This document shows, in pieces, positions 1 through 64,000 of a stretch of 64,000 bases of DNA. The stretch is from assembly GCA_004519485.1 (NCBI GenBank), contig CP038125.1:310001-374000 (forward strand), written 5' to 3'. Every line of letters starts with the position of its first letter. The first letter of the stretch is position 1. Source of the stretch: Nannochloropsis oceanica. Lineage: Eukaryota; Sar; Eustigmatophyceae; Eustigmatales; Monodopsidaceae. The translations under genes and the position numbers were made by a program. The notes under the pieces were generated by a model. The model did not search any database and was not told the origin of the DNA. It worked only from the letters and a program-made list of their open reading frames with translations.

Positions 1-263
1 TCGGGGTTTTGAAATGGGCGTTAATGGGTATGTGAGAGTGAGCGCGCGCCTTCCATGTTCGTACTTATTGCATCCACAGGTGCTCATTCAGATACGGATA
101 CAGAAAGCTTCTGTAACTAGACAAGAATAAGTATGTATCTATAGACCTACCTATCTTTCTACTATCTCTCGCTGTACTCACATATATACATATATACTTG
201 CATATATCTCATACCCACCGATGCCTACCTAGGCCATAGCATCTCACACTCACACACACGCAC
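1..263 (-). other. Intron of nitrite reductase running off the window
   Basis: The eighth exon ends at a clear donor (ACAG|GTGCGTGTG on the minus strand). No following NiR block is visible on the minus strand down to position 1. The stretch holds TATA-rich and CA-rich simple sequence. It is therefore read as intron, with the next exon beyond the left edge. Confidence 0.55.
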
Positions 264-2078
264 CTGTCTTCTCGTGACGCACCGCCTGTAGCCCAATATC
301 GTTGATGTGCGTGTGTGCATAGTCATCACGGGAGCCCGACACGGCAATGTTAAATTTACGGGGTAAGTTGGCCCATTCCGGGTTTCCCTTGTTGTTACCG
401 GTGACCATATCGTTAATCTCCTTACTGGGGGAGGGTTGTGTGTGTTGGTATTTGAATGTGTGGTTAGTCCTGGTGATTGATAAGATTATGCATGGGGCAC
501 GTCACTCATCCGTTGCCGGACGGCGGCAGCCACCCCACCGTACATACCACTCATGGAGAGGCTCCAAAAAAGAGAACTTCACACCAACAAACACCAACAC
601 TACCAAAGCACACCTACCATATCTGGCGCGTGTCAAAGTCCTCCAGCGAGTCAATACCGGCCAGGGGGCTACCCACAACGTTGCGCACGTTGTCGAGGCC
701 ACTGCTGTAGGAACCCAAGCCGAGCTCTACCAGGCCTGTGATCAGGTCGCTTGTGTCCTCCAGCTGTGCGTGTGGACGGTGTGGAAAATAATAAATTTCA
801 ACCCTTTTTTGGTCCTTATCTCCATGATCTTCTCCTTCCTGCTTTTCTACCGCCTCTTCGTCTATGTCTTACCTTGAGCCCCCGAAGCTGAAGGTTTTGC
901 CGTGTTGTGATGTCAACTACCGCCTCATAATCGTCCCCGTACTTGGCCATGGCCTCCGAGATGAAGAAGAGCTGCTTGGATGTGAGTAGCCCGTTAGGAA
1001 TGCGCATTCTGGTGGCGTGTGGGTGTGTGAGTGGGATAGGGTGTGTAGATGAGATTCGGATGCCACAAATCCGTCAGAGAGAGCATTGTTATTCGCACTC
1101 AATCCTTGTCTCCTTTCATCCTTCTTTCTTTCACTCAGCTGTGCATAGAGGGAACACATACCGCATCATGAAGCGCCCAGGGGTGCGCTTGCGCCTGTGG
1201 AAAATACCGGCGTACTTAAGCCGCTGGTCCATGTCATCGGTGTCCGTTGCCAAGTCCAGCTCTTCCCTGCGTATATGAGTGATGAAACGAGAGTGAGAGG
1301 TTGTTACAGCGAGTGGGGGATCTGCGGTTCGAGACACGAGAAAGTGTATGTGCGTACCAGGTGTATTGTCCCGAGCGGAGGAGGGCAGCGAGCTCGTGTA
1401 CCTCGCGCCACGCTACCGAGCCGTCCTTCTTAAGCTTTATCTGTAATTGCATGATATCCCATGTATGAATTTCAATTTATTCGATGTTTTGGTGCTCCTT
1501 GAGTCATAGTTTTCTCGCTATTTCATTCATTGACCTGCCTTCTCGAGGAAGCTACCCTTCTGGGCGCGGGCCAGCGTCTCGGCCGGCAGGTAATCTGTGC
1601 CTGTCATGGCAGGCGGCGTTCCGAACAATTCCTGAACCTTAGGGGGAAGCTCCACCTTGGGGCGGAAGTTGATAATTTCACGCTCGGTTGTTTTTTCTGC
1701 TACGCCAGGGGCGTCGAGGGTAGAGGAGGGCGCGTGGGTCGGCGGGGTCACAGAGCGGGGGCTGGGGGAAGGGGATGGATAGAGGCAGAATTTCTTGTAA
1801 GTTTACCTGTCTAGGCTCCACTTTTGTCATCTGGTTTATCGTACCTTGCATCATTGTAGCTTCGGCAAATGCCGCGCGTGTGGAGACCAGCTCTGAGGGC
1901 GACGAAGGCTTGCTGCCGACGGGCGCTGTTTTGAAGGTCGACAATTATTTTTTTCCTGGGTAAGCTCCAAGTAAGATCGTCTGTACAATAACCACTTCTC
2001 CTGAACTTACCTGGATGTGACGGCGCCAGATAGCAGGAGGGCGGCAGTTGCCAATAGGGCGAGGCGAGGGTGGGCCAT
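264..2078 (-). CDS. NIR: Ferredoxin-nitrite reductase, plastid, 5' part (8 exons seen)
   Basis: This enzyme reduces nitrite to ammonium with ferredoxin electrons in the plastid. Exons read on the minus strand: 2078-2011, 1925-1845, 1761-1539, 1440-1358, 1266-1162, 1008-873, 763-618 and 424-264. These join in frame to about 334 residues, just over half of a usual NiR. The start is chosen because MAHPRLALLATAALLL is a signal peptide followed by a basic stretch with AF, as in bipartite plastid presequences. Diagnostic stretches are FHRRKRTPGRFMMR (about residues 172-187), VDITTRQNLQLRG (218-230), SGLDNVRNVVGSPLAGID and NLPRKFNIAVSGSRDDYAH. The siroheme/4Fe-4S cysteines lie in the C-terminal half, outside the window. 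The donor after exon 3 reads AAG|GCAGGT, a GC-AG intron; the ordinary GT four bases further on would give a stop in the next exon. Sulfite reductase is the alternative, but the DNVRN and NLPRKFN blocks favour NiR. Confidence 0.9.
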
Positions 2079-2985
2079 GATCAGCTCGTTCCGGACCGGC
2101 GGTGGCGGCACCTTTCCTTGTAATGTCGTGGGTGAGCCATGAAGTGTGGCCAGAGTTGGATCCGTCAGAGATTTTAAGAGGCTTTATATGAAGCTATGAG
2201 AAGAAATTTGAGCCTGTTGTTACGAAAGCGTGCTAAGATCCGGCGCCTTGCCGCGGTTGCTTTTCCTGTTCCGACACGTCATGTTCGCCGCCCCCAATCG
2301 AGGCGGCGGTTTATTGGTGCAGCGCCTACAGTGCCAACGCGTCGGTGATAAATTAAGAGGTAGGTTTACGGCAGGCAGGTACACAGACCAGTTGCAAGGG
2401 GACATGGAGTGATGAAGCTATACCTTTCGCCAATGTGGATTGATCTAATCGCGTACGGCCGAGAAGTGGCGCAACAAAATAAATGAGCTTCCATAGTGAC
2501 CCACGAACCGGGGCAGGGATGTCGACATAAATTGAAAACCCGCCGATTTTCAACCGAACATAGCCAACGTGGTCGTCTCCAGTTGTTCTTGAGTGGGGGC
2601 ATTGTGACTTGTCTTGCTTGTTGGCTTCTTTTCAAATTCTTGTCACCCACTGTACAAGAGCTCACGTCATTAAATTGTGTCCTTTGATCAAAGTTTGCAC
2701 GCGTGCTGAAGAGACAACAGCGGCCATTTGCACACACGGGATGAGCGAGAGAGTATGTGCCCTAGACACGTGATGGCTGCTCTCTTTCATTTGTGGAAAA
2801 CCAAAATGTGATCACGCGCAGCCCAGCTGACAATGGTGCTTTGCTCATGCTGCGGGCGGGCTGCTTGTGCTGCAGGCGGGCGCGTCGCCACCGCCGCACC
2901 GTTTTGAATCCGCGCACGTCGCTCACGGTCCCCCCTCCACTTCCCCATCCACAACACAAGCCCCACAACCTGACACTCCGTCATC
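2079..2985. other. Gene-free stretch upstream of nitrite reductase
   Basis: It probably holds the NiR promoter and 5' leader. No reading frame here shows a recognisable family or the local coding style. The right end (about 2920-2985) is C/A-rich leader-like sequence leading into the small frame at 2986. Confidence 0.4.
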
Positions 2986-3063
2986 ATGTCCAAGCCTGAG
3001 CCACTCAATAAGATGACCACGACCATCATTAAGACCGAGAAGGCTGACAAGATCGTGATATGA
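2986..3063 (+). CDS. Possible small or first-exon coding frame (25 codons)
   Basis: An ATG preceded by a C/A-rich leader opens a short frame beginning MSKPEPLNKM and ending KADKIVI before TGA. No family is recognised. It could be a tiny protein, or a first exon ending at the GT inside ATC|GTGATA. In that case an acceptor at about 3129-3130 (TTCCAAG|CTG) would continue in frame with LPSDTAHDRAAKVLIYC and then stop. Both readings are inference. Nothing else nearby on this strand looks coding, so this may also be chance. Confidence 0.22.
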   Translation: MSKPEPLNKMTTTIIKTEKADKIVI

Positions 3064-3997
3064 AGCTGCGCGCCTTCCACCTGGCCTAGTTGGTTCATCT
3101 TTTTCATCTTTCTGCCCTGGGTTCCAAGCTGCCGTCCGACACCGCCCATGACCGGGCCGCCAAAGTTCTAATTTACTGCTAAAACACTGTTACTCAAGTT
3201 GAAGTCATTGACTCATTTTTTTGGGGTGGGCTTCAACCGTGAGGACTGCGGGAGGCCAGGCCACAGCACAAATGATGCTAAGCCTACATCTTGGACGGAT
3301 CATCGACATCCTTGCTCCCTGATGGAGCGCCTTGCCTTAAAAATCTAGGACAAGTGTCTGTCCGATCATGCGGGCGTAACCCGTGGCTCTGCCTTTTTTG
3401 ACACAAGATTCGTTTTACTTTTCTTCCTTCTTGTCTGCCGGCGGGGAAGATAGTCAGAAAATATGTCGAGGGAGTGAGCCACCTGCAAAGTAAATTGGCG
3501 TTGACCAATCAATGCAAGCGATCAATTTAGGCAGCAAAAATCTATCGGGAAGATCCTCGACGATGCGCCGAGAGCGGCTCGGAGTCAAAAAACATAAAAC
3601 TTCAGGCATGTCGCCACGACTTTGAAGAACTCCTTCTCGGTGCAACTTCACAGGATCGCTCTGGAGGAAAGACGTCTTATTGGAAATCTCTTGTGCTATC
3701 TGTATGTGTGGTTAAGTCGTTGTCTTCGGGCCAAGCTATAGAAGTGATGAGCGTTTACAGCAGGAGACACGGGAAGGAAAGATATTGACCTCTCCTATGC
3801 TTCCTTCGCATTGATCCTTGGGAAGAGGAAAAAAGCGGGCGGGAGGCATATCATCGAGGCTGAATGTACCACACCATTAGACCCTTACCATTTGCAAGCA
3901 AGCAGCCATATACCTAGTTTGGTACAGCCATTGATTTCCTTGCCATTGCGAATACTTTATTTCAGATATCATTTGTTTACTTTGTCCTTTCGATCTA
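3064..3997. other. Gene-free stretch between the small frame and the helicase 3' end
   Basis: Mixed-composition sequence with no supported gene on either strand apart from the weak possible second exon near 3131-3175. The right part is the 3' flank of the minus-strand helicase. Confidence 0.35.
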
Positions 3998-6920
3998 CTA
4001 ACCAAAAATCAACCCATTCTCCCGCGTGAATTTAATCCCCAACATACTCTCATACCCCGTCAATTTCTTGATATCCACGTACGATATGACCGACACGGCA
4101 GACCCTCCCTCCCCCTCCATCACCTCCCTCCCTCCATCCCTCCCCCTCCTTCCCGTCCTTCCGGCGACATGCTGGTACTCATCCGCTGATTTGGCTCTGC
4201 CCAAAATTAAGACACAGTCACACTCCCCTGCAAAATCCAACCCGCGAGCAGTCTCGACACTCGTCACCAATAACGGGAACGACATGGCGGAGGACGAGGA
4301 AGGGAGGGAGGACGAGGTTGACGCCAACGGGCCCGCCACCTGATCTTTAAGAGACAGAAGATCAGCGACCTTCCTCCTCCCCTCCCTCTCCTCCTCCTCT
4401 CCCACTTGCGCCTTCCCCCCCCCCCCCATCCCCCTCCCCTTCTTCCCCCCCCTCCCATCCACCACCTGTTTCCCCGCCCTTCCTCCTGTCCTCCTTCCTC
4501 CTCCTCCTCCTCCTCCAAACCCCATCTCTTCATGCAAAGCCTTCACCCTCCCTTCCCATTCTGTGCCCCTCATTAACCTCCCCAACCGTGACACCACCTC
4601 ACTCACACTCGCGCCCGCCGCCGCCCCCCCCTCCTTCCTCCCTCCCTCCTCCCCCTCTATTCCCCCTGTTTGAACATACTGCTGCTGTGGAACAAATAAC
4701 AAGGGCCTCCGTGGCTGCCTTTCGATCAAATACGCCCTCACTGCCAGGAGCTTTCCCTGCACATCTTCATCAGGCACCGCAATATACCGGTGCGAAATCC
4801 CTTTGGGCACACTCACCGCCCTTCCTTCTTCCACTCCTCCCCCTCTTCCCTCCCTCCCTCCTCCCCGCACCACCACAGGGGGGTCAAGCTTCGGGTCCAC
4901 TCCAAGGCATCGTGCTACCTCTCTCCTTAACGGCCGCCCGATCGTTGCCGATGCCCCCACAAACTGCACCTTCCCTCCGTCCCTCCCTCCTCCCCTCCCT
5001 TCCCTCCTCATCACCTCTTCCACCAGCAACACCGCCGGTTTGGGATGCCGTCCCTTCTGCTTCTTCTCCTTCAACGTTGCATATTGCCCCAGGGGCGACA
5101 AACACCGGTCCACCTCATCTATCACCAAGGCCCGCAGATTCCGCATCCACCCCTCCCTCTCCCCCGCCCTCGTCTGGGACGAGGTGCCATTCGCCTTTAC
5201 CATCTCCGACCACAATACCTTGGCTGTGCCCACCAACACAGGGGCAGGGAGGGAGGGGAGGAGGGGTGGAGCTCCCTCCCTGCTCTCTTCGATCAACAGG
5301 GCGACCTGCCCTTCCTTCCCATCCTCCCTCTCGCCCTTCCCTCTCAGAAGGTCCGAAACGACTCGACCGACTTGGACGGCTAATTCACGCGTGGGACACA
5401 CAATCATTAATTGGCAAGGTAGGAAATGGGAGGAGGAGGGGGAGGAAGGGGCAGTACCCGCGCTCGCTTTCTCATCCGAGGGGGAGGGGGGAGGGAGGAG
5501 GGGAAGGAGGAGGGGGAGGAGGAAAGCGAGGGTTTTGCCAGACCCGGTTTCGTCGTGGATTAGGACGTGGTGTCCTCGCATGATTTGGGGAAAAGCTTCC
5601 TCTTGAATAGAGGTGGGTGAGGAGATGCCGGCACGGAGGAGAGCGAGGGAGAGGGGAGGGGGAAGAAGGAGGCCTCCGAATGGGAGGAGGGAGGAAGAGG
5701 AGGCGGGTTTTGTTTTGGCTGTTGCTGCTGCAGCTGCTGTTGCTGTTGCTGCTGTTGCTGCTGCTGCTGCTGCTTTTGTTCTTATTGCTGCTGCTGCTGC
5801 TGCTGCTACTCCTGCTGCCTCTGCAGGTGATTCGGATTGTACAACCTCCTTCCCTCCCTCCTTCCCTCCCTCCCTCAACCCGCCCTTCGCCAATACAGGC
5901 GCCAAGACCTCCTTCACCTTCTTGTAAACCTCGCCCACCTCCCCGTCATTAGGTATCACCCACGCCCTCCCTCTCTCCCTTCCCCCCTCCTTCAACCCCT
6001 CCCTCAGCAAGACCAGCTCCCGGTCCTCTTTCTCTTCGCCACTATCAAGAAAGACACAGGCATCCACATACACCGACCTTGCCTCCCCTCCCTCCCTCCC
6101 CCCATCCTCCAAAGTTTTTAGATCGGTCATCGAACGGGGCCACCCGTCCAGAAGGATGGCGGAAGGGAGGGGGGGAGGGAGGGAGGGAGGGAGGGCAAGG
6201 ACCGAGCGAATCCGTGAGGCCAAGGCATGGGACATGGCTTCGGGAAGGGAGAGGGGGAGGGAAGGAGGGAGGGAGGGGTCTGCTTGTGCTGCTGCTGCTT
6301 TTTCTGCTGCTTGTCGAAGAATTGTGCGGACTTCATTGAGGAGACCTGGTTCGCTGCTGGTGGAGATGTAGTGAAGTTTGGGGTAGTCTTCAGCGAGCAT
6401 ACTGAGGGGCAGGGAGGGAGGGAGGGAGGGAGGGAGGAAGGGGAGGATGACGATGGTAAGTGGAGCAGTGCAGAGCATAAACAAGCAAAGTATCGATGAC
6501 ATCTACCTGTGTTACGCATTAAATATGTCGACAATGGATACAAATATATGCCCAGATGGAGGGAGGGGGGGAGGGAGGGAGGGAGCGGGGGGCTTTCTTA
6601 TCTCGGGCCTGCAAAAAATACCTGGCAAAAGTTGTCTGACCCGAGCCGGGGTGGCCAATTATGGCCACAATAGGCAGTCTGTCCGGTAGATTGTCATTGC
6701 CTGTCCCTGTAGCCGCAGCAAGAGCAGTGGCAGCATCAGGGCGAGGTAGCGTGTTGAAGTCAACCGATAAACGTGTGGTGGGCCGAGGGAGGAGGCTGGG
6801 GGAGCGCGCTGAGGAGGGCAAGAGGAAGGCCAGGTTACTGATCGTCGTCAGGCTGAGGAGGATAAGGCGGAGACTATTTTGCAATCTTCTTCTTGGTGGG
6901 GATGTGTCCGGCGTTGGCAT
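3998..6920 (-). CDS. Adenylate-kinase-like/DEAD-box RNA helicase fusion, plastid-targeted
   Basis: Two exons (6920-6622 and 6401-3998) join in phase to 900 residues. The N-terminus has a hydrophobic stretch then NLAFLLPSS, an ASAF-like plastid signal. Residues about 87-300 resemble adenylate kinase: a P-loop IIGHPGSGQTTFA, then LHYISTSSEPGLLNEVR, then AILLDGWPRSMTDLKTLE (the DGFPR block). The P-loop lysine is glutamine (codon CAG), so nucleotide phosphotransfer is doubtful. Alanine-rich linker follows. The helicase half shows a Q-motif-like SPTSIQEEAF, motif I DETGSGKT, Ia PTRELAVQV, II DEVD, III SAT, V ARGLDF and VI HVAGRTGRRG, so ATP-dependent RNA unwinding is likely intact. The linkers carry L-P-P-S and E-G-G-R repeats. 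The intron removes a second TCCC tract between TTFA and MLAEDYPKLHY. The helicase call is strong; the kinase origin of the front part is a family inference. Confidence 0.85.
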
Positions 6921-7246
6921 TGCTGTGTGTATATAGGATAGAGTGAGAAGTTGCAGTGCAACAGGGCTTCTTGCCGCTCTCGTTGCGCCAGCGGCCGCAC
7001 AACAAGACATGCAAACGCCAAACCTTACCACACCAACATCGAGCACACCACCAGTATGAGCATACAGGTTTATAGCTCAGGCAACACTTGTCCTCGTCCT
7101 CCTTTTCTTTCCTCGGCCTGATCACGCCTCGGCTTCTCATCGTCATATCATCCTATAGAGCCTATCATCCTATAGAGCCTCCTCCTCCTGCTGCCCTTCT
7201 CTCCAGCTGCTCACGCACACCCTCGCAACACAAACACTACAGGCAA
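6921..7246. promoter_or_regulatory. Shared divergent promoter region
   Basis: Only 326 bases separate the start of the minus-strand helicase fusion from the start of plus-strand GLYR, so both promoters must lie here or overlap. The sequence includes a TATA-containing stretch near 6930-6940 and duplicated CCTATAGAGCC-like words near 7155-7180. No specific factor site can be named. Confidence 0.4.
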
Positions 7247-8338
7247 ATGCCGCCATTGTCCTTCTCGCCCATTTCTCTGCTCGTCATTTTCAGCACCATG
7301 CTCGTCCTCCAGCTCACCACCGCCTTTGCCTTCCGCACACCCTCCCCCACCTTCCCCTCCCTCTCCCGCCTCCAGCTCCACCAGCGACAGAGGCAAACCT
7401 TCCGTGCCCTCGCCTCCTCGTCCTCGTCCTTGCCCCTCTCGTCCTCCAAAAAAGTAGGCTTTATTGGCTTAGGATACATGGGCGCGGGGATGGTCCGTCG
7501 CCTCCTGGAAAAAGGAGACGATGTCATAGTCTGGAATCGAAGCGTGGAGAAAAGCGAGAAACTTTTGTCAGAATACCCCCCTACGACCGACCGTATACGC
7601 GTCCGCATCGCAAAAAATCCCAAACAAGTTCTTGAAGAGGTTGGAGAGGGGTTGACATTCTCGATGCTTTCGACTCCTGCAGCGGCAAGGGAGGTCTTTG
7701 ACGCCCCTGAAGGTATTCTTGCAGGGATCCAAAAAGGGTCTAAACTAATAGATTGTGCCACGTTGGAAGTCAAGGACATGCAGGCATTCGACATTGCCGT
7801 CAAAGCCAAGGGCGGGAGTTTTCTAGAGGCGCCCGTGAGTGGGAGTAAGGTACCGGCAGAAACGGGCCAGTTGGTGTTTTTGACGGGAGGGAATGAGGGA
7901 GTGTTTAAAGAAGCCGTGCCTTATTTAGATGCTATGGGGAAAGCAAGTTTCTTCCTGGGCGATACCGGAAAAGGGACTGAGATGAAACTGGTCGTTAACA
8001 TGATAATGGCTACGATGATGTCCTCCCTCTCCGAAGGCCTTGCCCTGGCTCAAAAAGCGAATTTGTCCACAGAGGATGTGGTAAAGGTCCTGTCGCTTGG
8101 CGCGATGACCAATCCCATGTTCAACCTCAAGGGTCCTAAGATCATAGCGGACGACCACGAGGTCAATTTCCCCTTGAAACATGCGCAGAAAGATTTGGCG
8201 TTTGCCTTGACGCTTGCTGAGAAAGTGGGGGCGTCGGTGCCAACAGCTGCGGCGGCGAACAGGGACTACGTGACGGCGTTGGAGCAGGGGGAGGGCGAGA
8301 AGGATTTCTCGGCTGTGGCACGGGTAGTCATGAAATAA
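7247..8338 (+). CDS. GLYR: Glyoxylate/succinic semialdehyde reductase, plastid type
   Basis: An NADPH-dependent beta-hydroxyacid dehydrogenase of 363 residues, single exon. It would reduce glyoxylate to glycolate and succinic semialdehyde to gamma-hydroxybutyrate, a detoxifying step. The nucleotide-binding loop is VGFIGLGYMGAGM at about residue 66. The substrate loop EAPVSGSKVPAETGQL, the GKGTEMKLVVNMIM block with the catalytic lysine, LGAMTNPMFNLKGP and FPLKHAQKDLAFAL follow the plant GLYR1/2 pattern closely. The ATG at 7247 is chosen because it gives a signal peptide ending in TTAFAFRTP, an ASAF-type plastid cleavage motif; the frame is open further upstream but without an ATG that improves the targeting. 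It is divergent from the plastid helicase fusion. Confidence 0.93.
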   Translation: MPPLSFSPISLLVIFSTMLVLQLTTAFAFRTPSPTFPSLSRLQLHQRQRQTFRALASSSSSLPLSSSKKVGFIGLGYMGAGMVRRLLEKGDDVIVWNRSVEKSEKLLSEYPPTTDRIRVRIAKNPKQVLEEVGEGLTFSMLSTPAAAREVFDAPEGILAGIQKGSKLIDCATLEVKDMQAFDIAVKAKGGSFLEAPVSGSKVPAETGQLVFLTGGNEGVFKEAVPYLDAMGKASFFLGDTGKGTEMKLVVNMIMATMMSSLSEGLALAQKANLSTEDVVKVLSLGAMTNPMFNLKGPKIIADDHEVNFPLKHAQKDLAFALTLAEKVGASVPTAAAANRDYVTALEQGEGEKDFSAVARVVMK

Positions 8339-9130
8339 TCTTAAAATAATTGATCGATAAGATAAATGATTGATGAAATTATCGGTATTTAATTGAAAAG
8401 AAGAAAAAAGACCGGAAAGGACGCATAATTTGTTTTTTTCTTGGGAGGAGGGGGAGGGATTGGGAGCAAACGTGTGGGCGGAGGAAAGGTCGCAGCCCGG
8501 CAGCTGCGGCGACAAATAAAGGGCATGTGGTTGCCCCGGAGCTGACAAGGGGTAGCTAGGTGAGGGAGCGAACCGAAAAGGACATGGAGGACACGGCTAT
8601 AATGGAAATGGTGATGAAGGGGTAATGGTTGATAAGAGGGAAATGGAGAGAAAATACATGTTTTAAAAAAAAGAAACGCATTTCACTGTGTACCTAGAGT
8701 TGGCTGGACGCACACAATGAAAGGAATTGTGAATATCCCTGTCCTCACTTATTTCCCAGGAGAAACCATCGCCTCCCCTACTTTCAATTTCTAGCCGGCA
8801 GATCGGCGGGTGGGTCCAATTGTGCTTTTGTTGGTGTTGTTCCGACCCCCCCCCCTCCATCTCTTCTTTTGATATATTAATTTTCCCCTCGAACTTGCCT
8901 TCCTAACGTTCCGCTACTGGATGGGAGGATGCTGTAGTGCTTTGAGGACATGGCGGGCGCATTTTGGACAAAGAAAGGAGAGCAAAGCACAGAGCGTGAT
9001 TCTCTCGCTCCTCGGTCGCGCATCCACGCACTCCATGTCACACACACTCACATATATGACCCAATTTTCTTCCAAATTGTCTCTATTTAGTCTTGCCTCT
9101 GCCCCCCCCCTTTCTACGGTCTTCGTCTTC
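8339..9130. other. Gene-free stretch downstream of GLYR
   Basis: Convergent 3' region between GLYR and the Sec16 gene. It is AT-richer just after the GLYR stop, then mixed. No coding frame or RNA gene is supported. Confidence 0.4.
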
Positions 9131-9265
9131 TACCTCCAACCACCTTTCTCCTCCTCTCCTTCCCCCAAAACTGACTCTTGCCCACCTTTTTTACTCCCCC
9201 CCTCCATCTACCTTCAACCACCTTTCTCCTCCTCTCCTTCCCCCAAAACTGACTCTTGCCCACCT
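9131..9265. repeat. Imperfect direct repeat, period 78
   Basis: A pyrimidine-rich block of about 57 bases starting TACCTCCAACCACC at 9131 returns at 9209 as TACCTTCAACCACC with very few changes, including the shared CCCCCAAAACTGACTC core. It sits just downstream of the Sec16 stop codon, inside the convergent 3' region. Confidence 0.8.
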
Positions 9266-9298
9266 CTTCTACTTCCCCCTCATTCTCTCTCCCTTCCT

Positions 9299-9334
9299 TT
9301 ACGACGGTCCTCCTCCAACACCATCCTCCGCCGG

Positions 9335-9383
<49 letters not shown>

Positions 9384-12300
9384 ATCTCTTGCGGCGTCAT
9401 CTTCCTCGGCACGAAAAGCCGGGGTCCCGACGGGGAGGCTCCTGCTCCCCGTCCTCCTCCTATTCCTCCACCCATACCAACCCCAGCAGAACCTGCCACG
9501 GGTCCACTCACCGTCGCCCGCCTGACCGGCAAGCTTCTCATTGGCGGAGGTGCCATCATCATGCTCAACATGTCCATCTCCCCTTCCTTCCCTCCCTCCT
9601 CCGACGGCTGGGGCGCCCCAGAGGGAGGACCGGTCGGGGGCGGACCTAGCGCCGCGTCCTCGTCCTCGTTCCCTCCTTCCCCTTGGCCAGGAAACACCCA
9701 GCGGTTCCTTTCCTTATCAAAGTAGGCTTCCATCTTCTCACCCAGATCCGCCGTGACTGGTTTCTTTATACCGAACAAACCCGCGATACGCCCAACCATC
9801 CCTCCTCCTCCTCCTCCTCCTTGGGTAGGGGTGCTGGTGCCGCTGCCTCCCCCTCCTCCATCTCCTTTGGATGTGCTTTTGGTAGACACAGAGGAGAGGG
9901 GTTTGGAGGGGGGGAGGGAGGGAGGAGCGGCGGGAGAAGGAGCAGTAGTGGCGGGGCTGCTTGTGTCTCGGTCCTCTTGCTGCTGCTGCCGCTGCTGCTC
10001 CGGTTTTTGGTACAGCGGTGGGGTCATGAAAGCAGCAGTACCACCAGAGCCCGAAGGAGGGAGGGAGGGAGGGGGGGCCTGCTGGCTGTGGCTTACGTCT
10101 TCCAACGCACTGGCATAGGAGGCACCGCTTTGAGAGAGGGAGATGGAGGACGCCGGGGTGGACGAAGGGGGGGAGGGAGCGAGGGAGGACGACTTTCGCG
10201 GGGCGTTAGCGAGAGCGTTGTACATGCCCGATGGAGGAGGGACCGGGGATGGAGGGAGGGAGGAAGCGAGGGAGGAGGAGTGGGAGGAAGAGAGGGAGGA
10301 GGACGAGGCAATGACGGGAATGGCTGGAGGGAGGCCGAGCGGTGGTTGTGGCTGGTGCTGGTGCTGGTGCTGGTGCTGTTGGTGCTGCTGTTGGTGCTGC
10401 ATCTTGTGCGGAGAAGCAGGGGCGGACGAATACCGACGCAGCCCTCCAGGAGCTGGCCATGCTGCTGCAGGAACAGGACCATCTGTCCCTCCCTCCCTCC
10501 CTCCCTTCCCCTTGAACGGTCCCTGAAACACAAACGGAGGGTATAGCATCTCCGTCTTTGTCCTTCCCTCCTTCCCTCCCTCCCCTCTTCCTCCCCCTCC
10601 TTCGCCTACCCCCCCACCACCCTCCTCCCCACGCGCTCTCCCTATCCCGGCCCCTCCATTGCCCATCCCTCCCTCGTCCTCAAACACGGTCTTGTGGATC
10701 GTTTCCTGGACCAAGACTCCTAGGTTCCGCATCAATCCACTAACGATGTTTTTTCCCGCTTCCACGCTGCTTTTTTTGGCCGCTGCCGCTGTGGGTCGGG
10801 GTGGCGCCCCCTCCCTCCCGGCCAGGTCCTCCATTCGCGCGTGGAACGTAAACACGTCGAGGGCGAAGGAGGGAGGGAGAGAGGGAGGGAGGGCGAGGTG
10901 CATCATTTTCTCGACGGTCGGGTCAGGGGGGAGAAAGGGATGGAGGAGGGCCTTCAGGCTGCTGCTGTAGCTGCAGGCGTGCCACAGGTGCCCTTCCTCC
11001 ATCAACACCTTGGCAAATTGCAATCTGTAAGGTTGAAGCAGGAGCGTAGGGCGAGAGGGAGGAAGGGAGAGAGGGAGACCTCCAACCCCCCCCTGTTGGA
11101 GGGGAGTACTGCGTGCACTGCTGCCACCGCTGCTGCTGCTGCTGCTGCTCCGCTTAGTGTAGTGCCCGTAGTGCTGCCGTAAGAACTCCATAATCTCAGC
11201 CCGATAAAATGCCTCCACCCCCTCCTCCGTCCCGACACCCCTCCCTCCCTCCCTCCTTCCGTCCACGCCAATCAGCACGAACGACTCCCTTTCAACCGCC
11301 CCTCCTTCCCTCCCTCCCTCGCCCCCTCCTCCTCCCGGCAAGAGGCCCCCAAGCAGGTAGCAAAGGTGTGCTTCAGGAACCTGTCCCTCCATCATTAACG
11401 CATCGCCCATTTGGAGGATGGCCGGGTGGGAAGCAAGGGAGGGAGTGAAAGAGGCAGCGGTGGAGGAGGATGGAATGGGAGAGGCGGAGGAGGGAGGGAA
11501 GGAGGCAGCCGATGAGGAGGAGGAAGAGGGCGAGGGCAGGGAGGGGGGAACGGAGAGGAGGAGGGCGAGATTGCGTCTCCAATTCTGGAGGAGGGGGGAA
11601 GAAGACGGGGCGGCAGGAGGTAGGGAGGAGGAAGATGGCTGCGGCGGTTGCTGTTGCTGCTCCTGTTGCTGTTGCCGCGGGGACTGCTGCTGCTGCTGCT
11701 GATGATGCTGCTTCTGCATTAGCTGCTTTCCAAGGACAAAGGGATTCTGGGGGCCTGGGCGTACACCTCCTCCTCCTCCTCCTCCTCCTCCTCCTCCACC
11801 TGCTGCTGCTGCTGCTGCTGAGGACGTGGACGAGAGCGAGGACCCCGGGGGAAGGATGGCTAAGTCAGACAAATGGAGGCACAGGGTATGGAACGGCAGG
11901 CCAGGAGGGAGGGCGGCTTGACAGTACGCCAAAACCACCTGCTGGGCCAAGGGCAGCTCTCTCCCTCCCTCCCTTCCCTCCCTCCCTCCCACCGCGTGGA
12001 ACGGGATGTTGGACGCCAGCAAGAGAGCCTCGAAATAAAGGGCGTGGCTCACGGCGAGGTGTACGGCGCCTACAGTATCTCCGGCGATCAACCGGCTTTC
12101 CAGGGAATGCATAACCGCCGCCCGTTGCGGGGGAGGGAGGGAGGGAGGGAGGGTGGGGAAGGTGGAAGTCGATGTGGCCCAGGCGCCCATCGTGGAGGTG
12201 GAGGACTCAGGGACGATAATGCCTGCTTTACCCTCCCCCCCTTCCTCCCTCTCTCCCTCGTCGTGATACAAGGCTTGGATCACTTCCTTCTCGGGCGAAC

Positions 12301-14261
12301 GGGCGTCAGCTGCCCCGGCCAGGGACCGCAGGTGACCTCGATGCCTACAGGCGATTTCAACGACCTTCCATAACAACCATTCCGTCCCCTTCCTCCCCTC
12401 CTTCCTTCCCTTCCTCGTCGCCCACGCCTGCATTCGGAACTGAGCGAAGGCATGCGCTTTTTCCCCGGTCCACTCGCACGACGCATTCCCCCCTGCTGCT
12501 TCCTTGACGAAAAGCCCTCCCTCCTTCCCTTCCTCCTTCCCTCCCTCGCTCCTTTCCGCGAGTTTCCGCATTTGCACCGGCCCTTGCTTGAGGCCACTCG
12601 TTCCTTCTCCTCCTCCTCCTCCTCCTCCTGCTGCTGCTGCTGCCGTGCGGGAGGCCAGCGACACTACGTGTTTGGTTCTGGAGGGGGGCACGTAGACCAG
12701 ATGCGTGAGAGAGAAGGAGACGGGCGTACCTCGAGGACGAGGAACGCGGGGGTCATGGGAAGTGTAGAGGGTGGCTCCACCAGTGGGTGAGCGGGGGGGG
12801 AAGGTCGCTGCTGAAAGAGAGGAAGAAGCGGAGGAAGGCAGGAGGGAGGGAGAAGCGTGAAGATACGGCTGCTGGTGCTGTTGCTGCTGTTGCTGCTGTT
12901 GCTGCTGTTGTGCTACTGGTGGTGGTTGGGGGCGGGAAGTGGGCACTCCTCCTCCTCCTCCTCCTCCTCCTCGTCCTTCCAATCCAAACGGAGGGATCGC
13001 CGCAGGGGTAAACACAGTATACTCCTCTTGTCCCCCTTCCCTTCCTCCCCCTCCCCCTCCCATCTCCCCGACCGTCGGTCCCGAGGGAGGGAGAGAGGGA
13101 GGGAGAGAGGGAGGGAGTGAGGGTGATTTAAGAACAGCAGCGGGATTGAAGATTCCCGGTTGCGGGACGGGAGGAGGCTGGGCGTAGGGCATGGCGGCGC
13201 GGGTGGAGGAAGGGGGGGGGGAAGGGAGGGAGGGAGGGAGGGCTTGTTGCGCGACGGGGGTGATGACGTTGGCGGGAAAAAGATGAGATGTGGCCATGGG
13301 GATAGGGGTAGGAAGAGAGGAACGGAGGAAGGGGGAGGTGGGGGCCCTGTGCTGCTGCTGGTGCTGCTGGTGCTGCTGATGTCTGACGGTTAAAAAGGGG
13401 CTGTACGGCGCCTCAGCCTCAGGCTCCCGGTGGTGCTGCTGCTGTTGCTGTTGCTCCCCTCCTCCCTCCCCTTCTACTCCTCCCTCCTGCCCTGCTCCTC
13501 CCTGATAGGAGACCCGGTCTTGGTTCTCGTCGCAATAGCCCTGGTGCGGCTGCTTCTGCTGCTGCTCCTCCCCTCCTCCCTCCCCTCCTTGCTGATGTGT
13601 GACCCACATCCCACCTTCATCGTAATACCCCTGCTGCTGCTGCTGATCGTACGCTCCGTCCCCCCCCCCTTCCTGCCCTCCTCCCTCTCCTTGATGCACA
13701 TAATAGTGCACCTGTCCACTCTCATCTCTCCATTCGTAAGTCTGCCCTACCAGATACTGCCCTCCCTCCCTCCCTCCCTCTCCCCCTTCCTCCCCCTGCG
13801 GCTGCGGCTGTTGCTGCCGGTGCAGCTGCCGCTGCTGCTCTTCATAAGTTGCTATTGCCGCTGCCGACCACACCCACTCTCCATGCTCGTTATAATGGCC
13901 TTGCTCCTCCTCCGCCCCTCCCTCCCGAGGAGAAACCGCCGTCGACAAGGTGCCCCCCTCTCCCCCCCCCCCCTCCCCCTCCTCCTCCTACTCCTCCAAA
14001 AAATGCCTGCGTCTCCATCTCCCCGACCCTCCCTCCCTTTCCCTCCACCTCGAAGGCACTCGCAGCCCCACTGAATAAATCATGACGAGGCTCACTCAAT
14101 TCCCTTACTATAGGCACCTCATTGTCCTGTCTCCCTCCCTCCCTCCCTCCCTCCCTCCCTCCTCCTCCTTCCCCATCTCCGAAGAGCGTGGACGAGACTT
14201 CAGCTTCCTGTTGCTGTTGTTGCTGCTGCTGCTCTTGCTCTCGCCGCAAGCGTTTCTCCTC

Positions 14262-14301
<40 letters not shown>

Positions 14302-14777
14302 CGGTGTTGCTCTTCTTCATAAGCACGTTGCGACGACGATGCCGACGCTGCAGCAGTAGCAGCAGCAGCAGCAGCACGAGGAGAAGAGGGACGTGCAGGC
14401 GGCCTGCCGGGAGGAGGAGGAGGCTTCTGACCCGGAAGAAGGGCGAAGGGACGGGCCTGAGAAGGGGGAGGAGGGGGAGGTGGGGGGGAAGGAAGTGTGG
14501 CCTGCAGCGGCTGCTGGTGCTGATGCTGGTGCTGCTGTGATTGGTGCTGTTGCTGATGGTAGCCAAAAGGAGGGGGAGCTGCAAAAGCGGTATGGGTGAA
14601 GGAAGACATGGTGGGCGAACCCCTCTCTCTCTTACCTCCTTCTCCATTCCCCCTCTCCCTCTCTCCCTCCTCTCCCTCCATCCCTCCTGAAAAATGAGAC
14701 GACACGCCATAAGCATCACTGCTCCCGTCTCGATACCCGTCCTGTATTTCTTGCTCTCCTCCCTTCCCTCCTTCCTC

Positions 14778-14814
<37 letters not shown>

Positions 14815-16016
14815 GGGTCCACCGGAAGAGTAGGAGACATGGGAGGAGGCACTCCGTCCCCTTCCCTCCCTCCCTCCCTCCCTCCCTCCCACATGCTATT
14901 GGGATCGGCCCGCAGACTCTTTTGCCAGTCGCTCTGAATACTTGGCGTGTGCCACACTTGAGTGGGGACGGGGGGAGGGAGGGAAGCAGGGGGCAATGGG
15001 GCGATGGCATTGGCACCAGAAGAAGGAGGAGGAGGAGGAGGAGGAGGAGGAGGAGGAGGAGGAGGAGGAGGAGGAGGAGGAGGAGGAGGAGGAGGAGGAG
15101 GAGGAGGAGGAGAGGAAGCAAGAGCGTGGCGAACGAAAGTATCAGGTCCTTCTGGTGGCTGGTGCTGGTGCTGCTGGTGCTGCTGGTGCTGGTGTTGGTG
15201 CTGCTGGTGCGGCAGCGGTGGCGGTGAACGCGGCGATAGCTGGTGATGTCTACGCTGAGGAGCCGCCATCATTCCAGGAGAACCAGGAGTGGAGAGGAGG
15301 GAGGGAGAGGAGGGAGGACGGGGAGAAAGGGCCCTTCCTGGTGACATTGTTGCGGATGCTGCTACTGCTGGTGGTGCTGCTGCTGCCGTCGTGCTCGTGG
15401 GGAAAGAAGGGGAGCGGGAAGAGGAAAGGGCAGGGGCGGCACCCATTCGGGGGGACGAGGGATGGAAAGACGAAGGGGAAGGAGCGGAAGGGAAGGTACC
15501 ACTGACTCGCGGGGAGCGCGAGGAAGAGAAAGAGGAAGGGGAAGCAGCAAAAGCAGGCCTGCCTCTGCCCCCCATCATCACGGGCCCTCCACCTGAACTA
15601 CTGTTGCTGCTGCTGTTACTGCTGCTGCTCCCAACTCCACCAGTACTGCCCATGCTCACCATGGCAGGACTGGTAAAAGACGCCACTTGCGGTGGACGAG
15701 GTACAGGAATGTGACGTTGCCCTGGCGAGGGCAATCCGTTAACGGTGGAGCGCGGTGTCGTACCTGTCATCATCCCTGCAGGCATCATGGGCGGCGGCGG
15801 CAAAAGTGCACCACCACCAACCAACCCTTCTCCTCCATGGACCGAAGAAGCCAGGGAGACTTCGGTGAATGAAGACGATGGCACGCTGCCGTCTTCTGGA
15901 CGATTGGAAATACCTCCGCGGCGGACAGCCGGGCGGGAACGCAGGGCAGGCGCGGGCGGCTGGGAACGGGGGGGCGGGGGGGGCGGCGGGGCGGAGTAGC
16001 CATATGGGTTGCTCAT
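9299..16016 (-). CDS. SEC16: Sec16-like COPII coat assembly scaffold
   Basis: This peripheral ER exit-site protein organises COPII coat assembly. Read from MSNPYGYSAPPPP at 16016 it is about 2,240 residues, with no intron evident. Residues 1-680 are proline/glutamine-rich with a run of roughly 30 prolines. The Sec16 central conserved domain lies at about 1200-1720: HSLESRLIAGDTVGAVHLA, NWRRNLALLLS, AILQMGDALMMEGQVPEAH, CYLLGGL and LQPYRLQFAKVLMEEGHL. The C-terminus has MEAYFDKERNRWVFPGQ near residue 2105, matching the Sec16 tail. Two open frames overlap at 13890-13948 and differ by one base. The change falls beside a 12-base C run (13962-13973), so one surplus base there is the simplest reading; no splice pair fits. 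TTG is the apparent start of the second frame, so it is not a separate gene. LPPS and EGGR repeats fill the loops. Confidence 0.85.
13962..13973. other. 12-base C run at the Sec16 frame change
   Basis: Minus-strand reading is open in one frame down to this run and in the next frame after it. Removing one base would give one continuous frame from 16016 to 9299. It may be an assembly or sequencing length error, or a real slippage site. Confidence 0.6.
15025..15112. repeat. (GGA)n microsatellite encoding polyproline in Sec16
   Basis: About 29 nearly pure GGA units on the plus strand. On the minus strand they read CCT and encode the uninterrupted proline run in the Sec16 N-terminal region. The purity suggests recent expansion. 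Confidence 0.85.
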
Positions 16017-17064
16017 GGTGGGCTTGGCTGTCGCCGCCGGGATGTGGCTCCGTCGAGCCAAGCTGGCTGGCTCTATTGCTGGATATTTCCATTGTGGTGT
16101 GCGTGGTAGGTGTTGTGTGAGACGCCGGCATCGCGAGGGAAGAAGGAAGCATAGTTTGTTTAAATTGGGAGCATGGTGATGATCATATATGACGATGGTG
16201 ATGATGATTCAAGGGGAAACTGAGCAACAGAGGTAAACCAATCATGGCGGGTGATCCGAGCTCGACACATACATTTACAGACGCGGTATTGAACAGTAAC
16301 ATTGTGTATCGGGTCGTAAGTATGGGGAAAGAAGACCCTTGACGAGGAGGTGGAGTTGGCGAGGGCCTGGGCCTTGTTGAGAAAACTCTTCGCTCATCTC
16401 TCCCCAACAACAGCCCTGGGAGCTTTAGATCGGGACGTGCCCCGGGGGGTTGAAGCCCACGAGCAGAAGGAATGTGGGTTGTCCTGATTCACTCTCTTTT
16501 GATTTAATGCTTTCGTTATGGTGCCGGAGATCACTTGGCTTTTCCCACCACGCAACACGTCCCAAGTCGACAACACAGGAGGCCTTGAAGCCACACACCG
16601 CCCTAGCGCGTCCCGTAGATCTTTACGCTGGGACTAGATACAGCTTCTTGTCCTTCCTCATTCTGGCCGCTGCCCTAGGCACGACCCCGGTTCAGCCTCC
16701 ACTCATCCCTCACTAGGGGATGGAGACAGGATGCCATGTTATGTTGCTTTCCTAACTGAGCAACCGCGCGTTCAGTCAAACAAACCAGGTCACCATCGTT
16801 GCAGTGCAGGTGTCGAGACCCGTGCTCCTGCACTCACTCGAAGTTCCTGCTCGTGCCGCATCTTTTCTTTCCTTCTGTATGAAGAAACCGCAGCGAGAGC
16901 TATAGCAGCCGCAGTAGCAAGAGCAGCATTAGTAGCAGAAGGACTATGCGCTGTCGAAGCTCAATGTTTTGACCTACCATCTTCTCATCCCCTCCTCCTT
17001 CCCTCCCTTCCTCCCCTCCGACTCCCCCACCGACAGACCCACCCCAGAAAAGCAACCCCTCACC
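16017..17064. other. Intergenic region between divergent Sec16 and inositol-dehydrogenase-like genes
   Basis: About 1 kb that must hold both promoters. Several frames are open by chance, but none shows a recognisable domain. The right end (16980-17064) is C-rich leader leading to the ATG at 17065. Confidence 0.4.
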
Positions 17065-19487
17065 ATGGCTGCCACCCTGACCGCCGCCGCCCGCCGCAGC
17101 GTCTCCTCCCTCTCCTCCTCCCTCCTGCTCAAGCGCAATGCCTCCACCCTCAAGGTTGGTGTCATCGGCGCAGGCCGCATTGGCCGTGTCCATTTGGAGA
17201 CGCTTGCCTCCGTCCCAGGTGCGCGGTGGCTTGATTCGAAAGTCTTATAAGTGGCGATCACTCAATAATCTAGTTCATTTTATTTACACCTCATCATCCA
17301 GACGTGTGGCGACCCTATCACTTCATTGCATTGTATTTTATGAGTCGTCTAACTGCCCCCGCCCGCCCTCCCCAACTTCCTCCCTCCCTCTATCTACAGG
17401 AGTGCAGCCCGTCATCCTCTCCGATGTGGTGGAGCCGGTTCTGAAGGAGGTGACGGCCCAGTACGGCGTCCCCAACTATACCTTAAACGGTGATGAGGTA
17501 CGATTTCGTCTGCCCTCCCTCCTTGTTCCCTCCCTCCCTCCCTACTTCCCCTGCCCGTCCCCCCCTCTCTCCCCACTTCCCTTGTCGCGGCATTTTTCTC
17601 TTTTGAAACCGTTGTGTAAGTCCACCGTGTTGCACCCCTTGAGTTGAGCACCATTTCACTCACACTATGTTTTTCACCCCTCTCCTCCCTCACCTTCTTG
17701 TCGCCCTCCCTCCCTCTCTTCCCAGGTCATCAACCACCCGGACGTCGAGGCCGTATGGATCTGCTCCCCTTCCCAGTTCCACGCCGATCAGATCAAGAAA
17801 TGCGCGGCGGCAGGCAAGCACGTCTTTTGCGAGAAGCCCATTGCCACTGACCTCAAGGGTACGATCGAGGCTATCAAGGTAAGCTGCTAGTGTCTTGCCC
17901 CCCCTCGTCTATTAGTTTATTAGTAAACTGATTCGCTAATCGGTAACGACTCACTCAAATGATTCAAATAATTGAATTTAAATTTAAAATTTGAACAGGT
18001 GGCGGAGGACGCCGGCATCAAGCTCATGACCGCCTTCCAACGTCGTTTCGACCCATCCTTCGCCCGTCTCCACAAGGCCATTGCCGACGGCGCCGTCGGA
18101 GACCCCATCAGTGCCATCCTCCAATCGCGTGATCCCTCCCCCCCTCCCTTCTCCTACGTCAAGGGAGGAGGAGGGCTGTTCAAGGACATGGCCATCCACG
18201 ACTTGGACATTGCCAGGTGGCTCATGGGCGCCCGAGGGAAGAATGAAGTCGTCTCCGTACGTCTACCCGGCCTTCGTGATTTCCTTCTCTCCGTCCTTCC
18301 TTACCAACCTCATTATTCCCAACTTTCCTCGTCTTCGTGTCGGTATTTGTTCAATTTCCTCCAGGGGTGTTTCTCGTACTCACTTTTCCCCCTTCCCCCC
18401 GTCTGTAGGTGTACGCAACGGGCCACTGTTTCATCGACCCCGAAATCAAGCAGCTTGAGGGCAGCAACGTAAGATAGAAGGGAACGAGGGAGTGAGGGAA
18501 GGAGGGTGGGAGGAACGGCAGATTGAGACATGCACGCACGTGTTTTCCTCCTCGCCGTGTCTGACTGTACCGTAGGTTGATGACACTAACCATAATTGCT
18601 CCCTCATCCTCACTGCTTTCCTCAAGCAAGATACTCACTGTACCCCCTCCCTCCCCCTCCCTCCCTCCCTCCCTCAGCCGAGCGAGGCCATCGACACGGC
18701 CTTCATCCAGCTCACCTTCGAGAACGGGGGCAACGTCACCATCAATGTGTGCCGCAAGGCCACCTACGGCTATGACCAGCGCGTTGAGTTTTTCGGCAAG
18801 GAGGGCACGCTCATGCACGACAATCTCTACCCTAACAACGTCCACCTCTGGAACGGCAAGGTACGTACGGTGAAGCTCAACCCTCCCTCCCTCCCTCCCT
18901 CCCTCCCTCCCTCCCTCCCTCCCTCCCTCCTTCTTCTCGTTGTGTTTTAGATTCCCTTCTTCCAAACGCCACTGCCATGTCCGTCCAGCTCCTCGAGCCT
19001 GTCAAAACGATCCCCGTATCTCACTGGTCCTTCCCTCCCTCCCTCCCTCCCTCCCTCCCTCCTTCCCTCCTTCCCTCCCTCCCTCCCTCCAGTCCACTGG
19101 CCGCATCGATCTGCCCCACAACTTTTTCATGTCCCGGTACGCCGAGGCCTACAAGAACGAGACGATCTCCTTCTGCAAGACCCTGCAGGAGGGTTCAGAA
19201 CCCTCCCCCTCGGGCAATGACGGAAAAATGGCTCTGATCCTGGCCATGGCGTGCGATAAGTCCTTCAAGGAGAAGCGCCCTGTCAAGTAAGGAGGAAGCG
19301 AGAGTGGCAGGGATGGAGGGTGTAAGGAGATAGCGAAGGAGGGAGGGAATGAGGGTGGTTTTTAATGTATGGGGTACTTCTTTCTTGACTTGAGGATAAT
19401 ATGTTTGGAAGATGCTTGTATTTATTCATGCATTTTTGTATCTCCCTCTCATCTCAACACTCTAGGATCGCTGAGGTCATGCCCTGA
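17065..19487 (+). CDS. Gfo/Idh/MocA oxidoreductase, myo-inositol 2-dehydrogenase-like
   Basis: Eight exons (17065-17218, 17400-17497, 17726-17878, 17999-18256, 18409-18468, 18678-18860, 19093-19286, 19466-19487) join in phase to 373 residues, the usual family length. Rossmann motif VGVIGAGRIGRVH is near residue 34, CEKPIATDL near 140, and KDMAIHDLDIARWLMG (the catalytic Asp/His block) near 205. The arginine-rich start without acidic residues (MAATLTAAARRSVSSL) suggests mitochondrial import. This NAD-dependent family oxidises myo-inositol to scyllo-inosose; exact substrate cannot be fixed from sequence. Many acceptors lie in TCCC tracts. The last exon is 22 bases and adds IAEVMP; if its intron is retained, the donor GTAAG itself supplies a TAA stop at 19288-19290. 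Confidence 0.88.
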
Positions 19488-20242
19488 GCAGCAGCAGCAG
19501 CAGCAGTGACAACAGCAGTAAAAGAAGTATCAGCAATGGCTTCGCGATGTTTTTTGTGGTTGGATGAGGAGGGGAGCGAAGGGAGGGAGGGAGGGGCGAA
19601 GGGAGGGAGGGAGGGAGGGAGGGAGGGAGGGAGGGAGAGAGAGAGAGAGGGAGGGAGGGGATAAACAAGTATGCGCCTTGAGGAGAAAGTCCTCGCATCG
19701 CCGATGACAATTAAAAAAAAGCCGACAGGGAGGAATAGAGGGGAGAGTGAGGAGATAAATGAGGAGTGGCGAAGAAAAAGAGGCATGGGAAGAAGCGACA
19801 TCGAGGGGAGGGTGAGGACAGGAGCATCAAGGAGGCACACACCACGGGACGAAGAAATATTACGAGAAGCAGAAGGAGGAGGATAAAGGGGTGTTGGGTG
19901 GAAGTAGGAAAAAAGACGGGAGACACGGAATAATCATAAAACTGGAGCGATAGTTAATCTAGTTGTACTCAACGGCATTAAGGTCAAAGTTGAGTTGTTG
20001 CTTTACCGCATGGCTTTACACATGGCTTTACCACATGGCAATCATGCTTCAATCTCTCTGTACATAAAAGTTGGAGTACAGTCAACAAACTCCTCCTGAC
20101 CGCCCTTACGATATGTGATCCCTCCCACCGACCCAAAACAGTAAACTTAGCCGCTGTCCTGCTCCCATTCCCCCTCTCTCCGACATCTTTATGTCCTCAT
20201 GGCTGAAGCTTCCCCGCGGCTGGTGAGGTCCTGGGTTGCGGG
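19488..20242. other. 3' flank and gene-free stretch
   Basis: It begins with a CAG run (19491-19506) and a long GGGA tract, then AT-richer sequence. No gene is supported on either strand; the long minus-strand frames here are translations of the GGGA tract. Confidence 0.4.
19579..19660. repeat. (GGGA)n simple repeat
   Basis: Repeated GGGA units with a short GA run, 92 bases after the last exon of the dehydrogenase. It is non-coding here, in contrast to the same repeat inside many exons of this window. Confidence 0.85.
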
Positions 20243-20480
20243 AGGTCATTGCTGTCCTCGTGCGTACTTATCTTGTCAAACTCTCTGTGGAGGGCCGTGG
20301 GATTATAAGGACATGTCATTTTCGTGTCGTCGCCCATCTCAACAACCGTGCACTTGCACTTTGCGAGCGGGAGAGCAATTATCATGGTGATTACTATGTA
20401 TTCACACAAAGGGGGAAAAATGTTCCGAAAGAAGTGGCTGCTTATATGGAGGACTGTTTGGGTGGCATTGATAGAAATAA
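20243..20480 (+). repeat. Diverged repeat unit, copy 1 (coding-like, unknown)
   Basis: This plus-strand segment starts with a block reading VIAVLVRTYLVKLSVEG, followed by a block reading FRVVAHLNNRALALCERE and ending DRNKMPRR. Both blocks recur at 20695-20955, but there they are in opposite orientations to each other. The frame stays open to a stop near 20496, so this may be a decayed or unrecognised gene. No domain is recognised. Confidence 0.55.
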
Positions 20481-20694
20481 AATGCCTCGGAGGTAGGAGG
20501 GAGGGAGACTGCGAATCAAATGGCTCAACAAGCAGTGACCTCCATTAGTCATGCGAGCCATACTATGTCCTTAGAGTGCGTAAGACCAAGCCACATACGT
20601 GGAGGACATAGATATGGATCATATGGATGATAAGGATCACTGCTTGCGCAAAAATGTCGATTCGCTGGACCCCTCCCTCCTTCCGAATCCTAAT

Positions 20695-20955
20695 CCTTGC
20701 CGAGGCATCTCATTTTTATCCATACTAAGCAAATAGTCCTCCACATAAGAAACCACCCCCAATGTGTTAATATGGTAATCGCCATAACCATTGCTCCCCA
20801 GCTCGCAAAGGGCGAGTGCACGGTTGTCGAGGCAGGCCACGATGCGGAAATAGACATCCTTTACTATCCGCAATCCGTCTGATTGGCAATCTGTTGCAGG
20901 CGATTATGGTTGTCCTCGTGCGTACTTGTCTCATCAAACTCACCGTGGAGGCCAA
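20695..20955. repeat. Diverged repeat unit, copy 2, internally inverted
   Basis: On the minus strand, 20880-20695 reads FRIVACLDNRALALCELG and DKNEMPRQ, matching the second block of the unit at 20243-20480. Immediately to the right, on the plus strand (about 20897-20955), lies the first block, reading MVVLVRTCLIKLTVEA. The junction at 20881-20896 therefore marks an inversion of one block relative to copy 1. Confidence 0.6.
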
Positions 20956-21344
20956 TGCTAGTGATTTTGTTGTAGTGAAAATAATCCGGTGTTTTCATGG
21001 CGGTACCTTCGCCCGTCTCTTTGCGCTAACTGGCAACCCCCAAGTGCCTAGCACCGATTCCCACCTCCGTGCTTACCGCAACAACCTGGGATGCCCGTCT
21101 TTTGGCTGCTGTTTAAGGCCTGGCCTTTGCAGCCAGGCACCTGGCATAGCTGTTTCGAGAGCGTTATCATATAAGGATTCCTATGTGTGTGCCGAGCGGA
21201 AGAAGGATGAGGATCCGGGGGAGGGAGGATGCTATCGAATAAAATTATAATCTAATTAAATATATGCCGAAATTCTTGTGTCCTTTGTGACTGGCTTTCG
21301 AGGTGGCGAGAAATTTTGTAGGTGGTCGAGGACTGCGGTCCGTT
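20956..21344. other. Stretch without a supported gene
   Basis: A plus-strand frame runs on from the repeat block to about 21247 but resembles nothing known. It may be the remainder of the decayed unit. Confidence 0.3.
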
Positions 21345-22823
21345 CTTATTACAATGTCTGGTGCTCGCCGTGCTTGAGCTCTTGAATTGCTGTTTGGTGG
21401 GAAGGAGGAGAGTAGGAGGGGGTGGGGAGGTGGCTTGCGTGAGTCACGGGTAGTCCATGCAGCCGCCGATATTAAAAAAAAGCCAGCTTTCATATTTTCC
21501 GAACTGAAGCGTTATCATTGTAAGCTTGTGCTTGTGCTCGAGGCAATCGGCAAAGTTTTTGCTCTGAAAGTATGATAAAGCGGTGTAAGGGAAGCTGAAA
21601 CGGCCAAAAAAGAGTAGCGGAGATATGCGGCAAAGTCCCGTGGGGTGGGGGGGAATAGGAAGACCGCGGCTGCGAACTGCTGTTTCTATTTCTGTATCTT
21701 CTGTCTGTTTTTGGTTTTTTGTTCGTGTTCGTGATTGATCTGGCAGTATAGTATTCCTATAGAATATGATTTTTCTGGTCTCTCTCCGCAGGTCTCATCG
21801 CCCTTGGCGAGTACACGAGGGCAAGCATAATTGAGGTTCCCTCCGGGAATACCCCACATCCGCATCACACACGTCTCACCCCGCCTCTCCACGCCATCAT
21901 GCCCTTTACAGGAAAGTTGAAGTGCTCGCAAAGGGCGGATAGAAGGCAAGGCAAAGCAAAGGGGCCCGGACTTGAGGCAGCAACAGCAGGGAACAGAAGC
22001 AATAGACACACGTAAAGCAAAGCACAATGGAAGAAGAGCCCTCCAAGTACATCAAACTCATCAGGTACGTCTTGAGCCCCGTAGTACTGGTGATGATCGA
22101 TGACAGCCACTCGGCACCGGTGGCGGTACCGGCGAAGCTCTTGGCACAGCGAAATAAAAAGGAGAAATGGACGACTGCTCTCCACTAGCCCTACACCCAT
22201 CCTCCCTCTCCTTGCTTCTTAATCTTGTCCCACATACGACACTTCGTCCGTGTTGTCTGGCTTCCAACTACCCTCCCATGATCTCTGTGGATTTGTGCAA
22301 TTTTCTATTTCTAGTCCTCGCTGTTAATGTACTTCTCTGCCTTTCCCCCTCCGTCCCTCCCCTTTCTCCCTCAGTGCGGAGGGCCACGAGTTCATCGTCG
22401 ACCGCAAATGCGCCTGTGTCAGTAAAACCATCGAGGCCATGCTTGCAGGTGGCTTCGCAGAAAGCAAAGGGGAAATCAAGTTTCCTGAGATCTCCACCAA
22501 TATTTTAGAGAAGGTCATACAGTACCTCTACTACAAGGTTTGTATGTGTTTATCTTCCCCCCCCCCCTCCTCTCTCCTTTCGGTGTAAGCTTGTCGAGCT
22601 TGTCGAACCCATCGAATGTATCGATCCGATTACCATGTCTTTCCATTTTACTGTGCTCACATTGCCACCTCACTTACCCATTCACCACTCCTTCCCTCCC
22701 TCGTTTTCTCCTTCCTTCCCTCAGGTCCGCTACACGAACTCCAATTCTAAAGTCCCTGACTTCAAGTTGGAGCCTGAAATGGCCTTGGAGCTGTTGATGG
22801 CGGCTAACTTCTTAGACTGCTAG
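21345..22823 (+). repeat. Left arm of inverted segmental duplication (Elongin C copy 1)
   Basis: The arm includes upstream sequence and the whole Elongin C gene. Marker blocks shared with the right arm in reverse complement are: a block near 21370-21470 containing GACTACCCGTGACTCACG when read on the minus strand, the AT-rich block near 21570-21640, about 200 bases before the ATG, all three exons and much of both introns. Similarity stops at or just after the stop codon. The outer boundary is approximate. Confidence 0.8.
22027..22823 (+). CDS. ELOC: Elongin C, copy 1
   Basis: A Skp1-fold adaptor that joins elongin B and a SOCS/VHL-type substrate receptor to a cullin ubiquitin ligase; it also belongs to the elongin elongation complex. 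Exons 22027-22064, 22375-22537 and 22725-22823 join in phase to 99 residues, a little shorter than animal Elongin C. It reads YIKLI then [14 protein letters not shown], and ends [18 protein letters not shown] and [13 protein letters not shown]; the last block is nearly invariant in the family. Skp1 is excluded by the RYTN and AANFLDC endings. A near-identical second copy lies inverted at 31061-31786; the proteins differ at one position (FAESK here, FTESK there). Confidence 0.95.
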
Positions 22824-23299
22824 GGAGGGAGGGAGGGAAGGAGGGTGCCAGCGCGTGTAATAAGGGGCTTCGAGAGTCTGGACAAGGGACACGGAAAAGA
22901 CCAGAAGAAAAGAGTGTATAAAAATGCAGCATTGGGGGCAGCAGCCATCCCCCCAAACTAAGAAATCAATCATCTTCATGCACCCATCAAAATCCCCGGC
23001 CTAAATAGATTGGATCCTGAAGATGACTGTGGGTGAACATGGCCATGACGTATGTGATGGGAAGTGCAAGAGCAATGGCTAGTGATACCAAAGACAGGAA
23101 TTGTTTGCCTCGGTGACTCGCTCCCCTTGTGTTTTCCCATTAAATAGGTGCTTTAACTTTAATGTTCTGATTTTCCCCCTCTTCCATCGTTCCTCTTAGC
23201 CCGATGCCCATCGCGTGCGCCGAGGCGCAGAAAGCGTACATTCAGTCATTATTTACATGCATCGACGCTTGATCGTCTCCGAGAGAGGAAAGTCTGCTG
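22824..23299. other. Convergent 3' region between Elongin C copy 1 and TBC1D23
   Basis: Short GGGA tract just after the Elongin C stop, then unremarkable sequence. Nothing coding is seen. It lies outside the duplicated arm. Confidence 0.4.
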
Positions 23300-24139
23300 T
23301 CATACAGACATGACTTCCTGTCGTTCTCCCTCTAATCCTCCCCCCTTTCCTTTCTCCTTCTGTGCTTCTGCCGCCAACTTAAACGCCTCTCCCTCCCTCC
23401 CGCCCTCATCCTCCGCTTGCTGGGCCTCCATCACCATCTTCTTCAACTCCTCCACGATACTCAAATATTCCGTGGAATAAATTTCTACCACCTCCCTCGC
23501 CCCCTCCCTCGCTCCCTCCCTCCCTCCTTGCCCTTGACTTGACATCCCTATCGTCGACGACAAGGACTGCGACAATCCCCTCGGTCGCTCCCTCCCTCCC
23601 TCCCCCTCCTCCCCTTCCTCCCCACAAAAATGCATCCGAATCGAATGCGCGCTCTTCTTCTTCTTGGTCACCTGCGTCAAGGTTTTAATATCCTTTTCAA
23701 TCAAAACCCTAATCCAGCCCCTGTCCCGCGTGAGATCGTCGACGCCTACGAGGACTTTCCCTCTCGCCAGCACCAACACACACACAGACAGCCTCCCCGA
23801 AGGCAATTGCCGGTGTACTCTAAACTCTGCCGCCCTTCCTCCCTCCCTTCTTCGCCCTTGTCTTTCCATCCCTCGGTCTTGGAAGGCGGTAGGGGGAAGG
23901 ATGAAATCCGGGAGGAAGAGGAGGGGGGCAGAGGCAACCAGTGCCATGGCCTGCTGATCTGTGCTCGGAGATGTAAAGGAGAGAGGAGACGAGAGGGAGG
24001 AAGACGAAGCATGAGTGGGCGCAGAGGAAGGAGGAAAAGGAGCGACACTGCTGATGCGTCGGATCAAACGGCCGAGGAGGTGAGATTGTTGCTCTCCCCC
24101 TCCTCCCTTCCCTCCTGCTCCTGCTCCTGCTCCTGCTGA

Positions 24140-24170
<31 letters not shown>

Positions 24171-27100
24171 CCTCCTCCTCCTGCTCCTCCTCCTCCTTCT
24201 TCTCCCCCTTTATCTTCTCCGCCTCCTGCAGTAGTCAGAGGAAGAGACGAGTGAGGCGCACGAAGACAAGGAGGCGGCCCGCCGCTGGTACTGTTGGGAA
24301 GGGGGGAAGACGGCAGCTGCGCCGAGGGAGGGGGGAAGGGCGAGGACAAGATAGGAAATTGCGAACCCATCCCTGCGAAAGACAGGAAGGACGAGCGTAG
24401 ATTTCCGAACGCTGATACGAGACCTGGCCCTTGCTGCTGCTGGTGTTGCTGCCGGGAAGGGGAGGCTTTCTTTGTTCCTCCCCCCCCCCCCCCCTCTTTT
24501 CCTTCCTCCAACCTTTCCTTGTTCTTCCTCTTCTTCCAGTGCCATCAAGTAGGATAAGAGGCTGGACGGTGGCTCAATACCCCCTTCCCCTGCATCCTTC
24601 TCCTTCCATCCCTCCCCTCCCTCTACAACCTCCTTTTCCGCCCTTTTCCCCTTCGTTGCCCCCGGCTTCTGCTTCTTCTCCTTTCCTCCCTCCCTCCTTC
24701 CTTTCGTCCCTACTACACCTGGTCCAAACATTCTCCGAAACAAATTCATTTTCTCTTCGTCTCCCTCTTCCTGTCCCTCCCTCCCCCTCCTCACCGGTCG
24801 ACCCACCGTCAAAACCCTCTCCAACTTCTTATACCTCCCCCTCCCTCCCGCCCTCCCTGCCTCCCTCAATTGCTGCTCTAGATATCCAACGAACGTCTCA
24901 ATCCCCCCCTGCAAAAACGAGACACGTGGAAACCCGAACGACAAGAGGGCCTGCAGAAAGCGAGCGGGGACAGAGGAGGGATGGAGGGGGAAGGAGGGCG
25001 GGAGGGAGGAAGGGGTGGACGAAGAGGCGTCCGGTGCCCCAGGTCTTGTGCCACGGAGGAATGCTGAGGAGGAGGAAAAGAGAAGAGGAGGAGGAGGAGG
25101 AGGAGAAGAAGCAGAAGCAGCAGTTGTTGCAGCAGCTGCAGCAGAAAAGATCAAGCACACGTGGGCCACCCCGCCCCATGCTGCATACACCGCCTTTAGA
25201 AACTCCTCCAACTCCCCTTCCTCCCCCCCCCCCTCCCTCGCTTGATGCGAAAGCGACCCTCGGGAATCTGTGCGCCCTCCTCCCTTTCCTTTCTCCCTTC
25301 CTTCGGGTAATAGTCGCGAGTCTAGGTGCATGGAAGACTCGATTCGAAATTTCGAAAATTCTGACCACGGGCGACAGTCAAGGAGGATGAGGGGGTGGTG
25401 TCGGTGCAAGAAGGAGGCAGCTGCAGCTGCTGCTGTTGTTACTGCCATTGGTGCTGCACCTGCTGTTGCTTTTGATGCGGCTACAAACCGTGAAAAGGGA
25501 GAGCCGAATGCCCCTGCCAACGCGCGGTCCTCCGCTCCCTCTTCCCCTTCCTCCTCCTCGTCCTCGTCCTCCTGCTCCTCCTGGTCTTCCACCCGTGCTT
25601 CATTCTGTGTGCGCACCGACGTGTCACTCGCGTCCATCTCTTTCCTCTTTCCCCTCTTCTTCTTTTCTCCTTTTGTCTCCTCTTTCCTGTCACCCTTTTC
25701 CCCATCCTGATGCTCTCCCTCTACTTTCCTTGGGGGCTTCAACGGCTTTGCCTTCCCCAGCCCTTCCCCCGCCGCGCTCTCCTCTTCTTCTTCTTCTTCC
25801 TCCTCTTCCTCCTCCTCCTCCTCCCCGAACGATAAGACATCCATCACCCCCTCCAACACCTCCCGCGCAGTCAAACTGACCGTGGGGACATGGCTTAATT
25901 CCAGAAGCAAGGGCGGGAGCGAGGAAGGGTTCAAGTCTGTCAAACACACACGGTAGAGACGGCGACAATAAGATTCAGGTGTGTCTTTCTTGATTAATTT
26001 GGCCTCAAAAATGAGGGATTTGACTTCTATTAACCCAGAGAAGGTCAGGTTAGATATCGTTTCTGGAAGGACATCATGAGGGCAGGAGAGGAGGAGTGGG
26101 AGGTGCTGACGGAGGAAGGCGAGAAGGAGGAAGTGGTGGAGGAGGGGGTCGTTCTCGAGTAGGTATTGGTCCCAAAGTGAGAGTGTGGTTTGCATGTCGA
26201 GGGTACGGGCGAAGAAGGTGAGGAGCCAGGGGGTTAAATACAGCTCGGGGGGGAGATTGTTAGAGTCGAGGCGGAGGGAGAGGGAGGGGTGGTGGTAGAG
26301 GAGGAGGAGACGGAAGAGGATGAAGGAGGCCTGCATGCAGTGAAAGTCCTTATCTGTGTACATATTCCGGAGGAAGAGTTGGAGGAAGCGAGTGAAGCAT
26401 TGAAGGGTCATGACGTCGGTTTCGGTGGTGCGAGGAGAGAGAGGGGAAGGCGGTATGTCCATAATGGTTGCCCTGCTGCTGGTGTCGTCAGCTGCTGCTT
26501 CTCCTCCTCCTGCTGCCGTTTCTCCTCCTCCTCCTCCTCCTCCTCCTTCTCCTCCTCCTCCTCCTCCTCCTCCTCCTCCTCCTCCTCCTCCTCCTGATGT
26601 TTTTGATGTTTTTGCCGTTGCTTCTAGGGATGATGAAAGTGCTCTTTCTATTGCTACATCGCTGGTCACCTCCTCTTTCAACCATTGCTCTTTCCGAGCC
26701 CCGGCGTCTAATTTTCCTCCTTGCACTTCCTGCTCTCCTCTCCCGCCACTCATGACGTACACAAACGGCGCAAGCACTTCATTCATCCCTTGTTTGTAAC
26801 TGATCTGTTGTCTCTTACAATAAAGCGTCAATATCTTCTGTACCTTTATTTGAATATCCGGAGCCTTAAACAGAGAAAGTTCGGACCGTGTTCGCAGGGC
26901 GTCCACTTCGATAACTCTTTGGTTGGGCAAATTGAGAGGGACCGTGTGCAGGGCGTGTAGAAGGGACGAAGATGGCAGTGGTTGCTGTAATGGAACAACG
27001 CTGCTGCTGCTGCTGCTGCTGCTGGTGATGTCGTTGTCTTTGTTGCTGCCGATGCCATTGCTGCTGGAGGGAGAAGGGAGAGGTCCGAGAGACTCCGTGC

Positions 27101-27422
27101 CGCTTGCCAATACGGTTGGATGTTCGCCAGCATTCTTACCACTACAGCTACTACTCTTCTGACTTGCATCATCGTTGGAACGACTTTGTTTGCCCAAGAG
27201 TAAAATTGGCCAGATTTGCCGCCGGAGGTCAGGTGGGATGACTCCTAGGCGCCGACACAATGCTCGGACCAAAGCAGGGGAGGGAGGGGGGCTTTTGCTG
27301 CAAGGGTCCAACGCCCGGCGCAATAACGCCAAGGATGACCGGTCTTCGTCGCTGGCGGTGACAGCAGCGTGCTGGGATGGGGGGAATGGCGACAGTCGTG
27401 ATGGTAGTGGGGAAGCATCCAT
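23300..27422 (-). CDS. TBC1D23: TBC1D23-like protein (TBC, rhodanese-like, C-terminal PH-like)
   Basis: A Golgi-associated bridging factor family linking golgin-captured, endosome-derived vesicles to the WASH complex. Read from MDASPLPSRLS it is about 1,373 residues without introns. The TBC domain spans about residues 50-460: VIEVDALRTR (fits the IxxDxxR arginine-finger pattern), SYKQGMNEVLAPFVYV near 210 (YxQ), and LTPWLLTFFARTLDMQT. A poly-Glu/charged linker follows, then a rhodanese-like fold near 675 (LILLDCRPWSEF) and FGFPRVSFLQGG. The C-terminal PH-like domain near 1200-1330 has SVCVLVLARGKVLVGVDDL and YLSIVEELKKMVMEA. The frame changes once, at a 15-base C run (24480-24494); one base fewer makes it continuous. 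Many acidic and glycine repeats are simple-sequence expansions. Confidence 0.87.
24480..24494. other. 15-base C run at the TBC1D23 frame change
   Basis: The minus-strand frame from 27422 stays open past this run but then becomes non-family sequence. The frame one base over continues with GLVSAFGNLRSSFLSFAG and the family C-terminal domain. With 14 bases instead of 15 the two would be one frame. Confidence 0.6.
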
Positions 27423-28076
27423 CCGGCTAGCCGGTGAGATCACCTTCGCCGTCTTGTATCTGTCTTGTTGTTTGCGGGAGGAAAGGGATTAGGCAGAGCT
27501 GGGAAAGGAAGGGCGCTTTCACTGTGCAGTATATATACACGTGTGTGTCTGCCTGCCACAACGTGGGACTTGTAAGTCAATCAGATCAGGAACGATGATG
27601 ATGGTCGCTTATCCTCGGTTGGAATTTTCAACTTGAGTGCTCGTTCGTCGTTGGGCGGCTGCTATTCCGGCGATACGATCCTACTATACAAAAATAGGTT
27701 GACTTGTATTTTTCACTGACAGAGCCGAGTGGCATTTCAACAAAGAAAAAAGGGTCTCAGGAAAGAGATGGATTTGGTGTGTGAAAACAGCAGTGTGAGT
27801 GACACGATATTCTTCGTTGAATTTTAGTCGACGGATCAGAATTTTCTCATTTTTACCACGCGTTCATAAACGAATCGCGGTGAGGGATGTAATCAAAAAA
27901 TAAGAATATCTATATGTATCACGTGATAGACTATTAATTTTTGGCGTTCGTCATTCCCGGCTCCTGGATGGTTTTTTTCCTTTCCATATCGGCGTCTTGG
28001 ACGTATCAAGAGTCAAAGGAGGAATAATAATACAATACTTAATCGGCCTTTATTTTCCACTCCTTTGTAGGATCCT
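27423..28076. other. Intergenic region upstream of TBC1D23
   Basis: It contains the TBC1D23 promoter and the 3' flank of the next minus-strand gene. AT-richer than neighbours around 27680-28050. A TATATATA word lies near 27530, about 110 bases before the TBC1D23 start. No gene seen. Confidence 0.4.
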
Positions 28077-29144
28077 TTACTCTCTCCATCGAAAAACACC
28101 CACATATTCATTCGCAGCCAATACATGCCGCGTGTCCAAGGGGTCTATCAAACATTTCCGCGACGCAAACGGATTACGCTCCGGTCCCACCAGCCACTCA
28201 ACATCCTTCCCTTGCGCCCCCAGAAGCGCTATGTCCCTGTCCCGATCTTCTTGCGAGTGTGCCGTCCATAGAGCGGATCTTCTTTCAGCTCGTAGCTTTG
28301 CTAAGGTAGGAGTCCATGCTGCCCTCAGTGCGGGGTGGCCTAGGCCTGGGTTGTAGAGCACAACGGCATCAAGAGATCCTCCTCCTCGCGCTGTAGCTGC
28401 TGCTGATGATGATGACGACGATGATAATGTTGCGACTGAAGAGATAACATCGGCGACAATTACGTGGTACAAGCCATGGTGCTTGTGTAGCCACAATTGT
28501 CGATCTGCGTCGAGGACCACGTGCTCTGCTGCTTCTGCTGCTGATTTTGCCACGGCCTGTGGCAGCTCAGGTCCTACCATGTGAAGGTGGAGATGGGCGC
28601 GGCGAAGGCACAACAGTTCCATCCACCAGGCACTGGGGAGAGAGACCTCAGCCCGCGCGCCCAAAATGGCGAGGTGCATTGCTGTTGCTGCCTCCTCCTT
28701 TTTTGTGTCCGTCGCCTTCGCTGCCTTTTGCAGGTGCGGCAAGTAATGTGCCAATGTCATTGGATACGAAAGGAGGTGGGAGAGGATGCGAATGCCGGGC
28801 GAATCGAGGAGGGCGGTAGTGCTGGGCTCTGCCCAGTTCCGCTGACGCAGGTACTCTTCTAGGGCATGTGAAGTTGAGCCATCTACCTGTGCTGCTGCTG
28901 CTACGGACAAGGGAGTTTGTGTCGGTGGCTGGATGAGTCTGGAGTTGGTCGGTTTGCTTATCCATATTGCTTCCTCGCGGCCTTGTTGTGCCACCTTGGT
29001 CGCTTCGGGATGAATTGCTGTTGGAAAGGAGGAGGAGGTGGAGGAGGAGGAAGAGGGCGAAGAGGAGGAGGAGGGCCGTACGCTCCCTCTCGAGTGTGCG
29101 GCGAGGACGACCCGCCTGAAGGATGCTGCTACGCGGGGCGTCAT
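28077..29144 (-). CDS. Protein with Mss51-like C-terminal domain
   Basis: Single exon, 355 residues. The ATG at 29144 gives an arginine-rich, acid-free start (MTPRVAASFRRVVLAAH) suggesting mitochondrial import. From about residue 115 it reads ILSHLLSYPMTLAHYLPHL, LHLHMVGPELP, KHHGLYHVI and VVLYNPGLGHPALRAAW. These are the pattern of the C-terminal domain shared by yeast Mss51 and zinc finger MYND proteins 15/17. The MYND zinc finger itself is absent. Mss51 proteins act in mitochondrial cox1 translation; whether this lone domain does so cannot be told. The serine-rich linker near residues 25-40 is low complexity. Confidence 0.7.
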   Translation of the reverse strand: MTPRVAASFRRVVLAAHSRGSVRPSSSSSPSSSSSTSSSFPTAIHPEATKVAQQGREEAIWISKPTNSRLIQPPTQTPLSVAAAAQVDGSTSHALEEYLRQRNWAEPSTTALLDSPGIRILSHLLSYPMTLAHYLPHLQKAAKATDTKKEEAATAMHLAILGARAEVSLPSAWWMELLCLRRAHLHLHMVGPELPQAVAKSAAEAAEHVVLDADRQLWLHKHHGLYHVIVADVISSVATLSSSSSSSAAATARGGGSLDAVVLYNPGLGHPALRAAWTPTLAKLRAERRSALWTAHSQEDRDRDIALLGAQGKDVEWLVGPERNPFASRKCLIDPLDTRHVLAANEYVGVFRWRE

Positions 29145-29832
29145 ATAGTTTCGTTATTGCCTGTGTGAGGTTGTTATTTGGAAGGGTGGGATTGAGATTA
29201 GGGTAAGAGTGGGCAAGAGACAGCAGCAAGACGGGAAACGACAAAGAAGGCTAACGTCACCGTGACCGGATGTGACGTGCTTTCAGTGTCCCTTCATCCG
29301 CCTTACAAATAACTACTTTCATGTGACTCCAATCCTTGATTCGAGAGTCAAAATCCCAGATATAAGAGCTACATACATACATAGATATACAGGCGCCATG
29401 CTGGCTCCTGATGTTGCTTTTGTCCCCTGCAAACCAGGCCTTTATTTCAACCATGATTATCACTTATGGTGGCACCTCTCCGCTCGACTTTTCTCACTGC
29501 TACCCCCGTGCTGTCGTCGACTACGCGTACACGGCCTTGATAATGCACATGCACGGCTAGCGTCAGGCGCCGGCGCATGTCCGTTTGTCCTGTCGACTTT
29601 ATGCAAGCCCCATTCCCCTCACAACATCCCTCCCTCCCAGCAGCACCCCTCACCCCATGGCTAGGCCTGTGCCTTTTCATCGACTGCACGCACACGCCCT
29701 TGACTTATCCGCATGCCTTGCCTTGTGTTATCATCCGCCGAAGCTGCTCCTCGACATTCCTGCAAGCAAACTCACTCGCTCTCCTCTTCCACTCTATTCC
29801 TCCCCTCCCTTCCTCCCTCCCATCAGTAAGCC
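29145..29832. promoter_or_regulatory. Divergent promoter region, Mss51-like and TMEM208
   Basis: It separates two divergent genes and so must hold both start regions. A TATA-like word occurs in ATACATAGATATAC near 29375. The right end (29780-29832) is the TCCC-rich leader of TMEM208. No coding frame is supported. Confidence 0.4.
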
Positions 29833-30306
29833 ATGGCGGGCCAAGCACGAAAAAAGGCGCAAAAAGCAGCCAACATCACAGGCTCCTTCTACTGGAAAGT
29901 CATCATAGTCGTGAACCTCCTCTATGTCGCCTGCCTCGCCTACCACATCAAGAATAACACCAAATTCTGGGTCGAAATGCAACAGTGGAGTGTCAAGAAA
30001 AAAATTGCCTTCCCCTTCCTCACATTCTGTTGCTACGCCCTTGCGTATCACGGACTCGTTTCGGCCGCGGTAGAGCGCTTGTCGGCGAGTACGTACGTGG
30101 ATTTATTGGGTTTAACAATGGCCGCGCAATTTACGAGTTTTGTGACTCATTGGTTTTGGGTCTTGTTTTTGGTTTTGCCCGTGGCAGGGGTATACTTATA
30201 TGTGCTACCGTTGTTTGGGATGTTGAAGGGTTTGATGGGAGGAGGAGGGGGGGAGGGAGGGACGGGAGGGGAGGACGAGAAGAAGGAGAAGAAGAAAAGG
30301 AAATAA
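29833..30306 (+). CDS. TMEM208: TMEM208/SND2-like ER membrane protein
   Basis: Single exon, 157 residues. This small ER protein (Snd2 in yeast) is part of the SRP-independent targeting route for membrane proteins. The start MAGQARKKAQKAANITG is basic like other members. Hydrophobic segments are WKVIIVVNLLYVACLAYHI (about residues 22-40), AFPFLTFCCYALAYHGLV (59-76), a segment around TMAAQFTSFVTHWFWVLF (95-112) and the adjoining LVLPVAGVYLYVLPLF. The tail is a charged lysine/glutamate run, also typical of the family. AYHGL resembles the ASYHSM block of TMEM208. Confidence 0.82.
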   Translation: MAGQARKKAQKAANITGSFYWKVIIVVNLLYVACLAYHIKNNTKFWVEMQQWSVKKKIAFPFLTFCCYALAYHGLVSAAVERLSASTYVDLLGLTMAAQFTSFVTHWFWVLFLVLPVAGVYLYVLPLFGMLKGLMGGGGGEGGTGGEDEKKEKKKRK

Positions 30307-31060
30307 AGAAGAACATGAGGAAACGAGTGCGTAACGAAGTTATCTTGATTGTGTTTCAGGATACCTGTATAATGTTGACCACAAGCGAGAACACGACCGT
30401 CAATTACTTTAATGCTCCTCAGAGAGCAGTCCCCCCTCTTCCTCTCCAAGACGTTTCTACTAAGGTATACAAACTGGCCACAATAGCCCAGAAGCTGCTA
30501 GCTATCGTTGAATAAAACAATGCCGTTAAATAAAAGGGTGTCTTTCTGGTACTGGTAATGACACCCCAATATACACCAAGTATTACATTCTCGGTGGTAG
30601 TGACACCACCGTGAGGCATTAAAACATCACATGGCTCCTCTCGCCTGTGCACTTGTCTCCGCTTACCAACCTATCCATCTCCATCGTCGCGGCCGCTGTA
30701 AAATTAGATTACGTGCCCTTTTGACTTCCTTTTAAACGAGGGGTAGGAGGTGCGTGTAGACTTGCGTTCAGATTGAATGTGCATGGTGAATCTTAGATAT
30801 GTGCAGCTATCTACATGCAGCGATCTACATGAAGCAAGGCTGGGCCAGGCAGACAGAGGGATGGATGTGTCTATGTCGGATTTGTCTCTTCAGAGACACC
30901 GTGCCCACCTTTGTTGGTCATTCATCACCCTCCCTCCCTCCCTCCCTCCCTCCCTCCCTTCTTGGAATCTAAGCCATTTGTGGCCATCAGCAGCTTGACA
31001 ACGAATTCCAGGCTCCATAGAAGGGCCAGGATACTCTCTCCAGCCCTCATCCCTCCCTCC
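30307..31060. other. Gene-free stretch between TMEM208 and Elongin C copy 2
   Basis: 3' flanks of two convergent genes. A pure TCCC tract lies at about 30930-30960. No gene or RNA is supported. Confidence 0.4.
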
Positions 31061-31786
31061 CTAGCAGTCTAAGAAGTTAGCCGCCATCAACAGCTCCAAG
31101 GCCATTTCAGGCTCCAACTTAAAGTCAGGGACTTTAGAATTGGAGTTCGTGTAGCGGACCTGGGGGAAGGAAGGAGAAAACAAGTGAGCAAAAAAGAAGT
31201 GGTGGGTGAGTTGGGTGGCTATGCGAGGAGAGTGAAGTGGGAAGGCATGATAATTATGTGAGGTAAACACATACAAACCTTGTAGTAGAGGTACTGTATA
31301 ACCTTCTCTAAAATATTGGTAGAGATCTCAGGAAACTTGATTTCCCCTTTGCTTTCTGTGAAGCCACCTGCAAGCATGGCCTCGATGGTTTTACTGACAC
31401 AGGCGCATTTGCGGTCGACGATGAACTCGTGGCCCTCCGCACTGAGGGAGAAAGGGGAGGGACGGAGGGGGAAAGGCAGAGAAGTACATTAACAGCGAGG
31501 AAGTGGAAGGCAAAAGTTCACGAGTTGACACAGACCATGAAAGGGTAGTTGGAAGCCAGACAACACGGACGGAGTGCCATGTGGAGGACAAGACGAGGCA
31601 GCAAGAGGGAGGACGGGTGTAGGGCTAGAGGAGAGCAGTCGTACATTTCTCGTCTTTCTTTCGCTGTGCCAAGAGCTTCGCCGGTACCGCCACCGGTGAC
31701 GAGGGCCTGTTATCGATAATCACCAGTACCACGGGGCTCAAGGCGTACCTGATGAGCTTGATGTACTTGGAGGGCTCTTCTTCCAT
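31061..31786 (-). CDS. ELOC: Elongin C, copy 2
   Basis: Exons 31786-31749, 31441-31279 and 31159-31061 have exactly the same lengths (38, 163, 99) and phases as copy 1 and give 99 residues. By eye the coding sequences differ at five of 300 bases, four silent and one giving threonine for alanine in FTESK. Introns are clearly homologous but more changed; the second is shorter here (119 against 187 bases). This contrast points to purifying selection on both copies or to gene conversion of exons. The function is as for copy 1. Confidence 0.94.
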
Positions 31787-32463
31787 AGGGCTTTGCATTG
31801 CGTGTGTCTATTGCTACCGTTCCCTGCTGTTGCTGCCTCAAGTCCGGGCCCCCTTGCTTTACCTTGCTTTCTATCCGCCCTTTGTGAGCACCGCGTCTTC
31901 CCTGTAGAGGACATGATGGCGTGGAGAGGTGGGATGAGACGTGAGTGGTGCGGATGTGGAAAATGCACCAAGTGGGGGGAAACCTCATTTCATCGTGCCT
32001 TGCTTTCGTGTTCGCCATGAGCGATGACAGGCAGAGCAGAAAGGACAAAAGAATGTAAATTGAAGCATAATACTGTAAGCACAATCACGAACACGAGCAC
32101 AAATAGATGGAAGACGCAGGAGAAGGAGGAGCAGGTCGTGGCCGCAATCGACTTGTTTTTTCCCCCCACGCGACTTGACCGCATATTTCCTCATCCTTTT
32201 GGGTCGCTTCAGCCTCCTTTTTCCGCTCCATCATGCTTTCACAACATAAACTTTGTCGCCGACCCTTTTGTCGCTGACCCTTAACTGAAGGGCAAGCTTA
32301 CGACGAGGGCACCCTTGCTGTGATCAACATGAAGTTCTTTTTTCCGGCATGTCGGGGGCTGCATGGACTACCCGTGACTCACGTAAGCCACCTCCCCACC
32401 CCCTCCTACTCTCCTCCTTCGCACCAAACTGCAATTCAAGAGCTCAAACACAGCCAGCACTGG
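31061..32463 (-). repeat. Right arm of inverted segmental duplication (Elongin C copy 2)
   Basis: Reverse-complement counterpart of 21345-22823. The outermost shared block is near 32360-32460 (ATGGACTACCCGTGACTCACG onward). The two Elongin C genes point at each other across an 8.2-kb unduplicated centre. Confidence 0.8.
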
Positions 32464-32675
32464 GCTTTATTATAAGAACGGGCAGCAGCTACTAGCACCT
32501 CATCAGTCCATTCAACCTCTAATCTCCAACTCTGCGCCTCCACGTTACCCACATCCGCCAAAACCACATCCGCCAAAACCCTAGAGGACTAGCAGCTCTT
32601 CATTCTCTTGGCGTTCCCAACTGAATCAATTTTCATAACTTGAAATAGTTCAGTTTCAGAACAAGAAATAGAGAA
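32464..32675. promoter_or_regulatory. Leader and promoter region of the methyltransferase gene
   Basis: A C/A-rich leader with duplicated CCACATCCGCCAAAACC words near 32548-32582 precedes the ATG at 32676. No named element can be supported. Confidence 0.35.
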
Positions 32676-35600
32676 ATGACCCTCCCCGAACTCCTCTCCG
32701 CTGCCCAGGCTTTCCTTGCCCGACATGAATACACGCAAGCCAAACAATTGCTGCAAGCCCTCATCGTTGAGATCCTCCGCCTAAATCGCCTCCAGAGAAA
32801 CCACCACCCTTCCTCTCTTCCTCCCTCCTCCCTCCAAATCCCCGGCACCACATCCTCCTCCTCCTCCTCCTCCTCCTCTTCCTCTTCCAGCGCGAACCTC
32901 AACCTCCCGCTTCTCCACGCTCACGCCCTTTTCCATCTCGCGCAAGCCTACTACCACGAAGGGCAAGACTTCGACCAAGCAGCCTACTGCTTCCTTCTCT
33001 CTTCCAAGCCCTATCCCCCCCTCTCGGGTCTAGCTCGCGAGAATTTTCGCCTGTCCTTTTCAAAAAGTGACGTCTTTTCTTTGTTCAGTCAGGAGAACAA
33101 AAGGATGTTGGAGGGAGGGGGGATAGGAGCAGGACAGCGGCTGAGCTCACTGTTTTGGGACAGTGGGAGGCATCGCAGAATCGTGAGGGCGGTCAGGAGA
33201 AGTTTATTGATGAGGAGGGAGGGAGGGAGGGGAGGAGGGGGGGGGGCGCCGTCTATTGTGCTTCTGGGGCCAACGGCATGTATACTGGCCATCTTGCTAG
33301 CAAGACAGGTAAGAGAGATTAGGGGAAAGGAGAAGGATGACTGCTATTCTTTAAAAAGGAAAGAGGGTAGAAAAAGGAGAAGAGGGAGATGGTCGGGGTG
33401 CTTTCGGAAGAATAGGAGGGCGCTCTCTCAATTTTAGACTTCGACGGGGGGAGGATTTTGACAAGTTTTTTTTGGGGGGGGGGCGGGGATAAAATGGTGT
33501 GACTGAGATGAGGTTTCTCCTACGGTGCACGACTCAAACACCTTCCCCTCCTCTTTCCCCTCCACAGGAAGTGTTTGCATTGGACTATAACCTCCTTGTC
33601 GTGGAGGACTCACGCGTCGCCTCCCTTTTGGGCAAAGCCACGTTGGAAGCCAACGGTACGCCCTTCCCTCCCTCCCTCCTTCTTCCCGCTCCCTCCCTGC
33701 CTTCCTTGCCATCTTGGCTGCTTCGTCGTCCCCGTCATTTTGACATCCACATTTCCTTACACATTTAAGATTTCTGAATTCTCTCCCACCCACACCCTCT
33801 CCCTCCTTCCACCCCTCCCTCCCTCCCTCCCTCCCTCCCTCCAGGCGAGCTACCCGTCACCTTCCTCGACAGCAAAACCCTCCTCTGCACGCCCGCCCTG
33901 AGAGACAAAGTTGCAGCCGTCGCTTTCGATCCATTCCCCTACTCATTTCCCACCTCGTCCTCCGTCTCTTCCTCCCCCTCCTCCTCCCCCTTGGCGCTCA
34001 TCGGGCAGCTCCTGGCCACCCGTCGGGCGACCGGCCTCCCCCCTCCCTCCCTCACTCCTTCCTTCCTCCGGGTATCTTTCCAGCTCGTACAAGGGGAGGG
34101 TGGGAAGGAGGGAGGGCTGCGGGACATGACCCAAGTGGCGCCGAAGGAGGAAGGGGTGGTGTGTGGCTTGCACCTAGGACACGTTATGGATGCCCTGGGG
34201 AAACGCGCCGTTCCCCTCGATGGCTGGAGGGAGGGAGGAAAGAGGGGGGGAGGGAGGAGATATGTGCCGTTGATGGGCGGCGAAGCCAGGGTGGAGGACG
34301 ACTTGTCCATGACGATCTCAACCGAAGACCTCGCGGCGGCAGGAGCATCAGCAGCAGGAGCAGCAGCAGGTGGTGGTGGGGCACTTTCGTCCTCTGTCCC
34401 TCCATCGCTTTCTTCCTCCCTTGAGCGGATCTGGACCTTCACTGTCACGCGTTCCGGGCAAGCGGAGGCTGTCTTGTATTGGGTTGATGCCCTGGATGAA
34501 GACCATCGCCTCCTGGTGTCTTCCCTCCCTCCCTCCTCTTCTCCCTCGTGCCACCCGCCCTCCACCCCCTCCTCCAATTTCTCCAATTTCTCCGCGTCCT
34601 CCGCCTCTTCCTCTCTACCGTCCTCCTCCCTTCATTGCTTTCCCATGATCTGGGTGGATTTCCAACCGTTTCCCGTCCAAGCCGGACAGAGCCTCACCAT
34701 TCACTGTCGCCTCGGCCCAGCCCTCCCTCCCTCCCTCCCTCCCCCTTCCTCTGGCAGCAGCAGCAGGAGGAGGATGAGTGGGGAAGGAGGGATCAGCTGG
34801 GCGTGGCTTGATCCTTCTGACGTCCGCTTTCTAGTCGATTACCAGGGGGGGGCCGAGGGCGAGGGCGAAGGAGGGAGGGAGGGAGGGAGGGAGGGGGGGA
34901 TCCCTTCTTACCATTTCCCGATGTTGAACGATAGGGTACGAAACAACGTTTACGCGGCGGCTATAAAGAGGGCCGTGACCAGGACGAGGGCAGGGAGGAT
35001 GGGGGGGGGGCGGCCCATCACAGTGTTGGATATCGGAGCCGGCAGTGGGTTGTTGGGCATGCTGGCGGCGAGGGAGGGAGGGAGGGAGAGAGGGGAGGAG
35101 GTCGAGGTGTGGTGTCTGGAGAAGGAAGCTTTGTTGGCAGGTGCGGCGTACTTACTCGCAGAAGACAACGGCTTGTCGGAGAGGGTGGTGGTGGTGAACG
35201 AGGCCAGCACTGATCTAGAGGATGCCACGCAGCTCCTTGAGGAAGAGGAGGTGGAGGAGGGGGAAGAGGGAGGGAGGGAAGGAAGACGATTCGACGTTTT
35301 GGTGAGTGAGGTGTTTGGGGATCAGCCGTTTTCAGAGGGCGCGCTGCAGACCTTCAGGCATGCACAGGAGAGCATGATGGAGGAAGGTGCCATCATCCTT
35401 CCCTCCCGCCTTCGCCTGTGGGCGACTCTCGGGTGGGGAGGGCAGGAGATGGAGAAGCTCGGCCGCTTTCCTAGTAGAGGAGATTTTGGGGAGGGAGGAA
35501 CGGAGGGTGGGTGGGTAGAACGGGATGGGGAGGAGGAAGGGACGGAGGGGTTGATGGAAGAAGAGGAGGGGGGCGCTGCGGGGCTGGAGTTGTCGGCATG

Positions 35601-36162
35601 GGATTGCGCCCTGGAGGTGCCGTTGTGTGTTAATTTGGAGACGGTCCTCCCCCCCTCCCTCCCTCGGTATCTTGCTCTTGAGCCCGTATGTATAGGAGAG
35701 GTGGATTTAGATCAGAGGCCATTGCCTCTGGCCGGCCAATTGGAGGGAGGTTCGTTGGTGATCAAGGAGGGAAGAAGGGAGGGAGGGAGGAAAGGCGGGA
35801 GGCGGGAAGAAGAGGAGGAGGAGGGGGAGGAGGAGCAGGAAGAGGAGGAGGAGGAGAAGGAAGAAGGAGAAGGAAGGCGAGCAAATGCGTTGATTGTCTG
35901 GTTCGAGCTTGTAATGTTCCCGGAGGACGAGGAGGAGGTTGAGGTCGAGGAGGGCGAAGGAGTGGGAGCGGGGGGACTGGTGCTGAGCACGGCCCCGAGT
36001 GGGCCGCGAGGGATGTCGAGTCATTGGAAGCAGGTTGTTTTCTACCTTCCTCCCTCTCACCCTCACACTACGAGTTTAAAGGCAGGAGAGAGGGTGAGGA
36101 TTGTGGGTGCTTATGACAGAGACCGGCTGCGGGTGCAAGTGGTGGGGAAGGAGGAAGGGTAG
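32676..36162 (+). CDS. TPR-containing protein arginine methyltransferase (PRMT7/9-like)
   Basis: Exons 32676-33308, 33568-33655 and 33845-36162 join in phase to 1,012 residues. SAM-dependent arginine methylation is the expected activity. The N-terminus is a TPR-like helical region: LLSAAQAFLARHEYTQAKQL and HALFHLAQAYYHEGQDFDQA. The middle (about 190-560) is diverged and could be a worn methyltransferase-like fold; no motif I is seen there. The catalytic domain starts with FPMLNDRVRNNVYAAAIKRA, then motif I VLDIGAGSGLLGMLAAR near 633. The double-E loop VSEVFGDQPFSEG near 726 has both glutamates nine apart as in PRMTs. SHWKQVVFYL near 963 is the THW-loop counterpart. E-G-G-R, poly-Glu and L-P-P-S runs are inserted between conserved blocks. 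Confidence 0.83.
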
Positions 36163-36918
36163 GAGGAAGAGGGATGGAAAGAGCGATTGCCAGTAGAGAG
36201 TAGTTCGTAAGAAGTGGAGAGAGGATGGGGGATGAGGGAGTTGAAAGAACCGCGAGAGGGAGGGAGTATGGGGAGGATAGAGAAGTAGGGTAGCGGAAGA
36301 GCGGGGAATTAGTGTGTAAAGAGAAATTAGTGGTCTATAGGGTATTTGAGGGAAGGCTTACTATGATATTCGAAAGTAAATCGAGAACTCAAAAAAGCCA
36401 AAACAAATAGATTAGGGAAAGAGTTCTTGTATGCGCTCTCGTTTCTCCCACGCGTGTCATTACCTGTCGATTCTTAGTCACTATCTCCTTTTTGAAAGTC
36501 TTTGCCTTTCCATCATATTACTCAATCTTCATTTGTTTTGATTCACTTTTATCCTGCTCGGGCGTATGGGTGAATCATTTCCGCCATCCCCTCCCTCGAC
36601 CCCTCCCTGTCTATCTTTATATTTGGTTTCGTTTTTCCTTTTCTGTGCTCCATTGTCTCATCTCCCTCTCTCCACCTAGTATACGTATTTGACGTTTCTC
36701 ATTTTGTCGCGCAACCCCTTTCTTTGCGAGACTATGAGTAAAGCGCCCTCGCTCATGTGCAGGTGCGTTGTTTCTCTCTTGAACTTGACACCGCCAAGTC
36801 AGCACTCTTCAATAAATAAAATAAAAGAAGGCGCATTTGATCCCTCAACCACAAAATCAACGCTTTGATTCCCTTTAAGTCGCTTGCGGAAGCTGAGGCT
36901 TTAATCTATGGCGACTGT
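36163..36918. other. Convergent 3' region between the methyltransferase and ABC transporter genes
   Basis: G-rich just after the methyltransferase stop and AT-richer to the right. No gene or RNA is supported. Confidence 0.4.
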
Positions 36919-39900
36919 TTAAGACAGTCCCTGCTGGTGGGCAAGAGCCGCGAAGGAGCCATTGCCAGCCATGAGAGACTTGAAGGTCCCTTGCTCAACA
37001 ATCTCCCCATACCGCATTACCACAATCAAGTCGGCGTCGCGAATGGTCGAAAGACGGTGGGCAATTACTAGGGTGGTGCGCTTCTTCTGCTTTTGCAGGT
37101 CGTCGAGCGCCTCTTGCACCAAGCTCTCGGATTCATTGTCCAAGGCCTGTGGTAGATAAGGGGAGTATCAAAGTAAGTTATCGTATTTAGCACACATGGG
37201 CGCTAGAGACGGTAGAGAATACAACATAAGCAGGTGTACAAAATGGTGTAATCACTGTCTCTCTCTCTCTCCCCCTCCTTCTACACAGAATCAAAACTCA
37301 CAGACGTCGCCTCGTCCAAGAGCAAAATGGGCGCATCCTTGATGATGGCCCGCGCTATCGCCAGCCGCTGCTTCTGCCCGCCACTCACGTTGATGCTCCC
37401 TTCAGCCAGGTCCGTCTCATAAGCATCGCTGAACTGCATGATGAAATCGTGTGCATGTGCGGCCTTGGCTGCCGCAATAATCTGATCGCGTGTCGCACCT
37501 TCCAAGCCGTAGGCAATGTTCTCGGCGACGGTGCCCTTGAAAAGGATGGGCTAGAGATTAGAGGGAAAGGAAAGAAGTGAGACAGCTGCTCTTTATTTAA
37601 ATCACACAAAGAAACCACACGCATACCTCTTGTCCAACATAGGAGATGTGCTGGCGCAGGCTCTTGACATTGATGTCCTTCAGGTCCATCCCGTCCAAGC
37701 ACACAGTCCCCGCTTCCGGGTCGTAAAATCGCATAGTCAGCGCAACCGTCGTACTTTTCCCCGAGCCGGACTGGCCCACAAAGGCAACAGTCTGCCCAGC
37801 GGGAATGCAAAGGGAGAAGCCGTTCGGCTTATCCGGACCGCCTAAAATGTATTGATCAGGGCGAGCAGGGTAGCGGAAAGCGATATTTTTGAACTGTATT
37901 TTATAATATGAGTGGGAAGAAGATGGGCAGGGATCGTCGTTAGATTTTTGACAAACGCAACTTAATAGCGAGAGTTATAGGCATATATACATTCAAATAT
38001 GTCCAACATACCTCAATCTCTCCCTTGACATTGCTGAGCCGCGCGCCCGTTGAAGCCAGCGAATCAATTTGCTGGTCCTCGCTGTACACCAAGTCCAACA
38101 CACGGTTCGTCGCCTCCCGCCCTTCCTTCACGTCCGCCATGTCAGTAAGAGCCTGCCCAAGGCCCATGGCCCCCATGAGAATGGACATAATCGCTTGCAT
38201 CATTTGCTCAAAGGTATATTTCCCGTCCGAGACCAGGTTACCGCCAAACCAGAAAAGGAGGCCATAGGTCGCAAACATCACAAATTGGGTCAGTCCAAAG
38301 ACTATGCCGCTCACCACCCCTTTCACCTTCTTCCTCGCCGCCAAGGGAGCAATGGCTACGCCGTACTTGGTAAGCATCCCCTCCTGCATGCTAAACGCGG
38401 CGACCGTGCGGATTGAGGTGATAGCCGCACTCAGCAGCCCGCTTGCCTCCTCGCCCCCCTCGCTTCCGGCCTTTTCCGAGACTTGTCCGAGAGCGATTTG
38501 CATCTGAATGGCGTTTGCACCGGCTTGGATAGGAAAGGTCGCGAGCGTCACAAGAGCAATCTCCCAGGATGCGGTCATAGCGATGAGAAGGCCCACAAAT
38601 AGGGTGAAGAAAGCCTGACACTGTCTCCCGAGCATGTCCCCACTGATCTTGTGAATCTGCTGCGTCTCCGTTTCCAACCGCGAGGACAATGCGCCCAGGT
38701 TGTTCTCGGGCATGTCAAACCAGCCGATATTGCGCCTGATCATCGCTTCAAAACAGCTCTTGCGTAACCAGCACGCCAATCGCTCCGACACATTTCCCAA
38801 TCCCCAAAACGCCGTTGTGTAGAAGGTGACTGCAGATATACCCAACAAAACAAACATTCCGGCCCAGAAGCTGCCACGCTCAATAATATAATTCTTGTCC
38901 ATGGAATAAAATACGTTCATGACATTCGCCAGCAAGTAGCCCCAAAGGGGAAACAGCACCCCCAAGGCACAGTTGCTCAGGAGGCCAACCGTGAGATACG
39001 GCCAGTGACGGAAGGAGAGACCCCAGAGGGAAGGACGTGCTTCCTTCTTGTCATCTTCATAAAAGGTGAGGGACTGGCGAAGCGCGTGGCTGACGGCACG
39101 AGACAGTCGACGGACACTTAGTCCCAGCCCTGCATAGCCAGTAGACATGGCCTTTACCAGCACCGGTGGTGCCTCTTCCTTCACCACTTCTCCCGCGCCA
39201 CAAGCCACCGCCTCCTCCTGCACATTACCTCCCTGGAGCGCAACGAGCTCAGCGTATAGACTATTGAGCGTCAAGAGCTCGTCGTGCGAACCGATCTCTT
39301 TGACTTGGCCTTTGTCAATGACCGCGATCTTGTCGGCGTTTCGAATAGTGCTCAAACGATGGGCCACCACAAAGGTCGTTCGCTTCTTGGTGCGCGACAG
39401 GTTGTCAAGAGCCTCCTGTACCACCTTCTCGCTCTGTGAGTCTAATGCCGAAGTCGCCTCGTCCTACGAATGGGGAGAGTGGTTTAAGGGACGTAGATTA
39501 AAAAATGGTGAGCACAATCAAATCACGAGAGAAAGAGAAGTGAGCGGTTGCTCCACGCGTGCATGCCTCCATGACCCTGCGCTACACACAGCGGCCGCAC
39601 TTACCAAGAGCAAGATGGCCGGGTTCTTAATGATCGCACGCGCAATGGCAATACGTTGCTTCTGCCCGCCCGAGAGTTGACTGCCGCGTTGGCCAACCTC
39701 GGTCTTGAGCCCCTCGGGTAAAGCCATACAGAAATCATAAGCATTCGCAGCCTTGGCGGCCGCAATCACCTCCTCATCCGTGGCACCAGGCTTGCCCGTG
39801 CGGATGTTGTCGGCGATGGAGCCGGTGAAGAGGACTAGCGTAGAAGAAAGGGAAAAGGGAGCGAAGGAGAGTTAGACGATCTGCGTAACCTTTAGCTCCC

Positions 39901-41839
39901 GGGGGAAACAAGAATGGAAAGAAGACAGGAGGAGCAAGCAAAAAACAGCTCTTAAATCAAGGGAAAAAGGCAAATGTACCTGGCTCCTGCCCGACATAAC
40001 CAATGCAGTCTCTCAAGAAGTTGATGTTCAAAGAACGGATGTCATGCCCGTCCAAGGTAATCGTCCCAACGACCGGGTCAAAAAATCGGAGCAATAGTGA
40101 GATGGCCGTACTCTTCCCCGAGCCACTCGGGCCACACAGCGCGATAGTCTCGCCTGCCTGGACGCTGAGCTTGTAGTTGTTGCAGACACGATTCAGAGGA
40201 CGGGCAGGGTAATGGAAGTCTTGGGACGGAAGGCGGGATGGAAAAGGGGAAGGAGTGAGTCAAGAGAGGTGGGGCCGGTCGGAAACACGCCAGAGAAGTA
40301 GTGAGGGGTGAGCGGGAGTGAAATTTGAAAAAGAGATGCTGGCGACTACGAGCTTCCAGATAAGAGACGCAGGACTCATGTAAGGAAATAAGAAACAGGG
40401 AGGTGATTTAGGCGTACCTTCCACATCAAACTCAATATCACCCCGCACATTTTGCAGCGTCTTTCCGTCTTTCGACAATGCGTCCATGGCTGGCGTCCGC
40501 TTCACAATCCTCATTACCCTAACTAAGCTTGTCCTTGCCACAGCCACCGCGTTCAAAGACGGAGCCAGTTGCCCCAACGAAAAGGCACCGATCAAAAACG
40601 AGAAAAAGGTGGTAATTACAGCCCCTCCTGTGATACACCCTACACCTCCCGACTGCACACACTCCAAGTCATTCGCCACCTGCTGCGAGCCATACCAAAA
40701 GGCAAGGGCATAAATAAAAAACGCGCTCGAAAACAGCATCCCGTTGGCCGCCCCTAGCTTCAGACTCTTGCCTATGCCCACTTTCTCCGCTTCTTCAATC
40801 AATTTATTGTAAGCAGCAGTAAACTTCCGCTCAGCTCCTAGGGAAGCCACCGTACGGATAGCCCCAAGCGCCTCGCTCGCCACCCCTCCTGCTTTGGCGT
40901 ACTGGTTTGTACTCGCCGACTGAGCCTCCGACATCACAGAAGACAAGGCAGCCGCCGCCCCGCCGATCAGCGGCAACCCCGCAATGAGCACCAGCGACAA
41001 ACGCCAAGACTGCGTGAAAGCAATAACCAGACCAGCCACGAATTGAGCAAGGCCTTGTATCCCGTCCGCGACACGACGCCCAGTACCTTCTTGGAAGGAC
41101 GTGGTTGCCTCCGAGAGAACTGTGGCGAGCTCCCCCCCGTTGTTAGTGTCAAACCAACCGATTTCCTGCGAAGGTGAGGGGAGGCAGGGATGGCGGGTAT
41201 AATGAGTAGGATATACAGGGTAGGTATAAATGGGAAATGATGTGTGTGTGACGATGGGCGAAGTGAACATGGAGAGATCCAGAAGTGAAAAAAGGGTAGA
41301 TGAAGGTATGCGTGCACATGTAAACGCCTCTACCCATTGCTACCACCCACTTTATCTCCCTCCCCTCCCACATACCTACACTCCCCGTCCGCCCTTCCTT
41401 TCCTGTTCACAATACAATTCACACGTACCTGTCGCAGAATAGATCGCAGCAATGTCGCTCGTAGCCTCTCTGTCTGTCGAGCGGAGGCAAACGCAAAGAA
41501 GGCGACCTGAAGGGCAGAGACCAAAAAGGCCCCTGCCCCCAATGCAGCCATGGCCATTGCGAGCTGGTTGATGGTGTCTTGGAAAGACCCTTGACCCTTT
41601 CCGATCTCGTCCAAAAGGGACCCAAAAATGAGCATGAACGCCGGCATTGCCACGCCGGTCGCACAGGCACAGATAGTCCCTAGAAACATGCAGACCCAGT
41701 CCAAGCCGTCGGCGAAGTAGAAGAGGTCTGAGTAGGGCGCCAGTTCCACCTTGGGCGCAGGCGCAGCCTTCGCCACAGCTACAACCTTGCTGGTGGTGGC
41801 CTCGGCAGGCATCTCAATTGCTGTATTGGCAGCCGCCAT
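36919..41839 (-). CDS. ABCB-type full transporter (P-glycoprotein/MDR family)
   Basis: Eight exons: 41839-41429, 41165-40418, 40219-39980, 39834-39605, 39463-38012, 37893-37627, 37550-37302 and 37146-36919. They join in phase to 1,274 residues, the usual full-transporter size, laid out TMD1-NBD1-TMD2-NBD2. NBD1 has Walker [11 protein letters not shown]-loop YVGQE, signature LSGGQKQR and Walker [16 protein letters not shown]2 has [34 protein letters not shown] and H-loop AHRLST. Both sites look competent for ATP hydrolysis. The start [18 protein letters not shown] has no plastid or secretory presequence, so plasma or vacuolar membrane is likely. The substrate cannot be inferred. Introns in the two NBDs fall at nearly matching places. 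Confidence 0.93.
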
Positions 41840-42866
41840 GCTTGCTTAAAGGTGATAGGTGTGTGGGTGGCTGTGTTGACCCTGTGGTTGGATAAAGGGT
41901 GGAAGGGGAAAAAAGCGAGTGCCTGGTATAAGGTCAGGCACTGTGAAGACAGTGGATTAGCGATGTTTAGCTTGACAAAAATCTCGGTCTGGCTTTTAAT
42001 AGCAATTCGAGTACCTGAGCAGAGGAGGGAATGGTTGTGCCATAGGTGTTGCGACGACGGCCCTTCGACAAGTACAGGCTTCGCGAGAGAAGGACAGAAA
42101 AGAATTAGGACACGTAATATGATCACTATTGAAGGGTACACATGAGACACACAAGCAAGTAGTTATGCATTCATTATTGTATTGGGGAGGGATTCAGGGG
42201 GTAAAACGGTGCACTGCTCCTTTTTGGTGAAACGGAAAGCCGTTACATGACAGCTGCACTTTTTATACAAGAGTTTGTGTCTTACGGGTCGCATATTTGC
42301 TCAAGTAGCTTGAGCTATTGTTGTGTTGGTAGATAATTTGGTCTCCTGGGTTGCGCAGACAAACAATTTGCCCTTTTATGCCTAGAACAAGTTTGTGTGA
42401 CCGACTTGCCGTTCCGAAATGAAGAGGTTGAGGGATTCCCTTTGCGCAAGTCCAGCTTACTGGGGTCCCCAAGCCATTCCATTCATGATGGTTGTCCTCG
42501 AAAAGATGAGTCGTATAAGTGTAGTACTTGCCTACGTAGTTCAAATCCAAATCATTTTCCATTTGCAGCGCAGGAGTCCTCAAAAAATGAACTCCAATAA
42601 AAAGGACTTGCATCTTTGCTTTTTACTGCTTTTTATTTTATTTTCTCGTTCCTTTGTTATTAAGATTTGAGTATTCTTGACTTAACAAACACTGCTTTTA
42701 TGAGCTCCCCGCTCTCCCCACCCAACCCTACTCCCCCTCTTTGTTCTCCATCTTGCTCGTGTTTCGGTTATCACTTCTGCTGCTGCGGTTGCCAGCTATA
42801 TGGATTACTACTGCCTATTCAAGCAAATTGACGACCTATTGCTACACACACAAATGCTCATATACA
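41840..42866. other. Intergenic region upstream of the ABC transporter gene
   Basis: It contains the promoter of the ABC gene and the 3' flank of the Deg protease gene. Frames up to about 120 codons are open on both strands, but they have no recognisable content and unlike-coding composition. Confidence 0.4.
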
Positions 42867-45253
42867 CTATTGTTCAGACACTTTCTTTGTGCCCCACCAC
42901 CACCGCCCTCCTCCCCCTTTAGGCCTCAACCCACCACCGCCTCCACGCTTCCGCAACCACGGTGGCACCTCCTGCTGCTCCTCCTCCACTTCTTCCCCTT
43001 CCTTCCGCATCGGCGGCAAAGGCTTATAGTAAGGTACCGAGTATACCTGGCAGATCTCTCTGGTTGCGTTCCAGACTGCGTTTTCACGCGCGTCCAACAC
43101 GATGGTCTGCTGCAAGTTCGAATCGACCTTAAAGCGCATCCAGTCTTCCTGACATTCCTCAATCATTTTGGTCAAGTGCGTCAAGTTCCGAACAGGCTCT
43201 TCATTGAAGCTTAAGACACGCGTCAGGCGCGGAGGAAGATAACCATCGTTAAGAGTATGAGGAAATATTTCGGACAAGACAACCACTTCCTCATCGGCAT
43301 ACACGCGGCGAACGCACTCACAAAATGATCGCAACGCGCGTGTGGAACGGTCCGGGTCCAGAATCTCCCAAGACAAAGGCAAAAACAACAACCCCCCCAC
43401 CATCAAATATCCTTGATTCTGCGGTCGCGACGGCAAAATCGGATGGCGCTTCTGCATCTCCCAGGTCAGATTCTTCCGGTGGAACGTCTCAAGCGGTGGC
43501 AAGGCCGCGCCCTCCTCCCCCTCCAGGGGCGGATTCCGTCGCAGCACTTCCATTCTAATCATGTCCCCCACAAAGTGATAGGACATCAAAAACTCAAAAT
43601 TGATGTAATCGCTATCCTTAAAGGGAATCGTCTTGTCGTTCTGAAGCTTCTGTCCATCGATAGACAACACCACGTCATCTCTTTTCAAATGCTCGGCCGC
43701 ATTCGTCCAACCCGCGACGTCGATGACCAAGCATCCTGTATGGTTGCCAGCCACAGACTCACGCAATGCCGTGTTCGTCAGGTCTTGGAGCTCAAACCCC
43801 TGGAGACAGGCGCCCATGTCTTGCCCGTGGCGTCTAAAGTCCTCCAAGAAGTGATTCACCACCTCCACTGGAATGATGTAGCTGGGAGAAAGGAGAGAAG
43901 GAAGGGAAGAAGGGTAAGGATGAAAGGGAAGGAGTCAGCGTGGGAAAGAAAGTCCAAAATGCATGCGTCCATCATCTACGTCCGTAAACGGGAGATTAAT
44001 ACGGGAGGAAGGGGGGAGGTAGGGAGGCAGAACAAGAGAGGATGACTTCTTATTAGACTTACCCGATGTTATCCGATCCTCGGTCCACCCTCTTCCGGTA
44101 GGCAATACCTACGCAATCCCCCTTTTCGTTCAAGACCGGCCCGCCGCTGTTCCCTGGATTGATTGCCTGTGAGAGAAGATGAAGGGGGAAGGGAAGGAGG
44201 GGGTGGAAGAGCGGTGGTGAGCATTGCTTTTTTGCCCTCCTTGTCGCAGTTCTCGTACTCGACAAATGCATCGTCCGTCCATCCCTCCCTCCCTCCTGCT
44301 CTCTCTGCCTCCCTTCCCAGCCTGGCGCTTACCGCATCAATCTGAATCGACAGATATTCGCCATTAAAATGCAACCTGGAGACAATCCCCTTGGTCAGGC
44401 AAATCTTTTCCCCTCCCCTCGGGTAGCCAATCACAGTGACCAACTCCCCCAGCTTGACATCCTCCGGTTCCATCCTTATTGCTTCTACGCCCTCCCAGAA
44501 AACCTCGTCCGGGACACGTAACAATGCCAGGTCAGAGTGATCGCTTTTCCCCAACACTTCCGCTTTAAATAGATTGGAGTTCCCCGGCTTCTTGACATTG
44601 ATTACAACGGCGTCCATCACGCAGTGACTGTTCGTGAGTAACAGCTTCTCCTCTACGTCATATGCCCACGCGGTGGAGAAGGAGGTGGACGTCGGTTGTC
44701 TGCTCCAAGGCCGACGGAACAAAGGAGGGCAAGATATCACTTTCAGCTTGAAAACACTTCCCATCACCTTGGCAGGCAATCCCGTCAGGTCCAACTGCGT
44801 GGGGTGCTTCGCAGGGGGAGGAGGAGGTTCCTGGCCATTGTTCCGCCAGGACTCGACACTGGTGGAGGACTTCGGTGCATCGCTCTCGTCCGGATGGCCA
44901 TCTTCTTCTTCATCGTTACCCCCAGAGGCAGCAGCGGCGGCTGCATAGGTTGTGGTGAGGGGGAGGGTGGCAGTGGCGCCGGCGCATCCACGCCAGGGGT
45001 AGAAAAAGGGAACAGAGGAAACGGTTTCACTGCCTATTGATGGTGAGAGTAGTCTTGCTGGTGGTGGTGGTGCTACTGCTGCTTGGCCTCTTAATGTTTT
45101 TCCTGTAAGGCCGAGGAAGAAGGCGCTGCACGTCTGCGCCATGGTGACAAGCAGAAGCAGCAGCAGCAGCAGGGACGTCACAGAGGGCAGCAGATATGGC
45201 CGCCCCCACCGCGTCGTTATGGCGTTAGTGGGGGTTGTACTTCTTCTCGTCAT
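42867..45253 (-). CDS. Deg/HtrA-family serine protease with PDZ region, plastid-targeted
   Basis: Exons 45253-44333, 44166-44063 and 43881-42867 join in phase to 679 residues. An ATP-independent serine endoprotease of the DegP class. The ATG at 45253 gives a signal peptide (SVTSLLLLLLLLVTMAQT) followed by CSAFFLGLT, a plastid ASAF-type motif; the frame is open upstream but without targeting logic. The catalytic triad is intact: His in LLTNSHCVMDAV (about 209), Asp in SDHSDLALLRV (about 240), Ser in AINPGNSGGPVL (about 313). A PDZ domain follows (GCLVIDVAGWTNAAEHLKRDDVVLSIDG) and then a long second C-terminal region as in plant Deg2/Deg9/Deg10 types. A probable role is turnover of damaged plastid proteins; the exact subfamily is not settled. 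Confidence 0.9.
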
Positions 45254-47460
45254 GGTGGCAAGCGAGAGTGCCTGATTGTCGAACGTGAAGGAAGGAAACT
45301 CATATGAGTCACGTGTGGAAGCAAGCATTCCGCAAGTTACCTTTGGAGAAAGGACGACAGAAATGAGGAGGAAATACTCCTCGACAGTGGCAAATGGTGC
45401 CCCAGTCACATTATTCGACGCGTGGATGATAAGCAGAGTATGTCTGTTTTCGAAAGGACACTTGCCTGCCTGAAATGTCTTGGAGCATCAGTAAATCGGT
45501 GTTTGAGAGGCTATGTTATCTCCGGGTCGCTTTCATCTTTAAAAACAAAGTTACATTTTTTTACATGAAATTTACTTCATCCATGTCGAGTTGAGTACAT
45601 CTTAAACTCATATAGATACATGAATGACGACCAGAATCGTTGGGAGAAATGAAAGCTCAGGGTAAGCGTTTCGACCCCCATCACAAACGTAACCCTGTTT
45701 TGGTGGATCTACACTCCTTCGCTCAACTATTCATCTCCTTCTTCCCAATTCTGCCTCCCTCTCTCGCTGACTTCCTTTACCCCTCATCACCTGCCTCCCT
45801 CACTTGCAAAGTGAAAAGTGACATATTGACGATGACACGGCCACAAGCTCTCAACGATGCGCAAATGATGTGAAAGTGTAGCTGGCCTCTTACCATCACA
45901 TAAGAACTACAAATGCGACAGGTTTTAAAACAATGGTTTGAAGGCAACCAGAGACGTTATGGGGGGAAAAAGCCTTTCATAATGATTCCCACATCTCATT
46001 ACTGCTGCTGTGTGCTCCTGACGGCGGCGGTCGCGAGCTCACTTGCAAATGAAAGAAATGGATAGCGGCATACGGTAAAGGGTGAGGAAAAGTACCAGTA
46101 ATCATTTTTCGGCGTACAGAGAGTAGGTGTCGTGTTCTGCGGTTGATAGATGTCAATTCCAAGGCAAAATAATGGTTCTCACGATCACGTGGAGGCAGGG
46201 GCGGAGAGGCCAGATGGGAGGAGGAGGCGAGGGAGGAGGAGAGAGCGCTCTTACAACTTGCCTCTCCCTTTTGAAGCACAGATACAGCGTAAACTGTACG
46301 CACGAGATCTTCACATTGTTCCTTCCTTCTCCAAACTACCAGAAGAAGCGACTTGATACCGAAGAGCGTTTGGCCCATTCGACCTCCAAGTAACGTCCAA
46401 TAATTCAATGCAATGCTGAAAATAGACCCACACCTGGCCGATCATCGGGCCAGACAAGTCAGGCTACACTGTACGATTTGTCCTACTTTGGTAGACAGGA
46501 CGGTCTGGAGTTATTCCTCTTCAGCCTCCTCGTTCGCGCCGTTCAACTCCCACACAATGCTGTGTTTTGCTACAGCTGCGTTTCAAAAATATTTGCACAT
46601 GCAAGCCCTCAAAAGCTTTACGTTTCACCACGCGACGGTACTCAATAGGGCGGAGTCCTGTCGATCAATGGATAGGATTTGCGGCTTCCTGCCGTCTATT
46701 TGGCGAATGTGGAGGGTGACTAGGCTAGACTGCTCGCAATTCGAGAATTACCCGCCGTCTTATGCCCCACTGAAGCTTTCCCCCACATTACCCCACTCCT
46801 CCATCCCAACCTATCGAGGACAACAGAATCGCCCTCACAGACAACGCATTTACCATGGCTTTGCATACCTGTAGTTTAGTGCTTGGTCCTCACGATTGTC
46901 ACGAGACCTCTATGCTGGTGGCGTTTGTCTCGGCAGGCCGTTTGTATTTGGGTGGCCTTGATTCGGCACACACGTGGCACACTCATCCTTCATGCCCCCA
47001 AAAAACCCTATTCTCCACCCCCGCCCCACCGAGCCCACTTCTTCCCAAGACAGCTCAGAAATGCCCGCCTACCGCAAGCAACGCATGCTTTATGACTTTG
47101 CAGACATCTTATGTTGAGCTTGATCGTTACTGTTGCCACGAAGTTTCTGGTGGATCCTTCCCCTGCAAGCGTTTTGCAGTTTGGGGGCCTCGATGCGCCA
47201 TGTATGTGTACTTTGCACACATTATGTCCTGTTCGACTAATGCATGTGCTGTCAAGCGTGGACAACTGCTCCAAACCATGCCTGGAGGACACTCTTGTCT
47301 CGTTTCTTCGTAGAAAGTGTTGCATGGCATGTATTTACCCTCCACCCACCAGTCTCATCCAACAACAAAAAAATCACCTCTCATTTCATGTCGCCACTTC
47401 TCACAGGCCAGCGTTTGGGGACACAACAAAGAAAAAACAAAGCAGTCTACGTCAAGGCTC
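45254..47460. other. Long stretch without a supported gene
   Basis: It holds the Deg protease promoter on the left and the leader of the LRR gene on the right. Several frames of 60-150 codons are open (for example 46413-46874 and 46855-47313, plus), but none matches a family or shows clear splice continuity. The large size leaves room for an unrecognised gene or non-coding RNA. Confidence 0.35.
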
Positions 47461-48366
47461 ATGGTGAGCCCTTCACGCAGCCGGGGAAATGCAGGATGCA
47501 GTGACGGGGAAGTGCTGCGTCTGAGACGGCAGGCCCAGGTTGCTGCGACTTTACCAGTGGGACGTGACACAGCAGCAGCGGTGACACCAGCTACAACAGC
47601 ACCACCGGTGCATAATGTCGGCTCAAATTTCGTTGCATTGCCCTTACTTCCACCAGGAGCCGACCACCACCAGAAGCAGCAGCAGCAGAGGGAGAAGGAC
47701 GGAGCGAGCATGGAAGAGTGGCGGCCACAACACGAGTCTTCGCCCTCATCGCATTTTCGGCAGCTACACCAGCTGTCACCCACACAAGGATATATGTGCG
47801 ATGTCTGTGAAGTGGAGAGCAGCAATTCTCTTCCCCTCTCTCCTCTTTCCCCCTCCGCAGTCTCATTACTTACTCGCGTCCCTTCCACTGTCCTGGTGCA
47901 TGCCCTAAGCTGGCTACCGGGGGAGTGTATTGTTAATTTTAGTACGACCTGCCGGGGGACGGTATGTTATTTGCATTGTGTCCCTGCGTTAGTTTTGATG
48001 AATGCTCGTGCATTGCCCAGCCTGGTGGAGAGGTTGGTGCGAGGGGAGGGAGTGAGGCACTTGCGTTCTTTGCAGATTGAACGGATGCAGCCCGAGGTGG
48101 AGGAGGAGGAAGAGGAGGAGAAGGAGGAAAACAAGGAAGTAGGAAAGAAAAGGTGGGGGATAGAGGACAGAGAGAGTCTAAGCGGAAAAAGTAGCAGCAT
48201 TAACAGCAGCGGCGGCGGCAGGAAGAGAAAGAGGAGCGGGAACAGCAGCGGCAGCAGCATCAGCAGCAGGAAGAGAAAGACGACCGCATCGCAGCGACAG
48301 AACAGAATGCATCACACAACAAATTCTCAAAAGCCGCAGTATTGGGATCAAGAACAGAATCAGAAT

Positions 48367-48423
<57 letters not shown>

Positions 48424-51318
48424 CAGCTAGAGCAGCAGCCGAAGAAAATCACTCGCTCCCTCCTCTTGGCCTGGACCCGTGCGTTGCTTCGCGCCTTAAT
48501 CGAGCACCGAGACAAAGTTCCTGCTTTGAGCTACCTGGATTTGAGTGAGGTGCTATTACCGGATCGGGGTGCCGTAGAAGGATTGCACTCCATCGCTTCT
48601 ATCGCCTATCTGGCCTTGCCCGGGCTGGTCCCTTCGACCCCGTCCTCCCTCCCTTCCTCGCCGTCCTCCTCTCCGACTGGGACGGGTGTGGGTGGAGCAG
48701 GGGGAGGAGGAGGAGGAGGAGGAGGGGACGGACCTCTGTTGGTAAATGATCACCCTCTCCTTCTTCCTCTTCCGCTTGCCCTACCACAGCAGCAGCAGCA
48801 GCAACAACAGCAGCAGCAGCAGTACAACGATGAATTTGACTTCGCTCTCCTCCCTGACGCTGCCTCCTCCTCCTCCCTGCCCCCCTTCCTCACCCCATCC
48901 GAGGTCGACTTTTACCGCGCCCTGGGCGACGAGGTGCTGGTCATGACAAACCTCAGGGAGCTTAATTTTGGTCGCTTAAAATGGTCTTCCCTCGTCGCGG
49001 CTGGTTTTTTCAATCCCCCCATCGTTAAGCCCTGCTCCCGCGCCACGCCCGCACAGCAAATCCGAGCAGCGGCGGCGGCGGCGGCGGCAGCAGCAGCAGC
49101 AGCAGCAAAGGAAGCAAAGACACGCGCAGCTCTCGTGGGTGAGGGAGTGGTGATGAGGACGGAAGGGAAGGAGGAAAAGGAAGGGAGGGAGGACGAGGTT
49201 GTGTTGAGGGGGTGGAGCCTGTCGGAGGAACTCCGGGTAGTTGAATTCAACAAAATGCCTGTGTTTCACAACGCGCATTTATCCTCTCTCATGTCCTACA
49301 TTCACATCAACCGCTACCGCGGCATCCGCACCCTCAACCTCTCCCGCGATCACGACCCAAACGGGTCTTCCTACCCGCCCTCCCTCCCTCTCACTGACCT
49401 GATCCCCCTCGCCGAATCCTTCCACAAGGGGGACTTAAGACAGCTTTTGGTGCTTGATTTATCTTTTCAAAGTTATGTGGGAAACAGGGGCTTGGCGGCC
49501 TTGGCTCAGGTATGGCTGGAGGGACCGGGGCAAGAGGGGGAGGCCTGCTCGATCAAGTATTTGAAGATGAGGGGAACGTCGCTTGGCAGGCCGCCGGCGC
49601 AGCAGCAGCAGCAGCACCAGCAGCAGCAACAACAACAGCTTTTCTTACCTCCTGCCCTCCCATATGCTGTCGGTGTGGGAGCTGGTGCGGGCGCGGGTGC
49701 TCCTCCCTTCCCCCCCGCCCTCCCTCCCTCCCCTCCTTGCGTGGGCTTGTGTAGCTTGGGGAGGGCATTGTCGGCGGGGCAATTAAAATGTTTAATTCAA
49801 CTAGACCTACAAGACAACTTTTTGGGGGAAGAGGGCGTGAAGGCTTTGGCAGCCGGAATCGGGGCAAAGGGGGCTCTGCCTCTATTGGAATGTTTGGATT
49901 TATCGATGGTGGGGGGAGGACGAGGGAGGGGGAGGGAGGTAAGGAAAGTTGGCGGAAAGAAGGCTGGGACGATGAGCAGGCGGAGGAGGAGGAGAGGGAA
50001 GAAGGGAGAAAGGGAGGAAGGAAGAGGTGAGGGAGAAGGAAGGGGGGCGATGAAGGAGGAGGGATGTAAGGCCTTATGCGAGGCGTTGAAACGACACGGG
50101 GAAGCAGGAAGGGAGGGAAGGAGCGAGGGAGGGAGTAGATTGAGACGGTTGGGGTTGGGAGGACACTTGATAGGCGTAGAGGGTGTGAGGATGGTAGTGG
50201 AGGTACTGAAGGAGGGAGGGATGCCGCGGTTGGAAGAGCTGGATCTAACGGGGAATGGATTAGGGGACGAAGGGGCAGTGGTGGTGGCAGAATGGCTGTG
50301 GGAGGGAGGGAAGGAGGAGTGTGCTCGGGTGGATAAGGAGAAAGGAGAGAGGAGGGGGGACACGTCTGGTTTTCCTTCTTCCCTGATTCCTTACTCCTCC
50401 GGTCCCTCCCTCAAACGGCTCTTCCTTGGTCACAACAACATATATGGCCATCTCTTCCATTCCCATCACCTTTTCTGTCACCCCCTCCCTCCCTCGCATC
50501 CTCCCTCCTGCTCCTCTCTCATCGATCTCAACCTTGAAGGTAACTTCCTCTCCTCGTCCTACTCATCCTCATCCTTCGTCTCCTCCGACGAGGAAGGAGG
50601 GTTAGAGGGCAGGGAGTGTCAGTCTTCCGTCTCCTCCTTTCCCTCCACCTCTTCCTCCTTCTCCTCCTCCTATTGTGACGAGAAGGAAGGATGGATTGAA
50701 CAAGGTTATGATCTGAACCCCTGCCTGCGAGCCTTCATCGGTCCCTTCCTTCGGCATCTCTCCCTCGCGTACAACCCTGCTGTTGCTGCAACCGCAACAG
50801 CAGCAGCAGCGCTTGGCCGCCTTCTGAACGATTATCCCCTTCTTGAAAGCGCCAATGTCACTGGATGTGGACGAGGGGAAGAAGGGAAGGAAGGAGGGAT
50901 GGAGGTCGGGGTGATGCTGGAGGAGATCAAGAGGCCTTTGGCACTGACAGCACTGTTGGCGAGGGATTGCGGGTTGTCCCCGCCCTCACTCGCTTCCCTG
51001 CTCTCGCCCGGGAGTAGTGCCAAGTTCCCTAGGCTTGCGACGTTGGAGGTTGATGGGGAGGGAGAGAAGGTGTGTTCAGAGATGCTGTCTGTGCTGCTGG
51101 AGTGTTTGGAGGGAGGGAAGGAGGAAGGGAGGAGTAGGGCGTTGCCGGGGCTGACAGCATTGACTTTCCCTTGTTTGAATGTGGGAGATGAGGAGGCTTG
51201 GAGGCAAAGCGAGAAAGCAAGGAAAATTGAGAGGGCAAGACCCTGGTTGAAAGCCTTCATATCTTGGCCGGTCGAGGAGAGAGTCGGGAAGGAAGAGGAG
51301 GAAGGAGACAGGGAGTAG
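47461..51318 (+). CDS. F-box-like leucine-rich repeat protein
   Basis: A single long exon of 1,285 residues from the chosen ATG; the open frame begins earlier (ATG also at 47329), but that part reads like leader sequence, so the start is uncertain. SLLTRVPSTVLVHALSWLPG and NFSTTCRGTVC resemble an F-box. A charged, glutamine-rich linker follows (with an E-Q run near 48365-48430). RNase-inhibitor-type LRRs run over the second half: LLVLDLSFQSYVGNRGLAAL, CLIQLDLQDNFLGEEGVKAL, RLEELDLTGNGLGDEGAVVV and SLIDLNLEGNFLSSS. If the F-box is real, the protein would be a substrate receptor of an SCF ligase. Repeat tracts expand several loops. Confidence 0.7.
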
Positions 51319-52230
51319 AATATGATGGAGGAGTAGAAGAAGGAAGAGAAGGGGATGGGGGAAGATGAAAGTATGAGATCAGATATGGAAATGACTAGGC
51401 TGAGAGGGACGGAGAGATGCAGGAAAAGAGTCACCAAGAAATAAAAGTGATGATGATTTTGTGGGATGAATTAGGTTGTGAAAAGTTATCTTTTTCACAC
51501 AGGGTTAGGGCATGTGGACATGGCGATGACGAGATAAATATAGGCCGTGGTGTCCTTCAGCTCCACATCCGTGGGGCATCATTTCCAGTTGCTACCACCA
51601 AAATGGCAGGAAATTGCAGGTAGAAATTGGTCCTTCTTGGACAAGGACATGTGGTATTCAACACCCCCCCCCCAAATAGAGAAAGGAGAAGACATTATTG
51701 GAAAATCGTGTGCCTTGACTAGTAATAGTACGCTTTTTTGCTCGTCTTCCTTTAACCAATTGATTGAGTGATTGATTTTTTGATTCATTTGTGAGATCGT
51801 TTTTGACCTTGACTGAACCTCTTAATTTCAAATCCCGCTGCTGACCGCTATTTCTTGCACATCTATTTGTAATGCAGGCATTCACGCACACACCTGACTT
51901 CAAGTGTAATGTTCAAGAAAAAGCGTTATGGGGTAAAAAACCACACACCCTGTATTAAGTGGCTAAGCCATCTTGGGGATAGCAATCCCTCCTACCCGGT
52001 CTTCATCATGCCCATAACGTTCACACTTTGAAACATTTTCTGCCCCTTGGCCCCTCGTTGACCCGACCGGAAGAGCTGCACGTCTCTAACTCGTGCCATG
52101 CTCCTAATCTCCCCACTTGATGGAGGATGGAGGAGGAGGAGGAGGTCACGGGAGGGCCATCCGAGGACTGTACTGATGTTCGTGTCCCGGGACGGCAATG
52201 GGGCACGTAAAATCCTGCGGGTGTACAGGA
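51319..52230. other. Gene-free stretch downstream of the LRR gene
   Basis: AT-richer between 51420 and 51950. No protein family or RNA gene is seen. Short open frames on the minus strand near 51990-52580 are not recognisable. Confidence 0.35.
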
Positions 52231-52288
52231 GTACGGTCCGTGAAGAAGATCGTCCCCACGTACGGTCCGTGAAGAAGATCGTCCCCAT
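52231..52288. repeat. Tandem repeat, 29 bases twice
   Basis: The unit beginning GTACGGTCCGTGAAGAAG occurs at 52231-52259 and again at 52260-52288, differing only at the last base. Because 29 is not a multiple of three it would shift any reading frame, which argues against coding here. Confidence 0.85.
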
Positions 52289-52738
52289 GCTCTTCGGTTT
52301 GGTCAACCGCGGCAGGATATGCGGACAATCTATCTGTTGCCTCCCCGCTGATCTCCTCTTCTGTTCCCCCCCCCCCCTCCTTCTCCTGGCCCTGTGTGGG
52401 CCGTCCGGGGACTTTGCCTGATGAAAAACCTGTTAAAGTCGCCAGTAAAACTCGGACAAAAGTAAGGGGTGAATGTGCAACAATATATTGTTGGACGGCT
52501 CCCCATCGTATGCAAGTCCTAGAGGACGTCAGGTTGCATGCGATAGTTCTAGAGGGATGTAAAGGAACTAACCTCCCCACTTGTCAAGTCATCAAGTACC
52601 ATCACGCTGTCCATGCATGCATGCTGATGCTGCTTAATCTTCGCCCGCTTGCCGCTTGTCTGTGAACTCATTACGTGAACTCTCAATTCACACCAGAACA
52701 TACACGATGCATGGTAGGACGTAGCTGCAGCCACCATC
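52289..52738. other. Upstream region of the short-chain dehydrogenase gene
   Basis: It holds a C run near 52369-52378 and presumably the promoter of the next gene. No supported gene. Confidence 0.35.
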
Positions 52739-53855
52739 ATGCCGCCTTCCCATGCTTCTTCCTCAACCTCCTCGTCCATCCTTTCGGGCTACTTCAAATT
52801 TGCAATCGCCCCCATTCTCTTTCCTCTGTTCCTCGGCGTCTTTAGCAACATCATAAAGCCTTCCTTTCCCGTCCCTGCCCCTGGAGCGGCGGTCGTCATT
52901 ACCGGTAGCAGCACTGGGATAGGACGTCATGCTGCTGCCGAGCTGGCTGCCGACGGCTTCTTGGTCTTCGCGGGCGTCCGAAACCTGAGCGATGTGGATG
53001 GTCTGGTAAAGTCTTATCCAGGACGGGTGGTACCTTTGCTACTGGATGTGACCGATACGGAGGGGGGCGTGACACGTGCGGCGGAGGAAGTGGAGCGGGT
53101 CTTGCGGGAAAGGGGGGGCAACATTCCCTTGGCCGGTTTGGTGAATAACGCAGGGATTGGTGCGTTTACCGTATCCTGTCCGCTCTGAAAAGGCCTGATA
53201 TCTCTCAATTTTTAAAAACTCACTGCCATTCCAACTTTTACAAACAAATGACCCAGGTGTTGCGCTTCCCTTGGAACTTATTTCCCTCGACAGGTTCAGG
53301 CAAGTCATGGAAGTGAATGTCGTGGGCGTCCTCGCAGTCTCTCAAGCCTTTATTCCACGGCTTCGTCGCGACCAAGGTCGCATCATCAATGTAGGAAGTG
53401 CCGCAGGTTTCACGGTCCCACCAGGATATGGCGCATACTCAAGCAGTAAATTCGCCTTGGAAGCTGTATCAGACGCGTTCCGCTTGGAATTACGGCCGTG
53501 GAATATCTCAGTCTCTTTGCTCGAGCCGGGTACCGTAGAGAGCGAGATTCGGCGGAAGAATTTGGGGGATGGTGTCCCATTCAAGGATCTACCGGAGAAG
53601 GCTTATGCACTGTATCGACACATGTTTGATACATACGAAGCACGCGTGACAGCACTGGACCGCAATGCAGGGTCAGCGCAGTTGACAACAGACGCCATCG
53701 TGCATGCCTTGACGAGCGCAACGCCGCAAAGCCGTTATATTATTGGGAAATATCAGGGTTTAAGTTTGAGTGCCTTTCGTATTTTTGTTATGCCATTTCT
53801 ACCGGACCATGTGCAGGACTGGGGTAAAATCAAATCCCTTCAAAAAGCCCTGTGA
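52739..53855 (+). CDS. Membrane-anchored short-chain dehydrogenase/reductase
   Basis: Exons 52739-53159 and 53257-53855 join in phase to 339 residues. A hydrophobic N-terminal anchor (FKFAIAPILFPLFLGVF, about residues 20-36) precedes a classical Rossmann fold. The cofactor motif is VVITGSSTGIGRHAA near 52, then VNNAGIG near 135, and the active site YGAYSSSKFALE (Tyr and Lys present) near 225. The segment PWNISVSLLEPGTVESEIRR is typical of the classical SDRs that include retinol and 17-beta/11-beta hydroxysteroid dehydrogenases. The substrate is therefore probably a lipid, sterol or retinoid-like alcohol/ketone at the ER membrane, but it cannot be fixed. Confidence 0.9.
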
Positions 53856-54149
53856 TTGTGGCGAAGGAGTGATGGGGTTGAAGATAGAGTTGGGCGAATC
53901 AATAACTGAGATAGAAGAGTTGGTGCATGTAATGAAAGAAAACTTACAGGGGGACTTTTGACGGATTCGTTTTTCGGCCGCGAAGTGGTTTCCTTATGCT
54001 CATGCCAGTTTCGTCGCATTTCCTCAAAATCGAATTTCTTTATGGTAGTTTCTGTTTTGAAAAGAAAATCAGAGAAATTAAATTTACCACCGAAAATATA
54101 AATATGTACATACACACCTTGTGAAAACATATGTGGGCGGTGTGGGATA
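53856..54149. other. 3' flank of the dehydrogenase gene
   Basis: AT-rich non-coding-looking sequence with no supported feature. Confidence 0.35.
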
Positions 54150-54548
54150 ATGAGAAATGCCGGTGAGTCAGCAAGAAAAGCAGTGGGCAAAGGCAAATGC
54201 CTCTCCAGGGAAGCGGCACATAAGCTCTTTCCACGAGTCCTTTTTCGCTCATCTGCCCCCGCATCTTTTGCTCATGAGCAGCAAAAGTGGAAAATTGTCA
54301 TCTTCTCCATCGGATTTGGAACGGAAGAAGAAGCTGTACGAAGTATAAATGATCATTTCAAGATTGAGCTCGAGGAGACCAAGACGATCCACAGCCTCCT
54401 GCAGACAGTGCTGTCAGAGGAGGAGAAGCAAGCTGCCCAAGTGCGTGCTCGGGCTGCAACCTACCATCATTTTGCTTTCCTCCAAAAATGGCTTCTCCCC
54501 CAATCTCCACCCGTGAGCCTCATTCCTCTGCGACAGAGTCCTCTGTGA
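54150..54548 (+). CDS. Hypothetical small protein
   Basis: An ATG-started frame of 132 residues. It has a basic front (RKAVGKGKCLSREAAHK) and a charged, probably helical middle (GTEEEAVRSINDHFKIELEE, then LLQTVLSEEEKQAAQVRA). No family is recognised. It lies between two plus-strand genes and is free of the tetranucleotide repeats. The helical pattern is the only argument for coding; it could also be an exon of the following gene or chance. Confidence 0.25.
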   Translation: MRNAGESARKAVGKGKCLSREAAHKLFPRVLFRSSAPASFAHEQQKWKIVIFSIGFGTEEEAVRSINDHFKIELEETKTIHSLLQTVLSEEEKQAAQVRARAATYHHFAFLQKWLLPQSPPVSLIPLRQSPL

Positions 54549-54909
54549 GAGGGCGACAGGGGCCAAAAGGAAAAAACTAACCTCCCCTTCCCTGGACAAA
54601 CGTCATCTCGACACATCCAAGTTCTTTGATTCAACACGATGAGTTTCCCATCAGCCCCTGTATAGACATCAATGGCAGCAGAGGCAGTACAAATTGGATG
54701 CATCCATCCATGGGGTTTCGTCAAGGCTGACCTGGAGGATTAATCACACCTCACAATGCTGCTCGTTTGAGATCGTCAACAGCCCGACTCGGAATGGATC
54801 GCACTCCTCTCATTACGTTCCTCAATCGTCCCGCACACAACAAATATACCATAGCACGCCTCCATCCTGACCATGTTACTGTAGACGACGATTATCAGCC
54901 CCATCCTGA
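54549..54909. other. Short stretch before the receptor-phosphatase gene
   Basis: It probably contains promoter and leader. The sequence right at 54910 reads ATGCAG followed by GT, so an exon end here cannot be ruled out. No other feature seen. Confidence 0.3.
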
Positions 54910-57900
54910 ATGCAGGTGGAAACGTCTACCGCCTTATCCGGCCAATCCTTCATGGAAGACTCTACAGAGGATCTCCCAGCCTTGCCCGCAGACCACAAAT
55001 TCTACCTCTACAGCCTGATCATAAGCAGCACCAGCGCCTTGATAGGCTTGATATGCGCACTCGTCATCATTGGACGCCTCAGAGGATGGCTTTGTATCCG
55101 ACGTGGTGGTAGAGGCTGCTCCTCCTCTGCCTCCTCTGCTTCCAAACCTGTCCCCAAACCCCGGAGAGGCACCCTTGCCTCCCTTCTCCACTTCCTCCTC
55201 CTCCGCCTCTTCTCTTTCAACGCGTTGTATGCCGCGGCATTTTCCCTCTTCTCCATCACTGAGGTCATATACCTCCGCGTCCATCACCTCTCCCTCCCGT
55301 CCTTTTTTGGTGACGCCTCCTCCACTCTCTCTCCCTCCTCCCCCTCCTCCTCCCTCTCCTCCTCCTCCTCGTCCTTGGGAAAATGGGAATCCATCTCTAC
55401 GGACCTCCTCTTTTGGCTGCAAGAACTTGCTTTAATTCCCGCCTTTTTCCACGTCGTCCTGGCGTGGGTCTTCCATGAATACATTGTCCACCATCGATCC
55501 CCCTCTGTTCTTGAAAACTTGGTGAGACGTCGCCTTTGGTTCGTAGTCACTGTCGGCCTCTCCCTCACCACCGGTATATCAGCGTTGTGCTTCTACTTGA
55601 TCGGAAAAGAGGGAGGTGTGAGGGAGAGAGGGAGGGAAGGAGCGGTGTTGAAACTTGTAACGACGGTGGCCTCATTGGGGGTGACTGGGGGATTGTACTT
55701 GCACACGGTCGTGGCGTGGTGGAGGGGGAGCAGCCATAGTAGGAGCAGCAGCAGCAACTGGATCAGTAGCAGAAGTGACAATTATGGAATACCGAAACAA
55801 GAGGAGGAAACGAAGGAGGACCCGCTGCATCTCCCCCCCCTCGAGGACCGTGACCCGTCCCTCTTTCCCCCCCTCCCTCGCCTCACCTTCACCTCCTCCA
55901 TCTCGGCCGTCCGTCAGGCCAGCACCACCTACCTCCGTCGTCCCCTTTGGAGGCTTGTGCTCCTCTTGGCGTGCTTCCTCTTCATGTGGACATGGGCACT
56001 GGTCACTGAGACCCGATCCGTCCGTGCCGTGTTTGGCCCAGACGAGGGAGGGAGGGAGGGAGGGAGGGAGGGCGGGCGCTCGACAGGGGACATGCCATTC
56101 ATTCTCATGACAATTGTAGATGCCCTGGTGCTCGGAAACGTGTTTTTTTATCTCTCTCCTTCCACGTTATGGAAGAGGAGGCAGCGGGCTAGAAAACGGA
56201 GGCGGCGGTTGAGGCAACAGCGACTGTTGCTCCTCCAACGGCAGGTAAAGGAGTTGCAGCTAGAGCAGCAGCGGCAGCACCAGCAACAGCGGCAACAACA
56301 GGAGACAAAGAGGGGAGGAGTATTGACCTTGGATGAGGAAAAGAGGGAAAAGGAGGAGGAAGAGATCCAGGAGATGGCTGGTGGTGACCACGCTGCCCAT
56401 GTTGCTGCGCCTGCGAAGACCACCACACCACCCCCGCCCGCCCTCCCTCCCTCCCTCCCTCCTCCTCAAAACGAATTTCGCATTTTTGTGTCAACCTTCA
56501 ACGCAGGCTCTACACGTCCTATGACGGCCTTGGGACCATTGGAGGAGTGGATTCCCTCGTCCTCCCTCCCATCCTCGTCTTCCTCCCGTGTCTGGAGGGA
56601 GGGAGGGGGGCAGGGTGAGGGCGAGGGAGGGAGGGAGGGAGGGTTTGACATGTATGTGCTCGCGCTGCAGGAATGCATGGTTTTGGAGGAACTCAAGGAG
56701 GCGGTGCTTGCACGGCTGGAGGAGGGAGGGGGGAAGGAAGGGAGGGAGGGAGGGTGGGCGGTGGTGGCAGAAAATGTCTGGAGCACCAACGGGAACATTG
56801 CATTGCTCCTCTATGTGAGAGAGGAGGTCGTGAGGGAGGGAAGGTTTGAGGTCCTGCCTTTGGGGAGGGCTCGATTGAATCTGGGGGTGAGTGTAGGGGT
56901 GGGAAAGCTACCGAATAAGGCAGCGGTGGCGATCGCCTGCCGCATCGACCACAGGAGCGTGGTTTTTGTGTCGGCCCATTTCGCGGCGGACAAGCATGGA
57001 AAGGAGGGGGGAAAGGCGCGGGTGAGAGATGTAATGAGGTGCTTGAAGGGGATGAGGGTGGGGAGGGAGGGGGAGGAGGTGGATCTTGAGCATGCGTTTC
57101 ACCATGTGGTGTTTTGTGGGGATTTGAATTTTCGAATTAAGTTGAAGCCGGAACTGGTTTTGGAGAAGCTCAATGCGTCGGTGAGGAAGGAGGGATTGGG
57201 GGTAAGAAAGGAAGCATTCTCAGCTGCGGCTTTGGCCATTTCTCACACGCCTTGCCCTCCTCTGCTTTCTCTTGATGCCGAGGGAGGGAGGGAGGGAGGG
57301 AGGGAGGGAGGAGGAGGCTTGATATGTCCCATGAGGCTCAAGAGATATAAGGAGATGCTGCAGGTGCGAGAGGAGGAGGAGGAGAAGGAGGAAGAGGAGG
57401 TGGGAGGACGAGGACAAGGACGAGATGGAGAAGGACGAGATGCCCCGCTGGAGATCGTGGTGATCAGTGGGAAAGAGGAGGAGGACGAGGAGGAAGTTTT
57501 GGAAGGGAAAAGCGAGAAGAAAGAGAAGGTTTCGTTCTCTCCTTTCCCCTCCTCCCCCTCCTCCTCTTTCTTCTCTCCCCCTCCTCCTCCTTCAGCAGTC
57601 TCTACTTATGTTACAACACATCGGGTGGAAGGGGGTAGGGAGAGAAGGAGGGAGGGAAGAGTGCATCCTTGTTATGCGTCCGCTCTTGCGGCTCTTCTGA
57701 AGGAGCTGCAGGAGGAAGCGAAGGAAGAAAGGGAGAAAGAAGAGAAGGGGAGAGAGGAGAAGGAGGAGGAGGAGGAGGAGGAGGAGGAGGAGGAGGAGGA
57801 GGAGGAGGAGGAGGAGGAGGAGGGGAGAGAGGAGGAGGGGGAGGAGGAGGGGGAGGGGGAGGAGGAGGAGGTGGTGATGGAAGGGGCCTCGATCGAGCAA

Positions 57901-59368
57901 GTGCCAAGCCAGGACAAGGAAGAGAGTAAGGACGGAAAGAAGGAAGGGCACGAATCCGACGGTGGCGCCTCCTTCCTCCGCAGTTGCTGGCAGTGGGTGT
58001 ATGAGCACGATGAGCTCACCCGTGTGATGACGGAGGAGAAGATCGTGTTTCATGCTTTTAGGGAAGGAAAATTGTGGTTCCCCCCTTCCTTCCGATGGGA
58101 GCGAGGAGCCAAAGCTGATTACACCGCTGTGAAAAAAGGAGGGGGAGGGGGAGGGAGGGAGGGAGGGAGGGAAGGTGGGGGGGCGTTTGACGGTTGCTTC
58201 ACCCTCTACAAGACCTCGGAGGGCGCGTTGAAAGGCTCACGACCCCCTTCATATACGGATCGGATCCTCGTACACTCCTTGCCTGACCTAAGAGGAGGGA
58301 GGGAGGGAGGAGGAGGGAGGGAGGGCGGGCGGGCAGAGCTACGGATGGAGAGCTACGATGTGTGTGAGGAGATGACGGGGAGTGACCATCGACCAGTTGC
58401 TGCTGTCCTGTCCCTCTTGGTTGATCGCACCTCCCTCGCGCCCTCCATGGCTTCCTCGTCTTTGTCCTCTGCCATTGCTGATGGAGAGGAAGGGATGGAG
58501 GGAAAGGCCATTGCCGCTGCTGCTGCTGTTGTTCATAAGACTCGCAAGGTCTGTCTGGTCTTGTCGGAGCTTCGTTTCATCTCTCATGCTCATGCCTTTG
58601 GAGGAGGGGAAGAGGGAGGCAGGGAGGGAGGGTGGTTGTCCTCATGGGGCAGGAGATTGAGTGCGTTGGGGGGCCTGGTGGGAGGAAGGGAAGGAGGGAG
58701 GGAGGTGAGGAAAGTGGTGGTGCATTACCCCTTGGCGATGGAGGGGAGCGAGTGGATGAATGAAAGGAGACATAGGGAGATGATGAAAGAGGGGGTGGAG
58801 GCCGGGTTTGCTTTTGGGAGGAAGAGGGGGAAGAGATGGGGAAGGGAGGAGGAGGAGGAGGAGGAGGAGGCGGGGGGAGTGGGAGGAGGAAGAAGAGGAG
58901 GAGGAGGAGGAGGAGGAGAAAGAGGAGAAAGACGACGAAAAGGAAGTGAGGCTGGCAAGAAAGAGGAGACGGAGTTGGAGTCGTGTGATGAGGGAGCAGC
59001 AGCATCATCACTTGGAAAATGTCCATCGGCTGTGCGTGAAGGATGGGGGGGAGGGCGGGAGGGGTGGAGGGGTCTTCACCTTCTCAGCGGCCGTGGAGGT
59101 GGGGAGGGAGGAGGGGAGAGAAGACGAGGTGCCAGTGTATGCGGTGTTGAGGGTGATGGATCGGAAAGGAAGAGAGGAGGTGGGGCAAGGTGTCTTGTGC
59201 TTAAGGGAAGTTTTTGAGACGTCGAGGAGGGGAGGGAAGGAAGGCGTGCCGATCACGATGGATGTGACGAACGGTGGGAAGTTCATGGGCGTGCTGACGT
59301 TACAAGTGGAGGGATGGAAGATGGCCAGGAAGGGGGAGAAGAGAAGAGGAAGGGTGGAGGAGTGTTGA
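54910..59368 (+). CDS. Seven-transmembrane receptor-like/inositol polyphosphate 5-phosphatase fusion
   Basis: One very long exon. Seven hydrophobic segments lie at about residues 31-55, 92-116, 165-193, 208-231, 245-270, 345-368 and 394-416, then a basic/glutamine-rich linker. From about 520 a 5-phosphatase domain follows: EFRIFVSTFNAGS, YVLALQECMVLEEL, FVSAHFAADKHG, HHVVFCGDLNFRI (near 735), PPSYTDRILVHS (near 1112) and TGSDHRPVAAVL (near 1157). All signature blocks are present, so phosphoinositide or inositol-phosphate 5-dephosphorylation is expected. The main frame ends at 59217 after 1,435 residues. The next frame, ending at 59368, reads like the end of a C2-type fold (VFTFSAAVEV, VGQGVLCLREVF, GGKFMGVLTLQVEGW). 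A change of one base, possibly at the 7-G run 59045-59051, would join them. Poly-Glu and E-G-G-R tracts are inserted. The start is uncertain (a second ATG lies at 54952). Confidence 0.85.
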
Positions 59369-60172
59369 AAGCTGGACAGTGCACAGGTTTCCTGGGAGAG
59401 GAGGAAGGGAGGGAGCGCCGTAAAGTTTGGCCTGGGTGAGGCGGCTTGGATAGAAAAGGCAGACGCTGCTCGGGTGGAACGTGGTGATGAAAGTATCGGA
59501 GGGGAAAAAAGGGCATTTAAAAGATATGTTGTGAATATGGGAGGGAGAGAGAATGTAAGTAATTCTGCGTGTCCGGAGATTGTTTTTGTAACTCGGCGAA
59601 ATGTGTGCAGCACAGAAAATTGGCAAAAAGTCGAGACCATCTGACGCACAAATATAGTAAATGCAATTAAATGGAAAGTATATACAAAAGAGTTGACAAA
59701 TATTGACGCGGGAAAACAAGAACATTACAAATACATTGTTTATTTGTGTTTTTGGTCGGCATGGGCCAGGAGTGGCGTAGGGCATAGTGTTGGTACTTCG
59801 TGTCTGGCTTACGTAGACTGTTGTCGTTTTTATTGACATTACTGGTAATATATCTGCTTCTGATGCGCGTGTAATGTATATACCTCTCACTGGTTTTCTT
59901 TTGTAGTACTGCTGCATCTATTGACGGTGCTGGAACGCGACGTCATGTTCGTCGTTCGGGTTGGCGAGCGTTCAGGTTTTGTAGCCGCACCAGAGACAAA
60001 GAGACTTAAGCATCCTTTCTCATTCATGAGGTATGTGCTGGTGATAGGAGGCATCGTCATGGTCTTGTGCTAGACCGCTCGGCAGCACGCATTATCAAAA
60101 CGAGGGTTCGATCTCACTTTACCCTCCCCTACCTTTCACCTTCCCACACTCTTCACACTCAGCGCCAGAGCC
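59369..60172. other. Intergenic region between the receptor-phosphatase and TCAB1 genes
   Basis: AT-richer between 59600 and 59930. It probably includes the TCAB1 promoter. A GGTTCGATC word near 60099 was considered as a tRNA B box and rejected. Confidence 0.4.
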
Positions 60173-61941
60173 ATGGAATCAGACGAGACCAACGATGCGA
60201 CATTGATGATACCTAATCCTGTCACTGCGAATGACATTGCCGAAGAACCACCGCCAGCATCGCCCGCAGGAGAGCCAAGGCCTTTAGAAGATGGGGAGGT
60301 TGACGTATCTTCCCCTGCTCAGGTGGACGCTGGCGCGGCAGCCACCGCCATGGCTGCGTTGTGGCACCTTCCCATACCACACGGTCTGAATTTTGAGGCC
60401 TCAAGCGGAACAGCGGTAGTGTGCGAGAGCATTCAAACCTTTGAAGGCAGCAGCAATAGCAAGACGACGGGGCCTCGCATATTCAACAACGTCGTCAAAG
60501 CCGTGCGTTTCTCCCCAGATGGCACCTGTCTACTCACTTCGTCCGAAGACCACATCCTCCGTGTGTTTGAAGTCCCGCATCACCTTGTTTATGATACCCC
60601 AACCAGCTTCTCTGTTACTGCTGCCGCAGCAGCAGATCCCGACAGCAACAGAATCAATAGTACCGTCAATGCTAGCAACGGTAACGAATGGCAGCCCTGC
60701 CTTGCCTGTCCTGAAGGTGAAACTGTCTATGACCAAACCTGGTACCCCTTGATGAATGCTCGTGCCGATCCTTTGACTGCCTGCTTTATCAGCAGCAGTC
60801 GCGATCACCCGATTCATTTATGGGACGCATTTACCGGCCAAATCCGCGCTTCGTATCGCGCGTACGACCACATGGACGAACTGGCCTCGGCGCACTCCTT
60901 AGCATTCTCCCCATTTGGCGATAAGATTTTTGCGGGCTTTGAGCGGATGGTCCGGGTATTCGATACGGCGACACCGGGGAAGGACTTCGACGAACGCCCG
61001 ACGAGGCCGACGAAACGGAGTAGGTGCGGAGGCCAAAATGGAATTATTTCCACTATTTGTTTCAGTCCTCAGGATGCAGCGACGGGGATGTATGTGGCCG
61101 GATCGTTTGCAGGGTAAGTTTGGTCGCCAGGTGATGAAAGGAGAGTGGGAAAAAGGGGGCTATGTCTTTGTCTATATATCTATATTTTGTTGTTTGTTGT
61201 TGTGTTTGTTGATTTGTTGGTGTGGGTGTGGGTGTGGGGGGGGGGGTGCCTGCACCTGCGTGTGAATACTTACTTATTATTCATGTGCCTGTGTCAACTT
61301 CAGCACACGCGTGTGCCAGTCTCATTTTACCTTATAATGAGTATCCACAAATTGTACTCTTTCCGTCCTTTCGTTTCAGATCTATGGCCCTTTACGACTA
61401 CCGGATGAAAGGCGACGCCCTCCTTTCCTGGCCTTCTCCACACAATGGTCAAGGGATCACTACTCTCCGTTTATCGTATGACGGCCGCCTTCTCTTTTCT
61501 GGAGCACGCAAGAACGACTGTGTGCATTGTTGGGACTTGCGGAAGGGTTCGCTGCTTTCCTCCTTTTGGAGGGACGCATCCAGCAATCAGAGACTTGGGA
61601 TTGATCTCGACCCCGCGGGACGGTATATGGCGACTGGGTGTAGGAAGGGAGGGGAAGAAGGGAAAAGGGGGGCATTGGTATATGATTTGAGCACAGGGCA
61701 GGAGGTGGGAGGGCTGGGGCTGATGGAGGACACGGTGAGTGATGTGAGCTTTCACCCGTATGCGGGTTTAGTGGCGGCTGGAATGGGAGAGAGGCACTTT
61801 GATGTAGAGCACGAGGATAATGAGGAGGATGAGATGGTTGTTGAGAAGCAGAAAGCGAGGAGGCGGAGTGGGGTGCGTCTATTCCAGGTGCCACTGGCTG
61901 GAGCGCAGAAGGGGGAGGTTGGAGAGGGGGAAGGGGAGTAA
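60173..61941 (+). CDS. WRAP53: Telomerase Cajal body protein 1 / WRAP53 WD40 protein
   Basis: Exons 60173-61113 and 61380-61941 join in phase to 500 residues. This WD40 protein binds the CAB box of small Cajal body RNAs and telomerase RNA and directs them to Cajal bodies. Diagnostic blocks are FSPDGTCLLTSSEDHILRVF, GETVYDQTWYPLMN, SRDHPIHLWDAFTGQIRASY, RAYDHMDELASAHSLAFSP and GGQNGIISTICFSPQ. After the intron come GARKNDCVHCWDLRKG and LDPAGRYMATGCRKG. The DHPIHLWDAFTG and YRAYD stretches are specific to this family rather than WD40 in general. The N-terminal 60 residues are acidic and disordered-looking, as usual. No oddities are seen beyond a charged insert near the end. Confidence 0.93.
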
Positions 61942-62587
61942 AAGTAACATGTACAAAACAAAGTTGACAGGAAGAGAGAATGAAAAAGCTGTGATCCGCG
62001 CATCGCAAGATCCTACACTCTTACTTTGATTTTATGGAACTGGTTAGCTGCGGCCTTCTAAAGTTGGTGAGGCAGTTAGTGGCACTCGCTGTGCATCTCA
62101 AGTCCAAGCGCCACACTGGAGCGTGAATGAGGTCACATCGTCCCCACGCCACTCTTCCAACAGTCACATCACCCACAAATTTGAATGCCAGTGCGAGAAA
62201 TCACTCAACAAGTACGATGCTTTTCATATTTCACCCGGCAAGGGTAAGTTTGTGTCCTTTGAAATCAATTCACCCCAACATGTCGGAAGGGTACATTTTG
62301 CTTCCGTGTCTTTCCCCGGCCCACCGTGCATTTCCCCCTTTTCTGGCCGTGCATACATAACGTGTTACAGGAGGCGAAGATCTGCCCACACTTTAGCTTG
62401 TCAATTCTATACTAGCATGTCAATTCTATGCCGCTGCTGTCCAGCTATTCTTTCACTTTATCACCAACATGACTTCAAAGTGCGAGAGGCACTCGCGACA
62501 ACGGCGAACCCCGAAGGGCCTTTTTTCTTCCTAACCATCTCATCCTACACTCCACCACCATCTACATAGTTACGGGCACTGTGCGTT
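61942..62587. other. Intergenic region between TCAB1 and the last gene
   Basis: It holds the 3' flank of TCAB1 and the promoter of the next gene. One plus-strand frame of 148 codons (62123-62569) is open but resembles nothing known. A near-duplicate word, AGCTTGTCAATTCTATACT / AGCATGTCAATTCTATGCC, lies at 62396-62432. Confidence 0.35.
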
Positions 62588-64000
62588 ATGGACGCGGAGG
62601 TAAACGTGAAGGATGGCGTTTCTGCTGCTGCTGGCGGCCACTTTGTTCTACCTCCACCTCTTCCTCCTGCGCTGCCTCTCCTCCTCACCTTGCCCGACCT
62701 CTCCGAGGCCCCACCACCTGCCTACCAGATGCACGTTACCGCCACCCTCACCTATCTCGACGACCTACTGAAGCGCCACCCAAATCCTACTCGAGAGTCT
62801 CTGGCCCTGGTCTTTGCTTTCGCCCGACGCGTTTTCGCCCAGCAGCAACATTCCCCCTGGAGGGCACAAGGAGGAGCAGAAGGCGACGCTGCCTTTGCTG
62901 CTTGCATGGATGGGATCCTCAACATCTTACCTCGCTTCCTCGAGCCCATGGGTAAAACCACATGGCTGTATCCTTATCCTCTTTCCCCTGCATCTACCGC
63001 CAGTTCCTCCTCTTCTCTTCCTCCCTCCTCCTCATCGCCCTACAATAAAGACCGTCTAGACTGCCTCTCCTTCGCCTGCAGCGAACTCCTCGCTCTCGAT
63101 AGTCACGTCTACGGAGACACGCGCAAATTAATGCTCGTGTGGAAACATCTGGTTAGTCTTGCCACTGCCCACTCACATTCCCCAGCCCTCGCCTCCCTCA
63201 TGGTGGCTGGAGGAAGAGGAGGAGGAGGAGGAGGAGAAAAAGAAGGAGGAAAGCGGAAGGAAGGAAGGGTTGTGTTTAGCGCTGAAGAAGCGCTGTGGGT
63301 ATTGGTGAGAAAATATGCCGAGGAAGGGTTGGGGCAGATGGAAAAGGCGTTACGGCGGTTGTCTCAGGCCTGTAGTAGCAGCACCAGTGCTTCCTCCCTC
63401 CCCTCTTCCTCCCACTTCTCCTCCTCTTCCTCCCACACGCCCATCACCACCACACCTGCAGCAACAACAGGAGCAGCAACAGCAGCGGAAGACGTAGCAA
63501 CGACAACGACACCACTGAGTGAATCCGACGTTCAGGCCACGACAGTGTGCTTCACTCAAGCCACTAAATTAATGACCCTCTTCCTCCTCCGCATCGCCCT
63601 CCTCATTCTCCATTTCGGCCCTTCCTTCTGCCCCCACCCTCCCTCTCTCCCTCCCTTTTCCGCCACCGTAGCACCAGGACGAGAGAGGGAGGAAGGACAG
63701 GAGGTGTCACCTCCTTGTCCTAGGGTCCTGCAGCAAGCCCTCGTCTTATTCATTCGTCTACGCGGTATACTCGACCCGGCTCACCCTCTCTGGCAACCGC
63801 TCATCGAGCAGCAGCGGCAGCAGCAGCAGCAGCAGCAGCAGCCGTCGCAACAACCACAACAACAGCAACAACAGGCACAAGCATCCAAGCCCTCCCTCCC
63901 TCCTGCCCTCGCCGCCCTCCTCCTCCTCCGTGGCCTGGTCGACGCTAAGCTCCTTCCCAGAGTGGAAGCCGCCTTCCTCAAATCCGTCTTGGGCTGCACC
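62588..64000 (+). CDS. Unrecognised protein, 5' part, runs off the window
   Basis: From the ATG at 62588 one frame stays open to the right edge: 471 codons, no stop, no intron needed. It starts MDAEVNVKDGVSAAAGG and has several amphipathic helical stretches: YQMHVTATLTYLDDLLKRHP, LALVFAFARRVFAQQQ, MDGILNILPRFLEP, FSAEEALWVLVRKYAEEG and KLMTLFLLRIALLILHFG. Between these are serine-, glutamine- (near 63812-63870) and glycine-rich low-complexity linkers of the local type. Together this suggests a helical-repeat or scaffold protein. I do not recognise the family; the missing C-terminal part may be decisive. Length and helix spacing make coding likely. Confidence 0.65.
   Translation, partial: MDAEVNVKDGVSAAAGGHFVLPPPLPPALPLLLTLPDLSEAPPPAYQMHVTATLTYLDDLLKRHPNPTRESLALVFAFARRVFAQQQHSPWRAQGGAEGDAAFAACMDGILNILPRFLEPMGKTTWLYPYPLSPASTASSSSSLPPSSSSPYNKDRLDCLSFACSELLALDSHVYGDTRKLMLVWKHLVSLATAHSHSPALASLMVAGGRGGGGGGEKEGGKRKEGRVVFSAEEALWVLVRKYAEEGLGQMEKALRRLSQACSSSTSASSLPSSSHFSSSSSHTPITTTPAATTGAATAAEDVATTTTPLSESDVQATTVCFTQATKLMTLFLLRIALLILHFGPSFCPHPPSLPPFSATVAPGREREEGQEVSPPCPRVLQQALVLFIRLRGILDPAHPLWQPLIEQQRQQQQQQQQPSQQPQQQQQQAQASKPSLPPALAALLLLRGLVDAKLLPRVEAAFLKSVLGCT

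Follow-up and report, generated by a model that had tools for sequence, protein, structure and literature searches.

A probable GPCR-INPP bigram of Nannochloropsis oceanica joins a seven-transmembrane part to an inositol polyphosphate 5-phosphatase

In a 64,000-nucleotide stretch of Nannochloropsis oceanica DNA (hereafter the window), one gene encodes seven hydrophobic segments followed by an inositol polyphosphate 5-phosphatase, which raises the question of whether it specifies a receptor with a phosphoinositide enzyme of its own. Proteins of this type, the GPCR-INPPs, were defined by van den Hoogen et al. (mBio 2018; PMC5784254), who describe seven in Phytophthora infestans, bearing out the statement of a preliminary description of the window that GPCR-bigrams with an inositol phosphatase are known from oomycetes. 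According to the same account, GPCR-INPPs outside the oomycetes are limited to Nannochloropsis gaditana, which has seven genes and no GPCR-PIPK, and GPCR-PIPKs are present in the stramenopile alga Aureococcus. The expectation that the window gene would extend the class to photosynthetic stramenopiles was therefore wrong. The window gene is probably a further GPCR-INPP, by which the published finding is confirmed and slightly extended; what is added to PMC5784254 is a link to receptors of the cAMP-receptor type, a common C-terminal tail and a signalling-gene context (G-alpha, RGS and PIP5K, with no PLC or IP3-receptor matches). A word search of the main text of that paper found neither "cAMP receptor" nor "C2 domain", so both the link and the tail seem undescribed there. 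GPCR-INPPs are known but little studied, and our literature search on GPCR-INPPs and Nannochloropsis receptors returned no report beyond PMC5784254 and PMC6033456.

The gene is read in one uninterrupted frame of 1435 codons with its ATG at 54910, and its frame changes close to the gene end. Its features are as follows, with the evidence for each in brackets.

54910..59217, + strand: single open reading frame with the 7TM module, a linker, the 5-phosphatase and the first half of the C-terminal tail (ORF listing and translation)
55015..56154, + strand: whole 7TM region (hydropathy, positive-inside charge, paralogue alignment)
55015-55071, + strand: TM segment 1, residues 36-54 (hydropathy, charge, paralogue alignment A1)
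55195-55251, + strand: TM segment 2, residues 96-114 (same evidence as segment 1)
55405-55461, + strand: TM segment 3, residues 166-184 (same evidence)
55534-55590, + strand: TM segment 4, residues 209-227 (same evidence)
55645-55701, + strand: TM segment 5, residues 246-264 (same evidence)
55954-56010, + strand: TM segment 6, residues 349-367 (same evidence)
56098-56154, + strand: TM segment 7, with the stretch TIVDALVLG, residues 397-415 (same evidence, and motif)
56473..58425, + strand: inositol polyphosphate 5-phosphatase domain with inserts, its limits being the first and last motif (PF22669, PDB matches)
57118..57132, + strand: signature motif 1, GDLNF, within VVFCGDLNFR (motif check)
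58240..58269, + strand: signature motif 2, RPPSYTDRIL (motif check)
58381..58398, + strand: catalytic SDHRPV motif (motif check)
58507..59368, + strand: conserved C-terminal tail, common with paralogues (blastp for the second part, by-eye match for the first, TRF)

The enzyme half is matched by Pfam PF22669 with an E value of 2.5e-25 and 90 bits (cut-off 27), over residues 556-755 and over a second stretch farther on, which in the genome search corresponds to profile positions 239-287. Signatures of the 5-phosphatases are GDxN(F/Y)R and P(S/A)(W/Y)(C/T)DR(I/V)(L/I), together with other catalytic motifs. Of the set that we sought, eight out of eight are present and in order, in agreement with the earlier claim that all signature motifs are there, and the phosphatase is for this reason predicted to be active. 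One of them, NKAAV, departs from the motif NKG(A/G)V; the paralogues have NKGAV, NKGGV or NKGMV where the pattern was found. The inserts, encoded by the GGAG and GGA repeats in which the whole gene is rich, are G/E/R-rich and interrupt or lengthen the domain. SHIP1 was the best PDB match by phmmer (3e-6), and the nearest solved relatives are SHIP1, SHIP2 and the type II enzyme INPP5B. The catalytic domain and motifs of SHIP1/SHIP2 and INPP5B/OCRL are the same as in the window protein, which differs from them in its long repeat-encoded inserts; to our knowledge none of these enzymes carries a 7TM part. A Pfam scan of the window protein gave no PIP5K domain, and a GPCR-PIPK identity was rejected on this ground.

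Kyte-Doolittle hydropathy of the window protein over a 19-residue span gave seven peaks of at least 1.49 before residue 430, while the three other peaks of at least 1.2 reach no more than 1.37 and are located in the phosphatase and the tail. With PF22669 in the same frame, the seven hydrophobic segments that had been described upstream of the 5-phosphatase are borne out. Near-membrane charge amounts to 25 K+R and 2 D+E in the intracellular loops and on the C-terminal side, against 12 K+R and 13 D+E on the N-terminal side and in the extracellular loops. By the positive-inside rule, this bias predicts an N-out/C-in protein whose enzyme lies in the cytosol. The topology prediction proposed as a check in the preliminary description returns seven segments with the C-terminus inside.

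The segments also carry some family-specific residues. A D-A/S core in TM7 (TIVDALVLG in the window protein; alignment A1 and motif) is common to six of six family members. GPCRs are typically marked by a Cys in TM3 and a Cys-Trp in their second extracellular loop. Within residues 1-440, the window protein has no Cys between TM2 and TM3 and no Cys-Trp in loop 2, its only cysteines there being at positions 49, 62, 70, 227 and 355. The Cys at the TM3 start and the loop-2 Cys-Trp are both present in the paralogues C17, C18 and C8, and the Cys-Trp is absent from the 7TM sequences of C2 and C26. An AlphaFold model of window residues 23-440, made from the single sequence without an alignment, was too poor for use (pLDDT 50.9, pTM 0.31). 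Of the 77 matches that Foldseek returned for this model at E up to 10, not one had an E of 0.001 or below, and no conclusion rests on them.

These paralogues come from a search of the genome (29,264,788 bases, 32 contigs), in which a six-frame PF22669 search gave at least 17 exon matches at at least nine loci. For the eight loci other than the window, the surrounding DNA was inspected in each of the three reading frames on the gene's strand, with extra upstream DNA for C18, and the gene models were made by hand. A 7TM part lies upstream of the phosphatase at six of nine 5-phosphatase loci, window included; the fused order is therefore found at five further places in the genome, which counts against chance.

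C2 (locus L025): one 1404-codon frame with six peaks of at least 1.6; TM3 placed by alignment
C18 (locus L023): six hydropathy peaks, plus one more hydrophobic stretch in L031
C26 (locus L026): 7TM part across several frames, read by eye
C17 (locus L027): 7TM part across several frames, read by eye
C8 (locus L028): 7TM part across several frames, read by eye

The count leaves out C22 (L024, 9.5 kb), C3 (L029, 7.5 kb) and C4 (L030, 7.5 kb fetched), in which no 7TM part was found; C3 encodes a separate enzyme of OCRL-like build that has ASH and RhoGAP domains. A six-row 7TM profile run over 1973 frames from 16 fetched loci finds the five paralogue loci, as it must by construction, and leaves C22 and C3 without a match at an E of 1 or below. 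Its match at C4 covers 58 residues with an E of 0.0043, which becomes 0.83 without the window row, and was judged to be chance after reading of the frames. The six members seen here compare with the seven GPCR-INPPs given for N. gaditana in PMC5784254. The N. gaditana and oomycete proteins, which we could compare by description only, are reported there to have the same arrangement of an N-terminal 7TM part and a C-terminal inositol polyphosphate phosphatase.

The ancestry of the 7TM part was approached through this family. The profile search against 7TM families that had been suggested for the window protein returned no GPCR family from Pfam, at E up to 10, for its 7TM part. No PDB chain was credibly matched by its sequence, and the six-row profile gave nothing useful against PDB either. 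The joined 7TM blocks of C17, however, match PF05462 (Dicty_CAR) with an E of 1.5e-7 and 31.3 bits (cut-off 21), the exons having been joined by hand. Six shuffles of these blocks that kept block composition were made and four were given to Pfam, and none of the four matched Dicty_CAR. The other five of the six trimmed 7TM sequences, which for L023 and L026 comprised TM3-TM7 only, match no GPCR family in Pfam. Among uncut frames, one of three C17 pieces matches Dicty_CAR weakly (E 0.2), as does the C18 frame (E 0.3), in both cases as the only Pfam match, and the C8 frame does not. When Dicty_CAR was run exon by exon over all six frames of the genome, nothing was found; short individual exons would lead one to expect this, but it still counts as a negative result. 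The C17 paralogue resembles the Dictyostelium cAMP receptors in matching their family above cut-off, whereas the window copy itself fails to reach it; the Dictyostelium receptors, as far as we know, carry no phosphatase.

How closely the window copy is related to its paralogues was assessed on TM blocks. A multiple alignment that included the loops was poor and was replaced by a TM-block alignment (A1), with all seven TMs for L026 and TM3-TM7 for L023. With the loops cut, a leave-one-out profile of the five paralogues scores the window blocks at 20.4 bits, against a maximum of 7.4 in 2000 shuffles; with the loops kept, the window scores 10.7, and 2 of 1995 locally shuffled copies (of 2000 shuffles, 1995 were scored) reach as high. 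Pairwise similarity is weak, the best blastp match to a paralogue having an E of 0.006, and when window residues 1-430 were compared by tblastn with the DNA of the paralogue loci, there was no match at E 1. A six-frame genome search with the C17 7TM sequence recovered C17 itself, C18 and C2 (E 0.015 and 0.03) but not the window gene. Setting the shuffle-tested profile scores against the failed tblastn and C17 searches, we regard kinship of the window 7TM copy to the paralogues as likely but not overwhelming.

Taken on sequence evidence, the window protein is quite probably a GPCR-INPP bigram, with a 7TM part of probable Dicty_CAR-like ancestry, a cytosolic 5-phosphatase and a conserved tail. 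This reading, already put forward in the preliminary description, has been strengthened by the Dicty_CAR match of C17, by the lack of any transporter match and by the repetition of the order in five paralogues. The rival to be taken most seriously is that the 7TM part, whether a GPCR that has decayed or some unrelated protein of seven helices, senses nothing and only tethers the 5-phosphatase to a membrane. The missing TM3/loop-2 Cys pair of the window copy, its lack of a recognisable GPCR family match and its weak pairwise similarity to the paralogues all speak for such an anchor. All seven segments, the topology and the D-A/S motif of TM7 have nevertheless been kept, one paralogue is recognisably Dicty_CAR, and a single helix would presumably suffice for simple anchoring; we consider the anchor unlikely, although it retains some weight.

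That two adjacent genes, one for a 7TM receptor and one for a 5-phosphatase, are read as one frame in the assembly is favoured by the stop-free GGAG and GGA repeats, which can lengthen open frames. Five paralogues share the order at other chromosomal places, however, one of them in its single long frame, and the fused form has been published for N. gaditana and oomycetes (PMC5784254), so this reading was rejected as very improbable. An equally improbable proposal is that the 7TM part belongs to a transporter or channel. Its one point of support is a stray match to Neur_chan_memb (E 0.42, which is below cut-off) that spans TM7 and the charged linker, while the six trimmed 7TM sequences match no transporter family in Pfam at E up to 10 and Dicty_CAR is the sole family over cut-off among them; the transporter reading was rejected. 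A transporter-family match of the 7TM part, which the preliminary description had named as evidence against a receptor, was accordingly not found.

If the bigram reading is correct, the protein would sit in the membrane with its enzyme on the cytosolic face, and a ligand or other stimulus at the 7TM part would alter how active the phosphatase is or where it lies, and the phosphatase would remove the 5-phosphate of PI(4,5)P2 or related phosphoinositides. The effect could be direct or could involve the one G-alpha detected in the genome. Direct activation, cleavage and G-protein-dependent action are among the models on offer (PMC6033456), and direct control of the phosphatase by a ligand is treated as an open question in both PMC5784254 and PMC6033456. 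GPCR-PIPKs such as Dictyostelium RpkA and the Phytophthora GKs are alike in fusing a 7TM receptor to a phosphoinositide enzyme; theirs is a kinase that makes PI(4,5)P2, whereas the window protein carries a phosphatase predicted to remove it. Receptors with a built-in phosphoinositide phosphatase could bypass the relay from G protein to phospholipase C.

The genome offers some context for such a relay. One G-alpha gene was detected, with two exon matches over cut-off and four weaker ones elsewhere, and there are two RGS loci. Exon-by-exon searches with PLC-X, PLC-Y and IP3-receptor/ryanodine models found nothing in the genome, nulls that fall short of absence because the search had no positive control. 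In oomycetes, phospholipase C is seemingly absent, at least in its stereotypical form (PMC6033456). Five PIP5K loci were found, and none of their listed frames has more than two hydropathy peaks; neither a 7TM part nor a match to the six-row 7TM profile was found there, and the five-row profile gave one chance-level match there (E 0.79), on the other strand. The lack of a 7TM part at these loci agrees with the absence of GPCR-PIPKs reported for N. gaditana in PMC5784254. One may speculate that, in an alga whose genome gives no match to the PLC and IP3-receptor models, the six cAMP-receptor-like 7TM-5-phosphatases form the main receptor-controlled phosphoinositide route, a proposal that we think unlikely; if it were true, such receptors would end or reshape PI(4,5)P2 signals directly and not through a G protein and PLC. 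With a small genome, six copies and no GPCR-PIPK found, the alga would make a convenient test system.

The C-terminal tail complicates the gene model. Its first part lies in the frame of the ORF and was matched to the paralogues by eye, and its second part (about 58985-59365) lies in a different frame, 58808-59368, and was matched by blastp to L025 (E 0.002), L027 (0.04) and L026 (0.16). Since both frames hold tail sequence conserved in the paralogues, the switch should fall in or near a GGA-rich tract at 58817-58944 (TRF). It is possible that the change reflects an intron or a sequence error in the GGA repeat; 71 GT-AG candidate pairs would join the two frames. The statement that the halves share an exon holds for the 7TM part and the phosphatase, as a genomic frame, and the end of the gene at 59368 given in the preliminary description is reasonable in view of the continuation of the second tail half. 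A Pfam scan of five tails, that of the window protein and those of four paralogues, found no domain over cut-off, the best match being Tim54 in L023 (E 0.0049, below cut-off). Our impression is that the tail may have a C2-like fold.

The Cys-Trp of loop 2 is found in three of the six members of the GPCR-INPP family, the copies on C18 (L023), C17 (L027) and C8 (L028), and is missing from those on C2 (L025) and C26 (L026) and from the window copy, which also lacks the TM3 Cys. Two further 5-phosphatase loci of the same genome (G000) are as follows:

G000:C22:262000-271500, L024, 5-phosphatase locus, 7TM part not found in the stretch
G000:C3:821500-829000, L029, OCRL-like protein with 5-phosphatase, ASH and RhoGAP

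The motif check of the L024 5-phosphatase showed GGMWHG at the GDxN position, and this locus is possibly a degenerate or alternatively spliced family member. At L029, a single frame of 832 codons encodes the 5-phosphatase together with the ASH (E 1.6e-34) and RhoGAP (E 1.4e-20) domains.

In whole-genome profile searches of G000, a single gene matched G-alpha, while RGS matches fell at two loci and PIP5K matches at five. The PI-PLC-X, PI-PLC-Y and RYDR_ITPR models gave zero matches in an exon-by-exon profile search of the whole genome, run without a positive control for these families; according to PMC6033456, oomycetes too seem to lack PLC, at least the stereotypical form. One RGS match lies ∼6.8 kb away from the GPCR-INPP frame on C2:

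G000:C2:95851-96168, L044, RGS-domain match

No hydropathy peaks were observed in frames of at least 120 aa in the stretch analysed for L044.

The window gene carries numerous GGAG/GGA repeats (55316-58944) that encode G/E/R-rich inserts, and its protein contains nine GREGG motifs, with G, E and R making up 35% of residues. By eye, the presumed introns of the paralogues, unlike these repeat-encoded inserts, appear rich in the pyrimidine complement of GGAG/GGA. Downstream of the gene, a + strand frame (60173-61117) encodes a WD40-repeat protein (PF00400, E 3.9e-10).
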